DNA of 64,000 nt from Capitulum mitella. Lineage: Eukaryota; Arthropoda; Thecostraca; Pollicipedomorpha; Pollicipedidae. The notes below the pieces were generated by a model, which was not told where the DNA came from, did not search any database, and saw nothing but the letters and a program-made list of their open reading frames with translations. The position numbers and the translations under genes are program-made. This document shows, piece by piece, positions 1 through 64,000 of this stretch. The DNA is taken from contig CP099841.1 of assembly GCA_030062745.1 (NCBI GenBank), forward strand, positions 29,391,398-29,455,397, given 5' to 3'. Every line of letters starts with the position of its first letter. Position 1 is the first letter of the stretch.

Positions 1-112
1 AAGTCACGCGTCGGCACCGGGATCTTCTTCACGATGTACTCGCAGATCACCTCAATGTTGTACTTGAGCTGGGCCGAGATCGGGATGACCGGGGCGTTCT
101 CGGCGACCGTAC
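1..112 (-). CDS. EIF2S3: eIF2 gamma exon, cut by the left edge: G5 region
   Basis: This exon begins at 112 after a TGACGCCAG acceptor and runs off the window. It encodes [20 protein letters not shown], then [19 protein letters not shown] is the G5 motif of the GTPase domain. The junction with the previous exon rebuilds FVQGTVAE exactly. Confidence 0.95.
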
Positions 113-1348
113 CTGGCGTCACAAGCCACCAATCACGTCCTGAGCGGCCGGTGCCTAGTGTTGCGGATAGCCAATCACATGCCACGGGGATGGTAACTGA
201 AAATAAAGCCACCAATGGGCCGCGCGATAGCCGTGCATAGCATCACCATCCACCAATTAGACGCTGTGATGACCGAGCCTGACGTTTACGACCACAAGTG
301 ACTCACGATCTCTCCCTAGCGTCAACGCCCATCAACCAATGCCAGCCGTACGAAAAGCTGCAAAGCAAACAGTGGATTGATGAGCAACCCATACAACCAG
401 ACAGGATCATTTGAGCGAGCACACACCTTGCACGAACTTGAGAATCTGTTCGTGCTGCTCCTTGGCCTGGGTCTCTTTGACCAGATCGATCTTGTTCTGT
501 AGGATAAGGATGTGGCGCAGCTTCATGATCTCGATGGCAGCTAGATGTTCGGACGTCTGCGGCTGCGGGCATGGCTCGTTGCCGGCTGTAGAGAGAAAGC
601 ACGACAATGTCATCAGCAGCCCCTACCGCCACGGCATGGCGAGCAGGCGCCGGTCGAGCAACAGCCGGGCACGATCCTCTTATACCGGAAAATGCTCATA
701 GCATTGGTCGCAAACACTCGTCAACGGTTTCGCCGGCCAACAATTCCGTGTATTCGTGGAAGCTAGCCGTAAACAACGCCGACCACACGCGGTCCTTGCA
801 AAACGTTCTGAACTATACAAAGCGCCGCTTCGTATAGTTTGTCACATATAGCTTTGTCACATTTCCATCCAGATCTCACTGGGCCCAGCAGATCAGCAGC
901 CATGGCTGCTGGCTGGTCCACAGCGGGGCGGCGCGCCGCTGCCACGCTGAGTGGACGCTCACCGACGAGCAGGAACGCCGCGTCCATCACGGCCGCCCCG
1001 TTCAACATGGTGGCCATGAGGATGTCGTGGCCGGGACAGTCCACGAACGACACGTGCCGGATCAGACGGAAGCTGGACAGAACAACACAACTGTCGGCTT
1101 AGCGGTACATACACACAAACCTCTCACAGCCACGTGGAGGCACAGCTTCGTCGCCATTTTCGGTGCAATGACATCGTGACACATGGCAGCATAAGGCACC
1201 ATGCCTGTCCTCATCGCTATCATCCAACAGTGCGTCACAAGGCCTGCCATGTCCTAAGTCATCACAATTGTTTAACGCCATTTCGGCACCGTTTGTATAC
1301 AGTGATGCTGCCGAGGTTGTCTATGTATTATACATGGCATGTATTGTA

Positions 1349-1418
<70 letters not shown>

Positions 1419-4400
1419 CCTTAAGAACCCCTTAATCTCTGATATCCGAAACGATCCGACTTTGCCGCAAAACGGTCGACGAACACTAACGAACAACTGC
1501 GACCAAATATTCAAATGTAATTTGGCGTGGAGTTCCACGGAAACCCGGGCCGCCAAAGGACTCTGCATGCTGATGTCACATGGTCCTCCTGCATGCGGCT
1601 GGACCACAACTTCCTCACTTTGCTGTCGGCACAAATCGCATTTTTCTTTCCAAAAAGTCATGGACCTATACAGAAAAAAGCATCGCGCCATTCACAGTTG
1701 CATTGTAAGACTTCGAAACCCACATGGTGAAACACAGCTAATCCGATATCGTGGAGTACGTCTAATCAGCTCACAATAAAAATAAGCTACCGTTTTAACT
1801 AAAATCTAACATGATGGGGAACCTTGTCTTGAACTTCGTGGGTCTATTACTTTTCTATGCGAGTACAACGCTTTTCGGACAGTGAAACATTAGCAGTGTA
1901 AGATTTACATAGCAAGCGGGCGCTCAGACTGGCCTACGTGTCAGTCCAGTCAGACTCAGCCTACGTCGGTCCGGCCAGGCGCAGCCTACGTCAGTCCGGT
2001 CAGGTTTGGCCTACGTCAGTCCGGTCAGGTTCGGCCTACGTCAGTCCGGTCAAGTTCGGCCTGCGTCAGTCCGATCAGACTCGGCCTGCGTCAGTCCGGT
2101 CAAGATCGGCCTACGTCAGTCCGATCAGACTCGGCCTACGTCAGTCCGGTCAGGTTCGGCCTACGTCAGTCCGGTCACGTTCGGCCTACGTCAGTCCGGT
2201 CAAGTTCGGCCTGCGTCAGTCCGGTCAGGTTCGGCCTACGTCAGTCCGATCAGACTCGGCCTGCGTCAGTCCGATCAGACTCGGCCTACGTCAGTCCGAT
2301 CAGACTCGGCCTGCGTCAGTCCGGTCAGACTCGGCCTGCGTCAGTCCGGTCAGGTTCGGCCTGCGTCAGTCCGATCAGACTCGGCCTACAGGTTCGGCCT
2401 ACGTCAGTCCGGTCAGGTTCGGCCTACGTCAGTCCGGTCAGACTCGGCCTACGTCAGTCCGGTCAGGTTCGGCCTACGTCAGTCCGGTCAGACTCGGCCT
2501 ACGTCAGTCCGGTCAAGCTCACCGCAAAGCCAAAACGACCCGTGCCGCACTAGCTTCTATTACTGAGTAATTATGTAATTCATGATGAATTCGCACTTCA
2601 TCCATAATCAAGTATAAAACATCGCAATTTCCACGAATTATCCTAGCCGACTTGCCATCACTATGGCGTCCATGGCGGCTAGGATCATCGATTGCTATTT
2701 TCAAGATGTCCGTTTGTTTATGAGCTAATTCATATCCGCCACATCCTTAGATTCCATGTAAAACGGTCTTAAACGCTTCAGGGTAAATTTACAAACGAAT
2801 GCGGTTAATTACGGCTTGCATATCAGCAAATTCTATGCAACAATATTCTGATCCGCTTTTCGTGCGCAACATTCCAACGAAGTTCAATAAATGTGCGTTT
2901 GCATACCGCAATGTAACAAGATAAAATAATTTCCAAAAAGTGATTTCACACTTCAAGAGAAACGCAACAGACCTCACTCGCCATGCACCCGCAATGCGTT
3001 TTTCTGCTATTTAGTTCTCAACTACGCAAGTTAACCTGTGAGCATAACGTTGCATTCGGGAGGTGGGGGGAGGGGTACTCAGTGTTCTCCCAGCGCTGGG
3101 ACCTGGTGCGGCCGCCGGTGTGAGGGACCTTGAATGAGACGTCATATACCGCCGGCCGGTCAGCAGCAGGTGACGTCATGATACGCCGGCCAATCGGCGT
3201 AAAACATCGGCTGGCAGCCGGCTTAATCACGCGGTGCCGTGAATCGTCCGCGGGATTTTCAGGGGGCCCAGGGGCCGCGTTTCTGCATAAGGCGAGGGCG
3301 GCCGCGCGGTCGGTCAGTGAAGCTCAGTCTGGGTTTCCGATCGCACGATGCGAGCGGACGGCGGTGCCTGTGTATATATCGTTTATAGACTGGACAGAAG
3401 AGAGCGCTGATTGCGTAGCGAGCAGATGACGGCTCGTACTCCTGGCGAGATAGGTCACAGCGCACGGATCCCTGCATTATATATAACACCTGGTCTGACT
3501 TGCACATAAACGCGGATCGCGCCTGCCAGAATCGCTTGCAGTAGATTCAAGGACCAGGACAAAACAACATTTGTGTAAGAATATTTACGATACTCTGATA
3601 TGGAAACTCTCAGCACAAAACAAATGATAAACGTCCAAAGAAAAATGACCTCGTTATTGCAGGCGTTACCTTCGTCAGTGCCAATGTACAAGCTACGCTG
3701 CTTGAACTCACGGAACGCTATTACCTAATCTACACACAGAACCATAAAGCTCGGAATGCATAAAGCATCAAAAATCCGTCCATTCCTACTTACTGCCCAG
3801 TGCAGGCTGCTCGGCTACAGGAGAAACTGTCCTCCTTGGAGGAACCAGCAGCTATGTAGCACGTTGGACGTGGACACTTGTCGTTGTCACACTTGAATAT
3901 CTTCGCATTGGCATAGCCTGCAAGCAACAACCGCCAGATACAATGCATGTTTCCTTTGGATTCCACGTTTGCACAAATGCACAAACAACAACTGTCAAAG
4001 AAATGGCATGCTTGGGCAAAAAAGGAAGAAAATCAAAAATAAAAACTGAGACAAGGATAACTTTCAACTGACAATAAAATTACATAGCACTATACAAAAA
4101 ATACCCAAAGGCAAAAAAAATCCATATGACAAAAAATGGCTTTGGATTTTTGGTCTTCCCTGATGTAGTGTGACATCACTAGCCCAGCATGAAAATAAAA
4201 AAAAAAAACTATGAGAGACTGATCCTCCATATACGGAAGCATACCTAGGTGGAACCCCCCCCAAAAAAAAACGGTGTACATGAGTAAAAACCGACCATGG
4301 TACAGGTCTGACCACAAAAAAGTGTTTCAATTCCGAGAAAAACCAAGAATTACCACCAAAATAAAACAATCCAGCGCATTCCCCATCGCCTCAACGAACT

Positions 4401-5982
4401 ATGTAGAAACACGCAGTTCTCTCTTAATGGTAGCGTTTCACGCACGGCTGGAGATTTCCGAAAATTAGGGGGGGGAGTCCACATAGTTTCAGATCGTTTC
4501 TGTCCAGTCAATGCCACAAGTCTTGTGTTAAAATCCCTGAATACTGGGAGGGGGTCCGGACGCCAATCCCCCGGGGTCGCCAACCATGGTCTTGTGTCAC
4601 ACTCTGTCCTGGCCGCCATCTAACAGGCCGTTCATCCGAGGAGCAGCTCAGACGAGACGTCGGTACCGGATCGGCGGTACGGGTGGCGGGTCCAGCCCTC
4701 ACCCAGCTTGATGGTGATATTGCGGACGAGTTCATTTTTGAACCGGACAGTCTGTACACCGGACAGAGCCTTGACGATCGTCGACTTGCCGTGGGCCACA
4801 TGGCCAATTGTGCCTGCCAGGCAACGGTAACATCAGTAAACGGAAAGGGCGAACGCTAACTGCTCACTGCAACCGTCAGGAAACTTCAGTGTGCATTACG
4901 CGTATCATACGTCATATGATATATGCCTACGTATATATCATGCGTATCGTACGTATCACGTGCTCTTACATTTGCACAACATCGCTGGTTTGTCTGATGC
5001 GCAGTGGACGATATTACCATGACCAATATACAAATAGCACAGATGCAGATCGAGACGTCAAAAAATTTCAAACGGGTAGCTTCGGTTATCAGCCTAGCAG
5101 TTCGTAACTCATATGACGTTGCTGGCCGATTACAATGCATATGGGAAAAGGCCCCGTCCCCATCATGCAGCCTGCATCGAGCTCTGTCACCTAGACCTTC
5201 TTTTCTGGAAGCTGTGCATAACTTTCATGTGCCTTTGATGTTGGAATCGATATGCCTCAAAACTAAGAGGCTACATTATATCTCTTAATGACGTAATTAT
5301 TACTGAGAAAAATTATCGGCTCCATTATCATTATCAGTCAGAGAAAATCTGCGAACTATGATGCATTCTTCCCACGACAAAAGTATCACAATTACACATC
5401 AAAACAGGCATTGAAGAAATGGCTTGGTTGGTGCAACTCTGCATTTGACATTCTAGCACAAAGACAAAACATTTAACAGAAACGCGTGAAGGAGTGACTT
5501 ACATGAGTTCAAATATTCACCGAAACATAAGGTAACAACGAAGGTCCTTAGAAAAACATGATAAAACAAAACCAACCCCTAAGCAATAGGCCACCAAGTG
5601 ATTACAGAACTACACATATGGCTTCAAATATGACGTTTCTGGACAAATTTTCACGTGGAGGCATATTTCCTGTTAGCTGGCTCCTCTCCTGGAGGCCGGA
5701 AGTAACAGCACTACTTGCTGGATAATCGTCCATGGCTTATAAAAGTACTTCGTCGAAATATGCCACCTGCGTTTAATGCACTTCAATCTTAATCGCAAAC
5801 ATCTACATCAATTAAGCTGGTCGTACGTCATTTTCTCTCCTGTGATTCGTTTGTAAACTCTGTAAAGAGAACTGTCCATGAGACCATTTTCCAGAGCACT
5901 GAACAGTGAATAACTCACCTATATTGATTGTTGCTTGCCTACTGATGACTTCAGGGGAACATGGGTTCAGCTTTTTAATATC
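1..5982 (-). CDS. EIF2S3: eIF2 gamma subunit (translation initiation factor 2 subunit 3), partial gene, five exons seen
   Basis: This is the GTP-binding subunit of eIF2, which carries initiator Met-tRNA to the 40S ribosome in the cytoplasm. Five minus-strand exons (5982-5919, 4813-4703, 3917-3794, 1072-963, 585-427) and the start of a sixth (112-1) join in frame through GT-AG introns. Together they encode the N-terminal [12 protein letters not shown] segment, the P-loop GHVAHGKST, the zinc-ribbon-like cysteine region, DCPGH (G3), NKID (G4) and the [10 protein letters not shown] segment (G5). The order and spacing match the eIF2 gamma family closely. Domains II and III lie beyond the left edge. 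The first coding exon, expected to hold the start codon and about 15-35 residues, was not found upstream of 5982. No stop or frameshift interrupts the exons, so the gene looks intact. The introns at 113-426 and 586-962 hold nothing recognisable. EF-Tu or SelB-like factors are excluded by the eIF2-specific segments. Confidence 0.96.
427..585 (-). CDS. EIF2S3: eIF2 gamma exon: G4 NKID motif
   Basis: A 159-bp exon encoding [20 protein letters not shown] and then [20 protein letters not shown], ending in KFVQ plus the first base of a glycine codon. NKID recognises the guanine base. The acceptor CTCTCTACAG and donor GTGTGTG fit. [14 protein letters not shown] is nearly invariant in eIF2 gamma. Confidence 0.95.
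963..1072 (-). CDS. EIF2S3: eIF2 gamma exon: switch 2, DCPGH motif
   Basis: A 110-bp exon encoding [18 protein letters not shown] and then [23 protein letters not shown] is the G3 motif that contacts the gamma phosphate of GTP. The acceptor TTCTGTCCAG and donor GTGAGCG are clear. The last base starts an alanine codon completed in the next exon. Confidence 0.95.
1346..1413. repeat. TA dinucleotide microsatellite
   Basis: An almost uninterrupted TA run of about 65 bp in an eIF2 gamma intron. It produces false open frames of alternating Tyr and Ile on both strands. Confidence 0.95.
1926..2520. repeat. 25-bp tandem minisatellite, about 24 copies
   Basis: The unit is close to CTACGTCAGTCCGGTCAGG followed by TTCGGC. 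Copies differ mainly by GGTT/GACT/AAGT swaps and TAC/TGC. One unit near 2389 is shortened. The period is not a multiple of three, and stop codons are absent from two frames, so the long predicted frames here are artefacts of the repeat. Confidence 0.95.
3794..3917 (-). CDS. EIF2S3: eIF2 gamma exon: zinc-ribbon region
   Basis: A 124-bp exon encoding [18 protein letters not shown] followed by [16 protein letters not shown]. The cysteines correspond to the zinc-knuckle insertion typical of eukaryotic and archaeal eIF2 gamma. The acceptor is TTGCTTGCAG and the donor GTAAGTAG. The last codon is split 2/1 and becomes histidine after splicing, giving [12 protein letters not shown] across the junction. 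The SSKEDSF spacer resembles arthropod proteins more than the human TPDEFPTD form; this comparison is from memory. Confidence 0.95.
3918..4702. other. eIF2 gamma intron with a dispersed repeat
   Basis: Contains A-rich runs (about 4195-4275) and, at about 4450-4590, a diverged copy of a repeat also seen at 45202-45345. Nothing else recognised. Confidence 0.6.
4450..4590 (+). repeat. Dispersed repeat, copy A
   Basis: Aligns by eye with 45202-45345 in the same orientation. Shared blocks include CGTTTCTNTCCAG, TTAAAATCNCTGAAT and TCGCCANCCATG. The family is not recognised, and identity looks well below 80 percent. Confidence 0.6.
4703..4813 (-). CDS. EIF2S3: eIF2 gamma exon: P-loop and switch 1
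   Basis: A 111-bp exon that opens by completing the glycine of the INIG motif. It encodes [17 protein letters not shown], the nucleotide-binding P-loop (G1), and ends at NITIKLG, which includes the switch 1 threonine. The acceptor is GCCTGGCAG and the donor GTGAGGG. The final glycine codon is split 1/2 with the next exon. Confidence 0.95.
4814..5918. other. eIF2 gamma intron, nothing recognised
   Basis: 1.1 kb between the P-loop exon and the EVISRQ exon. It is AT-rich and holds no repeat, RNA gene or exon that I can support. Confidence 0.5.
5919..5982 (-). CDS. EIF2S3: eIF2 gamma exon: N-terminal [11 protein letters not shown] segment
   Basis: A 64-bp exon flanked by an AG acceptor (CCTTCCAG) and a GTGAG donor. 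It encodes [21 protein letters not shown] plus the first base of a glycine codon, completed by the next exon (phase 1). This is the segment just before the P-loop in eIF2 gamma. It begins in phase 0, so an upstream coding exon must exist. Confidence 0.93.
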
Positions 5983-8900
5983 CTGGAAGGCAAATGAAGT
6001 TACAAAACGAGGAAAAGAATACTTTCTGAAAACGTCTCCACATGAGCTCAAGCTGACTGAAAAACACATACACAATAGTCACTCTGGTACATTTGTCAAA
6101 GATGTGGTCAGCAGAAACCAACTCGAAAACTGGGATTTCGGATCCCTGGTGTATCTGATGATTCCTGATGTTCAGTGAATGGTGAAGGCGATTCTGACAC
6201 GACGTGCAGACAGCTGGCAGGGCGCACAATATGAGCGACGAGGGCACCGGGCACTGATCGATTTGTCGCGATCGGTCCGTCCCAAACACAATTTCTTGCT
6301 CCTTTTGGCAACAAATTACCATCCTGGCCCATGAGTCAAACAAAAACTAAACTAAACTAAAACTAAATTATTCAGCCCTTTTGAGGAGGTGGGCAGTTAC
6401 ATTTTATAATGAGCACAATGAAGAAAAGGAGAAATATCTTGTTAATTGTGGCTGGCATTGAAATATGTCCATGTTTCTGATACAACTTGTGCACAAGAGT
6501 CCCTGGAGATGGTCTTTCAGAAAAAAAACAATGGTGGGAATCAAGGGAAAGGCCAGGATTTTCTTCAGGGAGAGCAGCTGGTAAAAAAAAAAATCTGCAA
6601 AATGGGTCCTGTCACTATCAGCAGCTAGTGACTGGTACCTAGTAATACCTACCATGCCATTACTGAACAATTGTGGGTTTTCATATATGGCATACATCAT
6701 AAATTTGGCATGGTTTATCCTTTGTGAATGATTTAAAACCTAAAGACATCATAAGTCCACAAGATTATGAGACCTGCACCATGCCAGACTTCATATCTGA
6801 CATGCAGTGTACACAAAATTTCAAGTGGCCTAGCCCATTTTCAAGTTAAACTGAACTTACCTGGTTTAACACCCAATGCTGTACAGAAAATCAAATTCAC
6901 TACATTTGTATTGATATGAATTGTTGGTATTTGACTCATATTGGTGGTCCCAATGAATCACTCTAAAACTGCAAGATTAAATTCTGAGGATGAAGAACCA
7001 GGGAATTTCTGCAAGATGTACACAAAATACAAACATGGAGGCAAAGCAATTATGAAAAAATAGGGAGTTATGGCAGTAGGGGATGCAACTGGAGGAGAAG
7101 GGTTCACAGTTGGTCCACTAAGTTAATCCAAATATTGTTAAGTTAGGTCAGGTTTGGTTATAATGCTCATAACCCAGTGCAGGTGGTGGTGAGGTATGGT
7201 GTGGTGCCAGACAAGATGCTGTAGTGACCTGAGCTCATTGAGCTCCTGGTTGGCAATGGAACAATCAATAGGCATCATCATCCAGGAAGCCATCCTCCAC
7301 TCTGTGCCTAGTTCATGACATACATTTCAGCACTAAACACTAACTTTGTACCCAAAACATGATGGAATAATCCAGGGCAATTCCCTGTACATGCTGGTGG
7401 CCACTGTACCATGCTCCCATGGACACATCACAAGACAAATAGCCATCAGGAAAACTGTTTCTGAGGAAACAGATTACCTCTGATCCTCTATGACAAAGCA
7501 CTCACGGAGGTTTGCATGCGAAGTTGCATACCATCAATGTGCCAGTCAAGTTTTGCGCTTCTTAGACACTGACTGAGCAAGGCCAACTTCACTGGGATAA
7601 GCTGATTTACCATACAAATGCCACGAAAAAACTGCCACAGACATTAAGACGCATGTCACTCACACGGTGCCGCCCCAAAATGCATTTTGTCACAGTTTAG
7701 TCAGTTCCAGAGCAAAAGTTTGTACCGCAGACATTGGTCGGACAAAAGTTCATCAGACTTAAGTTCATTGGACAAAAGATTGTCAGACTGTCATGCAAAG
7801 GACCAAAGTATGCCATGAAAGGGCTCGTCTACAGCGAAAGTTCATCAAGGGTAAAAGTTTTTCAAGGACAAAAGTTCATCTAAAATGAAAGTTCATCTTC
7901 CATGACATCATGAGCATTTTTGCTTGTACTGTAGTCTTTCTTAGAACCTTGAATTCTGACCATGGTGGTACACTTGGTAAAGACCCCTAACAAATGCCCC
8001 AATTATTAGCTATGGCATCACAAAATATCAGCATGACAATTTCATCCTTTTTTCAGGCATTGCTAGGTACATGAAGCTAGCCCATCTAAAGCATATAAGA
8101 TGTTTAAATGATTAAGCTTACAAAGAATCCATGAAATGATGTGTTTGATGAGCAAATGCACAACTACACCATGCATATGGTACAAATACAGGAAGCTCTG
8201 GATTGCCCACCTGAGTCCTGCATAATTAACATCTCAAGAATACTTGGAAAGCAGGCCAATTCTTACCAGAATGAACATTCAGCACCCACATCGCACTCAA
8301 CATATGTACCCACTAAGCAGCCACGCTCAGTAGGACAAGACGGCCATATGTACACTAATACGTACCAGGTTCGCCAAGCTCTGCTTAGCTAAATGAGGTT
8401 GACTGGTCATTCCGATATTCTTTAAATCTACCTATGAAGAAAACTTGGTCACGGCAAATCTAACGCGCCCCAAAGCAAATTTACCGACTCGTTCTGCGGC
8501 CGCGTATCATTCACCCGACAGCCACCTCCTCTCTCCACAGATGATGTCAGATTTCACATGCGTTACGCGTGCACGCGCCAAAATTGTCGCCATGGCCAAT
8601 ACCGGGCGTCCAAGGCTCATCATATCCAATGTTCATGATGTCCACGGCCCCTATTGCTGAAGAGCGCAAAATTCACCAAAGCGTGGCGGTGACCTTCATC
8701 GGCTGCACCTCCGACCACGAGCTGACTGAGGGTTCATCCGTTGTCCTCACGACTCTTTGTTTTTTGTTCGACTGTGCCTATTGACGTAAGTTCTTACCTG
8801 CGATTGGAGCACCATGCTGACGAAATATTTAGTCCGCAACATCGCACTTCAATACTTAAATATCAGGGGCGACGACACGCAGCTTTGGTCATGGGGGACG

Positions 8901-9479
8901 AAGACGGAACCGGGTTTGGCCATCCCCTGCTCTCATATAAAAAGTCATCGGCCACTTAATTTCAGAAGCGAATCCAACAGCTCCGTTGGGGGGGAGGCAA
9001 AGCAGAGTTTCCTGGGCATGAATGGCAGGTCAACGTGTCGTCGGCCGGGAAGGAGGGTGGGAGACGCTGGCGGTGGGTTAAGAGTGTTTTTCAGCAGCTG
9101 GGTGTGGATAGTAGGTCGGCAACCAGGAGGGGTAAGGGAGGTGGGAGTGGAAGACGCCGACCGTGGGTTGGGTTCGGAATGCGTAGCGATTTCAAACTCT
9201 AGTTGAATAATAATAGCTACGTCTTTTGGGGGGGTTGCAAATGGTTATTTTCTTCCCTAATCGCGGCTGGGGGTATGGCTAAGATGCCCTCTGGATCCGC
9301 CAGTGCCTAATTTTCACATTTAAAGAGAGTGTTGTTTCAACCCACTAAGTTCATTAGTTTCGCACATTACTGTCATCACTTTTCAAGCTGTCGGGATAAC
9401 CAGAGGTGGCTTGTTTTTTTCTGACCCGGTCCAGAAAGGGTCTGATATGACGTTTAATGTGATGTGGAGATATCACGGG
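5983..9479. other. Unassigned AT-rich region upstream of eIF2 gamma exons
   Basis: The missing first exon and promoter of the eIF2 gamma gene should lie here or further right, but no short exon ending in the expected QDL-type sequence was found. A small cluster of short repeats sits at 7708-7900. The rest shows no coding signal. Confidence 0.4.
7708..7900. repeat. Short degenerate tandem repeat (GGACAAAAGTTCATC)
   Basis: The phrase GACAAAAGTTCAT or close variants recurs at least six times with irregular spacing. It is a degenerate simple-sequence repeat of unknown origin. Confidence 0.7.
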
Positions 9480-10241
9480 TCACCAGTCTAGTGACAGTGT
9501 ATTGGCATTTTGATGTACACACAAGTGATCCAACCTTAGTTGGGGTAAGCCAAGTTCCTCCGAAACGACGGTAGCTAGTTTCTCAGCGTTACCTCGTTTG
9601 CTTGTGAACAGAGCTCTAGCAGCGGTCCTGTCGGCTTGGCTTCGGCGCAACAGGCCCTTGTTCCGATACAAGTTCTGATGGTTTCGATGAGCCTTAAAAT
9701 CACTGCCTTTGAAGCAGTTTATGGTCGTAGGTAAATCCCGCCTTTGTTTTGAAGAACGTCCCGACATCCATGCTGTCGTCTGTGTACCTACGCAGCCTGG
9801 CGCGCCTACAACTGGCACTGATTGTGTTAAACTCACGTAGGATAGAATGTCAAGAACCGTGAGTAAGACGGCAAACAATGGACGCTGCGAATGCACTTGC
9901 CATTCGTCGGCGTTTCCTGCAGGCACTTTCAGTTGAGGTTTTGCGCTGCGCAAAAAGGTGGAAATAGGTGCCTGTTCGATAGACGTGTCCGCAGCGCCAG
10001 ACATTGCGGTAATGATAAACATGACGCGATGTCTTCTGTGTGTTCTCCTTTTCTCTGTTTCGGTAACCATGTTGCTGTTTATAAGCGATTTAGTGCATGC
10101 GCCTTCATTGGCCAGAACGCGCATTCGTACAAGCATATAATCTCCCTCCAAGGTTGCGGGGACAGTACCGCATACTTCGCATGTTGTGGGATATCGGGGA
10201 CGCTTCGGTGTCACCATCCCTGCTAACCATGCAGAGCGCAT
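9480..10241 (-). CDS. Open reading frame of 253 codons, unrecognised, doubtful
   Basis: This is the longest open frame in the window that does not come from a tandem repeat. It starts at an ATG and ends at a TAG. The product is basic, has a single CEVCG-type cysteine pair near residue 21 and no signal peptide or clear membrane segment. It matches no family I know. By rough reckoning an open frame of this length is unlikely but not impossible by chance in 64 kb. It could be a relic of a mobile element or chance. No splice or promoter support was seen. Confidence 0.2.
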   Translation of the reverse strand: MRSAWLAGMVTPKRPRYPTTCEVCGTVPATLEGDYMLVRMRVLANEGACTKSLINSNMVTETEKRRTHRRHRVMFIITAMSGAADTSIEQAPISTFLRSAKPQLKVPAGNADEWQVHSQRPLFAVLLTVLDILSYVSLTQSVPVVGAPGCVGTQTTAWMSGRSSKQRRDLPTTINCFKGSDFKAHRNHQNLYRNKGLLRRSQADRTAARALFTSKRGNAEKLATVVSEELGLPQLRLDHLCVHQNANTLSLDW

Positions 10242-13200
10242 TATCTACAACTAGACAGCAGAAGCTACCGAATGCCCTATTGAAACCCCAACTGCCGCCC
10301 GCTCGACATCCTCCCTCTCATCCTCGTTTCCGATCCTTATCCCTTGAACCACCCCTATTCGATACATCTAGGAGCCACTTTTCCCTGTTTCTCCATCTCA
10401 TAGCTCCGCAATGATCTGACGGATTGAAGGAGCTCTAACGAAATATTCACTCATCCAACGTTCGATGGCCAGTTGTAAAATACAACCACTTTCAGCGATG
10501 GTGTTCTTTTTGGAACCTTTGATGTTCTTGCAGTTCGCTGTGGGAACAAAGGTTAACGTCTCAAGACAGACAAGGCTCCGGAATCCACGAAGGCTCAAGA
10601 CTCGCAAGAGGATAAGTCGAAGATCTCGTCCTCCAGGTCGAGGCGAAACGGTCGTCCGACAAGTGGGTTCCGAAGACCGTTCTACCGGCCGGATCGAGCG
10701 GCAGAAATCGCCATGTCCCAACAAGCGGCGTGATACAAGGCTATACTCCTCGGTGCTGCAAACGTCCACCCAAAGATTTGAACACTCGAAGCTCGAAACA
10801 ACCGAACACGGTACCGATCCAGGCAGACAGACGACCAGACTGTTCGGCCCTTGCTCAGTTCAATGCTGCCATCAAGAGCGACCGGGCAGCGACAAGCGCA
10901 CTTATGCGCTACAAAGGGTCACATACAGAAAACATTCAGTCCATTTCTCGCAATACTCAGTACTCGTAATATCCATAATCATATAGTTAATAATGCCCAA
11001 AATTTACAATAGCCAAAGTTCGCAATGTCGAAGAATTATGATGCCCCGGGTGGCGGTTAGTTGAGAGATCGTAGAAAATTCGTTCTCTCGCCAGGACAAC
11101 GTTGAATATGTTATTCTCGCTCTTAACACAGTTTTTGGCCGGTATAGGTACTTCTGCAGCACCGCGTTATCAGAGCATGACGGTGATGGGGTCGCATCCT
11201 ATCCAGAATGCGATGTGACAGTACTCGAGGTGTTTCTGCGGCCTGATCGTCGTAAATTTCGGCCCCTAAAGGAACCTGGATTTTCCGTTCTAACAAGAGC
11301 GGAGGTTTGAGCGGACGTTTCGGCCATTGATCCTTCTCAGGGCCCACGATCAAGTGCGTCAGTCCGGGCCCAAGTGGCCGTAATACGGGCATAACTTGGC
11401 TAAAGGCGCCCGCTATACAGAAGGCCAATTGAAATGGCTATACTTTTTCGCCAGCGCTCACATCGTTTCTGCGTGGCCCCAACTGGACAGCTGACCGGGT
11501 AGCCCAGTAGGACCCGACGCCGTAGTTATCCTGTCGACGGACTACCGGGGGCACGGTACCTGGGCAGTCAGGCCGATCTAAGTCCGGCGCCACTTGTGTT
11601 CAGGTTCGGCCTTATTCAGGCTACCGAATCCGAGCCCAAGCTGCGCTCACATAATTATCATTATGACATCAATTAAATGGAAAAGGTTAATAAAGATTGT
11701 TGTATTGTAAGCCCAGATGGCTGACACTTGCACTTGCACGGGAGGTGGTACAACGATACAGATACAGCATACACACAGATACAGATACAGCACACACACA
11801 GATACAGCAAAATAGGGACTCGTCTAACGCGTTGCTGCCTTCCCCCCACCCCGTTCCTTATTGAGACATCTTCCAACTAGAAATTCGCTTGGACTGAACA
11901 ACTTTTTTTTTTGTTCGAGCAACTCTAGTAAAACCTTTTCCTCTGGGTAGCCCAGGAATGCCCTACGGAACTGTTGGATTAAAATGGGAAAAACAGCAAA
12001 ACAAAAGTGATATAGCAACAACCGGCTGGGCATGCACCAGTTCTGCCCGGTTATGCCGGAGGGGGTATGGATGGGCTGAACTCGGGCAAACCGGCGCAGG
12101 GGATCAGGCCGGGCAGGTCCAGGCTGTTGATAGGCTTTCCCTGGTTTCATCCCAGCCTGGTTTTCTTGTAAAATGCATATGCATACGGCGCGTGCAGAGC
12201 AACTGTTGCGAGATTATAGGTGAATCTGGCTTGTTATTTTGTATAGGTGCTGCATGTGTGTTATCGCCGCGACGCATAACCATTGTCACCGGTGACCCAA
12301 GACACGGAAACCGAAATTCATTCTGCTGAATTTTGTTGGCAGTGTTGAGATATTTTGGCTTTGTGATTTGTGTACGTTGCAGCAGTAACAGAATTTATGG
12401 ACATTCTGTTAATCTTCGGTCTTCTGACGATTCAGATCCAAAGCCGCTAGCACGTTAATCAGAAGAAATACGACTTCATTGTTGCGAGCGAGTTCGAGGC
12501 CAAGACGGGGATGAATCCGGGATTCTGCCAGGGGGAAGGCGGTTTTTTTTGAAGATGTCAAAATGGTATTGTGGAGGCGCCATTATCTCACCTAAATGGT
12601 ACCAGAACGAATGTTTGTATGCATATGCGTATTGTACCTAAAATCCAACCATTCAATGGCTGTTACGGATTCGCGTATTAACCGTCCCCGTGTAGGGGTC
12701 GGTTGATGCAACTCACCCCCTGCGGTGTTCCGAGGATAGCTTCCGAATAGTCTGCTTGATCCATCTGAGGCTTGGTGTACCTTCTGGGGCATCCTTTCCA
12801 CATTTTATGGTAGATTTTTCTTCTTCTTCGTTGCCATTGTAACGAGCTATGACGTCAGCTATGAACGGGAACCATGTCAGTCGTTTTCGCGCGCCGACGC
12901 GGCCGATTTACAACGGTCTCAGGCTTGTCTCACTGTAAGACGGTTGGAATGCACAAATGCAGAAAATATGCATCAATCGACTACAAACTGTATGTTTTAT
13001 GATACTGCACATAGATTTAATAGGCTTATGCTCACTGCCGGGATTATCAAGGATGTAAACTGAGGTCGTAAGCTACGGCGGGAAACACATTATTTTTTAT
13101 CTTTGGGAATAAGATAGGAAATAGGTATCGCACTACAACCTATACATTCGGATAGCTTGGGGTGTAAGGAATTAAATAAATCTGGCGCAACTTGCCTGTT

Positions 13201-16200
13201 GTTTCGTCAAAAAAGGGCGCAATGCAGCGAACGCCTGACTTCTGCACCGACGGACGGAACGGCGTCGGCCAACGAGCGATGGGTTTGCAATACTGCATGG
13301 AATACGGCATGCCTAAAATTAGATTTTGTTTCGGATATCAACTCAAAAAACGCCTTTAAGTTATCTAAGTTACGATCTTGAACTAATCCGAGGTCATTCT
13401 AGGCCACTGGCTTCAGATAACCTTGGATGACCTAAGATGGTCTTTATATGCTATTCGACAATATATGTTATGTGTTGTTCGATTCGATTACTTGTTAACT
13501 AAGAAACTACATCTGACTTCAACAAGTGTCATTACCTACGAAAAAATATTCTGCAGCTCCGAGAACGCATTTAGGCCGACAAACCCACTTGACAAGGATT
13601 GACCTAGCATGACCTGGATCCGACTCCATGGGTAAAATGCAATCATATGGGGTGCAGATAGTCATAACTGATTGACGAACACTACGACATCTGTTTCGTT
13701 TCATCATCATTTATTCTCTGGTGTTCATTTGCGCTTTAACTCGAAAAAGTAGCGCGTTCTTCCAATTTTTGGCCTTTTACCCGACCTGGAAGGTCATCTG
13801 TTGACTTGAGACCCTAAAAAATACCAGTCGTGAGATGCCGACACGGACAGCAGCGTGTTGTCCGTGACGTGTGTGGAAATGGCCGGGTGGGGGTCGCACC
13901 AACCCCATCTCCATGCGTTCGCGTTATACAGAAGGCCCTATGCGGGCGAGGGTTAACATACAAAGCACCGATAAGACACTGCAAGCTATAAAACATCGGT
14001 ACAAATAAGACAAATCAGACACCGGTAAAATCGCAATAAAATCGCGTTAGAAGGACGCCAAATTAGACCGTGATCACGCTTAAATCACACGATATATTCA
14101 GTTGTTTGTGATGGGTGGCGTTAAATCGACTCACGAGATCGTTTTGACCCAAACACTTTCGAAAGCACGATGACCATATTATATATGGGCATATGATACC
14201 ATATGAGTTACGCACAATGGCCGCTTCCTCGATGTAACAAGGGAGCCATTTGAACAGAAGAGCGCCCACGTCCTATCACAAGAGCACATGATGTCATATG
14301 CAAGTTCTTTAACTGTAATGCGCCTTTGTATCCAGGGTCAAAATTCGTCCGTGTAAAATTAAATCAAGCGCTTGTATGAACGCAAGGAGCTGTCTTTCTG
14401 AGTCACAAGGGAGCCATTCTAAGAGAAGGTCGCCTATTAATAAAATGTTTGTGCCTCTTCGATGTTATTAGGCCGCTATTTTGAACAATAAAGCGTCATG
14501 GGCCTTCGCGGGGATGCCTTTGTGTTTTAGGTGTGCCTTTTGAATCGCAGCACAAAGAAAAATTTGAACAGTCGATTTACTCCAGATAACTGAATTAGCC
14601 CTTCCCAGCACCGCATGGGAATGGCTAATTGGCATAGCATGCTCAGCAGCAACGCTGGTCAAATTCCCAAAGAACACCATCAATACGTTCTGCTCACACA
14701 CAGCAGTGTTTAGTACGCGTGTTTGCGGTGCTCTGATGGTGTTGCGGAACATCACCATCACACTAAAGCCGCACGGTTACATCAAGAAGGTGTCATCAAG
14801 GCGCTTTAACCTGCGTTCGACTGGCAGTCGACGTCGATCACGCTCAACTGGGGGATGGAGGGGGGGGGGTTGACCGCCCCCTCTAACTCACGAACGGCTG
14901 GTCGCACGATAAAAATAAGCACACTGTGTTGAAAACTTCGTGACACGTAGTGTGAGTCTGGTCTCATTTGTAGTCATCTGTGTTTTCTCATTTTTACCTC
15001 ATTACCATACAATTTTACCTCATTACCATCTCATTTTTACCCTATCTATGTTTTTTTTGCAACCGACTGCATGAAACCGAGAAGCAGTCTGGATCTCAAG
15101 GGCTGTGATTAATAAAGTCTAGGTAAAGGCACCAATGAACAGGTAAAAGTCTGCAGATGAGAATACACGTCTAATTTCTCTGATTTGTGTAGTATATACG
15201 CCGAAAAGTTGAGGTAAAGATGCAGCGATTTTCGTGCCGTCGTAGCCGAATGCGGCACGAAATTAACGGAAACTTAATTTAGGGCATCCTTATTTTCGTA
15301 ATATAGACCCTTGAATGTAACATGTCTTATTCCTAGCGGTTCTAACGATGGTTTCTCATGCTTAAATTTTCGAAAAATTCAGGAGTTATCAATTTACAGA
15401 ACTGGCGGGGCTTTATTCCCGAGAGTCTGTTTATTTCCAAAATATACAATTTTTGGAACTTTTTGAGCTTCTTGGTATTGCTCGCAACTGTGCGAGCCAG
15501 TTCTGCCATTTTCTACTCCTTCTGAATAATTCATTGCCGATTTTGACGACGGTGCATTTTGGCTCATAACAGTTATTCCTGACCTGACTTCAGGTCAATG
15601 GCGGGAAGTCATTGACACTTTATCCATCGACGGTAACGGGATGTCTACATCGCCTCACATTAAAAATGTCTAAAAAATTTCGTCAGATCCTGAAAAAAGA
15701 CGACATGTCTTAAAAATTGGGCTGACCTTAGGTCAATGACCCAAAAAATTCCGAAAAATTCTGTTCCCTGAATTTCTTATTGGGATGTCGTGTTTACCAA
15801 AACAAGTTACAAGGCGTTAAATTTTTGGACATAGGTTCATTTGACCTGACCTAGGTCAGACACCTGACGTGGTCTGAGCTCGAAACCTTGACACAAGGTG
15901 CGTAAATAACCACGCAAAAGGTACACAAGGATTCGTGGCGCTGCGTGTCTTTGTTCTCTCGTAATCCTGGAAAAACATCAGGAGGGCAGTCAATCCCCCC
16001 AATCGGGGACGGGTTGACAGAGTTAGGATCCCGCCTGCTTACCATGAGTACAGCTTATATTGATTTGCATGTTAAGGAATTGCACATAACCAGCGCAAAG
16101 CATCTACGAAGTTAAGTTTAAATTACCTGCGTTATTTTCATAATTTTTCATCTACACAACGCTCAACATCCAGGACGCTTTGTTACGAAGTTTTTCATCA

Positions 16201-16500
16201 TGTGATGAGGGCGTTTAAAGCTACTGAAACTTCTACCAAGAAGTGGATGGAAATATCACCTGCTTTGACTCGTCAACTCGTAACTTTGGTGTCAGACTGG
16301 TGCTGCAGAGAATTTTAAGGGTGCGCCGATAGTATTGTACTGTGGTCAGAAAGCCGCCAATTTTGACCGCTTGGCGTGCGAACGCCATTGTGAATTCAGC
16401 GGCGTGCTGTGGTGGATGACGACTGTGGCTGCAGGTAAAGACATTAAACTCATGATTACGTATGAATATTTATCGAATGAAATTTAGTGCTAGAATACTG
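10242..16500. other. Unassigned intergenic stretch
   Basis: No gene recognised. Small items: a CACACAGATACAG repeat at about 11755-11810; a TGACGTCA-type CRE motif near 12849 beside a CG-rich patch; a short duplicated TTTTACCTCATTACCAT at about 14993-15040; and, at about 15590-15860, several TGACCT/AGGTCA palindromes like those at 50760-51620. Confidence 0.4.
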
Positions 16501-16514
16501 AATAACTACCTCAT

Positions 16515-16535
16515 CGTGTGTGTGTGTGTGTGTGA
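16515..16535. repeat. GT microsatellite
   Basis: About ten GT units. Confidence 0.9.
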
Positions 16536-16960
16536 TCATGATCGTGAGTACCTTTCATGAACGTTGATTGACAGCAAGCATCAAAGGAGACGCATATCTA
16601 ACTAGCTGTGTAACATGCGACCTCTTCTGTGCCAATTCCGAGCTCAGCTCTGGTATTAGTAGCATCACCCATTCTGTCAATGTCCCATTATGTCAATGTT
16701 GGACCCATAATCTTGATCATCGTTGAGACGGCGAGCGAAACCCTCATGTCTTTTTAGGATAGCTGAGAAGGAAAGTCACTGGACTGTTTGCTTTTGGCCA
16801 ATCTTCAGATAACTTTCAAGCGCTTCGTGAAAAACGAAGAAGGAATCTGTCCAGGGCCTATTTTAAGGAAAAATGACTGCGGGGGCAATTCTGCGAACGA
16901 GACGCATTGGCTGAGACCCCCCCCCCCCCCCGGGCATTTGTGTTAATGAATTCTGTCCAC

Positions 16961-16963
<3 letters not shown>

Positions 16964-16991
<28 letters not shown>

Positions 16992-17099
16992 TCTTAAGGA
17001 AGGACATATATATGTATATAATGTTTTCCTAAGGGAAGGACATATATATATTATATAAATGTTTTCTAAGGAAGGCATATATATATATATATATATATA
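16964..17099. repeat. AT microsatellite within a ~55-bp tandem repeat
   Basis: Three AT runs alternate with the phrase CTAAGGAAGGACATAT (with small variations), giving roughly three copies of a longer unit. A C run of about 15 bases precedes it at 16917-16931. Confidence 0.85.
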
Positions 17100-18020
17100 A
17101 GGGCGAATTACGATGAACAATTCCACAGCGCTCTGTCATTAACTGATATGTCTCTGGACGAAATCATGTGTGCAAAATATGGCCTTGGTCCAGCACTCTT
17201 AAGCACTTTCACACGAAGACTGTATGTCGTTTGTGCTGGATTTTATTTTATTTCAATGAAATTCGCGCCGGCTTTTGTGCATTCCGAGCCCATTAAATTC
17301 AAAGAACACCATTTCATTTATCGCCAGTAAGAACTCATTCTCCATGGACTTGTGATCCCTGGGAGATTCGTTCAGGGAGAGATGTGTCTGAAATGACCCC
17401 AAACGTGTTTTGTGCTTCAGTTTTTTAAACCAAGCGCACGATATGCATAAAATGCACATCATAGTACTCCTTTTGACACACTGGATCGAAAGACACTTCG
17501 CATTCTGTCTCAGGTCATAGGTCACTGACCCTTGTCGGCAGCAGTGTGGCTTAGGTGGGAATGATACTTCAGTCCTCTTAGTGGTCTCGGGGTTCTGGCG
17601 ACGATGCTGTTCGACGACTTGCAGCAGGTACTGCTTTTGCCCTTCATCCTTCGTCAGTACCTTGTTGTATACTTGGATAAGAGCCGCAGCTCGTTCGGCG
17701 AAGTCGCTAACTACTGCGATCCCGCACAGGACTTCCTTAGCGTTCGTGAAGCCAGGTGCTGTCTTCCAATCAGCGGGATCGGCGGCAAAGAAGTCCATGT
17801 TGATGCCGTAGGCTTTCAGGTTGCCCACCGACTTTGCAGTAATGAAGTCGACGATGATCTTCCTGGGACGAGAACCTTCTTTTCTGCGAGATCCATCTGC
17901 GCTCGCTGGGAGGACTCTCCGATCCCTGTTCCTGGAGTGCCGCGATCATCCTCGTCTTCATCTCACACGGCACGCCTTCGTCGAAGAACGACACACCAGC
18001 CAGTTCTTCGCTGGGGCACC

Positions 18021-18084
18021 ATAATAGGTGATTGTTATGATAAATCATATGTCGACTATAATGTCATAATAGATAATAGGTGAT
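18021..18084. repeat. 12-bp direct repeat flanking a 40-bp insert
   Basis: ATAATAGGTGAT occurs at 18021-18032 and 18073-18084. The 40 bp between begins TTGTTATGAT and ends TGTCATAATAG, an imperfect inverted repeat. Removing the insert and one copy (52 bp) restores an in-frame reading ADHLLWCPSEEL in the decayed gene, so this is a later insertion or duplication. Confidence 0.75.
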
Positions 18085-19587
18085 CGGCAAACTCCTTGGA
18101 GATCCCCTTCGAAATTTCAGCATTCACATCAGGCTTTGCAGAACGGTCAGGTCGTGCACGAAAGCGCTGACCGCCGATGAAGAGCAGAACCATGCACTGA
18201 CGTACAAAACAACCATGAAAGAGACGGAGCGTTTGAGTGCTCCCAAATCACTGAGAGTCACGGAGAACTGATGGCAAAGCAAGAAGATCTTGATCCCGCA
18301 GATTATGCGCCCCATCCATCTGGCGCGATGGAACCATCTATCTGGCACGTTGGAGAGCACCTGGCTGGGGAACTTGATTCCCCGTGGAGGCTGTTGACCA
18401 AAGGGGATAATCGAGACCTCAAAGAACGACGATAATCATCGCTAGGCTGGATTTCGGCGAGCTTCTCACGGCAGAAGGCGACGAAACGATCATTGGAAGA
18501 GAAAAACGTCTCGGCCACTGCTGGCTCCAGGTCTTCATACACCATAGGTTCAAACTTGTTCCAATCAATGAGCCTCCATCTCTTCTCGAAGCTCTTGAAC
18601 AAGGAGATCGCGGTCCCGAGGACGGACCGAAGCGCGTGGAGAAAGCCGCCTCTGCCACCAGTTCGACGATATGATGACGACAAGCAAAGTGAAAAGGCCG
18701 TCACTCAAGCCTCTGCTGAAGAAGCGTGTTTGCTCCCACAACTTGTCCAGTATTGCTGGAGGTGGTTGGGCGCCGAATGACCCTGCAGTCGGTGCGCCCC
18801 TAAGCCCCAATAACCAACCAACCAACCAGCTGGAGGTGGTGTCGAAGCTCATGCCGACGACGTTGTCCGAAACCTCTCAGTCTTCCAGACAAAGCGCGAC
18901 AACGTTGGCTGGCGTTGATCCGGCTCTACTTGCAACTTCCAAACACCGAAGAACTTGGCGGCACTTCTTGGACCGGTTACAATGACAGAGTCGATCCACC
19001 TTTTCCTTTCCATCGTCAGTAACAGTTTGCCGTCCCAGTGGACCACCAGGTTGGGTGGCGCGGAGAAAGAATGCTAGATTTCGTCCGCAATGGCTTTCCT
19101 CTGCGATCTACGTGCACGCCTGCCCGAGCTTCTGTGATCGCCAGTTCAGAGGAGTCGTGGCCGAGAACCGAAGCCGTCGCCGATAGGAAGTGAATTGCAG
19201 AGCGATCATTGAGCTTGGTCCGATCGAGGGCTGTTGCCTGACCAGGAGTGACGATGTTCTTGGCTCTCCTGCAGGACCGCTTCGAAGGCATGGCCATGGG
19301 CTGCGGGTCATCCTGATCTGTCAGTTGTGTGTTGTCGGTAGGCGAGTATTCCAGCTGGGCAGTTGCCTCATGCTCGGTCTGCTGTTTAATCTAACGGCGG
19401 GCCCTTTAAAGCTTCGGCCTACTGTTGTCGTTGAAGAGCTCGCTCCTCCTTCTCAGAAGGGAACTTATCGAATACCACCATGACGCCTCGGCGACCTGGC
19501 TCCCCTTGGGCCTAGAGAATGTGTTTATCCTCTTGGTTTTGATGATCTTAATGGTGCCGACAAGGGCAAGGTCAAAAAGATTGTTAA

Positions 19588-20798
19588 CCCTTTTCCCGGC
19601 AGGGGGGGGGGAATCCGCCCCCCCCTCGGGTTTTTTGCTTGCCAATTCCAGGCTTTTTAACGCAGCTTCACGAAACTTGGTCACTTTTCCTAGCTATTCC
19701 TTCTACGCGCCGTGACAAAATTTTGAAATTCTGTTTTGCTCAGGGGCGGAGCCAGGCAACGTTTTTGGGAGGCACCTCATGCCATTTTTGGCCATGTTGA
19801 GGGTAAAAGGAAAATGCCTGCCAAAAACAGAGTTTTTAAGATAGAACTTAAAACTTTATATGAATGTATAGCTAAATAGTTGGGCAATGTGCACATGTAA
19901 TTTTGTTTATCTGAGGTCAATTTACAAGGTCAGGTTAAGGTCAAAGTTAACATTTGTTTTTTCGCAATAATTTCGGCGCCGTTTTCTCAAATGCCAAACC
20001 CGGAACAAATATGACGCAGAAGGGTGCCCTCTACTTGTGTACCAAGTTTCAGCTCGATATCAGGTCGGATCACGGAGCTATGATCTAAAATGTCAGTGCG
20101 CGTACCCTATATCGCAAAAGCCAAAAAATGAATTTTTTGGAATAGAGTGAATTCAATCGATTAAAAACGTTTACAGATAATCTTGAATGCACACGACATC
20201 ATTCCAGGTGACTCCAAGGTCACTGGAGGTCATTTAAGGTCAAAGGTCACAAGTTGATCTGAAGAACGTGTGACCATGACAGTTCCCCCTTTTTTATGTC
20301 CCTGGCACCGCCTATGCTAACATTATACAAAGATTGTAATGCGGTTTGTACTTCTTTAGCATAACATGACTAGCAGAAGCTAAAAACAGTGTTTTGGCCT
20401 CTTTTGTTCATTCAGTTATTAGAAAACTAATCCCCCTATTTTTAAAACCCTGTGAACGCCCATGAATTTTTTTCAAAATTTCAAATTTGCATACCCATGG
20501 TAAAAGCCCTATCCATAATCTCTCGATTCATGCCAGTTTCATCAAAATCGGTCTATAAACAACGGAGTTATAAGAAGTCAAAAGTATCCCCCATTTTAAC
20601 CTTTTTGCCCCCCTGTATCCACAAATTTCGAAATTTTGAAAATTTCTTTTTATAAAAATGTAGCTCACGTCACGGCAAATCGATTGCCGTTTGTTGCGAT
20701 GAAATCGGATAAGTAGTTCTCGAGATCTCAGGGGGGGGGCCGAATCCGCCCCCCCCTGCCGGGAATCGGCCATACCGTCTAGCCCTCCGGGAATAGGG
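19588..20798 (+). mobile_element. TTAA-flanked MITE, copy 1 (piggyBac- or Kolobok-like, non-autonomous)
   Basis: 1211 bp flanked by TTAA at 19584-19587 and 20799-20802. The ends are inverted: CCCTTTTCCCGG at the left and CCGGGAATAGGG at the right. Subterminal G/C runs form GGGGGG-GGAATCC-GCCCCCC palindromes near both ends. No long open frame encodes a transposase. It is inserted in the decayed gene at 17525-21050. TTAA targets point to piggyBac or Kolobok superfamilies; which one cannot be settled here. Confidence 0.88.
20237..20249 (+). promoter_or_regulatory. Perfect DR1 nuclear-receptor motif in MITE copy 1
   Basis: Two AGGTCA half-sites separated by one A. Further AGGTCA half-sites lie just upstream (about 20215-20232) and near 19913-19945. 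DR1 sites are bound by RXR/USP or HNF4-type receptors in animals. Binding here is not shown. Confidence 0.5.
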
Positions 20799-21059
20799 TT
20801 AAGGTTGTCCCTAAATCCATTCTTCTTGTCAATTTCCGGGGTGAACCTCCAGAATTTGCCTTTGGTACTGGTCAAGCTTCCTGTTGAGCTTCTTTATCAC
20901 GTTCCGCGCCAGTGCAGTGAGAATACCGGCTTTGTTTCACACCTTCATCATTTCGCGGACGATCTGTGTTTTGACCTACCTCTGGGTAAGCCTATCCACA
21001 CGGTGGGACTGAAAATATTGCTGCTGCACTTCTCCCCGCGAAGGCAGTTCTGAGCACCG

Positions 21060-22193
21060 GTCAACCAAAATTCGTTTTTTTTCTCGTGGTGCAGCCATAG
21101 TGGCACAGACTTCCGTTATAAAAGGTACTTTCTGCATTGACGCAGGTGGTCCTTAAACATCCTGACGTCTAAGAACGCGCGGGAAATTGCCAGACCGGCA
21201 CCGTGGGTTACCGTGGCATGGCAAGGCGTGGTACTTCAAATATATAAGTCACAGTCTGCAAACGATGGCCAGAATATTGGCGAGATGTTGCGGCAGGTTT
21301 GATTCTTCCCTAAATGAGACAGTAGGTTGCCTGTCCGGGATAGTTTCTGTTGATCTAATCTATCCCCAAAATACATTTTCTCACCGAATTTTGGTCATAT
21401 GTTTTTCAACACTGCGCAGAAGTGTAAAAGCTGTCCCAACACAGGCAGAACAAACTTCTCCATTTCCAGGTTATCGGCCCCAAAATAAAAAAGTCACCTC
21501 AGATTGAAACATTCGCCTTAGGCCCGCCTCAGTGAGATATCATCAACATTTGTCATTATCTGCAGTCTGGGCCATGCCATGTTCGTTAAGCAGATGAAGC
21601 ATGCTCATGGGATGCTCAAACCCATGCACTAGGAGCAGCAAGATTGACGGTTTTAATAATGACTGATTAAGTTTCCGTTTTCCTCGCTTAAAACTCGGGT
21701 TTAACCGCCTAGTTCAATGAAGTTCTACCAATCAGGTACTGGGATTTTAGTAGGGTTTTCAGATCAGGATGATTGGTGATAACTACAGCACTGCTGGACT
21801 GTTACCGCATTCATATAAACCTTATCTCACCATAGCGAAACCGCCCTGCGCACCAGCTCGCCCTTCAGTTTTCTTGCGCTTGAACACATCAAAGATGGTT
21901 ATCATCATTTTTAACGTGCTTACGATGCAATGAAACGCCTTGGCCGCTCACCAGACAATCACGGCATCGGGTGCCGACGTACTAATTACGAAACACGTTC
22001 GCCAGCGGTTACTAGGTGTGCCTGCATTACGTATTATAAAGTGATGCTTCTAAGTGTGCTCTCACATTACTCAGTGATTCAACACATCCTTCGTTGATAA
22101 GATGCTGCTTTGCGAGCGCAGCGCTTTATGGAATACCTTCCTGGGTACGCTAGTACACCTGGCTGTTTTTTCTTTGCATGGGCAAAGGATCTT
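21060..22193. other. Unassigned stretch
   Basis: No gene, repeat or element that I can support. Confidence 0.4.
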
Positions 22194-22292
22194 GACTGGG
22201 GGGGCAAAGTGTCCGACTGGGGGGGCATTTGCCCCCCCAGTTAACATGTTAAAATAGGCCCTGAATCTGTCGCACATCATATATATATATAC

Positions 22293-22332
<40 letters not shown>

Positions 22333-22344
22333 GAGAGAGGGAGT
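22194..22344. repeat. G-run repeat and AT/GA microsatellites
   Basis: GACTGGGGGGGCA occurs twice (22197-22230), followed by a C run that could pair with it. Then come (AT) at 22278-22290 and (GA) of about 50 bp at 22294-22344. Confidence 0.9.
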
Positions 22345-22459
22345 AGGAAAGCGAAGACATATTTTGCATTACTGAGTTTTTGCTGTGTTGCTCTATAGAG
22401 CGGATGCATTCTCATTTTGTTCTATGTTTGACGGAAATGTGGCCAAAAAGTGGTATATG

Positions 22460-22550
22460 GCGAACCGATCGTTACGCCTCCCGAGAACCGATTACTACGA
22501 CTACCGCAAACCGACCGCCACGCCTACGGCAAACGGATCACTACGCCTAC
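22460..22550. repeat. 23-bp tandem repeat, four copies
   Basis: The unit resembles GCAAACGGATCACTACGCCTACG. A related, looser block lies at 23462-23550 (CTTACGGCAAAAC, TGCAAACGGATTATTACGCATACGG). Confidence 0.8.
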
Positions 22551-23005
22551 GCATCGGCAAAGTTTTTCCATATCCTTTGTGGGTGCACTCAGCTGTCAGG
22601 ATTTTCCTATGGGAGGATCCAGGCCAATCTTAATCACTTCAAAACCAAGACCTCCTCGTATTTCGACCTCTAGCGTTGCCAGAAGAGCGGGACCCCCCCT
22701 CCCCCTTGGATCCGCATTTTTCTTCTGTTCAGTATTCCCAGCAATTGGTCTTCGTATGATTTCAGTTTTCACTGGGTTCCACCTTAACAAGATCCTGGCT
22801 GCGCCCGTGATTTCGACCACTTTTTCAGATTTCGAAAATTCGGACATTTTATTTTCAGAACAGCGAACTGCACAAAAATATTCTGCCCGAAGTCGCCCGG
22901 GGCTCCTTGGATGCACCTTCCGATGCATTTATGCAATGCAGTTTTTAGTCATGTGGGTACACACACATATATCCATATTTACTTCCTGTATATACATAAC
23001 TACGT

Positions 23006-23140
23006 CCAGGCGAGCAGCCAGGATTTTCATAAGGGGAAGGGGGGCGGAGCTCACTGTGGACTGGAATCATGAAAACCGCCTGCCGGGAAGACGATTTGCA
23101 ATAGTTTTCACAAAAAGCGGGCCTAAGGGGGACTAAGCAG
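23006..23140 (-). repeat. Dispersed repeat R3, copy 1
   Basis: The reverse complement aligns with 37040-37200 and 61350-61515. The shared core is CATCGTCTTCCCAGCAGGC, then GGTTT and TGACTTCAGTTCACACTGA-like text. The flank has GCAGCCAGGATTTTCAT, a phrase repeated in variant form at 52609. Confidence 0.75.
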
Positions 23141-23260
23141 CCTAAGCAAATAATAAATTTAATATTAATATAAATATTAATAAAATATAAAATATAAATT
23201 AAAATTAATATAAATATTAATATTAATATAAAATTAATCTTAAAAATAATAAGCAACCTA
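23141..23260. repeat. AT-rich low-complexity tract
   Basis: About 110 bp made almost only of AATATTAATATAAAT-like words. Confidence 0.9.
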
Positions 23261-23701
23261 AAAAGCCTAAGCAGGCCCCCCGTCCCTTACCTCCTTCGCT
23301 ACGCCTGTGCCTACTTCTATGGTCCGTCTGGAGTTATGAAATAGTCCAGATATTCCTTCTGGGGTCATGAACTGTGCTTTGGTTTCTCGGTGCACAGACC
23401 ATGTTTGCAGGTGCGCAAATTTGGTCTGAGGGTACATGCGCAACCACGAAGAACTGTAAAGTTGCAACCCGCGCTTACGGCAAAACTTTTACTACGCGGA
23501 CTACACTTCCTGCAAACGGATTATTACGCATACGGAGAATTAGCAGTGCAAAAATTGGGCATACTGCGAATCCATTGCCTGCTACGGAACAAGGGTTTTC
23601 CCGATTTTGGAATTAATGATGAAGTATGGATGTAATCAAGGGGTCTCAAGAAACAAGGGTTCCTTACCGAAGAAAAATTGTACTTTTGCTCAAGGCCTTA
23701 A

Positions 23702-24911
23702 CCCTATTCCCGGCAGGGGGGGCGGAATCCGCCCCCCCTCGGGTTTTTTGCTTGCCAATTCCAGGCTTTTTGATGTAGCTTCACGAAACTTGGTGACTTT
23801 TCTTAGCTATTCCTTCTACGCGCCGTGACAAAATTTCGAAATTCTATTTTGCTCAGGGGCGGAGCCAGGCAACGTTTTTGGGAGGCACCTCAGGTCATTT
23901 TTGGCCATGTTGAGGGTAAAAGGAAAATGTCTGCCAAAAACAGAGTTTTTAAGATGGAACTTAAAACTTTATATGAATATATAGCTAAATAGTTGGGCAA
24001 TGTGCATATGTAATTTTGTTTATCTGAGGTCACTTTACAAGGTCAGGTCAAGGTCAAAAGTCAAAATTTGTTTTTTCGCCATAATTTCGGCGCCGTTTTT
24101 TTCAAATGCCAAACCCGGAATATATATGACGTAGAAAGATGCCCTCTACTTGTGTACCAAGTTTCAGCTTGATATCAGGTCAGGTCACGGAGCTATGACC
24201 TAAAATGTCAGTGCACGTACCATATATCGCAAAAGCCAAAAAATGAATTTTTTGCAATAGAGTGAATTTAATCGATTAAAAACGTTTACAGATAATACTG
24301 AATGCACACGAAATCATTCCAGGTGACCCCAAGGTCACTGGAGGTCATTTAAGGTCAAAGGTCGCAAGCTGATCTGAGAAACGTGTGACCATGACAGTTC
24401 CCCCTTTTTTATGTCCCTGGCACCGCCTATGCTAACATTATACAAACATTGTAATGCGATTTGTACTTCTTTAGCATAACATGACTAGCAGAAGCTAAAA
24501 AAGTGTTTTGGCCTCTTTTGTTCATGCAGTTGTTAGAAAACTAATCCTCCTATTTTTGAAACCCTGTGAACGCCCATGAATTTTCTCAAAATTTCAAATT
24601 TGCATACCCATGGTAAAAGCCCTATCCATAATCTCTCGATTCATGCCAGTTTCATCGAAATCGGTCCATAAACAACGGAGTTATAAGAAGTCAAAAAGTA
24701 CCCCCCATTTTGACATTTTTGCCCCCCTGTATCCACAAATTTCAAAATTTTGAAAATTTCTTTTTATAAAAATGTAGTTCACGTCACGGCAAATCGATTG
24801 CCGTTTGTTGCGATGAAATTGGATAAGTAGTTCTCGAGATCTCAGGGGGGGGCCGAATCCGCCCCCCCCTGCCGGGAATCGGCCATACCGTCTAGCCCTC
24901 CGGGAATAGGG
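23702..24911 (+). mobile_element. TTAA-flanked MITE, copy 2
   Basis: 1210 bp, about 90 percent or more identical to copy 1 by eye, with TTAA at 23698-23701 and 24912-24915. The inverted termini are perfect here: CCCTATTCCCGG at the left and CCGGGAATAGGG at the right. A near-perfect DR1 (AGGTCA-A-AGGTCG) lies at 24352-24364. Confidence 0.9.
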
Positions 24912-25232
24912 TTAAAAGAGCTCAAGGTTTTGTATTCTGCGGCCAGCTGGCGTAGCTGACGGGTCTTTCTTCTTCTTTTGTACCCTGTTGGCGCTGGGAG
25001 CCGAGATCGTGATCGGGCGGCGGGTGACCATGGAATTTTAGTGCCTTGGGTGACCATATGCAGGTGAGCCGTGAACTTGGTAAGGATGGTGGGTAAACAT
25101 TAATTAGCAATCGATTTTACGCTGTAAGAGGATCAAACCGGTCAGGCATTCCTTATCTGGTGAGGCCTAACAAAGCAATGATGACAACGTTTTCGTGACG
25201 TGCCATGGTTCTGGAGAGAATAATGGGGCAAA

Positions 25233-25603
25233 CCTTTAGAAGCGCACGCCATAAACCAAGCACACGGGATGACACATATACGGCGCGCGTGGCAAAAGGA
25301 GACGTCAGCTGTTGCGAGGAACAACAACATTATGCACTGGAGCTCCAGGTCGTAGATCACCTACTATGCGCTCTTGTTTTACACAGTAGGTTAGGTTAGG
25401 TTAGGTTAGGTTACGTTAGGTTAGGTTAGGTAAGGTAAGGTAAGGTTAGGTTAGGTTAGGTTAGCGAATAGTAGGTGATCCACGACCCTGGAGCTCCAGT
25501 GCTTAATGTTGTTGTTTCTCGCAACAGCTGACGTCTCCTTTTGCCACGCGCGCCGTATATGTGTCATCCAGTGTGCTTGGTTTATGGCGCACGCTTCTAA
25601 AGG
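25233..25603. repeat. Large inverted repeat with a TTAGG tract in the loop
   Basis: Left arm 25233-25373 and right arm 25463-25603 are reverse complements over about 141 bp with few mismatches; both contain GAGACGTCAGCTGTTGCGAG or its complement. The 89-bp spacer is an array of TTAGG pentamers with TTACG and TAAGG variants. The sequence could fold into a very stable hairpin. Confidence 0.92.
25386..25464 (+). repeat. Interstitial TTAGG telomere-type array
   Basis: About 15 pentamers of the arthropod telomere motif in the loop of the inverted repeat. No chromosome end is evident, as unique sequence continues on both sides. Confidence 0.92.
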
Positions 25604-26499
25604 ATTACCGAATAATGGGACATGTTCTATTGTTTAGACGTGCTTTAGGTCCATCATGAGGGCCAAAAATTGCTTAATAAATGTGAGAGATAATTCCCCT
25701 TCTTACGCTCCAAATTGCATTCTGCAATAGTATCTTAAAATATTTGGTTTGGGGGAAAGAGCACCTGGCCGAAAAAGGATTGTCTGCTCTGAATCACTGA
25801 ATTTTCCACTCCCTAAACCATAGGTAAGCTTTTGGATGTGCTGGTTCAGGGTTTTTGTGATCTGCCTGGATATGCTGGAATTGGGGTAATATGCTGGAAT
25901 TGGGGTACTGGATGTCTGGCCAGGTGCAGGATATTGTTATTTCTACTCACATTTTTTTTTGCTTCAAATGAAACAAAAGAATTGCAATGAAGAAAGTGAA
26001 CAAAGGTCTGAAAAAAACTGGAAAAATATTAACAAAAATGTTGACAGCCTATGAAACATTACTCCTACTGGCTAACAGTAAGTTTCTGCCCGACGAAATC
26101 GCAAACAACGCTTCGTATAATTGCCACCAATGTAAAGAATGTATCATCCTGTTTCTAACCGTACTTTCCACTACTTGATTTTCTAAACAATAACAACAAA
26201 ATCGTAACGATAACGCACAACACAGTAATATCGTGCTGCAGTCGGCTGGCGGAGAACAACATTATTCCGCGGCGGAAAATGTAGTGCCGCCAAGGTTAAG
26301 GTTATTGACATCAAGGACGTGTAGATCCTGCATGCATCTTCAAGCGATTAATGACGTCATATATAGGAAAATTCTATTCTGTTGCCAAAAACTGAACTTG
26401 GAGAAACTGCTGAATTATTACGCCGTTATATTATTGTATTAGATAATTGTTGGGATGTCTGATATCAGTATTATTACATTATGACATTTAATACTCGTT
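25604..26499. other. Unassigned stretch
   Basis: No gene recognised. A duplicated phrase ATGCTGGAATTGGGGTA occurs at about 25872-25908. Confidence 0.4.
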
Positions 26500-27085
26500 A
26501 GATTAGGTTGCTAGGTTGGGTTGTGCTGGGCTAGGTTAGATCAGGTTAGGTTAGGTTAGGTTAGGTTAGGCTAGGCTAGGTTAGGTTAGGTTAGGTTAGG
26601 TTAGGTTAGGTTAGGTTAAGTTACTATGTTAGGCTAGGGTAAATTTTTATTTATTGTTTTATTTCACTTCCTAATATTTTCCAGTTTTGTTCCGTGATTT
26701 CTTGTGCTGGGCTACGTTAGGTTAGGTTGGGTTAGGTTAGGTTAAATTAGGTCAGGCTAGGCTAGGCTAGGCTAGGCTAGGCTAGGTTAGGTTAGGTTAG
26801 GTTAGGTTAGGTTAGGTTAAGTTACTATGTTAGGCTAGGGTAAATTTTCATTTATTGTTTTATTTTACTTCCTAATATTTTCCAGTTTTGTTCCGTGATT
26901 TCTTGTGCTGGGCTACGTTAGGTTAGGTTAGGTTAGGTTAGGTTAGGTTAAGTTAGGTCAGGCTAGGCTAGGTTAGGTTAGGTTAGGTTAGGTTAGGTTT
27001 GGTTACTATGTTAGGCTAGGGTAAATTTTTATTTATTGTTTTATTTCACTTTCTAATATTTTCCAGTTTTGTTCCGTGATTTTTT
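26500..27085 (+). repeat. Three-copy higher-order repeat containing TTAGG arrays
   Basis: Three units start near 26520, 26701 and 26902 (periods about 181 and 201 bp). Each has CTTGTGCTGGGCTA, then a TTAGG array with GGCTA variants, then TTACTATGTTAGGCTAGGG and an AT-rich tail ending TTCCAGTTTTGTTCCGTGATT. The pentamer array expands and contracts between units while the tail stays conserved. Confidence 0.9.
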
Positions 27086-27185
27086 TCAGATATTTCATTT
27101 CACTGCTTTTTGTTTTTTCTGTATTTTTCAAATTGGAACTACGCTTTGCCGTCTTTGTAATATTTTTACTTTTTTATTATTCTTG

Positions 27186-27246
27186 TTTATTATTATTATT
27201 ATTATTATTACCGGTATTATTACTATTATTATTACTATTATTATTT
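27186..27246. repeat. TTA trinucleotide microsatellite
   Basis: About 20 units with ACC and ACT interruptions. Confidence 0.9.
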
Positions 27247-29812
27247 TTACAACCGTTAACTTCTTTATTTTAAAGATAATTTATATCGCATTAGTTATCC
27301 CCAAAACTTTTTTATTACTCTTGATTGGACCTTGAGTCCGACCGACGACCAATCAGCGTCGAGATCTCACGTAAACAAACTATTTAACGCAGAAACGTCA
27401 AAAATCCCTACGCGAGCGTCTGGCGGTTAGCATACCAGTGACGACGCAATCTGTTTCGGGGGAAATAATGTGTGTTTCAGGTTTTTCCGGCTGAAATCGT
27501 AAGTAATACTTATCAATATTGCATTTGAAACGCCATGCAACCACTACTACGATTATTTTCCCTGGAAGTAAGCGCTCGGGCTGAATCTTACTGTTGACCC
27601 TCCTACTCCTTACAGCTGTTGTGAAGTTCCCTAAGGCATCATTGTAAAAAAAAATGACAATCATGGCATGACTCAGCATCTCTGACTGCAGGCAAAGGTT
27701 CCAAAATGTCCAAAATACCTTTATAGTGTCTTTGTCATCCTACAGTATCTGGCTTGATAAGCATTGTTAATGAATACTAGGGTATGTCTCTTGAAGTATA
27801 TTGTCCTTTAATGTATTTGTATCAGGTTGTTTGGAGAAGATAAAAGTGTTTGGAAAAAGAATCATATATCATAAAATCAACTGCTGAGGATATGCTGGCT
27901 GTTGTTGCATAGCTTTGAGCTTGAGTCCCACCCTTGCAAAATATATCCTAACTCTCCCTTACTGAGGAGAAAAAGTAGTGCTTCAGATTGACAGTCAGTT
28001 CAGAACTTCAGAACAGTCAGTTACATTGGCAATCTAATATATTAAGGCACATTGCTCCTTGAACAGTCTTGTACACAGACAGCAAAATGTCTTGATTATG
28101 CATGGGGAAGCCAAATATCTGTCAGTATCTGGTCAGATCACAGATTTATCTAGCCAGCTACCAGACAATCACAAATATTTGGTTGGACCAAAAATCTGGT
28201 ACACCCAGAAAAGTTTCTTGGCAGAAAAAAATCAGTGATCATCTGCACCTTTAACAAGAAATGTGTAAAAACTGGCCAAGACTAAGGTCTGGGTAGGTAT
28301 TATTTCACATATTTTGTCCAGGCAAGGTTAGAGCTTTACATGTGCCCCCAAGGTCAAGAACAAAATGAAAAAATGAGAAAAGAATGGAGTATGCATATGC
28401 ATGTAGCCATTGCAGCAAACGTGCATGTGCAAAAAATGAGAACAATATGTACAAGGTGCATATTTAGATTTATTTGTGCAGTCAAGACCTGAACTGAGGG
28501 AAACATCACATTGATATGCCAGAATGAGCAGTAGACTGATAATCCTGATGATTAAATGAAGATCATTTAAAGCATTATAGGGTAGGTGGATGGGTGGGTG
28601 GGGTGAGATTCTTTTGATCGAGTTGAGGACAAAAGATCTGATTTAACCCTTCCTCAAAATTTTGAAAGCAAAATGTCCTTAGTTGCAAAAGCTTGTTAAT
28701 AACTTATGAAGGCCTTGATATCTGGACATCTCTTGTCATCTTGAACCATGTGAAATTAAAAGACAATGTCAGAATAAAAACAGCATTTAATTGTTAAGGC
28801 ATGTCAAGCCTTTTGTAATATGATGAGATATAAATTTGGAACATATTGGAAACATACATTTTTCAGTGCAGGAAAAATGGACATTTATGCCAGTCTTAGT
28901 ACAGTTGCAGTATGTGCAATGAATGCCATTGTGCACACATGCATTGACACTGCTTTTTCGTTTGTGTGATCCCTCTTCAGCTCCACATCTGCTCTGTGAT
29001 GGTAGTACTGACTCCACCTATTTCCTGCATACTATACAAAGATTTTGGCACAAACCTCCCATTTTGGTCTGTGACATTCCTGTGGGCAAGTGCTTCTTTT
29101 CTTGTATTCATAAAGGATAGAAAGGGTAATGATTTATCTCAAGCTCTTCATATTGCAATGTGCCCTAAAATTGCAAAATGATGCATTTTTGTCATCATCA
29201 CACAGCACATGCAAAAGCTCCTGTCTGTTTTATGGTTCCATGGTGCACCATTGTTGGGCACCAGCTTTGTGTATATTTTAAAGCGTAAATTTGTGAAGGT
29301 GTATTTTAAGTCTTTGGGTCTTATTTCCATCCACTTTTGAGAACCTTTCACCAATGGTTTGATACTAAGGATTAATTTAAGGTATATAACACTATATTTG
29401 TTTGGTAAGCATGTGAGACATCAGGGAGGAAAATAAGCCCTTGTCTCCAGCCCTGAAAATTGGCCACTGTGGCCAAACATTTCCCCATTAGTCTCATGCC
29501 TCTGTGGTGCAGTGTGGTGTGAAGTTTGTGGAAAGGCTGTGTATGTAGCCAGATAGATCAGTAGATAAATTAGGTTGCAGACACAAAATTTACTGTTCGT
29601 AGGAAGCCCTGTTTAATGAATCGAACCATTTGGGCATGGTTTTGGTGAATGTAACCTGCTTTTCTCTCTTTCTAGGCACCAAAACATTCTACACATATGT
29701 TGCCACCAAAACGTGGAAAGTCTGGTGTGCCTGTTACATCTTTAGGTAATTCTTTGTGGGGTAATAATTACAAGACTTGCTGCTAAACAATAAGAAGTAC
29801 TGGTCAGAGAGA
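27247..29812. other. Unassigned region upstream of membrin
   Basis: AT-rich, with few repeats. A CCAAT-type pair lies near 27320-27360. The promoter and any 5' untranslated exon of membrin may be here. At 29676-29744 an AG/GT-bounded segment (MLPPKRGKSGVPVTSL) could be a short exon, but nothing supports it further. Confidence 0.4.
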
Positions 29813-29949
29813 ATGGACACCCTTTATCACCAAACTAATGGCCTCGTCCAGGAAACGCAAAGTGGGTTTGCTCTTTTGGAAAAAGCATCACCTCATGAAA
29901 CCGAGGTCCGGGAACGGGAACTGAACGCGGCCATAGAACGGATTTTCAG
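29813..29949 (+). CDS. GOSR2: Membrin exon 1
   Basis: 137 bp encoding MDTLYHQTNGLVQETQSGFA and on to ELNAAIERIF. The donor is GTAAGAG. The last two bases start a serine codon completed in exon 2, restoring IFSNCRRLDIL. Confidence 0.95.
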
Positions 29950-32900
29950 GTAAGAGTGGCAGGGTAGTGTGATACATGTTGTGTGTCCTAAATCTAATTG
30001 CATGATGATCATTTTGTGCCATTCCAGTTTCTTATGGTGGCACATCGTTGTTGTGTTGTGTAAACTATAAACAGTCCCAGGTGTTTTCATTAGTATCACC
30101 TCAGTATTGTGCTGTGCATACTGGGATTTTTATGAACTTTGGCACACCTGTGCAGTGGCTGTGTTATAACAGTGCCATTGTTTTAATGTTGCTGATATTT
30201 ATATATGGCTATATATTGTTTATGGCTGACTGTTTGAACGTGGCTATTTGGCAGCTGTACGTTCGTTATAGAAATGTTTCGTTTTCGGAAAAAGTTCACC
30301 AGATGAACGAAATTATGGTGCTAAATTCTCAGATTTTTTTGGATTCTTTTGGATTCTCCAGAAGCGCAACAATTACGACTAATGAAAAATCGTGCGAACC
30401 TAACGCGCCGATTGGAACGCAGTGCGGAACTTCTGCCAGCGTTCATTGGACTGGTCCGCCCGCGTCGTCACGTAACTGATGATAGTGGGCCACGGATGAA
30501 TAAAACAGGAAACTGGAGAGAAATCACTTTTTCATCGGTCATCACAAATCACGAAATATAAAGTCAGTGCATTTTGGAAATAAGTTTCAAAGGCTGCAGG
30601 GTTCAAAAAAGGGTAACAGTGGAACATTGCCCACACCCTCATCAGTATTTGCGATTTTGCCACGGTTAGGTGAGAAGGGGGGATTTCAGGTGCCCCAGTT
30701 CTTTCCAGACGTAACTTGGTGAAACGGCGAAACAGCGAACTTGTAGCTGGACATATTTTGGTGCACGATGACAGGGGCTTATTCGGCTCCATTAAGATCT
30801 CGGGTGCTTACGAATTTATTGTAAGTTCGTTGGTTGTGATCCTTTGGTTCGTGAACAGTGATCCATTGCGTGTTATCGCTTGTCCCGTTGTCCGTTTTCG
30901 GTACTGTCAGATGCGCATTGAGACAGAGATAGCTCATGCACGAGGTGATAATGATTGCTTCGTTATTTCAGCCACAGTGGCGTAAAGGATTGGTATATTG
31001 CACTGGCGGTGATATTGCATTTCATGGTAAATTGAAAAATCCGGACCATGTGGGCAGACTGCCGATATTTGATGAATATATGCAAAGAGATCCAATATTT
31101 TGATGAACCTTACGAGGGAAAAGTGTGAGATGCGAAATATCCTGAACCGGAACTTTCCAATAAGATTAAAAGCAAATTAAAGAAACACAAATTAGTCATA
31201 AATAGGGATGGGTGCTCAGTCGCATGTGGATCTGCACGTGCGTAAACGTGAAGGCAAAAATTGCAACGTTGTGCGGTAAAATCGCTGCGCTGTTTGGTCG
31301 GCGCCAACTGTTGTGACTTCTCGTCACTTCGACTTTCATGTCTCTGTAAGCACTGTGACATAAAGCAGAACTGAGGTACGAAATCAACGTCATGCACTCT
31401 AACCTAAGGTCTGAAGCAGTTATTTTTCTTGATTCGGACCACTTCCCGAGGTGTACCCAATGAATACCGCTTTAATTCGTTAGTCTGCGGTGCAAGCCGT
31501 CGAACGTCAGCAAATGACCTGCGTTGCGTCATCATAAGGCCAGTTGAGATTTTTTTTACTTTTATTTACGACATTTTTGGACGTTTGCAGATGCTTCTCA
31601 GAAACATGAGTGGAGGATTGTAATACCAGAGGCCAGATATGTTTATCATTGCCAGTAAACTATACCAATCCTTTACGCCACTAGCTGAACTAGACAAGCA
31701 ACCATTATCATCTCGTGTATGAGCCACCACTGCTTCGTCGCGCCTCTCGCAGTAACGAAATCAGCAGATGAGAAAAAGTGTTCTGTGTAAGCCGATATCC
31801 GGTTCTCGGCACCGGAGGACGCTGCTGGGCGTCGCCGGAATCGACCGCAGCTCCAAAGTTAACCGTAATAACTTTTTCGAGTATCATCAAGAGCTATTTC
31901 ATTAGCCAAGTATCATCTTGAAATTTTCAGCTTCCTCTTAGCGGATATCAGTGGCTATGCGCGCAAAATTCCATGCAGTTCCGATCAGCGAATCAAGTTA
32001 GATGGGGCGTTTTTAGAACCCTCGACCGGTGCGAAAGTGGCTCTGGCGTCCAGCAATGCGAGGGTTAAGCTACTGAAGCCCAAGATACAAAAAATGTTGC
32101 AAACCCCTCGATTGTGGTATGAAAGTCTGTCACATTCCCCTGATGTGCCATGATTTTTCGAAAATTGTATTTTCGAATATTCATGATTTTTTGCATGAGA
32201 ACTTTTGTGACACACGGGCTCTAAAGTAACACAAATCTGCAGAATTATGTCATTTTTTGTAAAAGTCACCGTTTCTCATATTTCGATACGGTGCTTCACG
32301 AATGCCTCACTTGGTATTGCGAATCAGATTCTGCACACGTGGCACACATATCAAAAGTCATCTTGGTTCCGATCCCTTCCAGATTATCAGAACCTGATTC
32401 GGCATGGAAAAACATTTACAAATGGCTTACTGTATATTTCGAGGAAGGTATCAGATACTAACATGAAAAAACGTTTGTGCCTCTATGTTGTGCATGGCAC
32501 AGGCGCACACTTCGGAAAACTAGCTCTATATTACAATAATTCCGGAAACGAAAACAAATTGTTAACGCCTCACTGGTGGGGACGGGGCAAAAATTGCCCA
32601 ACCCCTCTTTTTTGCGCGTAACACCTGCGCTAGTACAACGAGCGCTGAGATTTTGTTTGTCTGCTGAAAGGTTCTTGCACATCTTTTGTCATTTGAAGTT
32701 TTAAACTCGGTTCTTTACGTTTTTCAACCAAACCCCGAACACTCTGCTTGGCTTGAATGCTATTTCGCCAACAGCTTTAACATCTGATTTGTATGGATCT
32801 TCACCACAGCTTTGGAAACTTAAGTGATGAAAATTCCAACTGAATGACAAATATTCAGTTAACGGTGTGCAAGTTTTCGGTACGATATGTACATCCATTT

Positions 32901-35603
32901 CATTCCAACGTGCAGTTTTATGAAAGTCTTCCCCAACCACCAAGGAAAGTGTTTCGCGACCAATGCCATGTTATTTCAGAACGTCAGTATTGGTCGTTTT
33001 TCCCTCCCCTCGTAGGCCAGGCCTTGCGTAAGCAACTACAACCTAGGCCCTTCTAACATCATGAGTTTTGCAGTGTTCGTTTGTAGTCAAAGGCAGCCAC
33101 ATGCTACGTGTACGAGCCCATGTAAAGTGCAAACAGATAGACTTACGGCTTTTTGGAAATAGGAAGGCGGCACGCTCTGACCTCCCCCTGTCTCTCTCTC
33201 TTCCCATCCAAAAGCCGTTTCTGTGATAGATAGGCAGTTGCAAGCAAACGAATACGCACGTCACGGAACAAATCAAACATTTGTTTGACATGCAGCCGAT
33301 TTTGGGTCTTGTCACTGAGACATTACCCATGAACTTTGCCCCGTTTTCGGAATGGTGGGGACAGCGGCCGTGTCCTGTCAGGCGCGCGGCATGCTATCGG
33401 GAATACCGTGCTATTCTGCGTACAGCATTTCTAGTAATGTAAAATAGGTATATTTATTTTGCATTATTGGAACCAATGATCTGAATCGTGTTATGTATAC
33501 CTATGTTATGTAAAAGGGTCTTAGATTTTGTTTTTTATTACAAATAATGCATGTTTTTCTAATATTTACCGAAACTTCTATACATGGAAGGCAGTTACCG
33601 AGCTAGGAAGACCCCGCGCGCTGTTCATGGGTCATTATGGTGCAGTACTAGGGTAAAATGGTGAAATGTAAAAATGGTGAACGCCTTTGTTGCGAATGCT
33701 AGATGGCGAACGCTAAATGACGACATGTAAAAATGGCGACATGCTAAAATGACGAACGGACAAATGGCGAAGGCGGCGAAGGCGAACCATTTGGCCAGTC
33801 GCCATTGTAATGTGTCGCCATTTTTACATGTCTCCCTTTAGCATTCGCCATCCGGCATTCGCCAAAAAGGCATTCGCCATTTTTACGTTTCGCCATTTTG
33901 TCCGGACACCGTGTGGTACGGTGGTGATAGATGTTTATCAGTAAGATATATTTAGGTGTAATCAGTTACAGAGCACAAATCAGAAAAAACAGCTTCCATC
34001 CGCGGCGTGTTGAAACGTTGGTAACGAAACCTATAGGTTGTCACGCTTGTTCGGTACGACGTGGCTTGACCGTGTTTTCTTACCATGTTTTCTGCTATAG
34101 TTGTTTAAAATGTCACCGACTAGGTCCATTTGTTCTGTACATGCTCTGTTGGTTTTCAGCAACTGCAGGCGACTGGATATTCTAGCGGACAAAGAACCAG
34201 TACAGAGGCGGCATATTGCCAAGCAGCGTGTGAATCAACTCAAGTATGATTGTCAGCACCTCCAGGTATGCTCAAAGATGGCAGTGTAATACACTCTTCG
34301 TTGGCTCGTTGCATGTCCTATGCGCTTTGAATGCCGTCATGTTTCTTTGGATGTCTTTGCTTGTGTTATCATATCTTGTCCTTTTTAGTCATTTTTAGTG
34401 TTTTGCTCATTTCATCATGCATATTGTTGGTCACATTTCCATGATTGGTACGGAAATCACCTCGGCTCCGTTCAATGTTTTTCTTTTTCCGTTTTTGGTC
34501 CTGACGCTGTCGATCTCCATGCTCTCTGGAGGGCAAAGACCACGGTCTTCCATCGTTTATAAATTGTGCCAGCCACATGCCGCTCTCCACCGCTATTGTC
34601 TGTGAGCGACGGCCATCTGTTTTGACCGCGTGCCGTTTTGTTTTCTGTCCGCCAGTCGGCGCTGCGGGCCCTGCAGCACAGACGCATGGCGCGCGAGCAG
34701 GAGCGGCTGGAGCGGGAACAGCTGCTGTCGCAGCGCTTCACGGCCAACGACCAGACGGACACCAGTATCGCCATCGACGCAGCGCTGCAGATGAACGACC
34801 GGCTGCAGGTGATCTGCCTTCCTCGTTCGTAGTGGCACCGATAATGTCTCGCATTGTGGGCTTGAAAGATATTTCCGTCTCAACTGGGGCCCCAGGCGCC
34901 AGTTGTGACGGACATCAGGCGCAGACAGGAAATGGGTTTATATTAAAACTAAACTGTATCAAACTGCGTAGTAGTATGCCATGTGTCTTTTAATGGTTCG
35001 AACACGGCTCATTGCGGACTGGCGGGTAGCATTGTCTAGACTGGGGTATTATTGACAGTCTCTCAGCTGCATACATCGTGGTCTCGTGTTTTGACAGATG
35101 ATGTCGTCCTGCGTTGTACTCACTGGCCAAAGTGAATACAGTGAATAATAATAAATATAGTGAATAACAATAGCCAAAGTCACAGCCTTTATAAGTCGTT
35201 GCCGCATTGTTGGGGTTTTGTTTGGGCTGCGAATCGTCGAGAATAGGATACAGGCGGAACGGGCCGTTGCCAGCCGGTCAGAGTAGGCGGTGATGTTGCC
35301 GAGTTTGCCGGCTGTTGCCCGACACGGGGCCACGATTGACCGCCCGGCGGTTGGCAGAACTCGCACCGCGGCATGGACGACCTGCTGGGAATCGGCAGCT
35401 CTGTGCTGCTGAGCCTGCAGGACCAGCGGGGCGTGCTGAAGGGCGCGCGTCGCCGCATGCTCGACCTGGCCAACACGCTCGGCATGTCAAACACCGTGAT
35501 GCGGCTGATCGAGCGGCGCACCTACCAGGACAAGTTCGTGCTGTTCGGCGGCATGCTGGCCACGCTGCTGGTCATGTACCTCGGCTGGCGGTACCTGACC
35601 TGA
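29813..35603 (+). CDS. GOSR2: Membrin (Golgi SNAP receptor complex member 2), complete four-exon gene
   Basis: Membrin is a Qb-SNARE that drives fusion of ER-derived vesicles at the cis-Golgi and traffic within the Golgi. Exons 29813-29949, 34160-34265, 34656-34808 and 35358-35603 join in frame to give 213 residues; the vertebrate protein has about 212. The N-terminal helical part contains LYHQTNGLVQETQS and DILADKEPVQRRHIAKQRV, then LKYDCQHLQ. The SNARE motif carries LLSLQDQRGVLKGARRRML, with a glutamine at the expected zero layer, followed by LGMSNTVMRLIERRTYQDK. The C-terminal anchor is FVLFGGMLATLLVMYLGW, ending YLT. Exons 3 and 4 are GC-rich, unlike exon 1. Introns of 4.2 kb, 390 bp and 549 bp all have GT-AG ends. 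The first ATG is the family start. The gene appears functional. Confidence 0.97.
30900..31755. repeat. Fold-back element: ~106-bp inverted arms around ~640 bp
   Basis: Left arm 30900-31007 and right arm 31650-31755 are imperfect reverse complements. Both hold GTGGCGTAAAGGATTGGTAT and CTCAT(G/A)CACGAG(G/A)TGATAATG. The interior has no open frame of note. It is consistent with a non-autonomous DNA transposon, but target duplications were not found. Confidence 0.75.
33653..33903. repeat. Palindromic cluster of AATGGCGA / TCGCCATT words
   Basis: The left half (about 33653-33795) repeats words such as AAAATGGCGA; the right half (about 33800-33903) repeats their complements such as TCGCCATTTTTAC. 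The two halves could fold together over about 100 bp with bulges. Confidence 0.8.
34160..34265 (+). CDS. GOSR2: Membrin exon 2
   Basis: 106 bp after a GGTTTTCAG acceptor. It encodes NCRRLDILADKEPVQRRHIA and then KQRVNQLKYDCQHLQ, ending in phase 0 at a GTATG donor. Confidence 0.95.
34266..34655. other. Membrin intron 2, nothing recognised
   Basis: 390 bp with GT and AG ends and a T-rich 3' tract; no other feature seen. Confidence 0.7.
34656..34808 (+). CDS. GOSR2: Membrin exon 3
   Basis: 153 bp, phase 0 at both ends. It encodes SALRALQHRRMAREQERLER and then EQLLSQRFTANDQTDTSIAI, ending DAALQMNDRLQ. The LLSQRFTANDQTDT segment matches the family's LLSRTFTTNDSDTT segment. Confidence 0.95.
34809..35357. 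other. Membrin intron 3, nothing recognised
   Basis: 549 bp with a small AATA-rich repeat near 35140-35165; no other feature. Confidence 0.6.
35358..35603 (+). CDS. GOSR2: Membrin exon 4: SNARE motif and membrane anchor
   Basis: 246 bp after a GGTTGGCAG acceptor, ending in TGA. It encodes NSHRGMDDLLGIGSSVLLSL, the SNARE heptads, LANTLGMSNTVMRLIERR and the hydrophobic tail. No poly(A) signal was identified close by. Confidence 0.95.
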   Translation, partial: NSHRGMDDLLGIGSSVLLSLQDQRGVLKGARRRMLDLANTLGMSNTVMRLIERRTYQDKFVLFGGMLATLLVMYLGWRYLT

Positions 35604-37039
35604 GCCGGGCCCGGGCGGCCGCCGGCCGCTGGCCCGGTGCCAGCTGCTGACCACGTGCCCCCCCCCCCCCGCCGTCCCAGGGACGGGTGCGACGCGGGGG
35701 CAATGTGCGGGGGCGGCGACGACCACGGCGAGGAAACGTCTTTGACCGGCGACGCGTCGCGGCAGGTACACGTCCAGATGGAGTTCATTGGGCTGTGGTA
35801 CGTGGGACGTGAAACATTGTGCCACTATTCTGTACTGGTGGTTAGGAAATGAGGCGAAGATCTTCGTCATGGGGTTTGTCGTGTCGTCGGTTGGGCCCGC
35901 TTTACATCTGCGGTGGAGCATGAATGTACATGGTCGTGCCCAGATGTACGTCATCAGAAAGGTTGGATGAACATGTTTAATGTGATCTGGACGAAGCCAA
36001 ACGCATTTCACGGACGTAAGAAGTACGATTGTTTTGTCATATGCCAGATCTTAATTTCGTTCATTCCGAAAGTTTACGTATGCTTTTGTTTATTCCCCAA
36101 GTGTGCGTTGTGGATGCGTGATGAATTCTGGTAATATATTTTCTGATAAGCGTATGTGTTACTTAATATATTTACACACCTCTGTCTTCTACGCGCTTGA
36201 ACTTCCGGACGGAGGTCGAGAATCTGAACCCAAAATCAGTCGGAAAATAGTCGATTTCCTTGCTTATTTGAGAAAATTCGGAATCTTCCGAAAACGATGG
36301 AGAAACATTGAAAATAACAAAACCGCCGCAGTAAGTACGTGAAAATATAGCAGCGTATGTTATGGACAGACGACTGAAACCGCTGACCCCTCCAAAGTTG
36401 ACGGCAGATCGCAAGCTGTTCGACAGATGCATCTGCGATTTCTGAGGGTGCCGGAACAGCACAGCATTCATCCCTCAACTTTTGACCCGGGGCATGATTG
36501 GGGATTCTTAAGGTTGGGGACCGTGACCCCTGACCTGGAAAAATTCCAATACGGAAGTTTGGTGGTCGCGGTTCCCCGCAATAGTTCAGTTGAATGGGGA
36601 GATAAAATTAAACAGCGCTGGGTGTCAGAGTCGGACATTAACTGCGCGCAAGTTTCAAAGGAGGCACACTAACCACGACAAACATACGCTTAACATGGAT
36701 GCCGGGTACATCTGGGGCCGTAATGCGTCTGGTGTCCGGCGAGAATATTGCATTTTCATTTCACCGTTCATTTTGGAAGAACGCAGTGCGTGATTTCTCT
36801 ATTCGAGATATCTTGCTGGCGCTTCACCTCAGGCTGGATGAAATTTGAGCACAGAAATGCATCAGAATGAGATATGAGAATTCGAATGAATGTTTCGATT
36901 CGAATAGTCGGGTCGAATTCGGATATTTTGAAATTGGTGTCATTTTGTCCCAAAAGGTCCGATTGGAACAAAATGTAAAAATCGGAATCATTCACAACTG
37001 CATGCACAAGTTTCAGAAATCCCTAAGTTTCTAACACCG
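35604..37039. other. Membrin 3' flank and unassigned stretch
   Basis: The first few hundred bases presumably hold the membrin 3' untranslated region, with a C run at about 35659-35670. No gene follows that I can support. Confidence 0.4.
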
Positions 37040-37200
37040 GCGCATCCAAAGGGGGAGGCGGAGGCCTGCCCTCATCCCCTCTTTAAGCCGGCATTTTTAT
37101 GTAGGCCACTGCACATCGTCTTCCCAGCAGGCGGTTTAAGTATGATTTCAGTCCACACTGATCCCCCTTAAGAAAACCCTGGCTGCTTCCCTGGTTTCTA
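37040..37200 (+). repeat. Dispersed repeat R3, copy 2
   Basis: Shares CACATCGTCTTCCCAGCAGG and the following CGGTTTAAGTATGATTTCAG block with copies near 23006 (inverted) and 61350. The end has AAAACCCTGGCTGCTTCCC, matching the CTGACTGCTCCCC of copy 3. Confidence 0.75.
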
Positions 37201-37320
37201 AGTTTCGGGCAGCGTCGAGCACCGGGCGGGCCGGCGGCGGTCGGGCTCTACGGAGGAGAGGCGGGGCATGACGTCAGAGGCAGAGGGCGCTCTGATTGGC
37301 AGTGGAGCCGAGGGCAAACC
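37200..37320. promoter_or_regulatory. GC-rich patch with CRE and CCAAT-type motifs
   Basis: A CpG-dense 100-bp patch containing ATGACGTCAG (37268-37277) and GATTGGC. This looks like a housekeeping promoter core, but no gene start can be tied to it. It may be chance. Confidence 0.25.
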
Positions 37321-37879
37321 ATCGAGCCCCTACGACGACAGATCTTCAGATTTCGGAGTGATTGAAATGAGTAGTGCTGTCACTAGAAAGAGCAGGCTAC
37401 ACAGTATGTGTCTGTATAATTTGACATCGATACCTTGGTGCAACATGGAATGAGAGCTGTTCGAACTTGTGTCAAATTTTAGGGGATACCCGTTATTTCC
37501 CTTATTGGAACCGGCAGTAAATATTGGAGAAGGAGGAAAAATCAGTTTTGGAAAGGCCAAGATCCGCATTGGGGGAGGGGGATGTCCCCTCCAAAAAATA
37601 CAAATCGGCACCCTTGGGCGCTACTGCGTATTATTGGCAACCAAGCATGGCCATGCACTCCACCCTTCACGATTACCACTCTGACATGACAAGACCTGGC
37701 TTAGCCCTGCATGGTTTGTCATGACCTTTTGGTCTTCCGCACTGCCGTATAATTTTAGTATGGGTGTCTCGTCGAATATTGCCCAAACCCCCATCACTTC
37801 TCATTCAATAATGCGAGGAGATTCCGATAAGAAACTGCAGATTCACGTGCTTCGAAATCTGTTCTTTCCAGCGATATCT

Positions 37880-38243
37880 TTACGTCTCAGCTATGACGTC
37901 GCCGCGGCCTACAGTACAGAAATCCTTCCGCACGTGCTGAAGCATCTCGAACGCAATATTTACGTCCACTTCCGCGAGCCTTCCTCCGATCCGGTTTCCA
38001 CTGGCTTCCTGGATGATGTTATCGTGTTTCGCTCGGCCGAAGTTTTGTTCCAGAATGCTCCAAAACGATTCGATCCGTCTGATGCTGGGCATGTTCGGAG
38101 GGCTGTCATCATTCTTGACATAGGGATTTTCACAGTATCCAGATATGACATCACATTGTGATGTCAGTGACAGATGGCTAGGTCAGGCCCGACGAGTATT
38201 TCCTCATGGTCTAGGTGGTTTAAGAGGGGCTTCGTTTGATGCA
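37880..38243 (-). pseudogene. Remnant of a Tc1/mariner-like DDE transposase (C-terminal part)
   Basis: Minus-strand blocks are HEEILVGPDLAICH, then an in-frame TGA, then a block like HHNVMSYLDTVKIPM, a frameshift, and SPPNMPSIRRIESFWSILEQ followed by RLAEVDVNIAFEMLQHVRKD. This matches the PDLASxHY ... NPPNxPxxRPIExFW ... EVDxNxxxxMMxxVR order I recall from Tc1/mariner-type transposases of invertebrates. The D of PDLA is one catalytic acid and the E of RRIESFW the likely third. The stop and frameshift make it dead. The N-terminal half was not found to the right. Confidence 0.75.
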
Positions 38244-38598
38244 CGTCAGGAAAGTTTTGCCATTTAGACAAAGGTTCTCCTTTCATCACGGGTGCTGCGA
38301 GGCAGGGGAAACCTGTCTTTATGCGTGATGGAAACTTTTGCCTCCCAGCGTCCTTGAACTCAGGACAGTCTACTTCTCAGAGGCGTAAAACCCTCGGTTC
38401 GTTGAGAACTCAGCCAGAAATGACGAATCGCGCCTAGTCGTCCATGGCGACGTCAGATTCATAGCCTAAGCCGAACGGCACGTGATAGAACGTCAAGTTC
38501 CGTTGTCAGATCATCTACTTTTGTTCTGGTGCCTGCAAGGCTGCCCTCGCTAGCACGCAGTAAGCCATGTAACGTTTGTTTTCGGTCTTCTGTTGAAT

Positions 38599-38734
38599 AT
38601 GACTCTCTGAACATTTAATTCTGACACTAGAATTCGGCCGAAGAATTCTAGTGTCAAAAAAAACGAAAAAAAAGAAGAAGAAGAAACCGACCAGCCATAT
38701 GATTGTTGTTCAGCTAGCGCATGACTCTCTGAAC
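38599..38734. repeat. 14-bp direct repeats flanking a segment with a perfect hairpin
   Basis: ATGACTCTCTGAAC occurs at 38599-38612 and 38721-38734. Between them, at 38622-38656, TGACACTAGAATTC and its exact complement form a 14-bp stem with a 7-base loop. Confidence 0.85.
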
Positions 38735-39849
38735 CTATTTCGACGTCTTTTTTGCCGGCTTTCGTCCTCTTCTGTCTTTCTTTCGAGATAACTCATTGTC
38801 CACTTTTCTCATAACTCTGCATATAGTCGATTTCCATGCCCTCTCGAGCAGAAAGTGATTGAGCTTTGGGTTCTGCCTTTTTCTTTGCATCTTTCGTAAA
38901 CTTGTGCGGGCCTTTTCTATCTCTCCAGCCGGTTGAGCTAACGTGAGGGACGTATGATTTACATTCTGTGCCACATTTTGCGTTCATCAATGACGGACAA
39001 TTGTACCCGTTTTCTGATGGTGCTCAATTTTTTGTAAAAATCTGCCTTAAAAAGTCTCTCTTTAAAATCAGTAAAACTTGCGCCAAATTTCAGGGGTCAG
39101 CGTACCTCGTTCTCAATAATAGTCTATCCATCTCTATATCTCTTCAGTGGAATGCAAAGAAACAATGATCGGATTTCGGCTGACCTTGCAAAAGAATTCG
39201 TGCATCGGCTGTGCGAGAGTTGATCTTCTGATATGGAAACTGGAGTATTTATCATAAATTATGTCGTAGTTTCAAAACCGCGAATTCGTAACTCTTGCCA
39301 GCCGTTGTAACTAAAAACAACGCCGCTACCGTAAACCAATTTCTCAGCATAGCATTCGGTCTGTCTCCGCTTTCCTAGTCTGATTTGTCCTTCGCCATCC
39401 AAAGTGATAATTAGTCTCCTCCTCTTCCCTAAATAAAGAGAATCGTCAGCTTTGTTTTCCGATGAAACAAACCGCCTGAAACACCTGCCAATCGCATCAC
39501 ATGCACCGAGAGTGATATGAAAGAGCATCCTTCCCGAAGTTGGTCACTTAATGCCTCCTGGCCACAGTTCAGCTGCATATAAGGGTCAAATGTTGTGGTA
39601 CCATTGTTGGCGTTCAGGGCCCATCACAAACAGTTATAGAAATGCCGCAGTACTTATTGCTGTGGTACTTCAGCGAAAGTCAGCTATTCGAAAAAGGAAA
39701 TTGCAAAACTGACTGCGGATTGGACCACAATTGTTTCATTTTCACTGGACCTGAGATTGGATTTCATTCCTTTTTTCGTGAAGGACTGGGTATTTGAGTT
39801 CAATCCATTTGGAAAGGATTTTGATGATCCCTGGCTACTGACTTGCCAA
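38735..39849. other. Unassigned stretch
   Basis: No gene or repeat recognised. Confidence 0.4.
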
Positions 39850-40530
39850 GGCTACTCTACTAGGCAAGGGGCCTCTGCTGGCATGTGAAGGAGGCTCCTT
39901 CCGGCCGATAAAGAGCGTCCCTGCCGGCTTGAAGACAGCCTCTGCCGGCCTGTGCAGTGTGTAGGATCCGCCTACCGACCTGTAAAGGGGCCACTGCCAG
40001 GCTGTAAAATGGTCCTGTGTCGCTCTGCAGATGGTCCCTGCGGGCCTGTAGAGGGGCTCTATAAAAAGCTCCCATGCCGGCTCGTAGTGTTTCTTGTTGA
40101 CCCGTAGTTCCTTGATGGCCTGCAAAGAGCTCGTTCGTTGTAGATGGGCCCCTGCCAGCAACTGTAAACGTTACTGGCAGGGTAACTGCCAGTGCCTGTA
40201 AACGTACCATGCAGACCCGTAAAGGACCTGCTGGCCTATAAAGGGGTCATGATAGCCTGCGAGGGGCCAACCTAGAGGCTTAGATGGCCTTTGCTTTAGA
40301 TGGCCTTTAGATGGACCCTGATGGTTTTCAGGGGGACATCCTATGCCGGCTCGCCAGGGCAAAGAGGCATCCGTAGGCCTGTAGAGGTCATCGCCGCAAC
40401 GTAACTACCGGCCCATCAAGGGGCCCTCTACTGCCCTGTAAAGATACCCACTGCCGGCCTGTAAAGGGCTCCCCTCGAACCTGTGGAGACGCCTCTGCAA
40501 AGTCTCGCCAAGTTGGCCTCTAAAAGGGCT
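39850..40530. repeat. Degenerate ~30-bp GC-rich minisatellite, array 1
   Basis: Repeated phrase close to CTGCCGGCCTGTAAAGGGGC with variable length. The same phrase builds the arrays at 42960-43660 and 52690-53240. Confidence 0.8.
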
Positions 40531-41229
40531 CACTTCTACGAAGCAGACAATATGACCCGCCGCACGAGGAGGCCCATTGCCCCTCCCACTTAGGAATATC
40601 ACGGGTTGACTACTGGTTGCGGAGCAAACGCAGTTCATGGTGCCAAACGAGGAGACACCCAGTCGAAGATTTCTCCTCCCTCGGGAAAGCATTCTCAAAC
40701 AAAGACTGAATTCCAGTGGCGGCGGATCGAATTTGATCACGGGGCGAAGCAAAGTTTCGAGACCCCTTTCCTACGAAGGGCCCTCATCCCCGAAAAAGTC
40801 CACGTTCCACTTAACAGGAGTCGTATTTCGTCCGACCGGGGGGAAGGGGATGGGAAGGTCCACGATCCAGTCGTGCCTTGTGCGAACTCTGACATTTAAC
40901 CGCTAAACTCGGCAGGTACGGCACAGCTTGGTTCCACGGTGAACTCCTGACGTCCACAGCCAGACAACTGGTCGGAAGCTGAGGCACGTGCCGCGGTGGC
41001 AACGGAATCCAAGTCTAATTATCTTACGACTTGATCAAAAAATTAAGAAAACCCTTACATCAACTGAGCACATAACGCAATGTTCTTGCGTTAATATATA
41101 ACGACACATAACACATTGTATTGACTGGGTCCTAAGAGCCATTGTGTGGAGGAGCCTTCACGAACCAATAGTGTTAAAAATGGAGGATAACGCAAACAAA
41201 TCAGCGTCGGCTGTCGGATGCATGCCGGA
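40531..41229. other. Unassigned stretch
   Basis: No gene recognised between the minisatellite and the satellite. Confidence 0.4.
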
Positions 41230-42095
41230 GGCCCTCTAAGTTGGTCCGAACTCTGTCAGGGGCATGCCGGGTCCATTTCGCGAGGCCCCTTAAAAGCTGT
41301 GAGTTCCCGGTCCCTGGGTCACTTTTGAGCGTAATTCACGCAAGGCCCCCTTACGAATGGATGCTGGGGCGCCCCCGAGGCCCGGACTGGTTTAGCGAAG
41401 ACCCCCTGGGTCCGATTTATGGGGCCTCTCGAAAAGCTGTAGGTTCCCGGGCCCTGTTTTGCTTTTGAGTGATAATCGGTACGAGGCACTCTTTCGGACC
41501 TAAGCCGGGGTCTTCCCTAGCAAGGTTTGAACCCCGGCTTAGCGCAGGCCACCTTGGTTCATCAATTCTGTGAGGCTGCTGAAAATTGTGAGGTTCTGGT
41601 CGCTGGACCACCTTTGAGAGTAATCGGTACGAGGCCCCTATTCGGACCTAAGCCGGGGCCCCTAGCAGGGTTCGAACCCTGGTTCAGTGCAGGCCAGCCC
41701 TGTCGATGAATTCTGTGAGGTCCCCCTGAAAATTGTGAGGTCCTGGTGACTGAACCACCTTTGAGTGTAATCGGTACGAGGCCCTTTCTCGGACCTAAGC
41801 CGGAGCCCCCTAACAGGGTTTGAACGTCGGTTCAGCGCAGGCCACCCCAGTCTATTAATTCTGAGGCCCCTGAAAATTATGACTCCTGGTCGCTGGACAA
41901 CCTCGGAGTGCAATCAACACGAGGTCCTCTATTGGATCAAAACCGAGCTCTCTAGCAGGGACCGAGCTGTGTGTCGGGGTGGGCCAGCCGGGTCCATTCC
42001 GCGAGGCCCCTTAAAAATTGTAAGTTCGCGGTCTCTGACCAGTTTTGGGTCCAACCTGTTCGAGGTCCTTACCAGAAGGAAGCTGAGACCCCTAA
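41230..42095. repeat. ~147-bp satellite, about six diverged copies
   Basis: The phrase CGGACCTAAGCCGG recurs at about 41495, 41643 and 41789 (period 146-148). Flanking copies are more diverged, keeping AATTGTGAGGTCCTGGTC and AATCGGTACGAGGCCC. Each central unit holds GGTTTGAAC or GGTTCGAACCC, like a tRNA B box. Confidence 0.85.
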
Positions 42096-42099
42096 CGAA

Positions 42100-42950
42100 G
42101 TAACATTTGAAAGAACGCGCTTGCCATATGTTTACTTCCTTGCCTGCATGCTTGCATTTTCCTTTTTTCTGTTTTTTTTTAGCGTGTTTGTCGCTTTTAT
42201 CCCCATTTTCTATCCTGTTCTGTTCTGTTCAGTTTCTCACGAGGCCCCCCAAGATCATAAATGGGGGGGGGGCAGAAACATAGTCTTGCCCAGACCCATC
42301 GCAATTGGGAGCAGCTGTCCCCCTTGCCCCCCCCCCCCACTTCCGCTGCCCTTGCTGAATTCCACAGAAGATCGGCAATACAGTGGTCATGCAACCCAAA
42401 ACCGGTCCCTACGACTGCTAATCATGGAAAATAGCCGTTGGACCCATATGGGTTAAAACCAGTGGCGTAGGGAAAGGGAGCAGGGGCAGTAGCCCTCAGC
42501 TTGGCTTGTAGACTGGGGGGGCATGGCCCCCAACTTTGACGGACGAGATGCATTTTGCCAACAGCACAACTGCTGTTGTAATTAACAAGCGAAAATGGCA
42601 AACACGATCACCTCTTGTCATGTATCTGCTGTGCAATATGCATGTATGTATGCTACATATGGCCTATATATTTGCGGGCGCGCGAGGCCCGCCACGAAGA
42701 AGAGGAAGGTAATTAGCACCCAATCCCTTAAGAATGTAGGTTGTGTCTACCCCGTTTTGCGAAGCTGACTCTGACGTATTCGTGACCCATTATAGCCCAG
42801 AGCAACGCAAAAACTAAAGCTTAGGTGGTTCAATTTCGAAATGGTCGGCGGCTAGAATCGTGCCGGAAGAGCAACACGTGAGTTTACGGCGCGTAATTTA
42901 TGCAGGGCCTCCATAATGTATCGCCCATGGTCCGGTATTGTTGGGGCCAG
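42100..42950. other. Unassigned stretch with transposon-end-like text
   Basis: CCAGTGGCGTAGGGAAAGGG at about 42460 followed by G/C runs resembles a transposon terminus; related text occurs at 42949 and, inverted, at about 53500. No gene seen. Confidence 0.35.
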
Positions 42951-42959
42951 TGGCGCAGA

Positions 42960-43660
42960 CAGGGGGTCCCGCCTGCCTGTAGCTGGCCCGCTGACGGCAC
43001 GAAGGGACTTCCAACTGAAATGCAACCCTTGCCGCCGACTGCAAGGGCCGCCTGTCGGCCTGTGGGGGGGGGGGGCTCCCTTACGGCTGTGGAGGGGCCC
43101 CATAAAGGGCCATAGAGGCACTCCTATCAGCCTGTAGGGCCCCTGCCGGCATGAAGAGGACCCCTGCAAGCCTGTACGGGTCCCCAGCCGGCCCGTAGGC
43201 CCTGCCGGCCTGTGGGGCCTCATGCCAACCTGTAGGCCCCCTGGTGGCCCACAGGGGCCACTGTTTATCTACAGGGTCCATTGCTGGCTGGTAGGGGCCC
43301 CCTGCCGACCTATAGGAACCATCTGTCGGTCTTCAGAGCCCCCTGCCGGCCTGCGGGGCCACTGCCAACCTTCGGAGCGCCTCTCCCGGCCTGCGGAGGG
43401 AGCCCCTGCTGTTCTGTGGGGCTTTACCAGCTCGTGGGGGCCCGCTGCCGGTCGGAAGGAGCCTCCTGCCTGCCTGTGGCTGGCGCGCTGACGGCATGAA
43501 GGGGCTCCCTGCTGAAATGCAGGGGCCTTTGCCGCCGACTGCAGGTGCTTTCTGCCAGCCTGTGGGGAGGCTCCCTTGCGGCTGTTGAGGGGCTCCCTGA
43601 TGGCCTATAGAGGAGTCGCTGGCGGCCTGCAGAGAGGCCCCGTGACAGCTGTGCTAGGCA
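42960..43660. repeat. Degenerate ~30-bp GC-rich minisatellite, array 2
   Basis: Built from CCTGCCGGCCTGTGGGGCC-like words. Contains two copies of a longer phrase with GCTGACGGCATGAAGGG (about 42990 and 43490), about 500 bp apart, so part of the array was duplicated as a block. Confidence 0.8.
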
Positions 43661-45201
43661 TGGGTGTGGCTTTCTGAAAGTAATTGGGTGTGCTTAAACC
43701 CATATAATATTTTCCATTTTTCAAATTGAAAAAAAATCCTTGGGCTCCGCGATCCGAGTGCTTCCGAGACCGTTCAAATAATTTTATGTGGTCTGATGAG
43801 CATTCCCGCCCGTGAGGGTTTCCAGCTTCTGCATGACTTTCGTACGGGATAGTGACAGGCGGGACAGGCCGGCTTGGTGCACCTTTGGTAATGTATTTGC
43901 CTTTGCCTTCTTCCTATTCTCTCAGAAAAATCCTTGGTGCGCCTCTGAGGAGCATATTTTAGGAAATCGTTGATAACATTTTAGGTTGTGGGCTTTCCAT
44001 CTACACGGTGGGTACGCATTTCAGCTTTGCGGGTGCCGGGGCACTCAGAAAGAAAAAGGAAACCACACCCCTGGCCACCCCACCAAAAAGCGTTTTTTGG
44101 TGCAATCAGCCACAATCAGAAGAATCAGCTGATTGCAGCTAATAACTTTTTGGCAAGCGTCCAAAGTTGTAAAATTTTCACTGAATATTTCCATTAAAGG
44201 GGTCACTCATGAGTAAAGCTTTGGGTCTTTTGGGAGCTGCCACCAATAATTTTGATTTTTAACATGAAATCTGTGGTGATGCGTGGAAACAATATGCTAA
44301 GAAACATCAAAATTATCCGGATTTATATTTGGGTCCCCAATCATTTTTGCAAAGCTTCACCCTGGATCCATTCACAGGATAGGGACTCACTATCGATCAA
44401 GCACACTACCCCTGAAACTTTGGGCTGGCTATGCCCCTGCTGCGACTCCCTTGTAAAATGTTATGTTAAAATTTTCGTCCAGGGTGCCACATGAAGTGGG
44501 GGGAGGCACCGCTGGACTAAGAGGCCCCGGAATCTTTGACTTGCTGCTCCCCTGGCTGGGCAGAGTTTGTGCGAGAGCATGAAACGTTATAAGTTAACTG
44601 ATTTCTCTTCAGTAACCCAGAAAATAAAGCTTCATACCCATGTCGTTGGTCGTTAGGCAAGTTTGTGAAAAGGCCAGCTCGAGAACCGTAAGTTGCATTG
44701 CTCATGATTAAAGAACATACTATGGGTAGGTGTACAGTGGGCTGGGGACATGTCACCTCCAATTATGGCAAAATGGGGTTCGCCCAATTTCTGGTTGGAA
44801 AGTGCACGTTTTTTTGCAATTTCCCGTTAAAAATAAGCTTTTGCGTTTGATTGCCACCCCAGATTCTGGGGTGACAATCGACTGTCACCCCAGAATTTCT
44901 GGGACGTGGCTACACCCATGTGTACACCTAACTACCAACCAACTCTCTTACCCTTGTAGATAGTACCTACCTAGGCTAATATTGCGAACAGATGTTGATG
45001 CATGGTCAGGGAAATGGCCCAACATTCCAAACAGTTACAGTCCTAAAAGTTTACCTCCTTATATGTATGCAGAAAGACTCATTTGGCACTGATGCAGACA
45101 TTGGTGAAGTCTGGGAATATTGGAAACTTGAGTGGATCTAGGTTTTTCGTTTCCACTCTTCCTATATGAAGGACTGGATTCCATAATGACAGCATGGCTG
45201 T
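43661..45201. other. Unassigned stretch
   Basis: No gene recognised. A small inverted repeat of CACCCCAGA words lies at 44863-44905. Confidence 0.4.
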
Positions 45202-45345
45202 AGATTTCCGACTTTTTTGTGGGGGAATTCACGTAAGATTTAAGACCGTTTCTTTCCAGCCATTGTCATAGGCCTAGCATTAAAATCGCTGAATTTGGTG
45301 CTCCTGATCCTCCCCCCTCCCCCGGAATCGCCAGCCATGAATGAC
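45202..45345 (+). repeat. Dispersed repeat, copy B (partner of 4450-4590)
   Basis: Shares the CGTTTCTTTCCAG, TTAAAATCGCTGAATTTGG and TCGCCAGCCATG blocks with copy A. Confidence 0.6.
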
Positions 45346-48300
45346 AGCTCTCATTTTGAAGACTGGCGTACACTACAGGTTTTAAGATAAAGTGAAATTC
45401 ATCTCAAAATCCAATCTTTCGATGGTGGTGGAGACCATGACACCTGACTCTGAACCCACCCGCAGTACATTAGTGCATTGCTACCAGAACCATGGATGCC
45501 GCCAAAAGGGAGACGGGGCTGCATCCAGTCTATTATCAAACACAGGGGATCGTCCCCCCTATCAGGTCCGAAAATCTCACGAAAAAGCCTCAGTAATCAG
45601 CACGCAGGACTGAATGCTCTGAAATCGTGGCTCATTATCATTGACAAAAAAGAATATATATATTTGACTAAAATTGCCGTATTCTGGGAGGAATTTAGTT
45701 GAACACGATTTCATATGGAGGTTTTAGATTCCGTTAACGATCGGCGCACAAACGACATTTTCTTACGTTCAGGAGGAGTGTGGACCCAAACAGGAGATCG
45801 ATCCAAACGCCGTTCGTGTTCGGCGCTGCCGAAACGCGCGCAGGCGTAGCATTGATGTAGAGACGTAGGAACCGGAGGGAGGGAGCAAGGGGCAACTGCC
45901 CCCTCAACTTGGGGCAACACTTAACATTAACCCCATGGCGACGCATGGAAAGACACGACATAAAAATTACGCTTGCCCCTCCCCATCGCCACAGATGTTC
46001 CGCCGCTGATGACCGTCTATCATTCTGCTGATGGCAACGGGCCTATTGACACTTGGTTGTCGATTTGACACCAAGGCTGTAAAAAGTACTTGGCTGATGC
46101 GGCCAGTTAGTATAAAAGAAAGCCATCAAAGAAATGAAGCCATGGCTTTTGAAGGATGGTTGAACCTGGTGCAGGGGAAAGAGCCATATTGACGCACGGC
46201 GCCTAATGACCCGCAAACACGACGGAAATCACTGTTGGTCATCGCGCAATGTGCATGCAAAGCTGATTTATTATTGGGCGCGTCGTTCTTTGCTGCAGCG
46301 CGTGGTGGCGGTATGCACTCCATACGTATCGCCAGTATCGTAAGTATCGTAAGTACATTTGAAAGGATACGACTGATTACACAAAATCATTTTCAAAATA
46401 TCCTCACGAAAACACGTTTGATGTATTATGCACTTGACGTCAAACGACCTCGTGAACTCGTATTAAGCGCAGTCGTGTGCTAATATAGGACCTAAAAACA
46501 CGCGTCTCGCTGACTAGCAAGACTGACCTCTACAAATCACCCAGATGACTACAGTCCGAAGTTTTGTTGCAGTGTGCGTCATTTGGACTTGTGTTCCAAA
46601 TAACGCACGATCTTACGTGCGCTATAGTTGGGCACGGCTACTTTTCGGTTTATTGAAAGCAAATTAAGAACTGAGTGTTATTTTCAACAGATTCGGCACT
46701 TCACTATGCCACTTGCCAAAAGCTGTCCGGGAGTTTATTTATTTACTGATCTTATCGGAGGTATTATCTCTCGCCAATTTGCGCTATTTGGTCTTCAACA
46801 AAACATTTTTTACGAAACCCCACACATTTCCAAACCTGCAGCTTTACTGGCGATTTCAAAGGAGGTCATGTCTCGGTTAGTTCTGGTTTTCATTAGATCC
46901 TATGAGACGTCACATAAAGGGCGCTTTTAAGGGCCCAAAACGACTTTTGGGACGAATTAGGACTCAAACTATTAATGTTTCATAAGTCACCGTCTCCGAT
47001 TACGTCATGACCCCTCAACGGTAAAAGGCGAAAAAATCAGCGGTCTCTACTCATGATTTTGACCTGAGATTATCTTAACCCAAATAAGGATGGCGATGCA
47101 GAGGCCGCCGACACCATGGCTTTCACACGTGTAATGCCAAGTAAGACTTCGCACTGTAAAACACTGCAACATTTGTCATACGGTGAGAACCGTCTTCTTG
47201 CAGTTATCTATTAATAACGTGCCCTCGAGAAAGACGTGAAACGTCGGTGACCCGTCAACTTCAGATTTTCAGACAACTTGTAAAACGATTTAACACTCCC
47301 CTACGCAAAGCTTCAGAGCAAACACAGCAGTTGTTCTGGGGCGGCTTGCGGAAACCCTAAGGAGGAAGGATGCACTTCCTGTAGTCTCTTCTATATTTTG
47401 TACTGCACTGTGTTCAAAATATACAGTTTTTGAAAGGAACGCCGATACGAGCAATTTTCAAGAGAACGCCGATTGGATCTTTAGCCATGCATGACGTAAA
47501 ATGAAACTCAACAAGCACATTTGTCGTCCAATGCCCCTGACCGAATCGGCAGGAGATCTATAGCAGCGGTTTTACGGCCGCACTCTTTCCATGAGAGGCA
47601 CAACCTGATCCTGATTCTGCCCCTACCGCCACCCCATGCCTCAATGAACACGGATCGGGGGCGATATGACCACTAGTCGGAGCGCCTATAAGTCCCAATC
47701 ACACACACGCGCGCCCTGAACGCGGATAGGGACGAATGGTTGGGAGACGAGATGCAGGACGCGCACCCTGGTTTTCGTGTTTTGACGCATTTCGGGAAAC
47801 AGTTTCATTTTACGGGGAACTTTGAGCTTATGTGACTCCGTGCTCTCCTCATCCCTTGTAAGCATCGTGTCCCTCCCGTTTTGGCGTCCTGGATCTGCGG
47901 CTGGCCATCAGTTTAACAATCACAAGCTGCTTTCGAAATGAGCGTTTTTAGGAAGCCTGGCTGTGCGGCATTAGAACACAGGGTGACTAATTCTGCACAT
48001 TTGAGTATTTCCATTAAAACGGGTGCATTGCGTTTATTATTTCCTTAAGGCCCTTTTCCTAAGTACACTCTGCAGTCAGTTAAACAGGTTTGCTGTTCCC
48101 CACATTATGCGCACGGAAATGCTATAGTTTTAGGATAATCACTGTTTGATTCTTAGGTATGCGCTAATAGGACAGCTTCCCGCACGCGAAGGCAGTTATT
48201 TTACTCTGTCGAATACATGGCTACAATTCAGGGCCTCCCTTAACAGGTCAAGGTGTGGGGGAGGGGCAGGCTCCCAGGCATGACTGAAATCCCTCCCCAT

Positions 48301-49212
48301 TCATGTTGAACTTTCAATTTCTGGAGGTCGCATGATTAAGAGGCTAGCACATAGCCCGTTGTGGTCAATGCAAGTGACCCGTGAAGTGAAATTTTGTAAG
48401 AGCGCTATGCTGCATAGATGATGGAAAGGACTCATCTAAGATGCTTAGGGGAGGGGAATCTGTCATAATAGGGGTGTAGAATTAAGCACCATGCTTTTGT
48501 CCCAATCTATATCAGTGTACCTAACTGCCGGCTATAACTAGAGCCTGTTACCTCTGCCAGATTTGCAGAGGGAAACCCAGCTAGTGTGATATCTCAGTCA
48601 CCAAATACATAATTAAATGTGTAAGACTGCACCAACAGATAGCTGACTGGCGACCCCAACTGTTTTTAAACAATTGTGACTACTAAAGCTATTTTCATTA
48701 ACCATGGTGAGGCCAAATTGGCAAGCTGAATGGATGATACCACCATGGTGGTATTAGTATCAGTGTGCCCAAATTTGGATAGCATATGGCACACAATGAA
48801 AATAATGGCGACGTGTTGCATGTGAAAACTAATGTGTTCATGTACATTTCTCATTGATCAGAGCTCCAAGATCAGTTTGGCACGAATTTATTGAGAAGAA
48901 AACCTTTTTTTGCATATAGATGATAGCGAAAATTTTTGGCGATGTTTGTAGAATAATTGCCTTCAATACAGTACATAACATGAAGTATTCAGCGGGAAGA
49001 GGCTCCCCTTCTCCTCACCCTTTCCTCTTTTTCCCTTTTTCGGAACAGTTTGCGTTTTCACCATATAAAGTGCCGAAATACTCTCACCATATGAAATGCC
49101 AAAACTTTAAGTAGGCAAGGATCTGGGCTCTGAACACACCTAGCTAGATAAGCTGTCATTTGGATGTGCGTTACGGTATTCTGAGGGCGTTTCACTCCGC
49201 CCTATATGGGCT
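45346..49212. other. Unassigned stretch of 3.9 kb
   Basis: No gene, RNA or clear repeat that I can support. Confidence 0.4.
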
Positions 49213-50422
49213 GCCAGTAATTCCCGGAGCGCTAGACGGTATGGTCGATTTCCGGCAGGGGGGGCGGATTCCGCCCCCCCCCCCGAGATCTCGAGAACTA
49301 CACATCCGATTTCATTGCAACAAACGGCAATCAATTTGCCATGACGTGAACTACATTTTTATAAAAAGAAATCTCAAAAATTTTTAAATGTATCGATACA
49401 GGGGACAAAAATGTCAAAATCTGGGGTATTTTTGGACTTCTTTTAACTCCGTTGTTTATAGACCGATTTCGATGAAACTAGCATGAATCGAGAGATTATG
49501 GATGGGGCTTTTACTTTGGGTATACAAATCTGGAATTTTGAGAAAATTCATGGGCGTTCACATGGTTTCAAGTATAGCAGGATTAGTTTTCTAACAAATG
49601 AATGAACAAAAGAGGCAAAAACACTTTTTTGGCTTCTGCTAGTCATGTTATGCTAAAGAAGTACAAATCGCATCACAATGTTTGTATAATGTTAGCATAG
49701 GCGGTGCCAGGGACATGAAAAAAGGGAACTGTCATGGTCATACGTTCTTCAGATCAACTTATGACCTTTGACCTTAAATGGCCTCCAGTGTTGGGATCAC
49801 TTGGAATGATGTCGTGTTCACTTAATATTATCTGTAAACGTTTTCGGTCATTTGAATTCACTCTATTTGAAAAATTTTATTTTATGGCTATTGCGATATA
49901 GGGTATGCGCACTGACATTTTAGGTCATAGCTCCGTGACCCGACCTGATATCACGCTGAAACTTGTTGCACAGGTAGAGGGCATTGTTCTACGTCATGTG
50001 TATTTCCGTGTTTGGCATTTGAAAAAACGGCGCCGAAATTATTGCAAAAAAACAAATTTTGACTTTTGACCTTGACCTGATCTTGTAAAGTGACCTCAGA
50101 TGAACAAAATTACAACTGCACATTGCCGAACTATTTACCTATACATGCATATAAGGTTTTAAGTTCTATCTTAAAAACTCTGTTTTTGGCAGACATTTTC
50201 CTTTTACCCTGAACATGGCCAAAAATGGCCTGAGGTTCCTCCCAAAAACTTTGCCTGGCTCCGCCCCTCAGCAAAGCGGAATTTTGAAATTTTGTCACGG
50301 TGCGTAGAAAGAATAGCTAGGAAAAGTCACCAATTTTCGTGAAGCTGCGTTAAAAAGCCTGAAATTGCCAGGCAAGAAACCCGAGGAGGCGGGGCGCATT
50401 GAGCCCCCTGCCGGGAATAGGG
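49213..50422 (-). mobile_element. TTAA-type MITE, copy 3, inverted and more diverged
   Basis: The reverse complement aligns along its length with copies 1 and 2. The right end CCGGGAATAGGG is intact and is followed by TTGA, a decayed TTAA. The left end has lost the first bases (AATTCCCGGAGCGCTAGACGG). A perfect DR1 lies at 49762-49774 as TGACCTTTGACCT. Confidence 0.88.
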
Positions 50423-50759
50423 TTGAATAATTTCTTTCAGTTCTGTGAGGGGAAGTGTCAGAGGAACAGCGATTTCCTAAACCGGACGCATATTTCTATA
50501 TTAACCCTGTACATGATACACTGTATGGCAAAAAAAAACGCAAAATACCTCCCCAAAATAAAACCAAATAAACGCAAAATATCTCTCCAATTCTACCCAG
50601 CCGTTCGTGGATTTTTCCGCCACATTAACCTTCCCCCGTTTTTTTTTTTTATTTTCTGCCCTTCCTATCTTTAATTTTTTATGCCTTTTATGCAGTTTTA
50701 TGCCTAGATTTGCCATTCACCCACGAAATAAACCAGCGAGATAAAGCTGGAACCTAGAT

Positions 50760-51420
50760 ATGAATTCAGTTTTTACCACGGCGACCCCTCATGACCTCGG
50801 GTGACCTAGGTCGTGTGAACCTGAAACTCTCTGCTATTTTTTTTCATTTCACTGCTTCTTGTGTACTTTTGCATCTTGGTGTACTTTTGGACTGCAAAAT
50901 GGACTTCTGTGTCCATTTTTACTTTAGGGATCATTAAAACGGGGTGCTGGACCACTTTTGGCCAATTTTCCCCAAATGTAACCTGACCTCATTTCATGAC
51001 CCTTCATGCAGGTCATCACTATTTGTCGTGTCTAGTGGCTTCCTCGGCCCAGATATGCATTTCAGGCACTAGGAATGCATTTCAGCCTCTACCACGGTGA
51101 CCTCGCATGACCGCAGGTGACCTTATGTCATTTCACGGCTTGGAAGCATCTTGCGGCAGTGTTGGACTGCACAGTCGACTGCTGTGCCTGCTTATACCCA
51201 AGGGATCATCAGAACGGAATTAAAAAACTAAAAAGTAAAAAAGGGAAAAACTTGTTTTTTAAGCAAAAAGGAAACAAAACTTCTTTTTAATAATTCACCC
51301 TAAATGTGACCTGCCCTGATCTCATGACCTTCGTGTGGGTCGACACTTTTTGCTCCGTTTGACTTCCTAGTCCCAGGAATGCTTTTCTGGCACCAGCAAG
51401 CCAAAGAAACGGTTCAAAAC
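50760..51420 (+). repeat. Two-copy tandem repeat of ~320 bp rich in AGGTCA half-sites
   Basis: Copy 1 begins near 50760 and copy 2 near 51075. Both have CTACCACGGNGACC, then GGGATCATNANAACGG, then AAATGTNACCTGNCCTNATNT, then ATGACC. TGACCT/AGGTCA words occur many times. The copies are strongly diverged. A similar palindrome-rich area lies at 15590-15860. Confidence 0.65.
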
Positions 51421-52689
51421 CGTTAAAGTTAGGGAAATAAGGCGGAAATTGAACTGACCTCAGGTCATTGACCCTAACCTTGACAACACATTCAATACAG
51501 CACAATTTTTAGCAATGTTCAAGTCTACTATCTCTGAAACTTTCAGGTCGATCGATGGTAAGGCGTAGTTTGGAGAACACTATTTAATAAAATCGGAGAT
51601 TGACCTCTTTTATGTGATCTAGGTCAGTGATCTGACATGACAGGAAGTTGTAAGTTGAACAGAATATGCGCAAAGGAACAAGAAAATATCCTCAAAATCC
51701 TAGCACATCACAAAAAGCAGCGCGTGCTCCTTTTTTGGCTTCAACCAAAAGCGCCTGGGGGGCGTCGAAACGCCCCTCTCTTACCCCGGTTGGGCGAGCG
51801 TTCATGGAAAATCCTCTCCAAAACATAAACAAAACATGATACCAGTAAACAGCATACAACCGGGCGTTCACACAGTTACTCATATGCCCAAACTTTGTCA
51901 AAATTGACACGACATTGGAAGAGCGTTACTAGCGCCATCTGTACAGAGAATGTGTCACTGGGCCCGCGACTTTGACGAATGCTGGACTAAGAAAAAATAA
52001 TCAAATAATAAAAAGAGAATGCAGATAGGTAACGTCATGGTTCTGCACATCAATGTCTAAAAACCATGTCTGAGGCTGTTATGGGTTTTGAAAAACCGTA
52101 GCAATTTATCCTGTTTGAAATTTATTTTCGATGTTTTACTTCCGATATTTCGTCATTCATTATTTTTTTTATGCCAGTAACAGTGCCTTTTCCATGTTAA
52201 TCTCCGAACGACATTTTGTCATTAGACATTTTCCCATTCGATTTTTGCTCCGTCCACATTTGTTTTGTTTTGCATTTTGCGACGGATTTTCTGCTAGTGC
52301 TTTCAACGCTTTTCCATCTAATATTCCGCCGCATAATATTTCGTCTGGTAATCGGACTACGTATGCCAATGAATTTGGCCACTTTTCAGTGAAACTGTCT
52401 GATCTGGGACCGTTATGACCTACAAATTGCGCCTGAGGTCAAACATGTCATGTGGGTTCAAATATTAGGTAACTTTTATTTCTTCGGGACCCAATTCTAT
52501 GGGGATGGTATGGACAAGTTCAAGCCCATCAGAGACAAACAATGGCGAAGAAAGAGCATTTTCAGTGTGACCGAGGGACTGCGACCTTCTGAGAGGGACG
52601 CAGCCAGGATTTCGCCCAAGGGAGGGGGGCAAATGGGATCAAAGAGGCGCTCGTAACCAATGGGGGCTATGTGGTTAAAATTGCTGCCG
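51421..52689. other. Unassigned stretch
   Basis: No gene. At about 52150-52350 short CATTTTGTC/CATTTTCCC-type words recur. GCAGCCAGGATTTCGCCCAA at 52609 resembles the flank of repeat R3 copy 1. Confidence 0.4.
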
Positions 52690-53240
52690 GCTTGTAAAGG
52701 GGCCCTTACTCGCCTGAAACACATTCCTGCCGACCCGACAGGTGCCCAAGGCAGATCGGCAAGGGCATCTTTACCCACAAGTAGGGCCCATGAATGAACA
52801 TTTAGGGACACGTGCCATCCTGCAGGAGGGGGATGAAGGGCACTGCCTTTCTGTAGAGGGCGCACTATAGGCCTACAACGTGCCCCTGTCGGCCTCTGGG
52901 GGACCTCCTGCCGGTCTGTAAAAACGCCCACGCCACTACTGGACACTAGAGTTACTCCCTGTTGGGTTGTACAAGAGCCCCGCTCTAGCATAAAGATGTT
53001 CCTGCCGACCTGACGGGTGCTCGTTATAGGTCGGCAGCGACATCTCCACAGGCAAGTAGGGGCCCCTGTACACTCTGGCGGGGCCCACTTACAAAGCGAT
53101 GGGGGTCTCTCTACTGGCCAGTAGGGGGTACCTTCAAAGGCCGACAGGGACTCCTTATGGGCCGGCGAGGGCCCTCTCGAGGTAAGCAGTGAACCTCCTA
53201 CAAGCCAGGAAGGTCCCCAAAACACTCATTCATACCACGG
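52690..53240. repeat. Degenerate ~30-bp GC-rich minisatellite, array 3
   Basis: Words such as CTGCCGGCTTGTAAAGGGGC and TGCCGACCTGACGGGTGC recur. Same family as the arrays at 39850 and 42960. Confidence 0.75.
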
Positions 53241-53524
53241 ACCTTCCTCTATAACATACAAAGCTCTCTTCCATATTTAGATAGAGTACGTTTTATTTTA
53301 GGCTTGTAAACCTTCTTTAATGCTCAGAATATTCCTATTTGCTTTAATTATCCTTTTCGGACAGGGTAAGGCTCTCTGCGGGTGCCTTGCACTCTCCAAA
53401 ACACTGGGGCCTTCGGCCGCAGTGCTTTGGGGTTCCCTGGGGCCCGCTCGGCCGCCAGGGAGGCCCCGCTCGACCCCGGGAGGCATGGCCCCTTTGCCCC
53501 CCCTTGGTTATGCCACTGCCTGCT

Positions 53525-53735
53525 GCGCCGTCCCAAACGAGACAGAGGGATTGTGGCCTGCTCCAGTCTGAAACGGTACGGAGGGATTGTGGCCTACTGC
53601 ACAGTCTGAAACGGTACAGAGGGATTGTGGCCTGCTGCACCGTCTGGAACGGTACAGAGGGAGTGTGGCCCGCTACACCGTCCCAAATGGGACAGAAGGG
53701 TCGCGGCCTGCCGCGCCGTCCCAAACGGACCGGTG
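53525..53735. repeat. 38-bp tandem repeat, about five copies
   Basis: Unit about GAGGGATTGTGGCCTGCTGC followed by ACCGTCTGAAACGGTACA. Divergence increases towards the right. Confidence 0.88.
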
Positions 53736-53754
53736 CGGTGCACCGACACGGTCT

Positions 53755-53885
53755 GGCATCTCATCACCCCCTCAGCCCGGCAACTCATCATCCCATCACC
53801 CCTCAGCTCGGCAGCCCATCAGCCCTACAGCCCATCGGCCCGGCAGCCCATCAGCCCGGCAGCCGGCCGGCCCGCCAGCCGTGCA
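53755..53885. repeat. Short CAGCCCATCAGCCCGG repeat
   Basis: Variable 8- to 20-bp units built on GGCAGCCCATCAGCCC. Confidence 0.85.
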
Positions 53886-54289
53886 GCGACAGTCGGTCGT
53901 GCTGTCCCGTGCTCCGTGTTCTCACACCGGCTGCCATTCGGGGAAAGAAACTTTCATTCAGCCATTTCGTAAATCTCGATTCACATTAGAACAGATACGA
54001 AAATAATAACTTCCCTCGGTCGCTGGGTAATTTTCCCGCCACGATTAGAAATATCTCACGTTTTTAAGGCGTTGCGACCCTGGTGCTCACGTATGGTTCC
54101 CATGCGTTTGTGGGATATTTCTGGTGTGTAAAATGCCGTGAGAGAGGACGGGCCAGAATTCTCAGCGCGCGCTGAACACCGACCAAGTGCTGGGCGGCCA
54201 CTTCAGCTCTGGTCTGCTCTGGGAAACGCGCCACCAGCATCTCCACCAGCCCTCGGAAATGCCACGACTGAAATTAACCTAAGCCGACC

Positions 54290-54725
54290 TGCGTCATGCT
54301 GACTATGAGCTGAGTAAACTGATCTGGACGTGACTTGTGCCGTGTGCGGCCTCTAAGCTGCGCTGACTGGGCTGAGCAGCTCTGATCTGCACTGATTGTA
54401 TGTTGACCCTGAGTTATGCTGATTCTGAGCTGTGCGGATTGAGGTTTTCTGACCCTGAACTGTGCTGACCGAGTTGTGCTGACTGATATACGCTTAGTCT
54501 GAATTGCACTGATTATGAATTGTGTTACGAGCTGTGCTGATTGCGAATTGTGTTACGTCTGTGATATGTTGACTCGAAGCCATGTTCATTTTGAGCTGTG
54601 CTGAGTTATGCTGAATGTGAACAGTGCTGACAGTTGTGCTGGCTCTGAGCTGTGCTGATGCTAAGCTGTTCTGACGCTGAGCTGTGCCGACGCTGAGTTA
54701 TGCTGACCGCGCTGTGACGGCTCTG
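54290..54725. repeat. Degenerate TGAGCTGTGCTGA repeat
   Basis: About 25 loosely spaced copies of GAGCTGTGCTGA and variants (GAGTTATGCTGA, GAATTGTGTTACG) over 430 bp. Confidence 0.85.
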
Positions 54726-54978
54726 CTGCGACTGCAGATCTGACGGTCCAGCGGCTGGCAGTCGGGCCCCGGGCCGCGCCGATCGAGTCCGGGCGGCGTG
54801 GGCGGCGTCGAGGCCAGGCCGGCCCGGTCCGCCGGCCGCCCGGCCGGAACCGCGACAAACGAGGGCGGCCTCCTTTGAACGGCCGCCGCTCCGGCGGAAC
54901 GGCGGCCGCGCTGTTACGGGTCCGCTCTGGCGCCCTGGCCGCGCCGACAGCCGATCACAGGCCTCTCACGGCGGCCGG

Positions 54979-55293
54979 TCAGCTCGCAGATCGCGTCCTG
55001 ATCCGCTTCGCGGTTCTGTCGCCGCACTTTCGGGATTTTTTGCGACGACACGGGGTGTGCCGCTGCACGTCCGGCTGCCGGCCACCTTGGCCAGCCTTGC
55101 CACGGCAGAACAGGTCCCGCTGGAATGTCCGCCCAACTATGTCATACAGCTTATCGTCCGGCTTCCCCAGTTTTACGTTCCGCTGTCCAAGCAGGCCTTC
55201 GGAGCCATTAAACATTGACTCAGCCTGGTCGAGACCGTGTAAGATCTCCTTGATCCTTCGCACCCTTCGCCGAAGCGGCCAAGGATCGTAGGG
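54979..55293 (-). CDS. Possible exon or gene fragment, unrecognised
   Basis: A minus-strand open frame with protein-like text, including RRIKEILHGLDQAESMFNGS, LLGQRNVKLGKPDDKLYDIV and GRTFQRDLFCRGKAGQGG. Its residue balance looks more like a real protein than the neighbouring frames do. It lies in a GC-rich block. No family was recognised, and no convincing splice sites or start were found. It could be a TE fragment. Confidence 0.25.
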   Translation of the reverse strand, partial: PYDPWPLRRRVRRIKEILHGLDQAESMFNGSEGLLGQRNVKLGKPDDKLYDIVGRTFQRDLFCRGKAGQGGRQPDVQRHTPCRRKKSRKCGDRTAKRIRTRSAS

Positions 55294-56089
55294 ATCGTTT
55301 TACACGGCACACGGAGCCAGGGCGGTAACAGCGCCGGCACCCACCGCCTCTGCCGCCGCCGCCCGACTGGCGGCCGGCTCTCAGGTGGTCCGCTGGGCGG
55401 CGCTAGTCTCGCCGCGCCCTGCCCGGCCCGGCCGGCGGCGGCTGCGGCGACCGTCCCAGGCCGACCACATGCACCACTAATCTGCCGCTAATCACAGACC
55501 GGTATGCGCGGAATCCGTGGCGCCAGCTGCCGGCGCGCTTGCCCGCGTTTGCATCCACGAATGCAGGGGCGTCGTTTGCGTTCTCCTGGTGGAAACTGGA
55601 CCCCGCTAATGCAATATCTCGGAATCATCGAGCCATTTAAATCTACATTGGGGAGGTTCTGGTTACATTGTCCGATGTGTCCTTAAGCACTACCGATCAT
55701 TTCACGGAACGGTACCTTCGAACGAATGCATGCGAGGCGGTCGTATGCGTATGCGTGTGTGCATGTCTGCGCCATGGCTCGAGGCGTGAGCTGCAGGCAC
55801 CGAACCAACCGAGCCCACAGCATTGGCTACCTCTGGCGGAGTTTACAGCGGGTAAAGCCCGCACCCCGGGTGTTGTGCCACCGGCCATCATATGGGTGTA
55901 AACACGGCGAGGGGGAGGGGGTCTGGGAGGACACGACCCATCGAATTTTGATAAAGTGAGCTTTTGTCTCCCCTAATTTTGATGGGAAAGTTGGCATTTT
56001 TCTCAATTTCCCAGTGAATAATAAGGTTTTGCGTCAGGAATATGGCTGGGATGTGAGTACACCCGTGGGCCACCCCACCGTTAGTCACA

Positions 56090-57080
56090 CGTCGGGGCTT
56101 GTCAAACCGCCCCCCGCCCGACGGCGGGTCACGTGTCCCGACCCGTCAAACCGCCTCCCGACCGACGGCGGGTCACGTGTCCCGGCCCGTCAGACCGCCT
56201 CCCGGCCGACGGCGGGTCACGTGTCGGCGCCCGTCGGCCGTCGGTGCCGCCGCGGCGCTCCGGCCGATGACGTCAGCACGTGCCGCCGACCGCCGCGCCG
56301 CCGCCGCCGCCGGCGTGGGAAAATGGCCGGCCGCGTGGGAACGCGGCCGCTTCCGCACATCCGTTGGATGAGAAGGGCGGGCGGGCGGCGGCTGCCGGAG
56401 CGGTCCCACAGTGGGCCGGCCGGCCGCCGCTGGAGGGTGGCGACGCCCGGGCCGGGCCCGGCGCGGCCGGCACATCCTCCGACAGGCTGAATGCGGCGCC
56501 CTCTCGCGCGGCACTGGTGACGGGCAGCGGATTCAGCGCCGGAATGTGTGCCAGGAGATTATTTATCGTGCACAACGGAAGGCGAGCCTGCCTGACGTCC
56601 GTACCCCGACCACTCGTCTCGCCTCAAGGTCACCCAGTTCCAGGCAAGGTAGATCTATGCCCAGGCTAAACGCAATTGAAGATTTTATAGCGCGTTGCCA
56701 GGTTGTTGCGGCATTCGCCATGCCAAATACTCCGCCAGTGGAGCGCTATGTGGACTGGTACGTCAAAAATGACAGATTTTCACAGACCCTAAAACAGGCG
56801 CGGATACTCTTCAGATCTTCAGCGGTAGCCGCTGGCCCATTCTTCAAAGACGTTGAACTCCCTGCATCTGTCCGCCCGCCGAGATAAAGTAACTGCGTGT
56901 CGCCCGCAACAAGCGGCAAACGGTTTTCCCACACTTGGGACGGGAGGAATGCAGCGTTCCCATGCCGGCTCCACCTGGCGATTAGGCGGGCCGTCTCCCC
57001 TTCCCACCGCCGCCCCGGCCGGGAGGGGAGAACGGGCGGCCGATCGTTCCCCGGACACCGACGCGCGGCTGCCTGTTGCA
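56090..57080. promoter_or_regulatory. CpG-island-like block
   Basis: Very GC-rich, with abundant CpG, ending near 57080. It starts with three tandem CACGTG-bearing repeats. No gene start can be assigned on either strand. Confidence 0.4.
56100..56235. repeat. 44-bp tandem repeat, three copies, each with an E-box
   Basis: The unit contains CGTCAAACCGCCTCCCG followed by ACGGCGGGTCACGTGTCCCG. Each unit has one GTCACGTG, the palindromic E-box bound by bHLH-zipper factors in animals. Confidence 0.9.
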
Positions 57081-57239
57081 GCACTGTCATCAGGGCCAGG
57101 CATTTCCTTCAATAGCGACGCTGGGCGCGTCCCACTGAAGGATGCCACCATGGGTCAGTAGCCGTCAATGCATGACATTGGACGTTTCGTTTGGCGTCTC
57201 ATTGTCGTAAGCGTGACGGAACAATTTTTTCGTGGTTTG

Positions 57240-57440
57240 TTTCTGCTTTATTTATTTATTTATGAACTTTGTAGGTTCATTCCCATACCATGACAGAGGT
57301 CATGGAGGTATTCTCGAGCCCGAGTCAAATGGTGAAGGAGAATGAAGGTGGAGGCGCGCAAATAACATACGGCATACAATAATATTCACATATACATCGA
57401 GATCGGCATGGTGGTATAAAGAACGGAGTCAAAAGCACAC
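57240..57440 (-). mobile_element. Possible retroelement 3' end with TAAA tail
   Basis: A TTTATTTATTTATTTAT run at about 57248-57264 reads as a (TAAA) tail on the minus strand, beside non-repetitive sequence. This suggests a SINE or LINE end. The family is not known. Confidence 0.25.
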
Positions 57441-57965
57441 AAACACATATGGGCATCATCGTTCAGCAGTGCTCGAGGCTGTCACCAGACGCCTCTTCAG
57501 AGAACACTCGAAACACGCCACGGACATATCAGTGAACTGCGGCGGCGGGAAATTGTATAGGGAGGCCGCACGACAGGCGAACTGCCTCTTACCGACGGCG
57601 GAGCCCCTGCATTGTCTGGCAAGCTTAATTGGACGTCCTGCCTTGCGCTCCTTGCTCGGCCTGGTCGCTCGGAAGATCTAAAAAAGAGCAGCTAGTTACT
57701 GGGGCTCACCAGTTCGGCGGATTTTGTGCAACACAGAGAGGGTCTGGTGGTCAAAAAGAAATTCATTTAATTATGTTGAGCTCAGCCCGGCTAAGCATCA
57801 TACAACACAAAATCTATTTGATCCTGAACCAAACTACGTTTCTGATCATTCGGACACCACGACATACTGACATATGCAGCAAGATCACAACAGAAAAGGC
57901 TCGAGAAACCGCCCAGGACGCGTAAATCAGCACATCCTCCAAGCGACGCACCTCTGCCGGGATGT

Positions 57966-58145
57966 CGTGAACGTAGCTCAGATGGTCGAGTGTTCGTCAC
58001 CGTTCACGACCCTGGCAAGGTGGGTTCAAGTCGTTTAAGCACTCGCTATTTCTCTCGTAGATCACTTGGTAACTGACCTGTGGAGGAAGTCACTGGCCAC
58101 CGCGGGACCGTGACGTTCGTGTCGGCACGTTAAACTTTCGCCCCC
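57966..58145 (+). mobile_element. Possible tRNA-derived SINE
   Basis: TAGCTCAGATGG (57974-57985) fits a pol III A box and GGTTCAAGTC (58023-58032) a B box, at tRNA spacing. The text between does not fold into a good anticodon arm, so it is not a functional tRNA. The following sequence contains GTCGGCACGTTAAACTTT, reminiscent of SINE bodies in marine animals. Confidence 0.4.
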
Positions 58146-59470
58146 TCAGGTGCAGGGATCAGAGTCCGAGCAACAGGCACTGCTTGTTGCGGGTCCTGAT
58201 TCCAAGGCATCAAGCAAGGCATTCAGACCAAATTTATAAAAAGGCACCATGCAAAAGACTGCGGGCACGTATGTCTTGATCAGAGTTGGAACAGGTGTTG
58301 TTTTTTGGTGCTGAAGAACACCAGAAAATACATGCTTCGAAAACATCTCATACTCCAAAAGTTTGATTTTGTGCCTCCATCAAAAAGCTACATTACAGCC
58401 ATGTTGACAAATTTCTAACTCTGCGAGCGAATGACTCCCTCGTCTCCGTCTCTCAGCAAGCAGGTATGATGTCATAACTGACTTACACCAAGAACTTCAA
58501 CTTAAGCCAGTATTTTTCTTTGCAAAATTTTGTACTAAAAATTTTGTACAAAAAAGGAAATTAGACTCAGACGCCAAAAACAAGGACCAAATTTCCAACC
58601 CTGGTCTGGAGAGCACTTGACTCAGGGAAAGGCTCCGTCTGGAGCAGAACATCAGCATGAACATGTGTAGAAAATGCGGGGATAACATTTAACGGGATCC
58701 ACATGCTTTGCAAAAAAGGGGTAAGAGCGAAGCAAAAGCTGAATGAAGGTGCCCATTTATTACGTTAATTGTTTTCCCAAAACACCGAAAACGTGCACTG
58801 TAAACTTTGCGTCCACATGGCCACAGGCTGGTCGTAGACGTCGTGTAGGGGCCGGGAGTTTCGGGAGTTTACAAAAGTGCTCGCAACATGTATTCGGACG
58901 GGCCTTATCCGCACGAGAGCAGAGTTTGCATGCTTGGTCATCCCATGAAATTTCCGAGTGTTATGCGAATCCCTCAGTTATTTTTTTGCCTCGAAATGCA
59001 AGCTGGATGAATGGTCTCATAACCTACAACGTACTGATAACGATTTTCGGCAACACAGTTCCACCTGTCGTTGCTGCCCGTGCTGTTCGGAGAAGGCTTA
59101 CCCAGAGACAGCATGCAGTAGCCCGAGGTCAGCCTGCTATCCCGATGAACGCCGAATATACGTGTCTCCAGTCCGGTACCATTGGCGAGGGAAGGTACGA
59201 TAACTGGGTATTGCCCTATCGGCTACTAAGAACATTTGGTTGGTTTCGGTTAGGACGCTTAGTTTTTTTGGCTTAGGCGGCCCGTGTACAATCCACACTA
59301 CACGTGTCACCGGTCGAGACCTAGCGGTGTCGAAATTCGAATCGAGTCGGAGTCCCTATCCATCCTATCCACCTACCATACGAGGAAGATGACCGGGAGC
59401 AGAATGACACTGCCGTTCGTCCCACAGGTCGGCTTCAGCTTGGTCCATCCAGGAACGGTCGCTGAGACGC
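58146..59470. other. Unassigned stretch
   Basis: A plus-strand open frame of 177 codons at 58743-59276 has no recognised motifs and is probably chance. Nothing else supported. Confidence 0.35.
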
Positions 59471-59545
59471 CACGGATTAACCGGTCACAGGTCACCGTCC
59501 CCCCCCCCGCCACGGATTAACTGGTCACAGGTCACCGTCCCCCGC
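59471..59545. repeat. Two-copy tandem repeat
   Basis: GCCACGGATTAACCGGTCAC and the following AGGTCACCGTCCCC occur twice with one T/C change. Confidence 0.85.
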
Positions 59546-59753
59546 CGCTCGGGGACGACGGACCGCTGGCGACGATTGCGTCAGCCCGATATTACATTCC
59601 CCTTGACAGGTATATTTCCGTTATGCGCATCGCAATAGCTCACTGAACATCACAAAGTCGAGTCCTGAAACCGTGTCACAGGTTCAGGTCCGGATGGATG
59701 GAGGGAGGGGTCCGTACCGTGCACGAGGGCGCCGACTGTCGCCCCGCCCTGCT

Positions 59754-59808
59754 GCCTAGCCTTAACCCTAACCCTAGCCTAGCCCTGGCCTAAACCTAGC
59801 CCTAGCCA
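59754..59808. repeat. Degenerate CCCTAA/CCTAG-type repeat
   Basis: Includes TTAACCCTAACCCTAGCC and several AGCCTAGCCC variants over 55 bp. Confidence 0.8.
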
Positions 59809-61349
59809 TTGATGTCCTAGCTCCGAATCAGTGGCGGTTAGCGTCGCTGGCAGCCGTCACGACCGACTCCGGGTCCACCGTTGCGCCGGCCTCTGAAACT
59901 GTCTCGGTGCCAGCGTTGCTGGCTGTTGCTGACGCTGACGGCGGCTGACTCGGTCGGCTCTCCGTCCGCGCTACTATCCGGATCTCGGTCCGTGCGCCGG
60001 ATCTGTCGGGCGCGAGTTGCCGGCCTGGAAAGGCGGGTGATCAGATCCTACCTGTTTCAGGATGCTGAGGCTTCCCTGGCTGGCAGGCCCGGAAGCTGGA
60101 CGCCCTGGAGCTGGACGCCGGAATCTCGGCCCACTGACGCCGCTGCCTGCCGTGGGCGCCGCCGCTGCGAGTCAACCGCCCAGCGTAGACGACGGCTCCG
60201 CCGCTGAATCGATAACTCACAGGCTCCCGGAGCTGCCTAATAACCGCAGGACCGCAGAACCGAGACCGATCTTTCGTTGACTGGGGGAACAAACGATATT
60301 TGACCTTGTCACCGACCTACGTCCGGAGGTTTTGCCGTCTGTGTCCGCCATGTGGGAGTACGCCTTCCGGCACAGCTGTCTCCTCTGGACCCGTTGTTGA
60401 AATTTTTCTGACCCGACGACCGGTTCCCTTCAGAAATCACTCGCGACAGGCATCCGTGCGAAGGAGCCTGTCCTACGACGACTGCGTCGGGCTCGCTGTG
60501 GCCGCGGCATGTGGCGTACTGCGACACTGCAGCTGGAAGCTCTGCTGGCGGGCAAGACGATCAGCTCCCTGCCGGTGCGCCGCCTGCGGAGCAGATTTCA
60601 GTTTCGTCAGCGCGCCCCACGGCTCCGGGGACCGCGGGATGTCACCTCCCTGATGTGCTACGCTCCGATGTTCGGTGACTGAAAACAGCTGTCATGAGAC
60701 GAATACGGTTGCCGACGGCCACCTCCTTCGGATATCCTTGTTGAGACTATACCGTGTCCAGAAACTGAATGTCGATTTCAGAGCCTGGCTCGGCGCAAAA
60801 CCATCTTCCAGTCACTTGACGTAGCAGTCCTGTTTGAATACAGCGTACTTCTGTGACTAGTGTCCCTTTTCAGGCCCGATGAAATCCAGTCCGGCCTTGT
60901 CCCTCTTCGATTCAAGCATGAATCCAGGATGGAGCGATGCATATCACATGAAATCCGAGATCCGATCATCGTTACGGGCGACATTTTGTAATTTCCATAT
61001 TACTACACCTACACCGTAAAGTGTAGTTAATTCGAGTCCAGCGGTACCATTATCAAAGATTCCAGAGGAAAATGTGTTTTAAGTGAGTTGTTATTCGGTT
61101 CAGTGCGTCAGCATACGCAGATGGCCGCCGGTGTCCGGCCATGTTTCAAATAGCGACGTTTCACCGTCAAGAACACGAAAATGAATAGCTGAGCATCTGC
61201 TGATGGCGGCGTCTTCACATTTCAAGCCTAACGAAATCAGCAAAAAGTGACTATGTTTGCCAAAATTTACTTGTTTTCCAACCAGGAATCAACCGCTAGA
61301 AGAAAGGGGGGGGACGTTCTGTGATGGTTCTGGCGCTCACCGGTACGAG
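59809..61349. other. Unassigned GC-rich to mixed stretch
   Basis: CpG-rich to about 60650, then ordinary. No gene recognised; long frames on both strands are typical of GC-rich shadow. Confidence 0.35.
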
Positions 61350-61515
61350 AAAGGTTTTGGGGGGCAGGTCTACTCCCCTTTAAGGCCTCCACTTTTGTAA
61401 AAACCATTGTACATCGTCTTCCCAGCAGGCGGTTTTGCTATGACTTCAGTTCACACTGAGCTCCGGGCCCTCCCCCTCTTAAAAGAAAATCCTGACTGCT
61501 CCCCTGCTTGCAAGT
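61350..61515 (+). repeat. Dispersed repeat R3, copy 3
   Basis: Contains ACATCGTCTTCCCAGCAGGC, TGACTTCAGTTCACACTGAG and AATCCTGACTGCTCCCCTGC, in the same order as the copies at 37040 and 23006. Confidence 0.75.
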
Positions 61516-62440
61516 ATGTTTTTCGTCCACATAACTACGCCAGGGTAACATTCCGGCAGGATGATTTTTTAAGGCGATGTTTGAACCTTAGTTCGAATAG
61601 TTCATTGTTGACAGCGAAAACTACTTCAGAGCGCATATGGTTTAGGCTCGCAATCCTGGTACAAGAAAATGCTGATATAAATCTACCAAAATCCGTCTGT
61701 ATTTGCAAAGCACAGTAAGGAAAAATGCAAGCGTCAAACATTTTCTTGACTTATGCTTCAAAATCCGAAAAAAAAAACACAGTAGCCACCTCTTCGGGCC
61801 GAACGTTCTATTGCCCACGTGGTTAATGGGCTTAAGTAAATACCACATATACAAACACACAAATGTGCATGTACACACACACAGGTACACATGAAGTTTA
61901 AGCCTAAAATTTCTCAAGTGCAGGATAACGAAATGGATCTCTAAATATTCGCTAGCATTGTGAAATCCATCAAAGGATGAAATATATGATAAAAGGTATT
62001 TAATGTCTCAACAAATACACGCACACGGATACATATATATGTGTACATATGTGCATATTTTACTCATACATGCATTAAAAATGATCTGATGCGATGTAAT
62101 TTTAATATCATTAACATCCCAAACAGCATTTTTTTAATGTTCCAAAATTTGAGGAAAGAATCAGCATGACGAGCTGGTTTTGCGCCCCACAGTGCGTATT
62201 ACTGACAAATTATACGAAAAAAGTAGATCTCAACGTAATCTCTGATGGCGAACGCCGTTTTATGAAAAGGATGCAAAGAATGCAGTGGACAAGTGCAATG
62301 TACGCGTATTTGGAATAATAAATTAAGGTCGTAAAAAGGTGACGGCAAAAGAAAACCAACAGCCTTGGAAAAGGGCGCAATTGGTTCCCAATATATCATA
62401 CAAATGTCCCTGCGGCAAATGTTGGTGCTCTAGCTGGCAC
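61516..62440. other. AT-rich unassigned stretch
   Basis: Contains short CA/TG-rich tracts (about 61850-61890, 62015-62060). No gene seen. Confidence 0.4.
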
Positions 62441-63603
62441 AACGCCCAGAGATGGCATCCAGCAGCAGTGTCCGGGGGGACACGCTGGTCCCTCGGCGAC
62501 GGGCTCAGCCGCGCCGCACACCGGCGCACCTCATCTGCCGGCGCCGGCCAACATCATTCATTCGCCTCGCGTAAGCAACGGACGTGACAATTATCGTGTC
62601 TTCATGTGCATAACGCCGGAATGGCCGTTATATATTGGCCCGATGCAACGAGTGGGAAATATTGGTCGTGCCGGTCGGCGGGCCATCAATTACTGCAGAG
62701 CCGTGCGCTCGGCCGGCCGGGCCCGTCGCAGACACGCCAACTATGTGGTAACGGTCGGCCAGCAGGATGTGGCGCGCGCATGTGCCGTGACCCGGCGTCT
62801 CGGCCCGCTCAGCGCTTAAACGGCTGTCGTGCGAGCCGGGTCGGCGCGGTCAGAGGTCACGCATAGAGGTGGCGTGAATCAGCCCGATGGAAATGATAAA
62901 AACGTGTGAATATCCAGCATGTGAAAGAGCCGGGGAGCGCGCTGGCTGGCTGCGTTCCTAAAAATGTCGAAACGGGCCATTCATTCAGCTTAAATTATTT
63001 CCTAGAGGTCCCAGGCTTTTGAATGCGACCAAGTTCTCGTGAAAAATGTCGATGCGCATTCATCATCCGTTTTGTTGGCTCTTCCAGTGTTTGTGCAATC
63101 GAAACAGCACAAGGCCGAAGGATGCGCTTAAAGGAGATCTCATTTTGATTTTTCAAATACAAAAGGCGCACAGACACACAGACGCTTAACATATTTTGTT
63201 AGGCTTTGCGCCATGCGCCACACTGCAGTGCAAATTTATAGGTTTCGATGCATGATAAACTGCCGCGAAACGATTGTCGCTGTTTACGAAACACCAAATT
63301 AACTGCAACGCGCTAATAACATCCCTTACAGTACCTTGCTTTCATCGTTTAGAAACGTGCTGTTAGTATTCCTGTCATCGGGAAGAAGACCGTGTGTCTA
63401 GTATTCTAAGGATAAACGACGAAATGATATTCTGTGCTCGGAAATGGCTTTTACTGTCTCTTTAAGGCTAGATAACACGCTGGTGTTAAAGAGAATGGTC
63501 CACTTTGGTCGACATTTCGGAGTATTGATTGATTATTGGGCTCTATGGGCGCGCCGACTACGAGGTCATACGGCGCCCACTTTTACAGTATTTTCGCCAA
63601 AAT

Positions 63604-63609
<6 letters not shown>
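62441..63609. other. Unassigned; CpG-rich to about 62870
   Basis: A GC-rich block with CpG clusters at 62441-62870, then ordinary sequence. No gene recognised. Confidence 0.35.
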
Positions 63610-63641
<32 letters not shown>

Positions 63642-63666
63642 CTCCGTCCGTCTGTCTGTCTGTCTG
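63606..63666. repeat. TC microsatellite followed by CTGT repeat
   Basis: About 16 TC units, then a run of CTGT/CCGT words. Confidence 0.95.
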
Positions 63667-63813
63667 AGGGGCCGTCAGGGGTGGCCGCGGCGGCCGACGC
63701 CGTCCCGCCGAGCCGCGCTGGGACGGCTGTGACCTCAGCGGCGACCCGGCCCCGGCCGGCCGCGCCGCGCCGCCAGCTCACACGCACGCCAATCACGCTG
63801 GGAACCGGCCGAC

Positions 63814-63990
63814 ATGCTCCCAGTGAGCGCGCCGCTCCCGGCCTGGGACCGGATGTCTTCCCGTGAGAAGGCCGCGTCCGGTACGGCCCCGGCCCCGGCC
63901 GCCGCCGCCGCGGCCACGGTGCCTCTCAAGGTGATGGCCGGGGCCGCCGCGGCCGCCGCAGACCCGCACGTCACGTTCGGCGCAGCTGGC
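63814..63990 (+). CDS. Possible GC-rich first exon at right edge, doubtful
   Basis: An ATG at 63814 opens a 58-residue frame, MLPVSAPLPAWDRMSSREKA and then alanine- and proline-rich text, ending at TGA. A GTGATG donor-like site follows CTCAAG at about 63930. It sits in a CpG-rich block (63666-64000) that could be a promoter. No family recognised; Ala-rich frames arise easily in such sequence. Confidence 0.15.
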
Positions 63991-64000
63991 TGAAACCAGT

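Follow-up and report, generated by a model that had tools for sequence, protein, structure and literature searches.

Introduction

TTAGG is the telomere motif of arthropods, and a TTAGG tract lying within a chromosome can be read as the trace of a chromosome fusion or of telomere healing. In the 64-kb stretch of DNA analyzed here (the window), such an array sits between two long inverted arms, raising the question of how telomere-type repeats came to occupy the loop of a hairpin. A sequence-only reading of this locus had offered three origins: telomere-mediated repair, a fold-back element, and the fusion of an inverted duplication where a break had healed. At a probability of roughly 0.85, we consider the locus to be a 383-bp non-autonomous fold-back (MITE-type) DNA transposon, with ends of 146 and 147 bp, a 9-bp duplication, and a (TTAGG)n filler, which would be mobilized in trans. 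An array inside an apparent transposon would offer a simple alternative source of interstitial TTAGG, and this source can be checked for genome-wide in any arthropod assembly.

Results

Two inverted arms form a hairpin

Of the 147 columns in the alignment of the two arms (Table 1), 137 match, 9 are mismatched, and 1 is a gap; a blastn self-comparison returned identical ends, 25227 and 25609, at an arm identity of 93.2%. Within the 64-kb window, exact inverted runs with starts fewer than 600 bases apart reach 52 nt, compared with maxima of 11–14 nt in all 20 single-base shuffles preserving base composition. Folding of the strand 25219–25616 as DNA gave −169.4 kcal/mol, against −49.9 ± 4.4 kcal/mol for shuffled sequences (z = −26.9; n = 100 dinucleotide shuffles). 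On both the inverted run and the fold energy, the hairpin is therefore not due to chance. It is real, as is the telomere-type array in its loop, both of which the sequence-only reading had described; the arms extend slightly beyond the 141 bp it had given them. Across six frames, the longest stop-to-stop frame of the element is 56 codons, and the element thus carries no transposase gene. A search of the left arm for direct repeats (seed 6, length 9) returned 0 families, so it has no subterminal tandem repeats at these settings.

Table 1. Features of the hairpin locus, in window coordinates
Feature	Position	Strand	Basis
Whole element, 383 bp, non-coding	25227..25609	.	Arm-alignment ends, frame lengths, blastn self-match
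Left target site duplication (putative), GAATAATGG	25218..25226	+	Exact match to 25610–25618; 9-bp register 16/18
Left terminal inverted repeat, starts GGCAAACCTTTAGAAGCG	25227..25372	+	137/147 columns identical to right arm
Unique loop bases (14) from left arm to array	25373..25386	+	Sequence
(TTAGG)n array, 15.6 units, variants TACGT (one) and AAGGT (three, consecutive)	25387..25464	+	Tandem Repeats Finder and unit reading
Right terminal inverted repeat; reverse complement starts GGTAATCCTTTAGAAGCG	25463..25609	-	Arm alignment and blastn
Right target site duplication (putative), GAATAATGG	25610..25618	+	Direct repeat and register test

The loop array runs in one direction

Between the arms lie 90 bases (25373–25462), consisting mostly of (TTAGG)n in one direction: on the + strand, the loop contains 10 TTAGG and 0 CCTAA. 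Tandem Repeats Finder reported the array as (TAGGT)15.6 with 94% matches, its final two bases being shared with the beginning of the right arm. Divided into pentamers starting at 25387, it consists of 5 TAGGT, 1 TACGT, 3 TAGGT, 3 AAGGT, 3 TAGGT, and a partial TAG. The three AAGGT in a row suggest that a mutated unit was locally duplicated, by slippage or unequal exchange. The array looks like a microsatellite, because three identical variant units are consecutive and because a second cluster of TTAGG is present 1.1 kb away. It is most likely a passenger without a telomere role, as its sequence gives no reason to invoke one. Repeats of this kind are described elsewhere in crustaceans: the cited portion of a Penaeus monodon fosmid-end survey lists AACCT/TTAGG as a particularly abundant microsatellite in shrimp, with 131 loci (PMC3124438), and that of a crayfish FISH study places interstitial TTAGG on eight chromosome pairs (PMC7859515).

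The second cluster, detected by Tandem Repeats Finder at 26532–27005, lies downstream of the hairpin, and TTAGG tracts are therefore not peculiar to the hairpin in this stretch. Around it, 26492–27090 is built of a tandem unit of approximately 180–200 bp in almost three copies, each carrying a TTAGG array together with GGCTA variants. This region contains 16 GGCTA, and the variants in the hairpin loop are AAGGT and TACGT; given that the variant units differ, recent exchange between the two arrays appears unlikely. No target duplication was found around 26492–27090: a search for direct repeats of at least 8 bases between 26380–26529 and 27060–27199 returned nothing beyond 8-base matches of TATTATTA within a TTA-rich tract.

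The hairpin ends in register at a 9-bp duplication

The 10-bp sequence GAATAATGGG occurs exactly at 25218 and again at 25610, and no direct repeat shared by the stretches compared, 25160–25261 and 25570–25669, is longer. The phrase shared by the outer flanks had already been suggested to be a target duplication, which holds for 9 of these 10 bases: a 9-bp target site duplication plus one base is the best reading of the repeat. With a 9-bp duplication, the two ends (GGCAAACCTTTAGAAGCG on the left and GGTAATCCTTTAGAAGCG on the right, read on the other strand) agree at 16 of 18 positions in register, and both begin with 5'-GG; with 7 or 8 bp, agreement is only 5/18 and 7/18, respectively. A 10-bp target duplication was also considered and rejected, as it leaves the ends out of register (7/18). 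The tenth base of the repeat is explained because the first G of the element meets a G of the flank.

To judge how often such a repeat arises by chance, we drew random samples of the window. With the offset fixed, 14 of 200,000 samples contained a 9-mer match. In a looser control, which included tandem-repeat regions and accepted any position up to 15 bases to either side of two points separated by 400 bp, 36 of 3000 samples gave a match of at least 9 bases. A repeat of 9 or more bases near two points is thus not a negligible chance event, and the repeat by itself is not what carries the argument; the register is. Each arm begins precisely where the direct repeat ends on its inner side. Beyond it, the flanks are asymmetric: 100 bases on the left compared with the inverted right flank gave a local score of 14, the median of 500 random window pairs, 263 of which scored at least as high.

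Inverted ends, an in-register duplication, symmetry that stops there, and no frame longer than 56 codons together form the structure of a non-autonomous cut-and-paste transposon of the fold-back type. From this one copy, we infer that the element is mobile. It would have inserted here, creating the 9-bp target site duplication, and a Mutator-like or Merlin cut-and-paste transposase would bind its inverted ends and move it in trans. Most likely, the pentamer array either originated within the element or was captured by it, and it would afterward have expanded and contracted by replication slippage.

Copies, domains, and other repeats in the window

By blastn self-comparison and an end pattern, the 64-kb window contains one copy of the element. 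The pattern, built from the two ends and allowing at most 3 mismatches, matched only those two ends in the window, and shuffles averaged 0.25 matches. Viral contigs contained no match to exact arm patterns of 18 and 26 bases, prokaryote genomes contained none to an exact 26-base pattern, and blastn of 25219–25616 found none among phages; these collections are unlikely to contain animal transposons, and their null results therefore say little. A search of Rfam at gathering scores returned 0 matches, and Pfam recognized 0 families in the 10 ORFs searched out of the 23 of at least 150 aa in the window. Among the titles and abstract openings of the papers listed from a literature collection that covers subscription journals in part, none described a foldback element or MITE with a TTAGG loop.

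The window holds further repeats. An element of approximately 1.2 kb occurs in three copies (19584–20802, 23698–24915, and, on the − strand, 49220–50424) with pairwise identities of 94.8%, 89.0%, and 88.1%; the first two copies start with TTAACCC and finish with GGGTTAA, and we take the element to be a putative TTAA-targeting, piggyBac-like non-autonomous transposon. A further hairpin at 33655–33899, with 113-nt arms that are 82% complementary and a 19-nt loop, consists of diverged ATGGCGAA-type repeats and lacks any TTAGG run reaching three units. At 30896–31760, an inverted pair (119 nt, 77%) surrounds 629 bp and is possibly a terminal-inverted-repeat element. Tandem repeats include a 25-bp unit (GGCCTACGTCAGTCCGGTCAGGTTC) in approximately 18 copies or more at 1924–2520, within ORFs open in all three + frames, and a 148-bp unit in approximately three copies at 41464–41915.

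Discussion

Alternative origins of the hairpin

Of the three origins proposed from the letters alone, the fold-back element is the one that the arms and the in-register 9-bp duplication favor; telomere-mediated repair and a fused inverted duplication where a break had healed are disfavored. Under telomere-mediated repair, a break healed with telomeric repeats, or a fusion of capped ends, would have left the TTAGG tract between the inverted arms. The arthropod telomere motif itself speaks for this, as does the precedent of interstitial TTAGG documented by FISH in the crayfish work cited above (PMC7859515). Fusion of telomeres, however, predicts TTAGG and CCTAA head to head, which the loop does not contain; a fused inverted duplication should not break off after 147 bp where a 9-bp target duplication lies; and three consecutive identical variant units would arise more easily by slippage than by telomerase. 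Break healing, telomere fusion, and a fused inverted duplication are disfavored because the array runs one way, because the symmetry ends at the 9-bp duplication, and because the flanks resemble random pairs, and we give this origin very little credence.

We find it marginally harder still to credit that a transposon entered a pre-existing TTAGG microsatellite or that such a microsatellite lies between two solo ends by chance. A second TTAGG tract is present nearby in the 26532–27005 cluster, and Mutator-like elements that target microsatellites are known, as the cited text on MuTAnT describes (PMC4486113). The array, however, sits within the inverted ends and not at the insertion junction, and the duplication at the junction is GAATAATGG, not a phase of TTAGG. 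The least probable account is an artefact of assembly or amplification. Chimeric fold-back reads are a known artefact type, but such a chimera should give near-identical arms that extend outward, and here the arms stop. The 10 of 147 columns at which the arms differ make an artefact unlikely, and the asymmetric loop and unrelated flanks likewise stand against it. The non-autonomous fold-back transposon remains our preferred reading; the finding of a single copy in the 64-kb window counts against it.

Possible Mutator-like or Merlin ancestry

Which superfamily would have supplied the transposase is a more evenly balanced matter. We put the chance that the element is a Mutator-like (MULE/Phantom-type foldback) derivative, rather than a Merlin one, at about even. 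In the cited description, Mutator-like elements typically have inverted ends longer than 100 bp and 8–10 bp duplications, with non-autonomous derivatives varying internally (PMC5225508), and both the 146/147-bp ends and the 9-bp duplication seen here fall within these limits. Of 53 complete elements of the Tm1 Mutator/Foldback family, 45 are reported with duplications of 8–10 bp, most commonly 9, and the mean end identity is given as 93.15% (PMC3169594), close to the 93.2% of our arms. Against this ancestry, the arm is without direct repeats, whereas the same cited mosquito study finds subterminal tandem repeats in 10 of 12 long-ended Mutator-like families, a feature that is common but not obligatory (PMC5225508); moreover, GG at both ends is the stated signature of Merlin.

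A Merlin-superfamily MITE is a tentative second choice, to which we lean less. Merlin elements are described as having inverted ends of 24–462 bp, a terminal 5'-GG, and 8- or 9-bp duplications (PMC8101967), a range and a set of features into which this element fits at both ends. Two conserved bases are nevertheless weak evidence, the same features are also compatible with Mutator-like elements, and the fit is one to described features, with no transposase seen.

Implications and comparison with known systems

The main value of this locus is a caution against taking interstitial TTAGG for repair scars, a caution to which one copy lends small weight. It would be a considerable step further to propose that a mobile fold-back family spreads TTAGG arrays, that many interstitial telomeric sites in arthropods are transposon cargo and not remnants of chromosome fusion or break repair, and that such arrays could serve as sites for telomere proteins; we consider this unlikely.

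Several described systems resemble the element in part; each is compared here through the cited portions of its description. With Muta1 of Aedes aegypti, it shares the length of its ends, which are 145 bp in Muta1, and a duplication size found in Muta1 and its derivatives (8 or 9 bp); unlike it, Muta1 carries 12-bp subterminal repeats in its ends, and none were found here (PMC5225508). MuTAnT of Medicago, a 292-bp element with 144-bp ends, also folds into a hairpin, but it targets TA repeats (PMC4486113). Tm1 of root-knot nematodes is similar in its duplications and mean end identity, as given above, and dissimilar in having composite ends of variable length with tandem repeats of approximately 14 bp and dissimilar terminal 7-bp motifs (PMC3169594). 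The likeness to Merlin, judged by description, lies in the 5'-GG ends, the duplication size, and an end length within range (PMC8101967). Tetris of Drosophila virilis is likewise a non-autonomous foldback element with 8–10 bp duplications and internal tandem repeats; its repeats are approximately 220 bp long and lie inside the arms, whereas here a pentamer array occupies the loop (PMC4079207).

For the combination of a transposon with a microsatellite, the nearest parallel is provided by the MITEs/MINEs of Lepidoptera with hitchhiking (GTCY)n microsatellites (Coates et al. 2011, as cited in PMC6947457, PMC4486113, and PMC9659126). As far as these citing papers describe them, they too are inverted-repeat MITEs bearing a microsatellite; they differ from the present element in that its unit is the telomere-type TTAGG and its arms occupy most of its length. 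Seen beside these systems, the hairpin most likely adds a single example to a type of element family that is already known.
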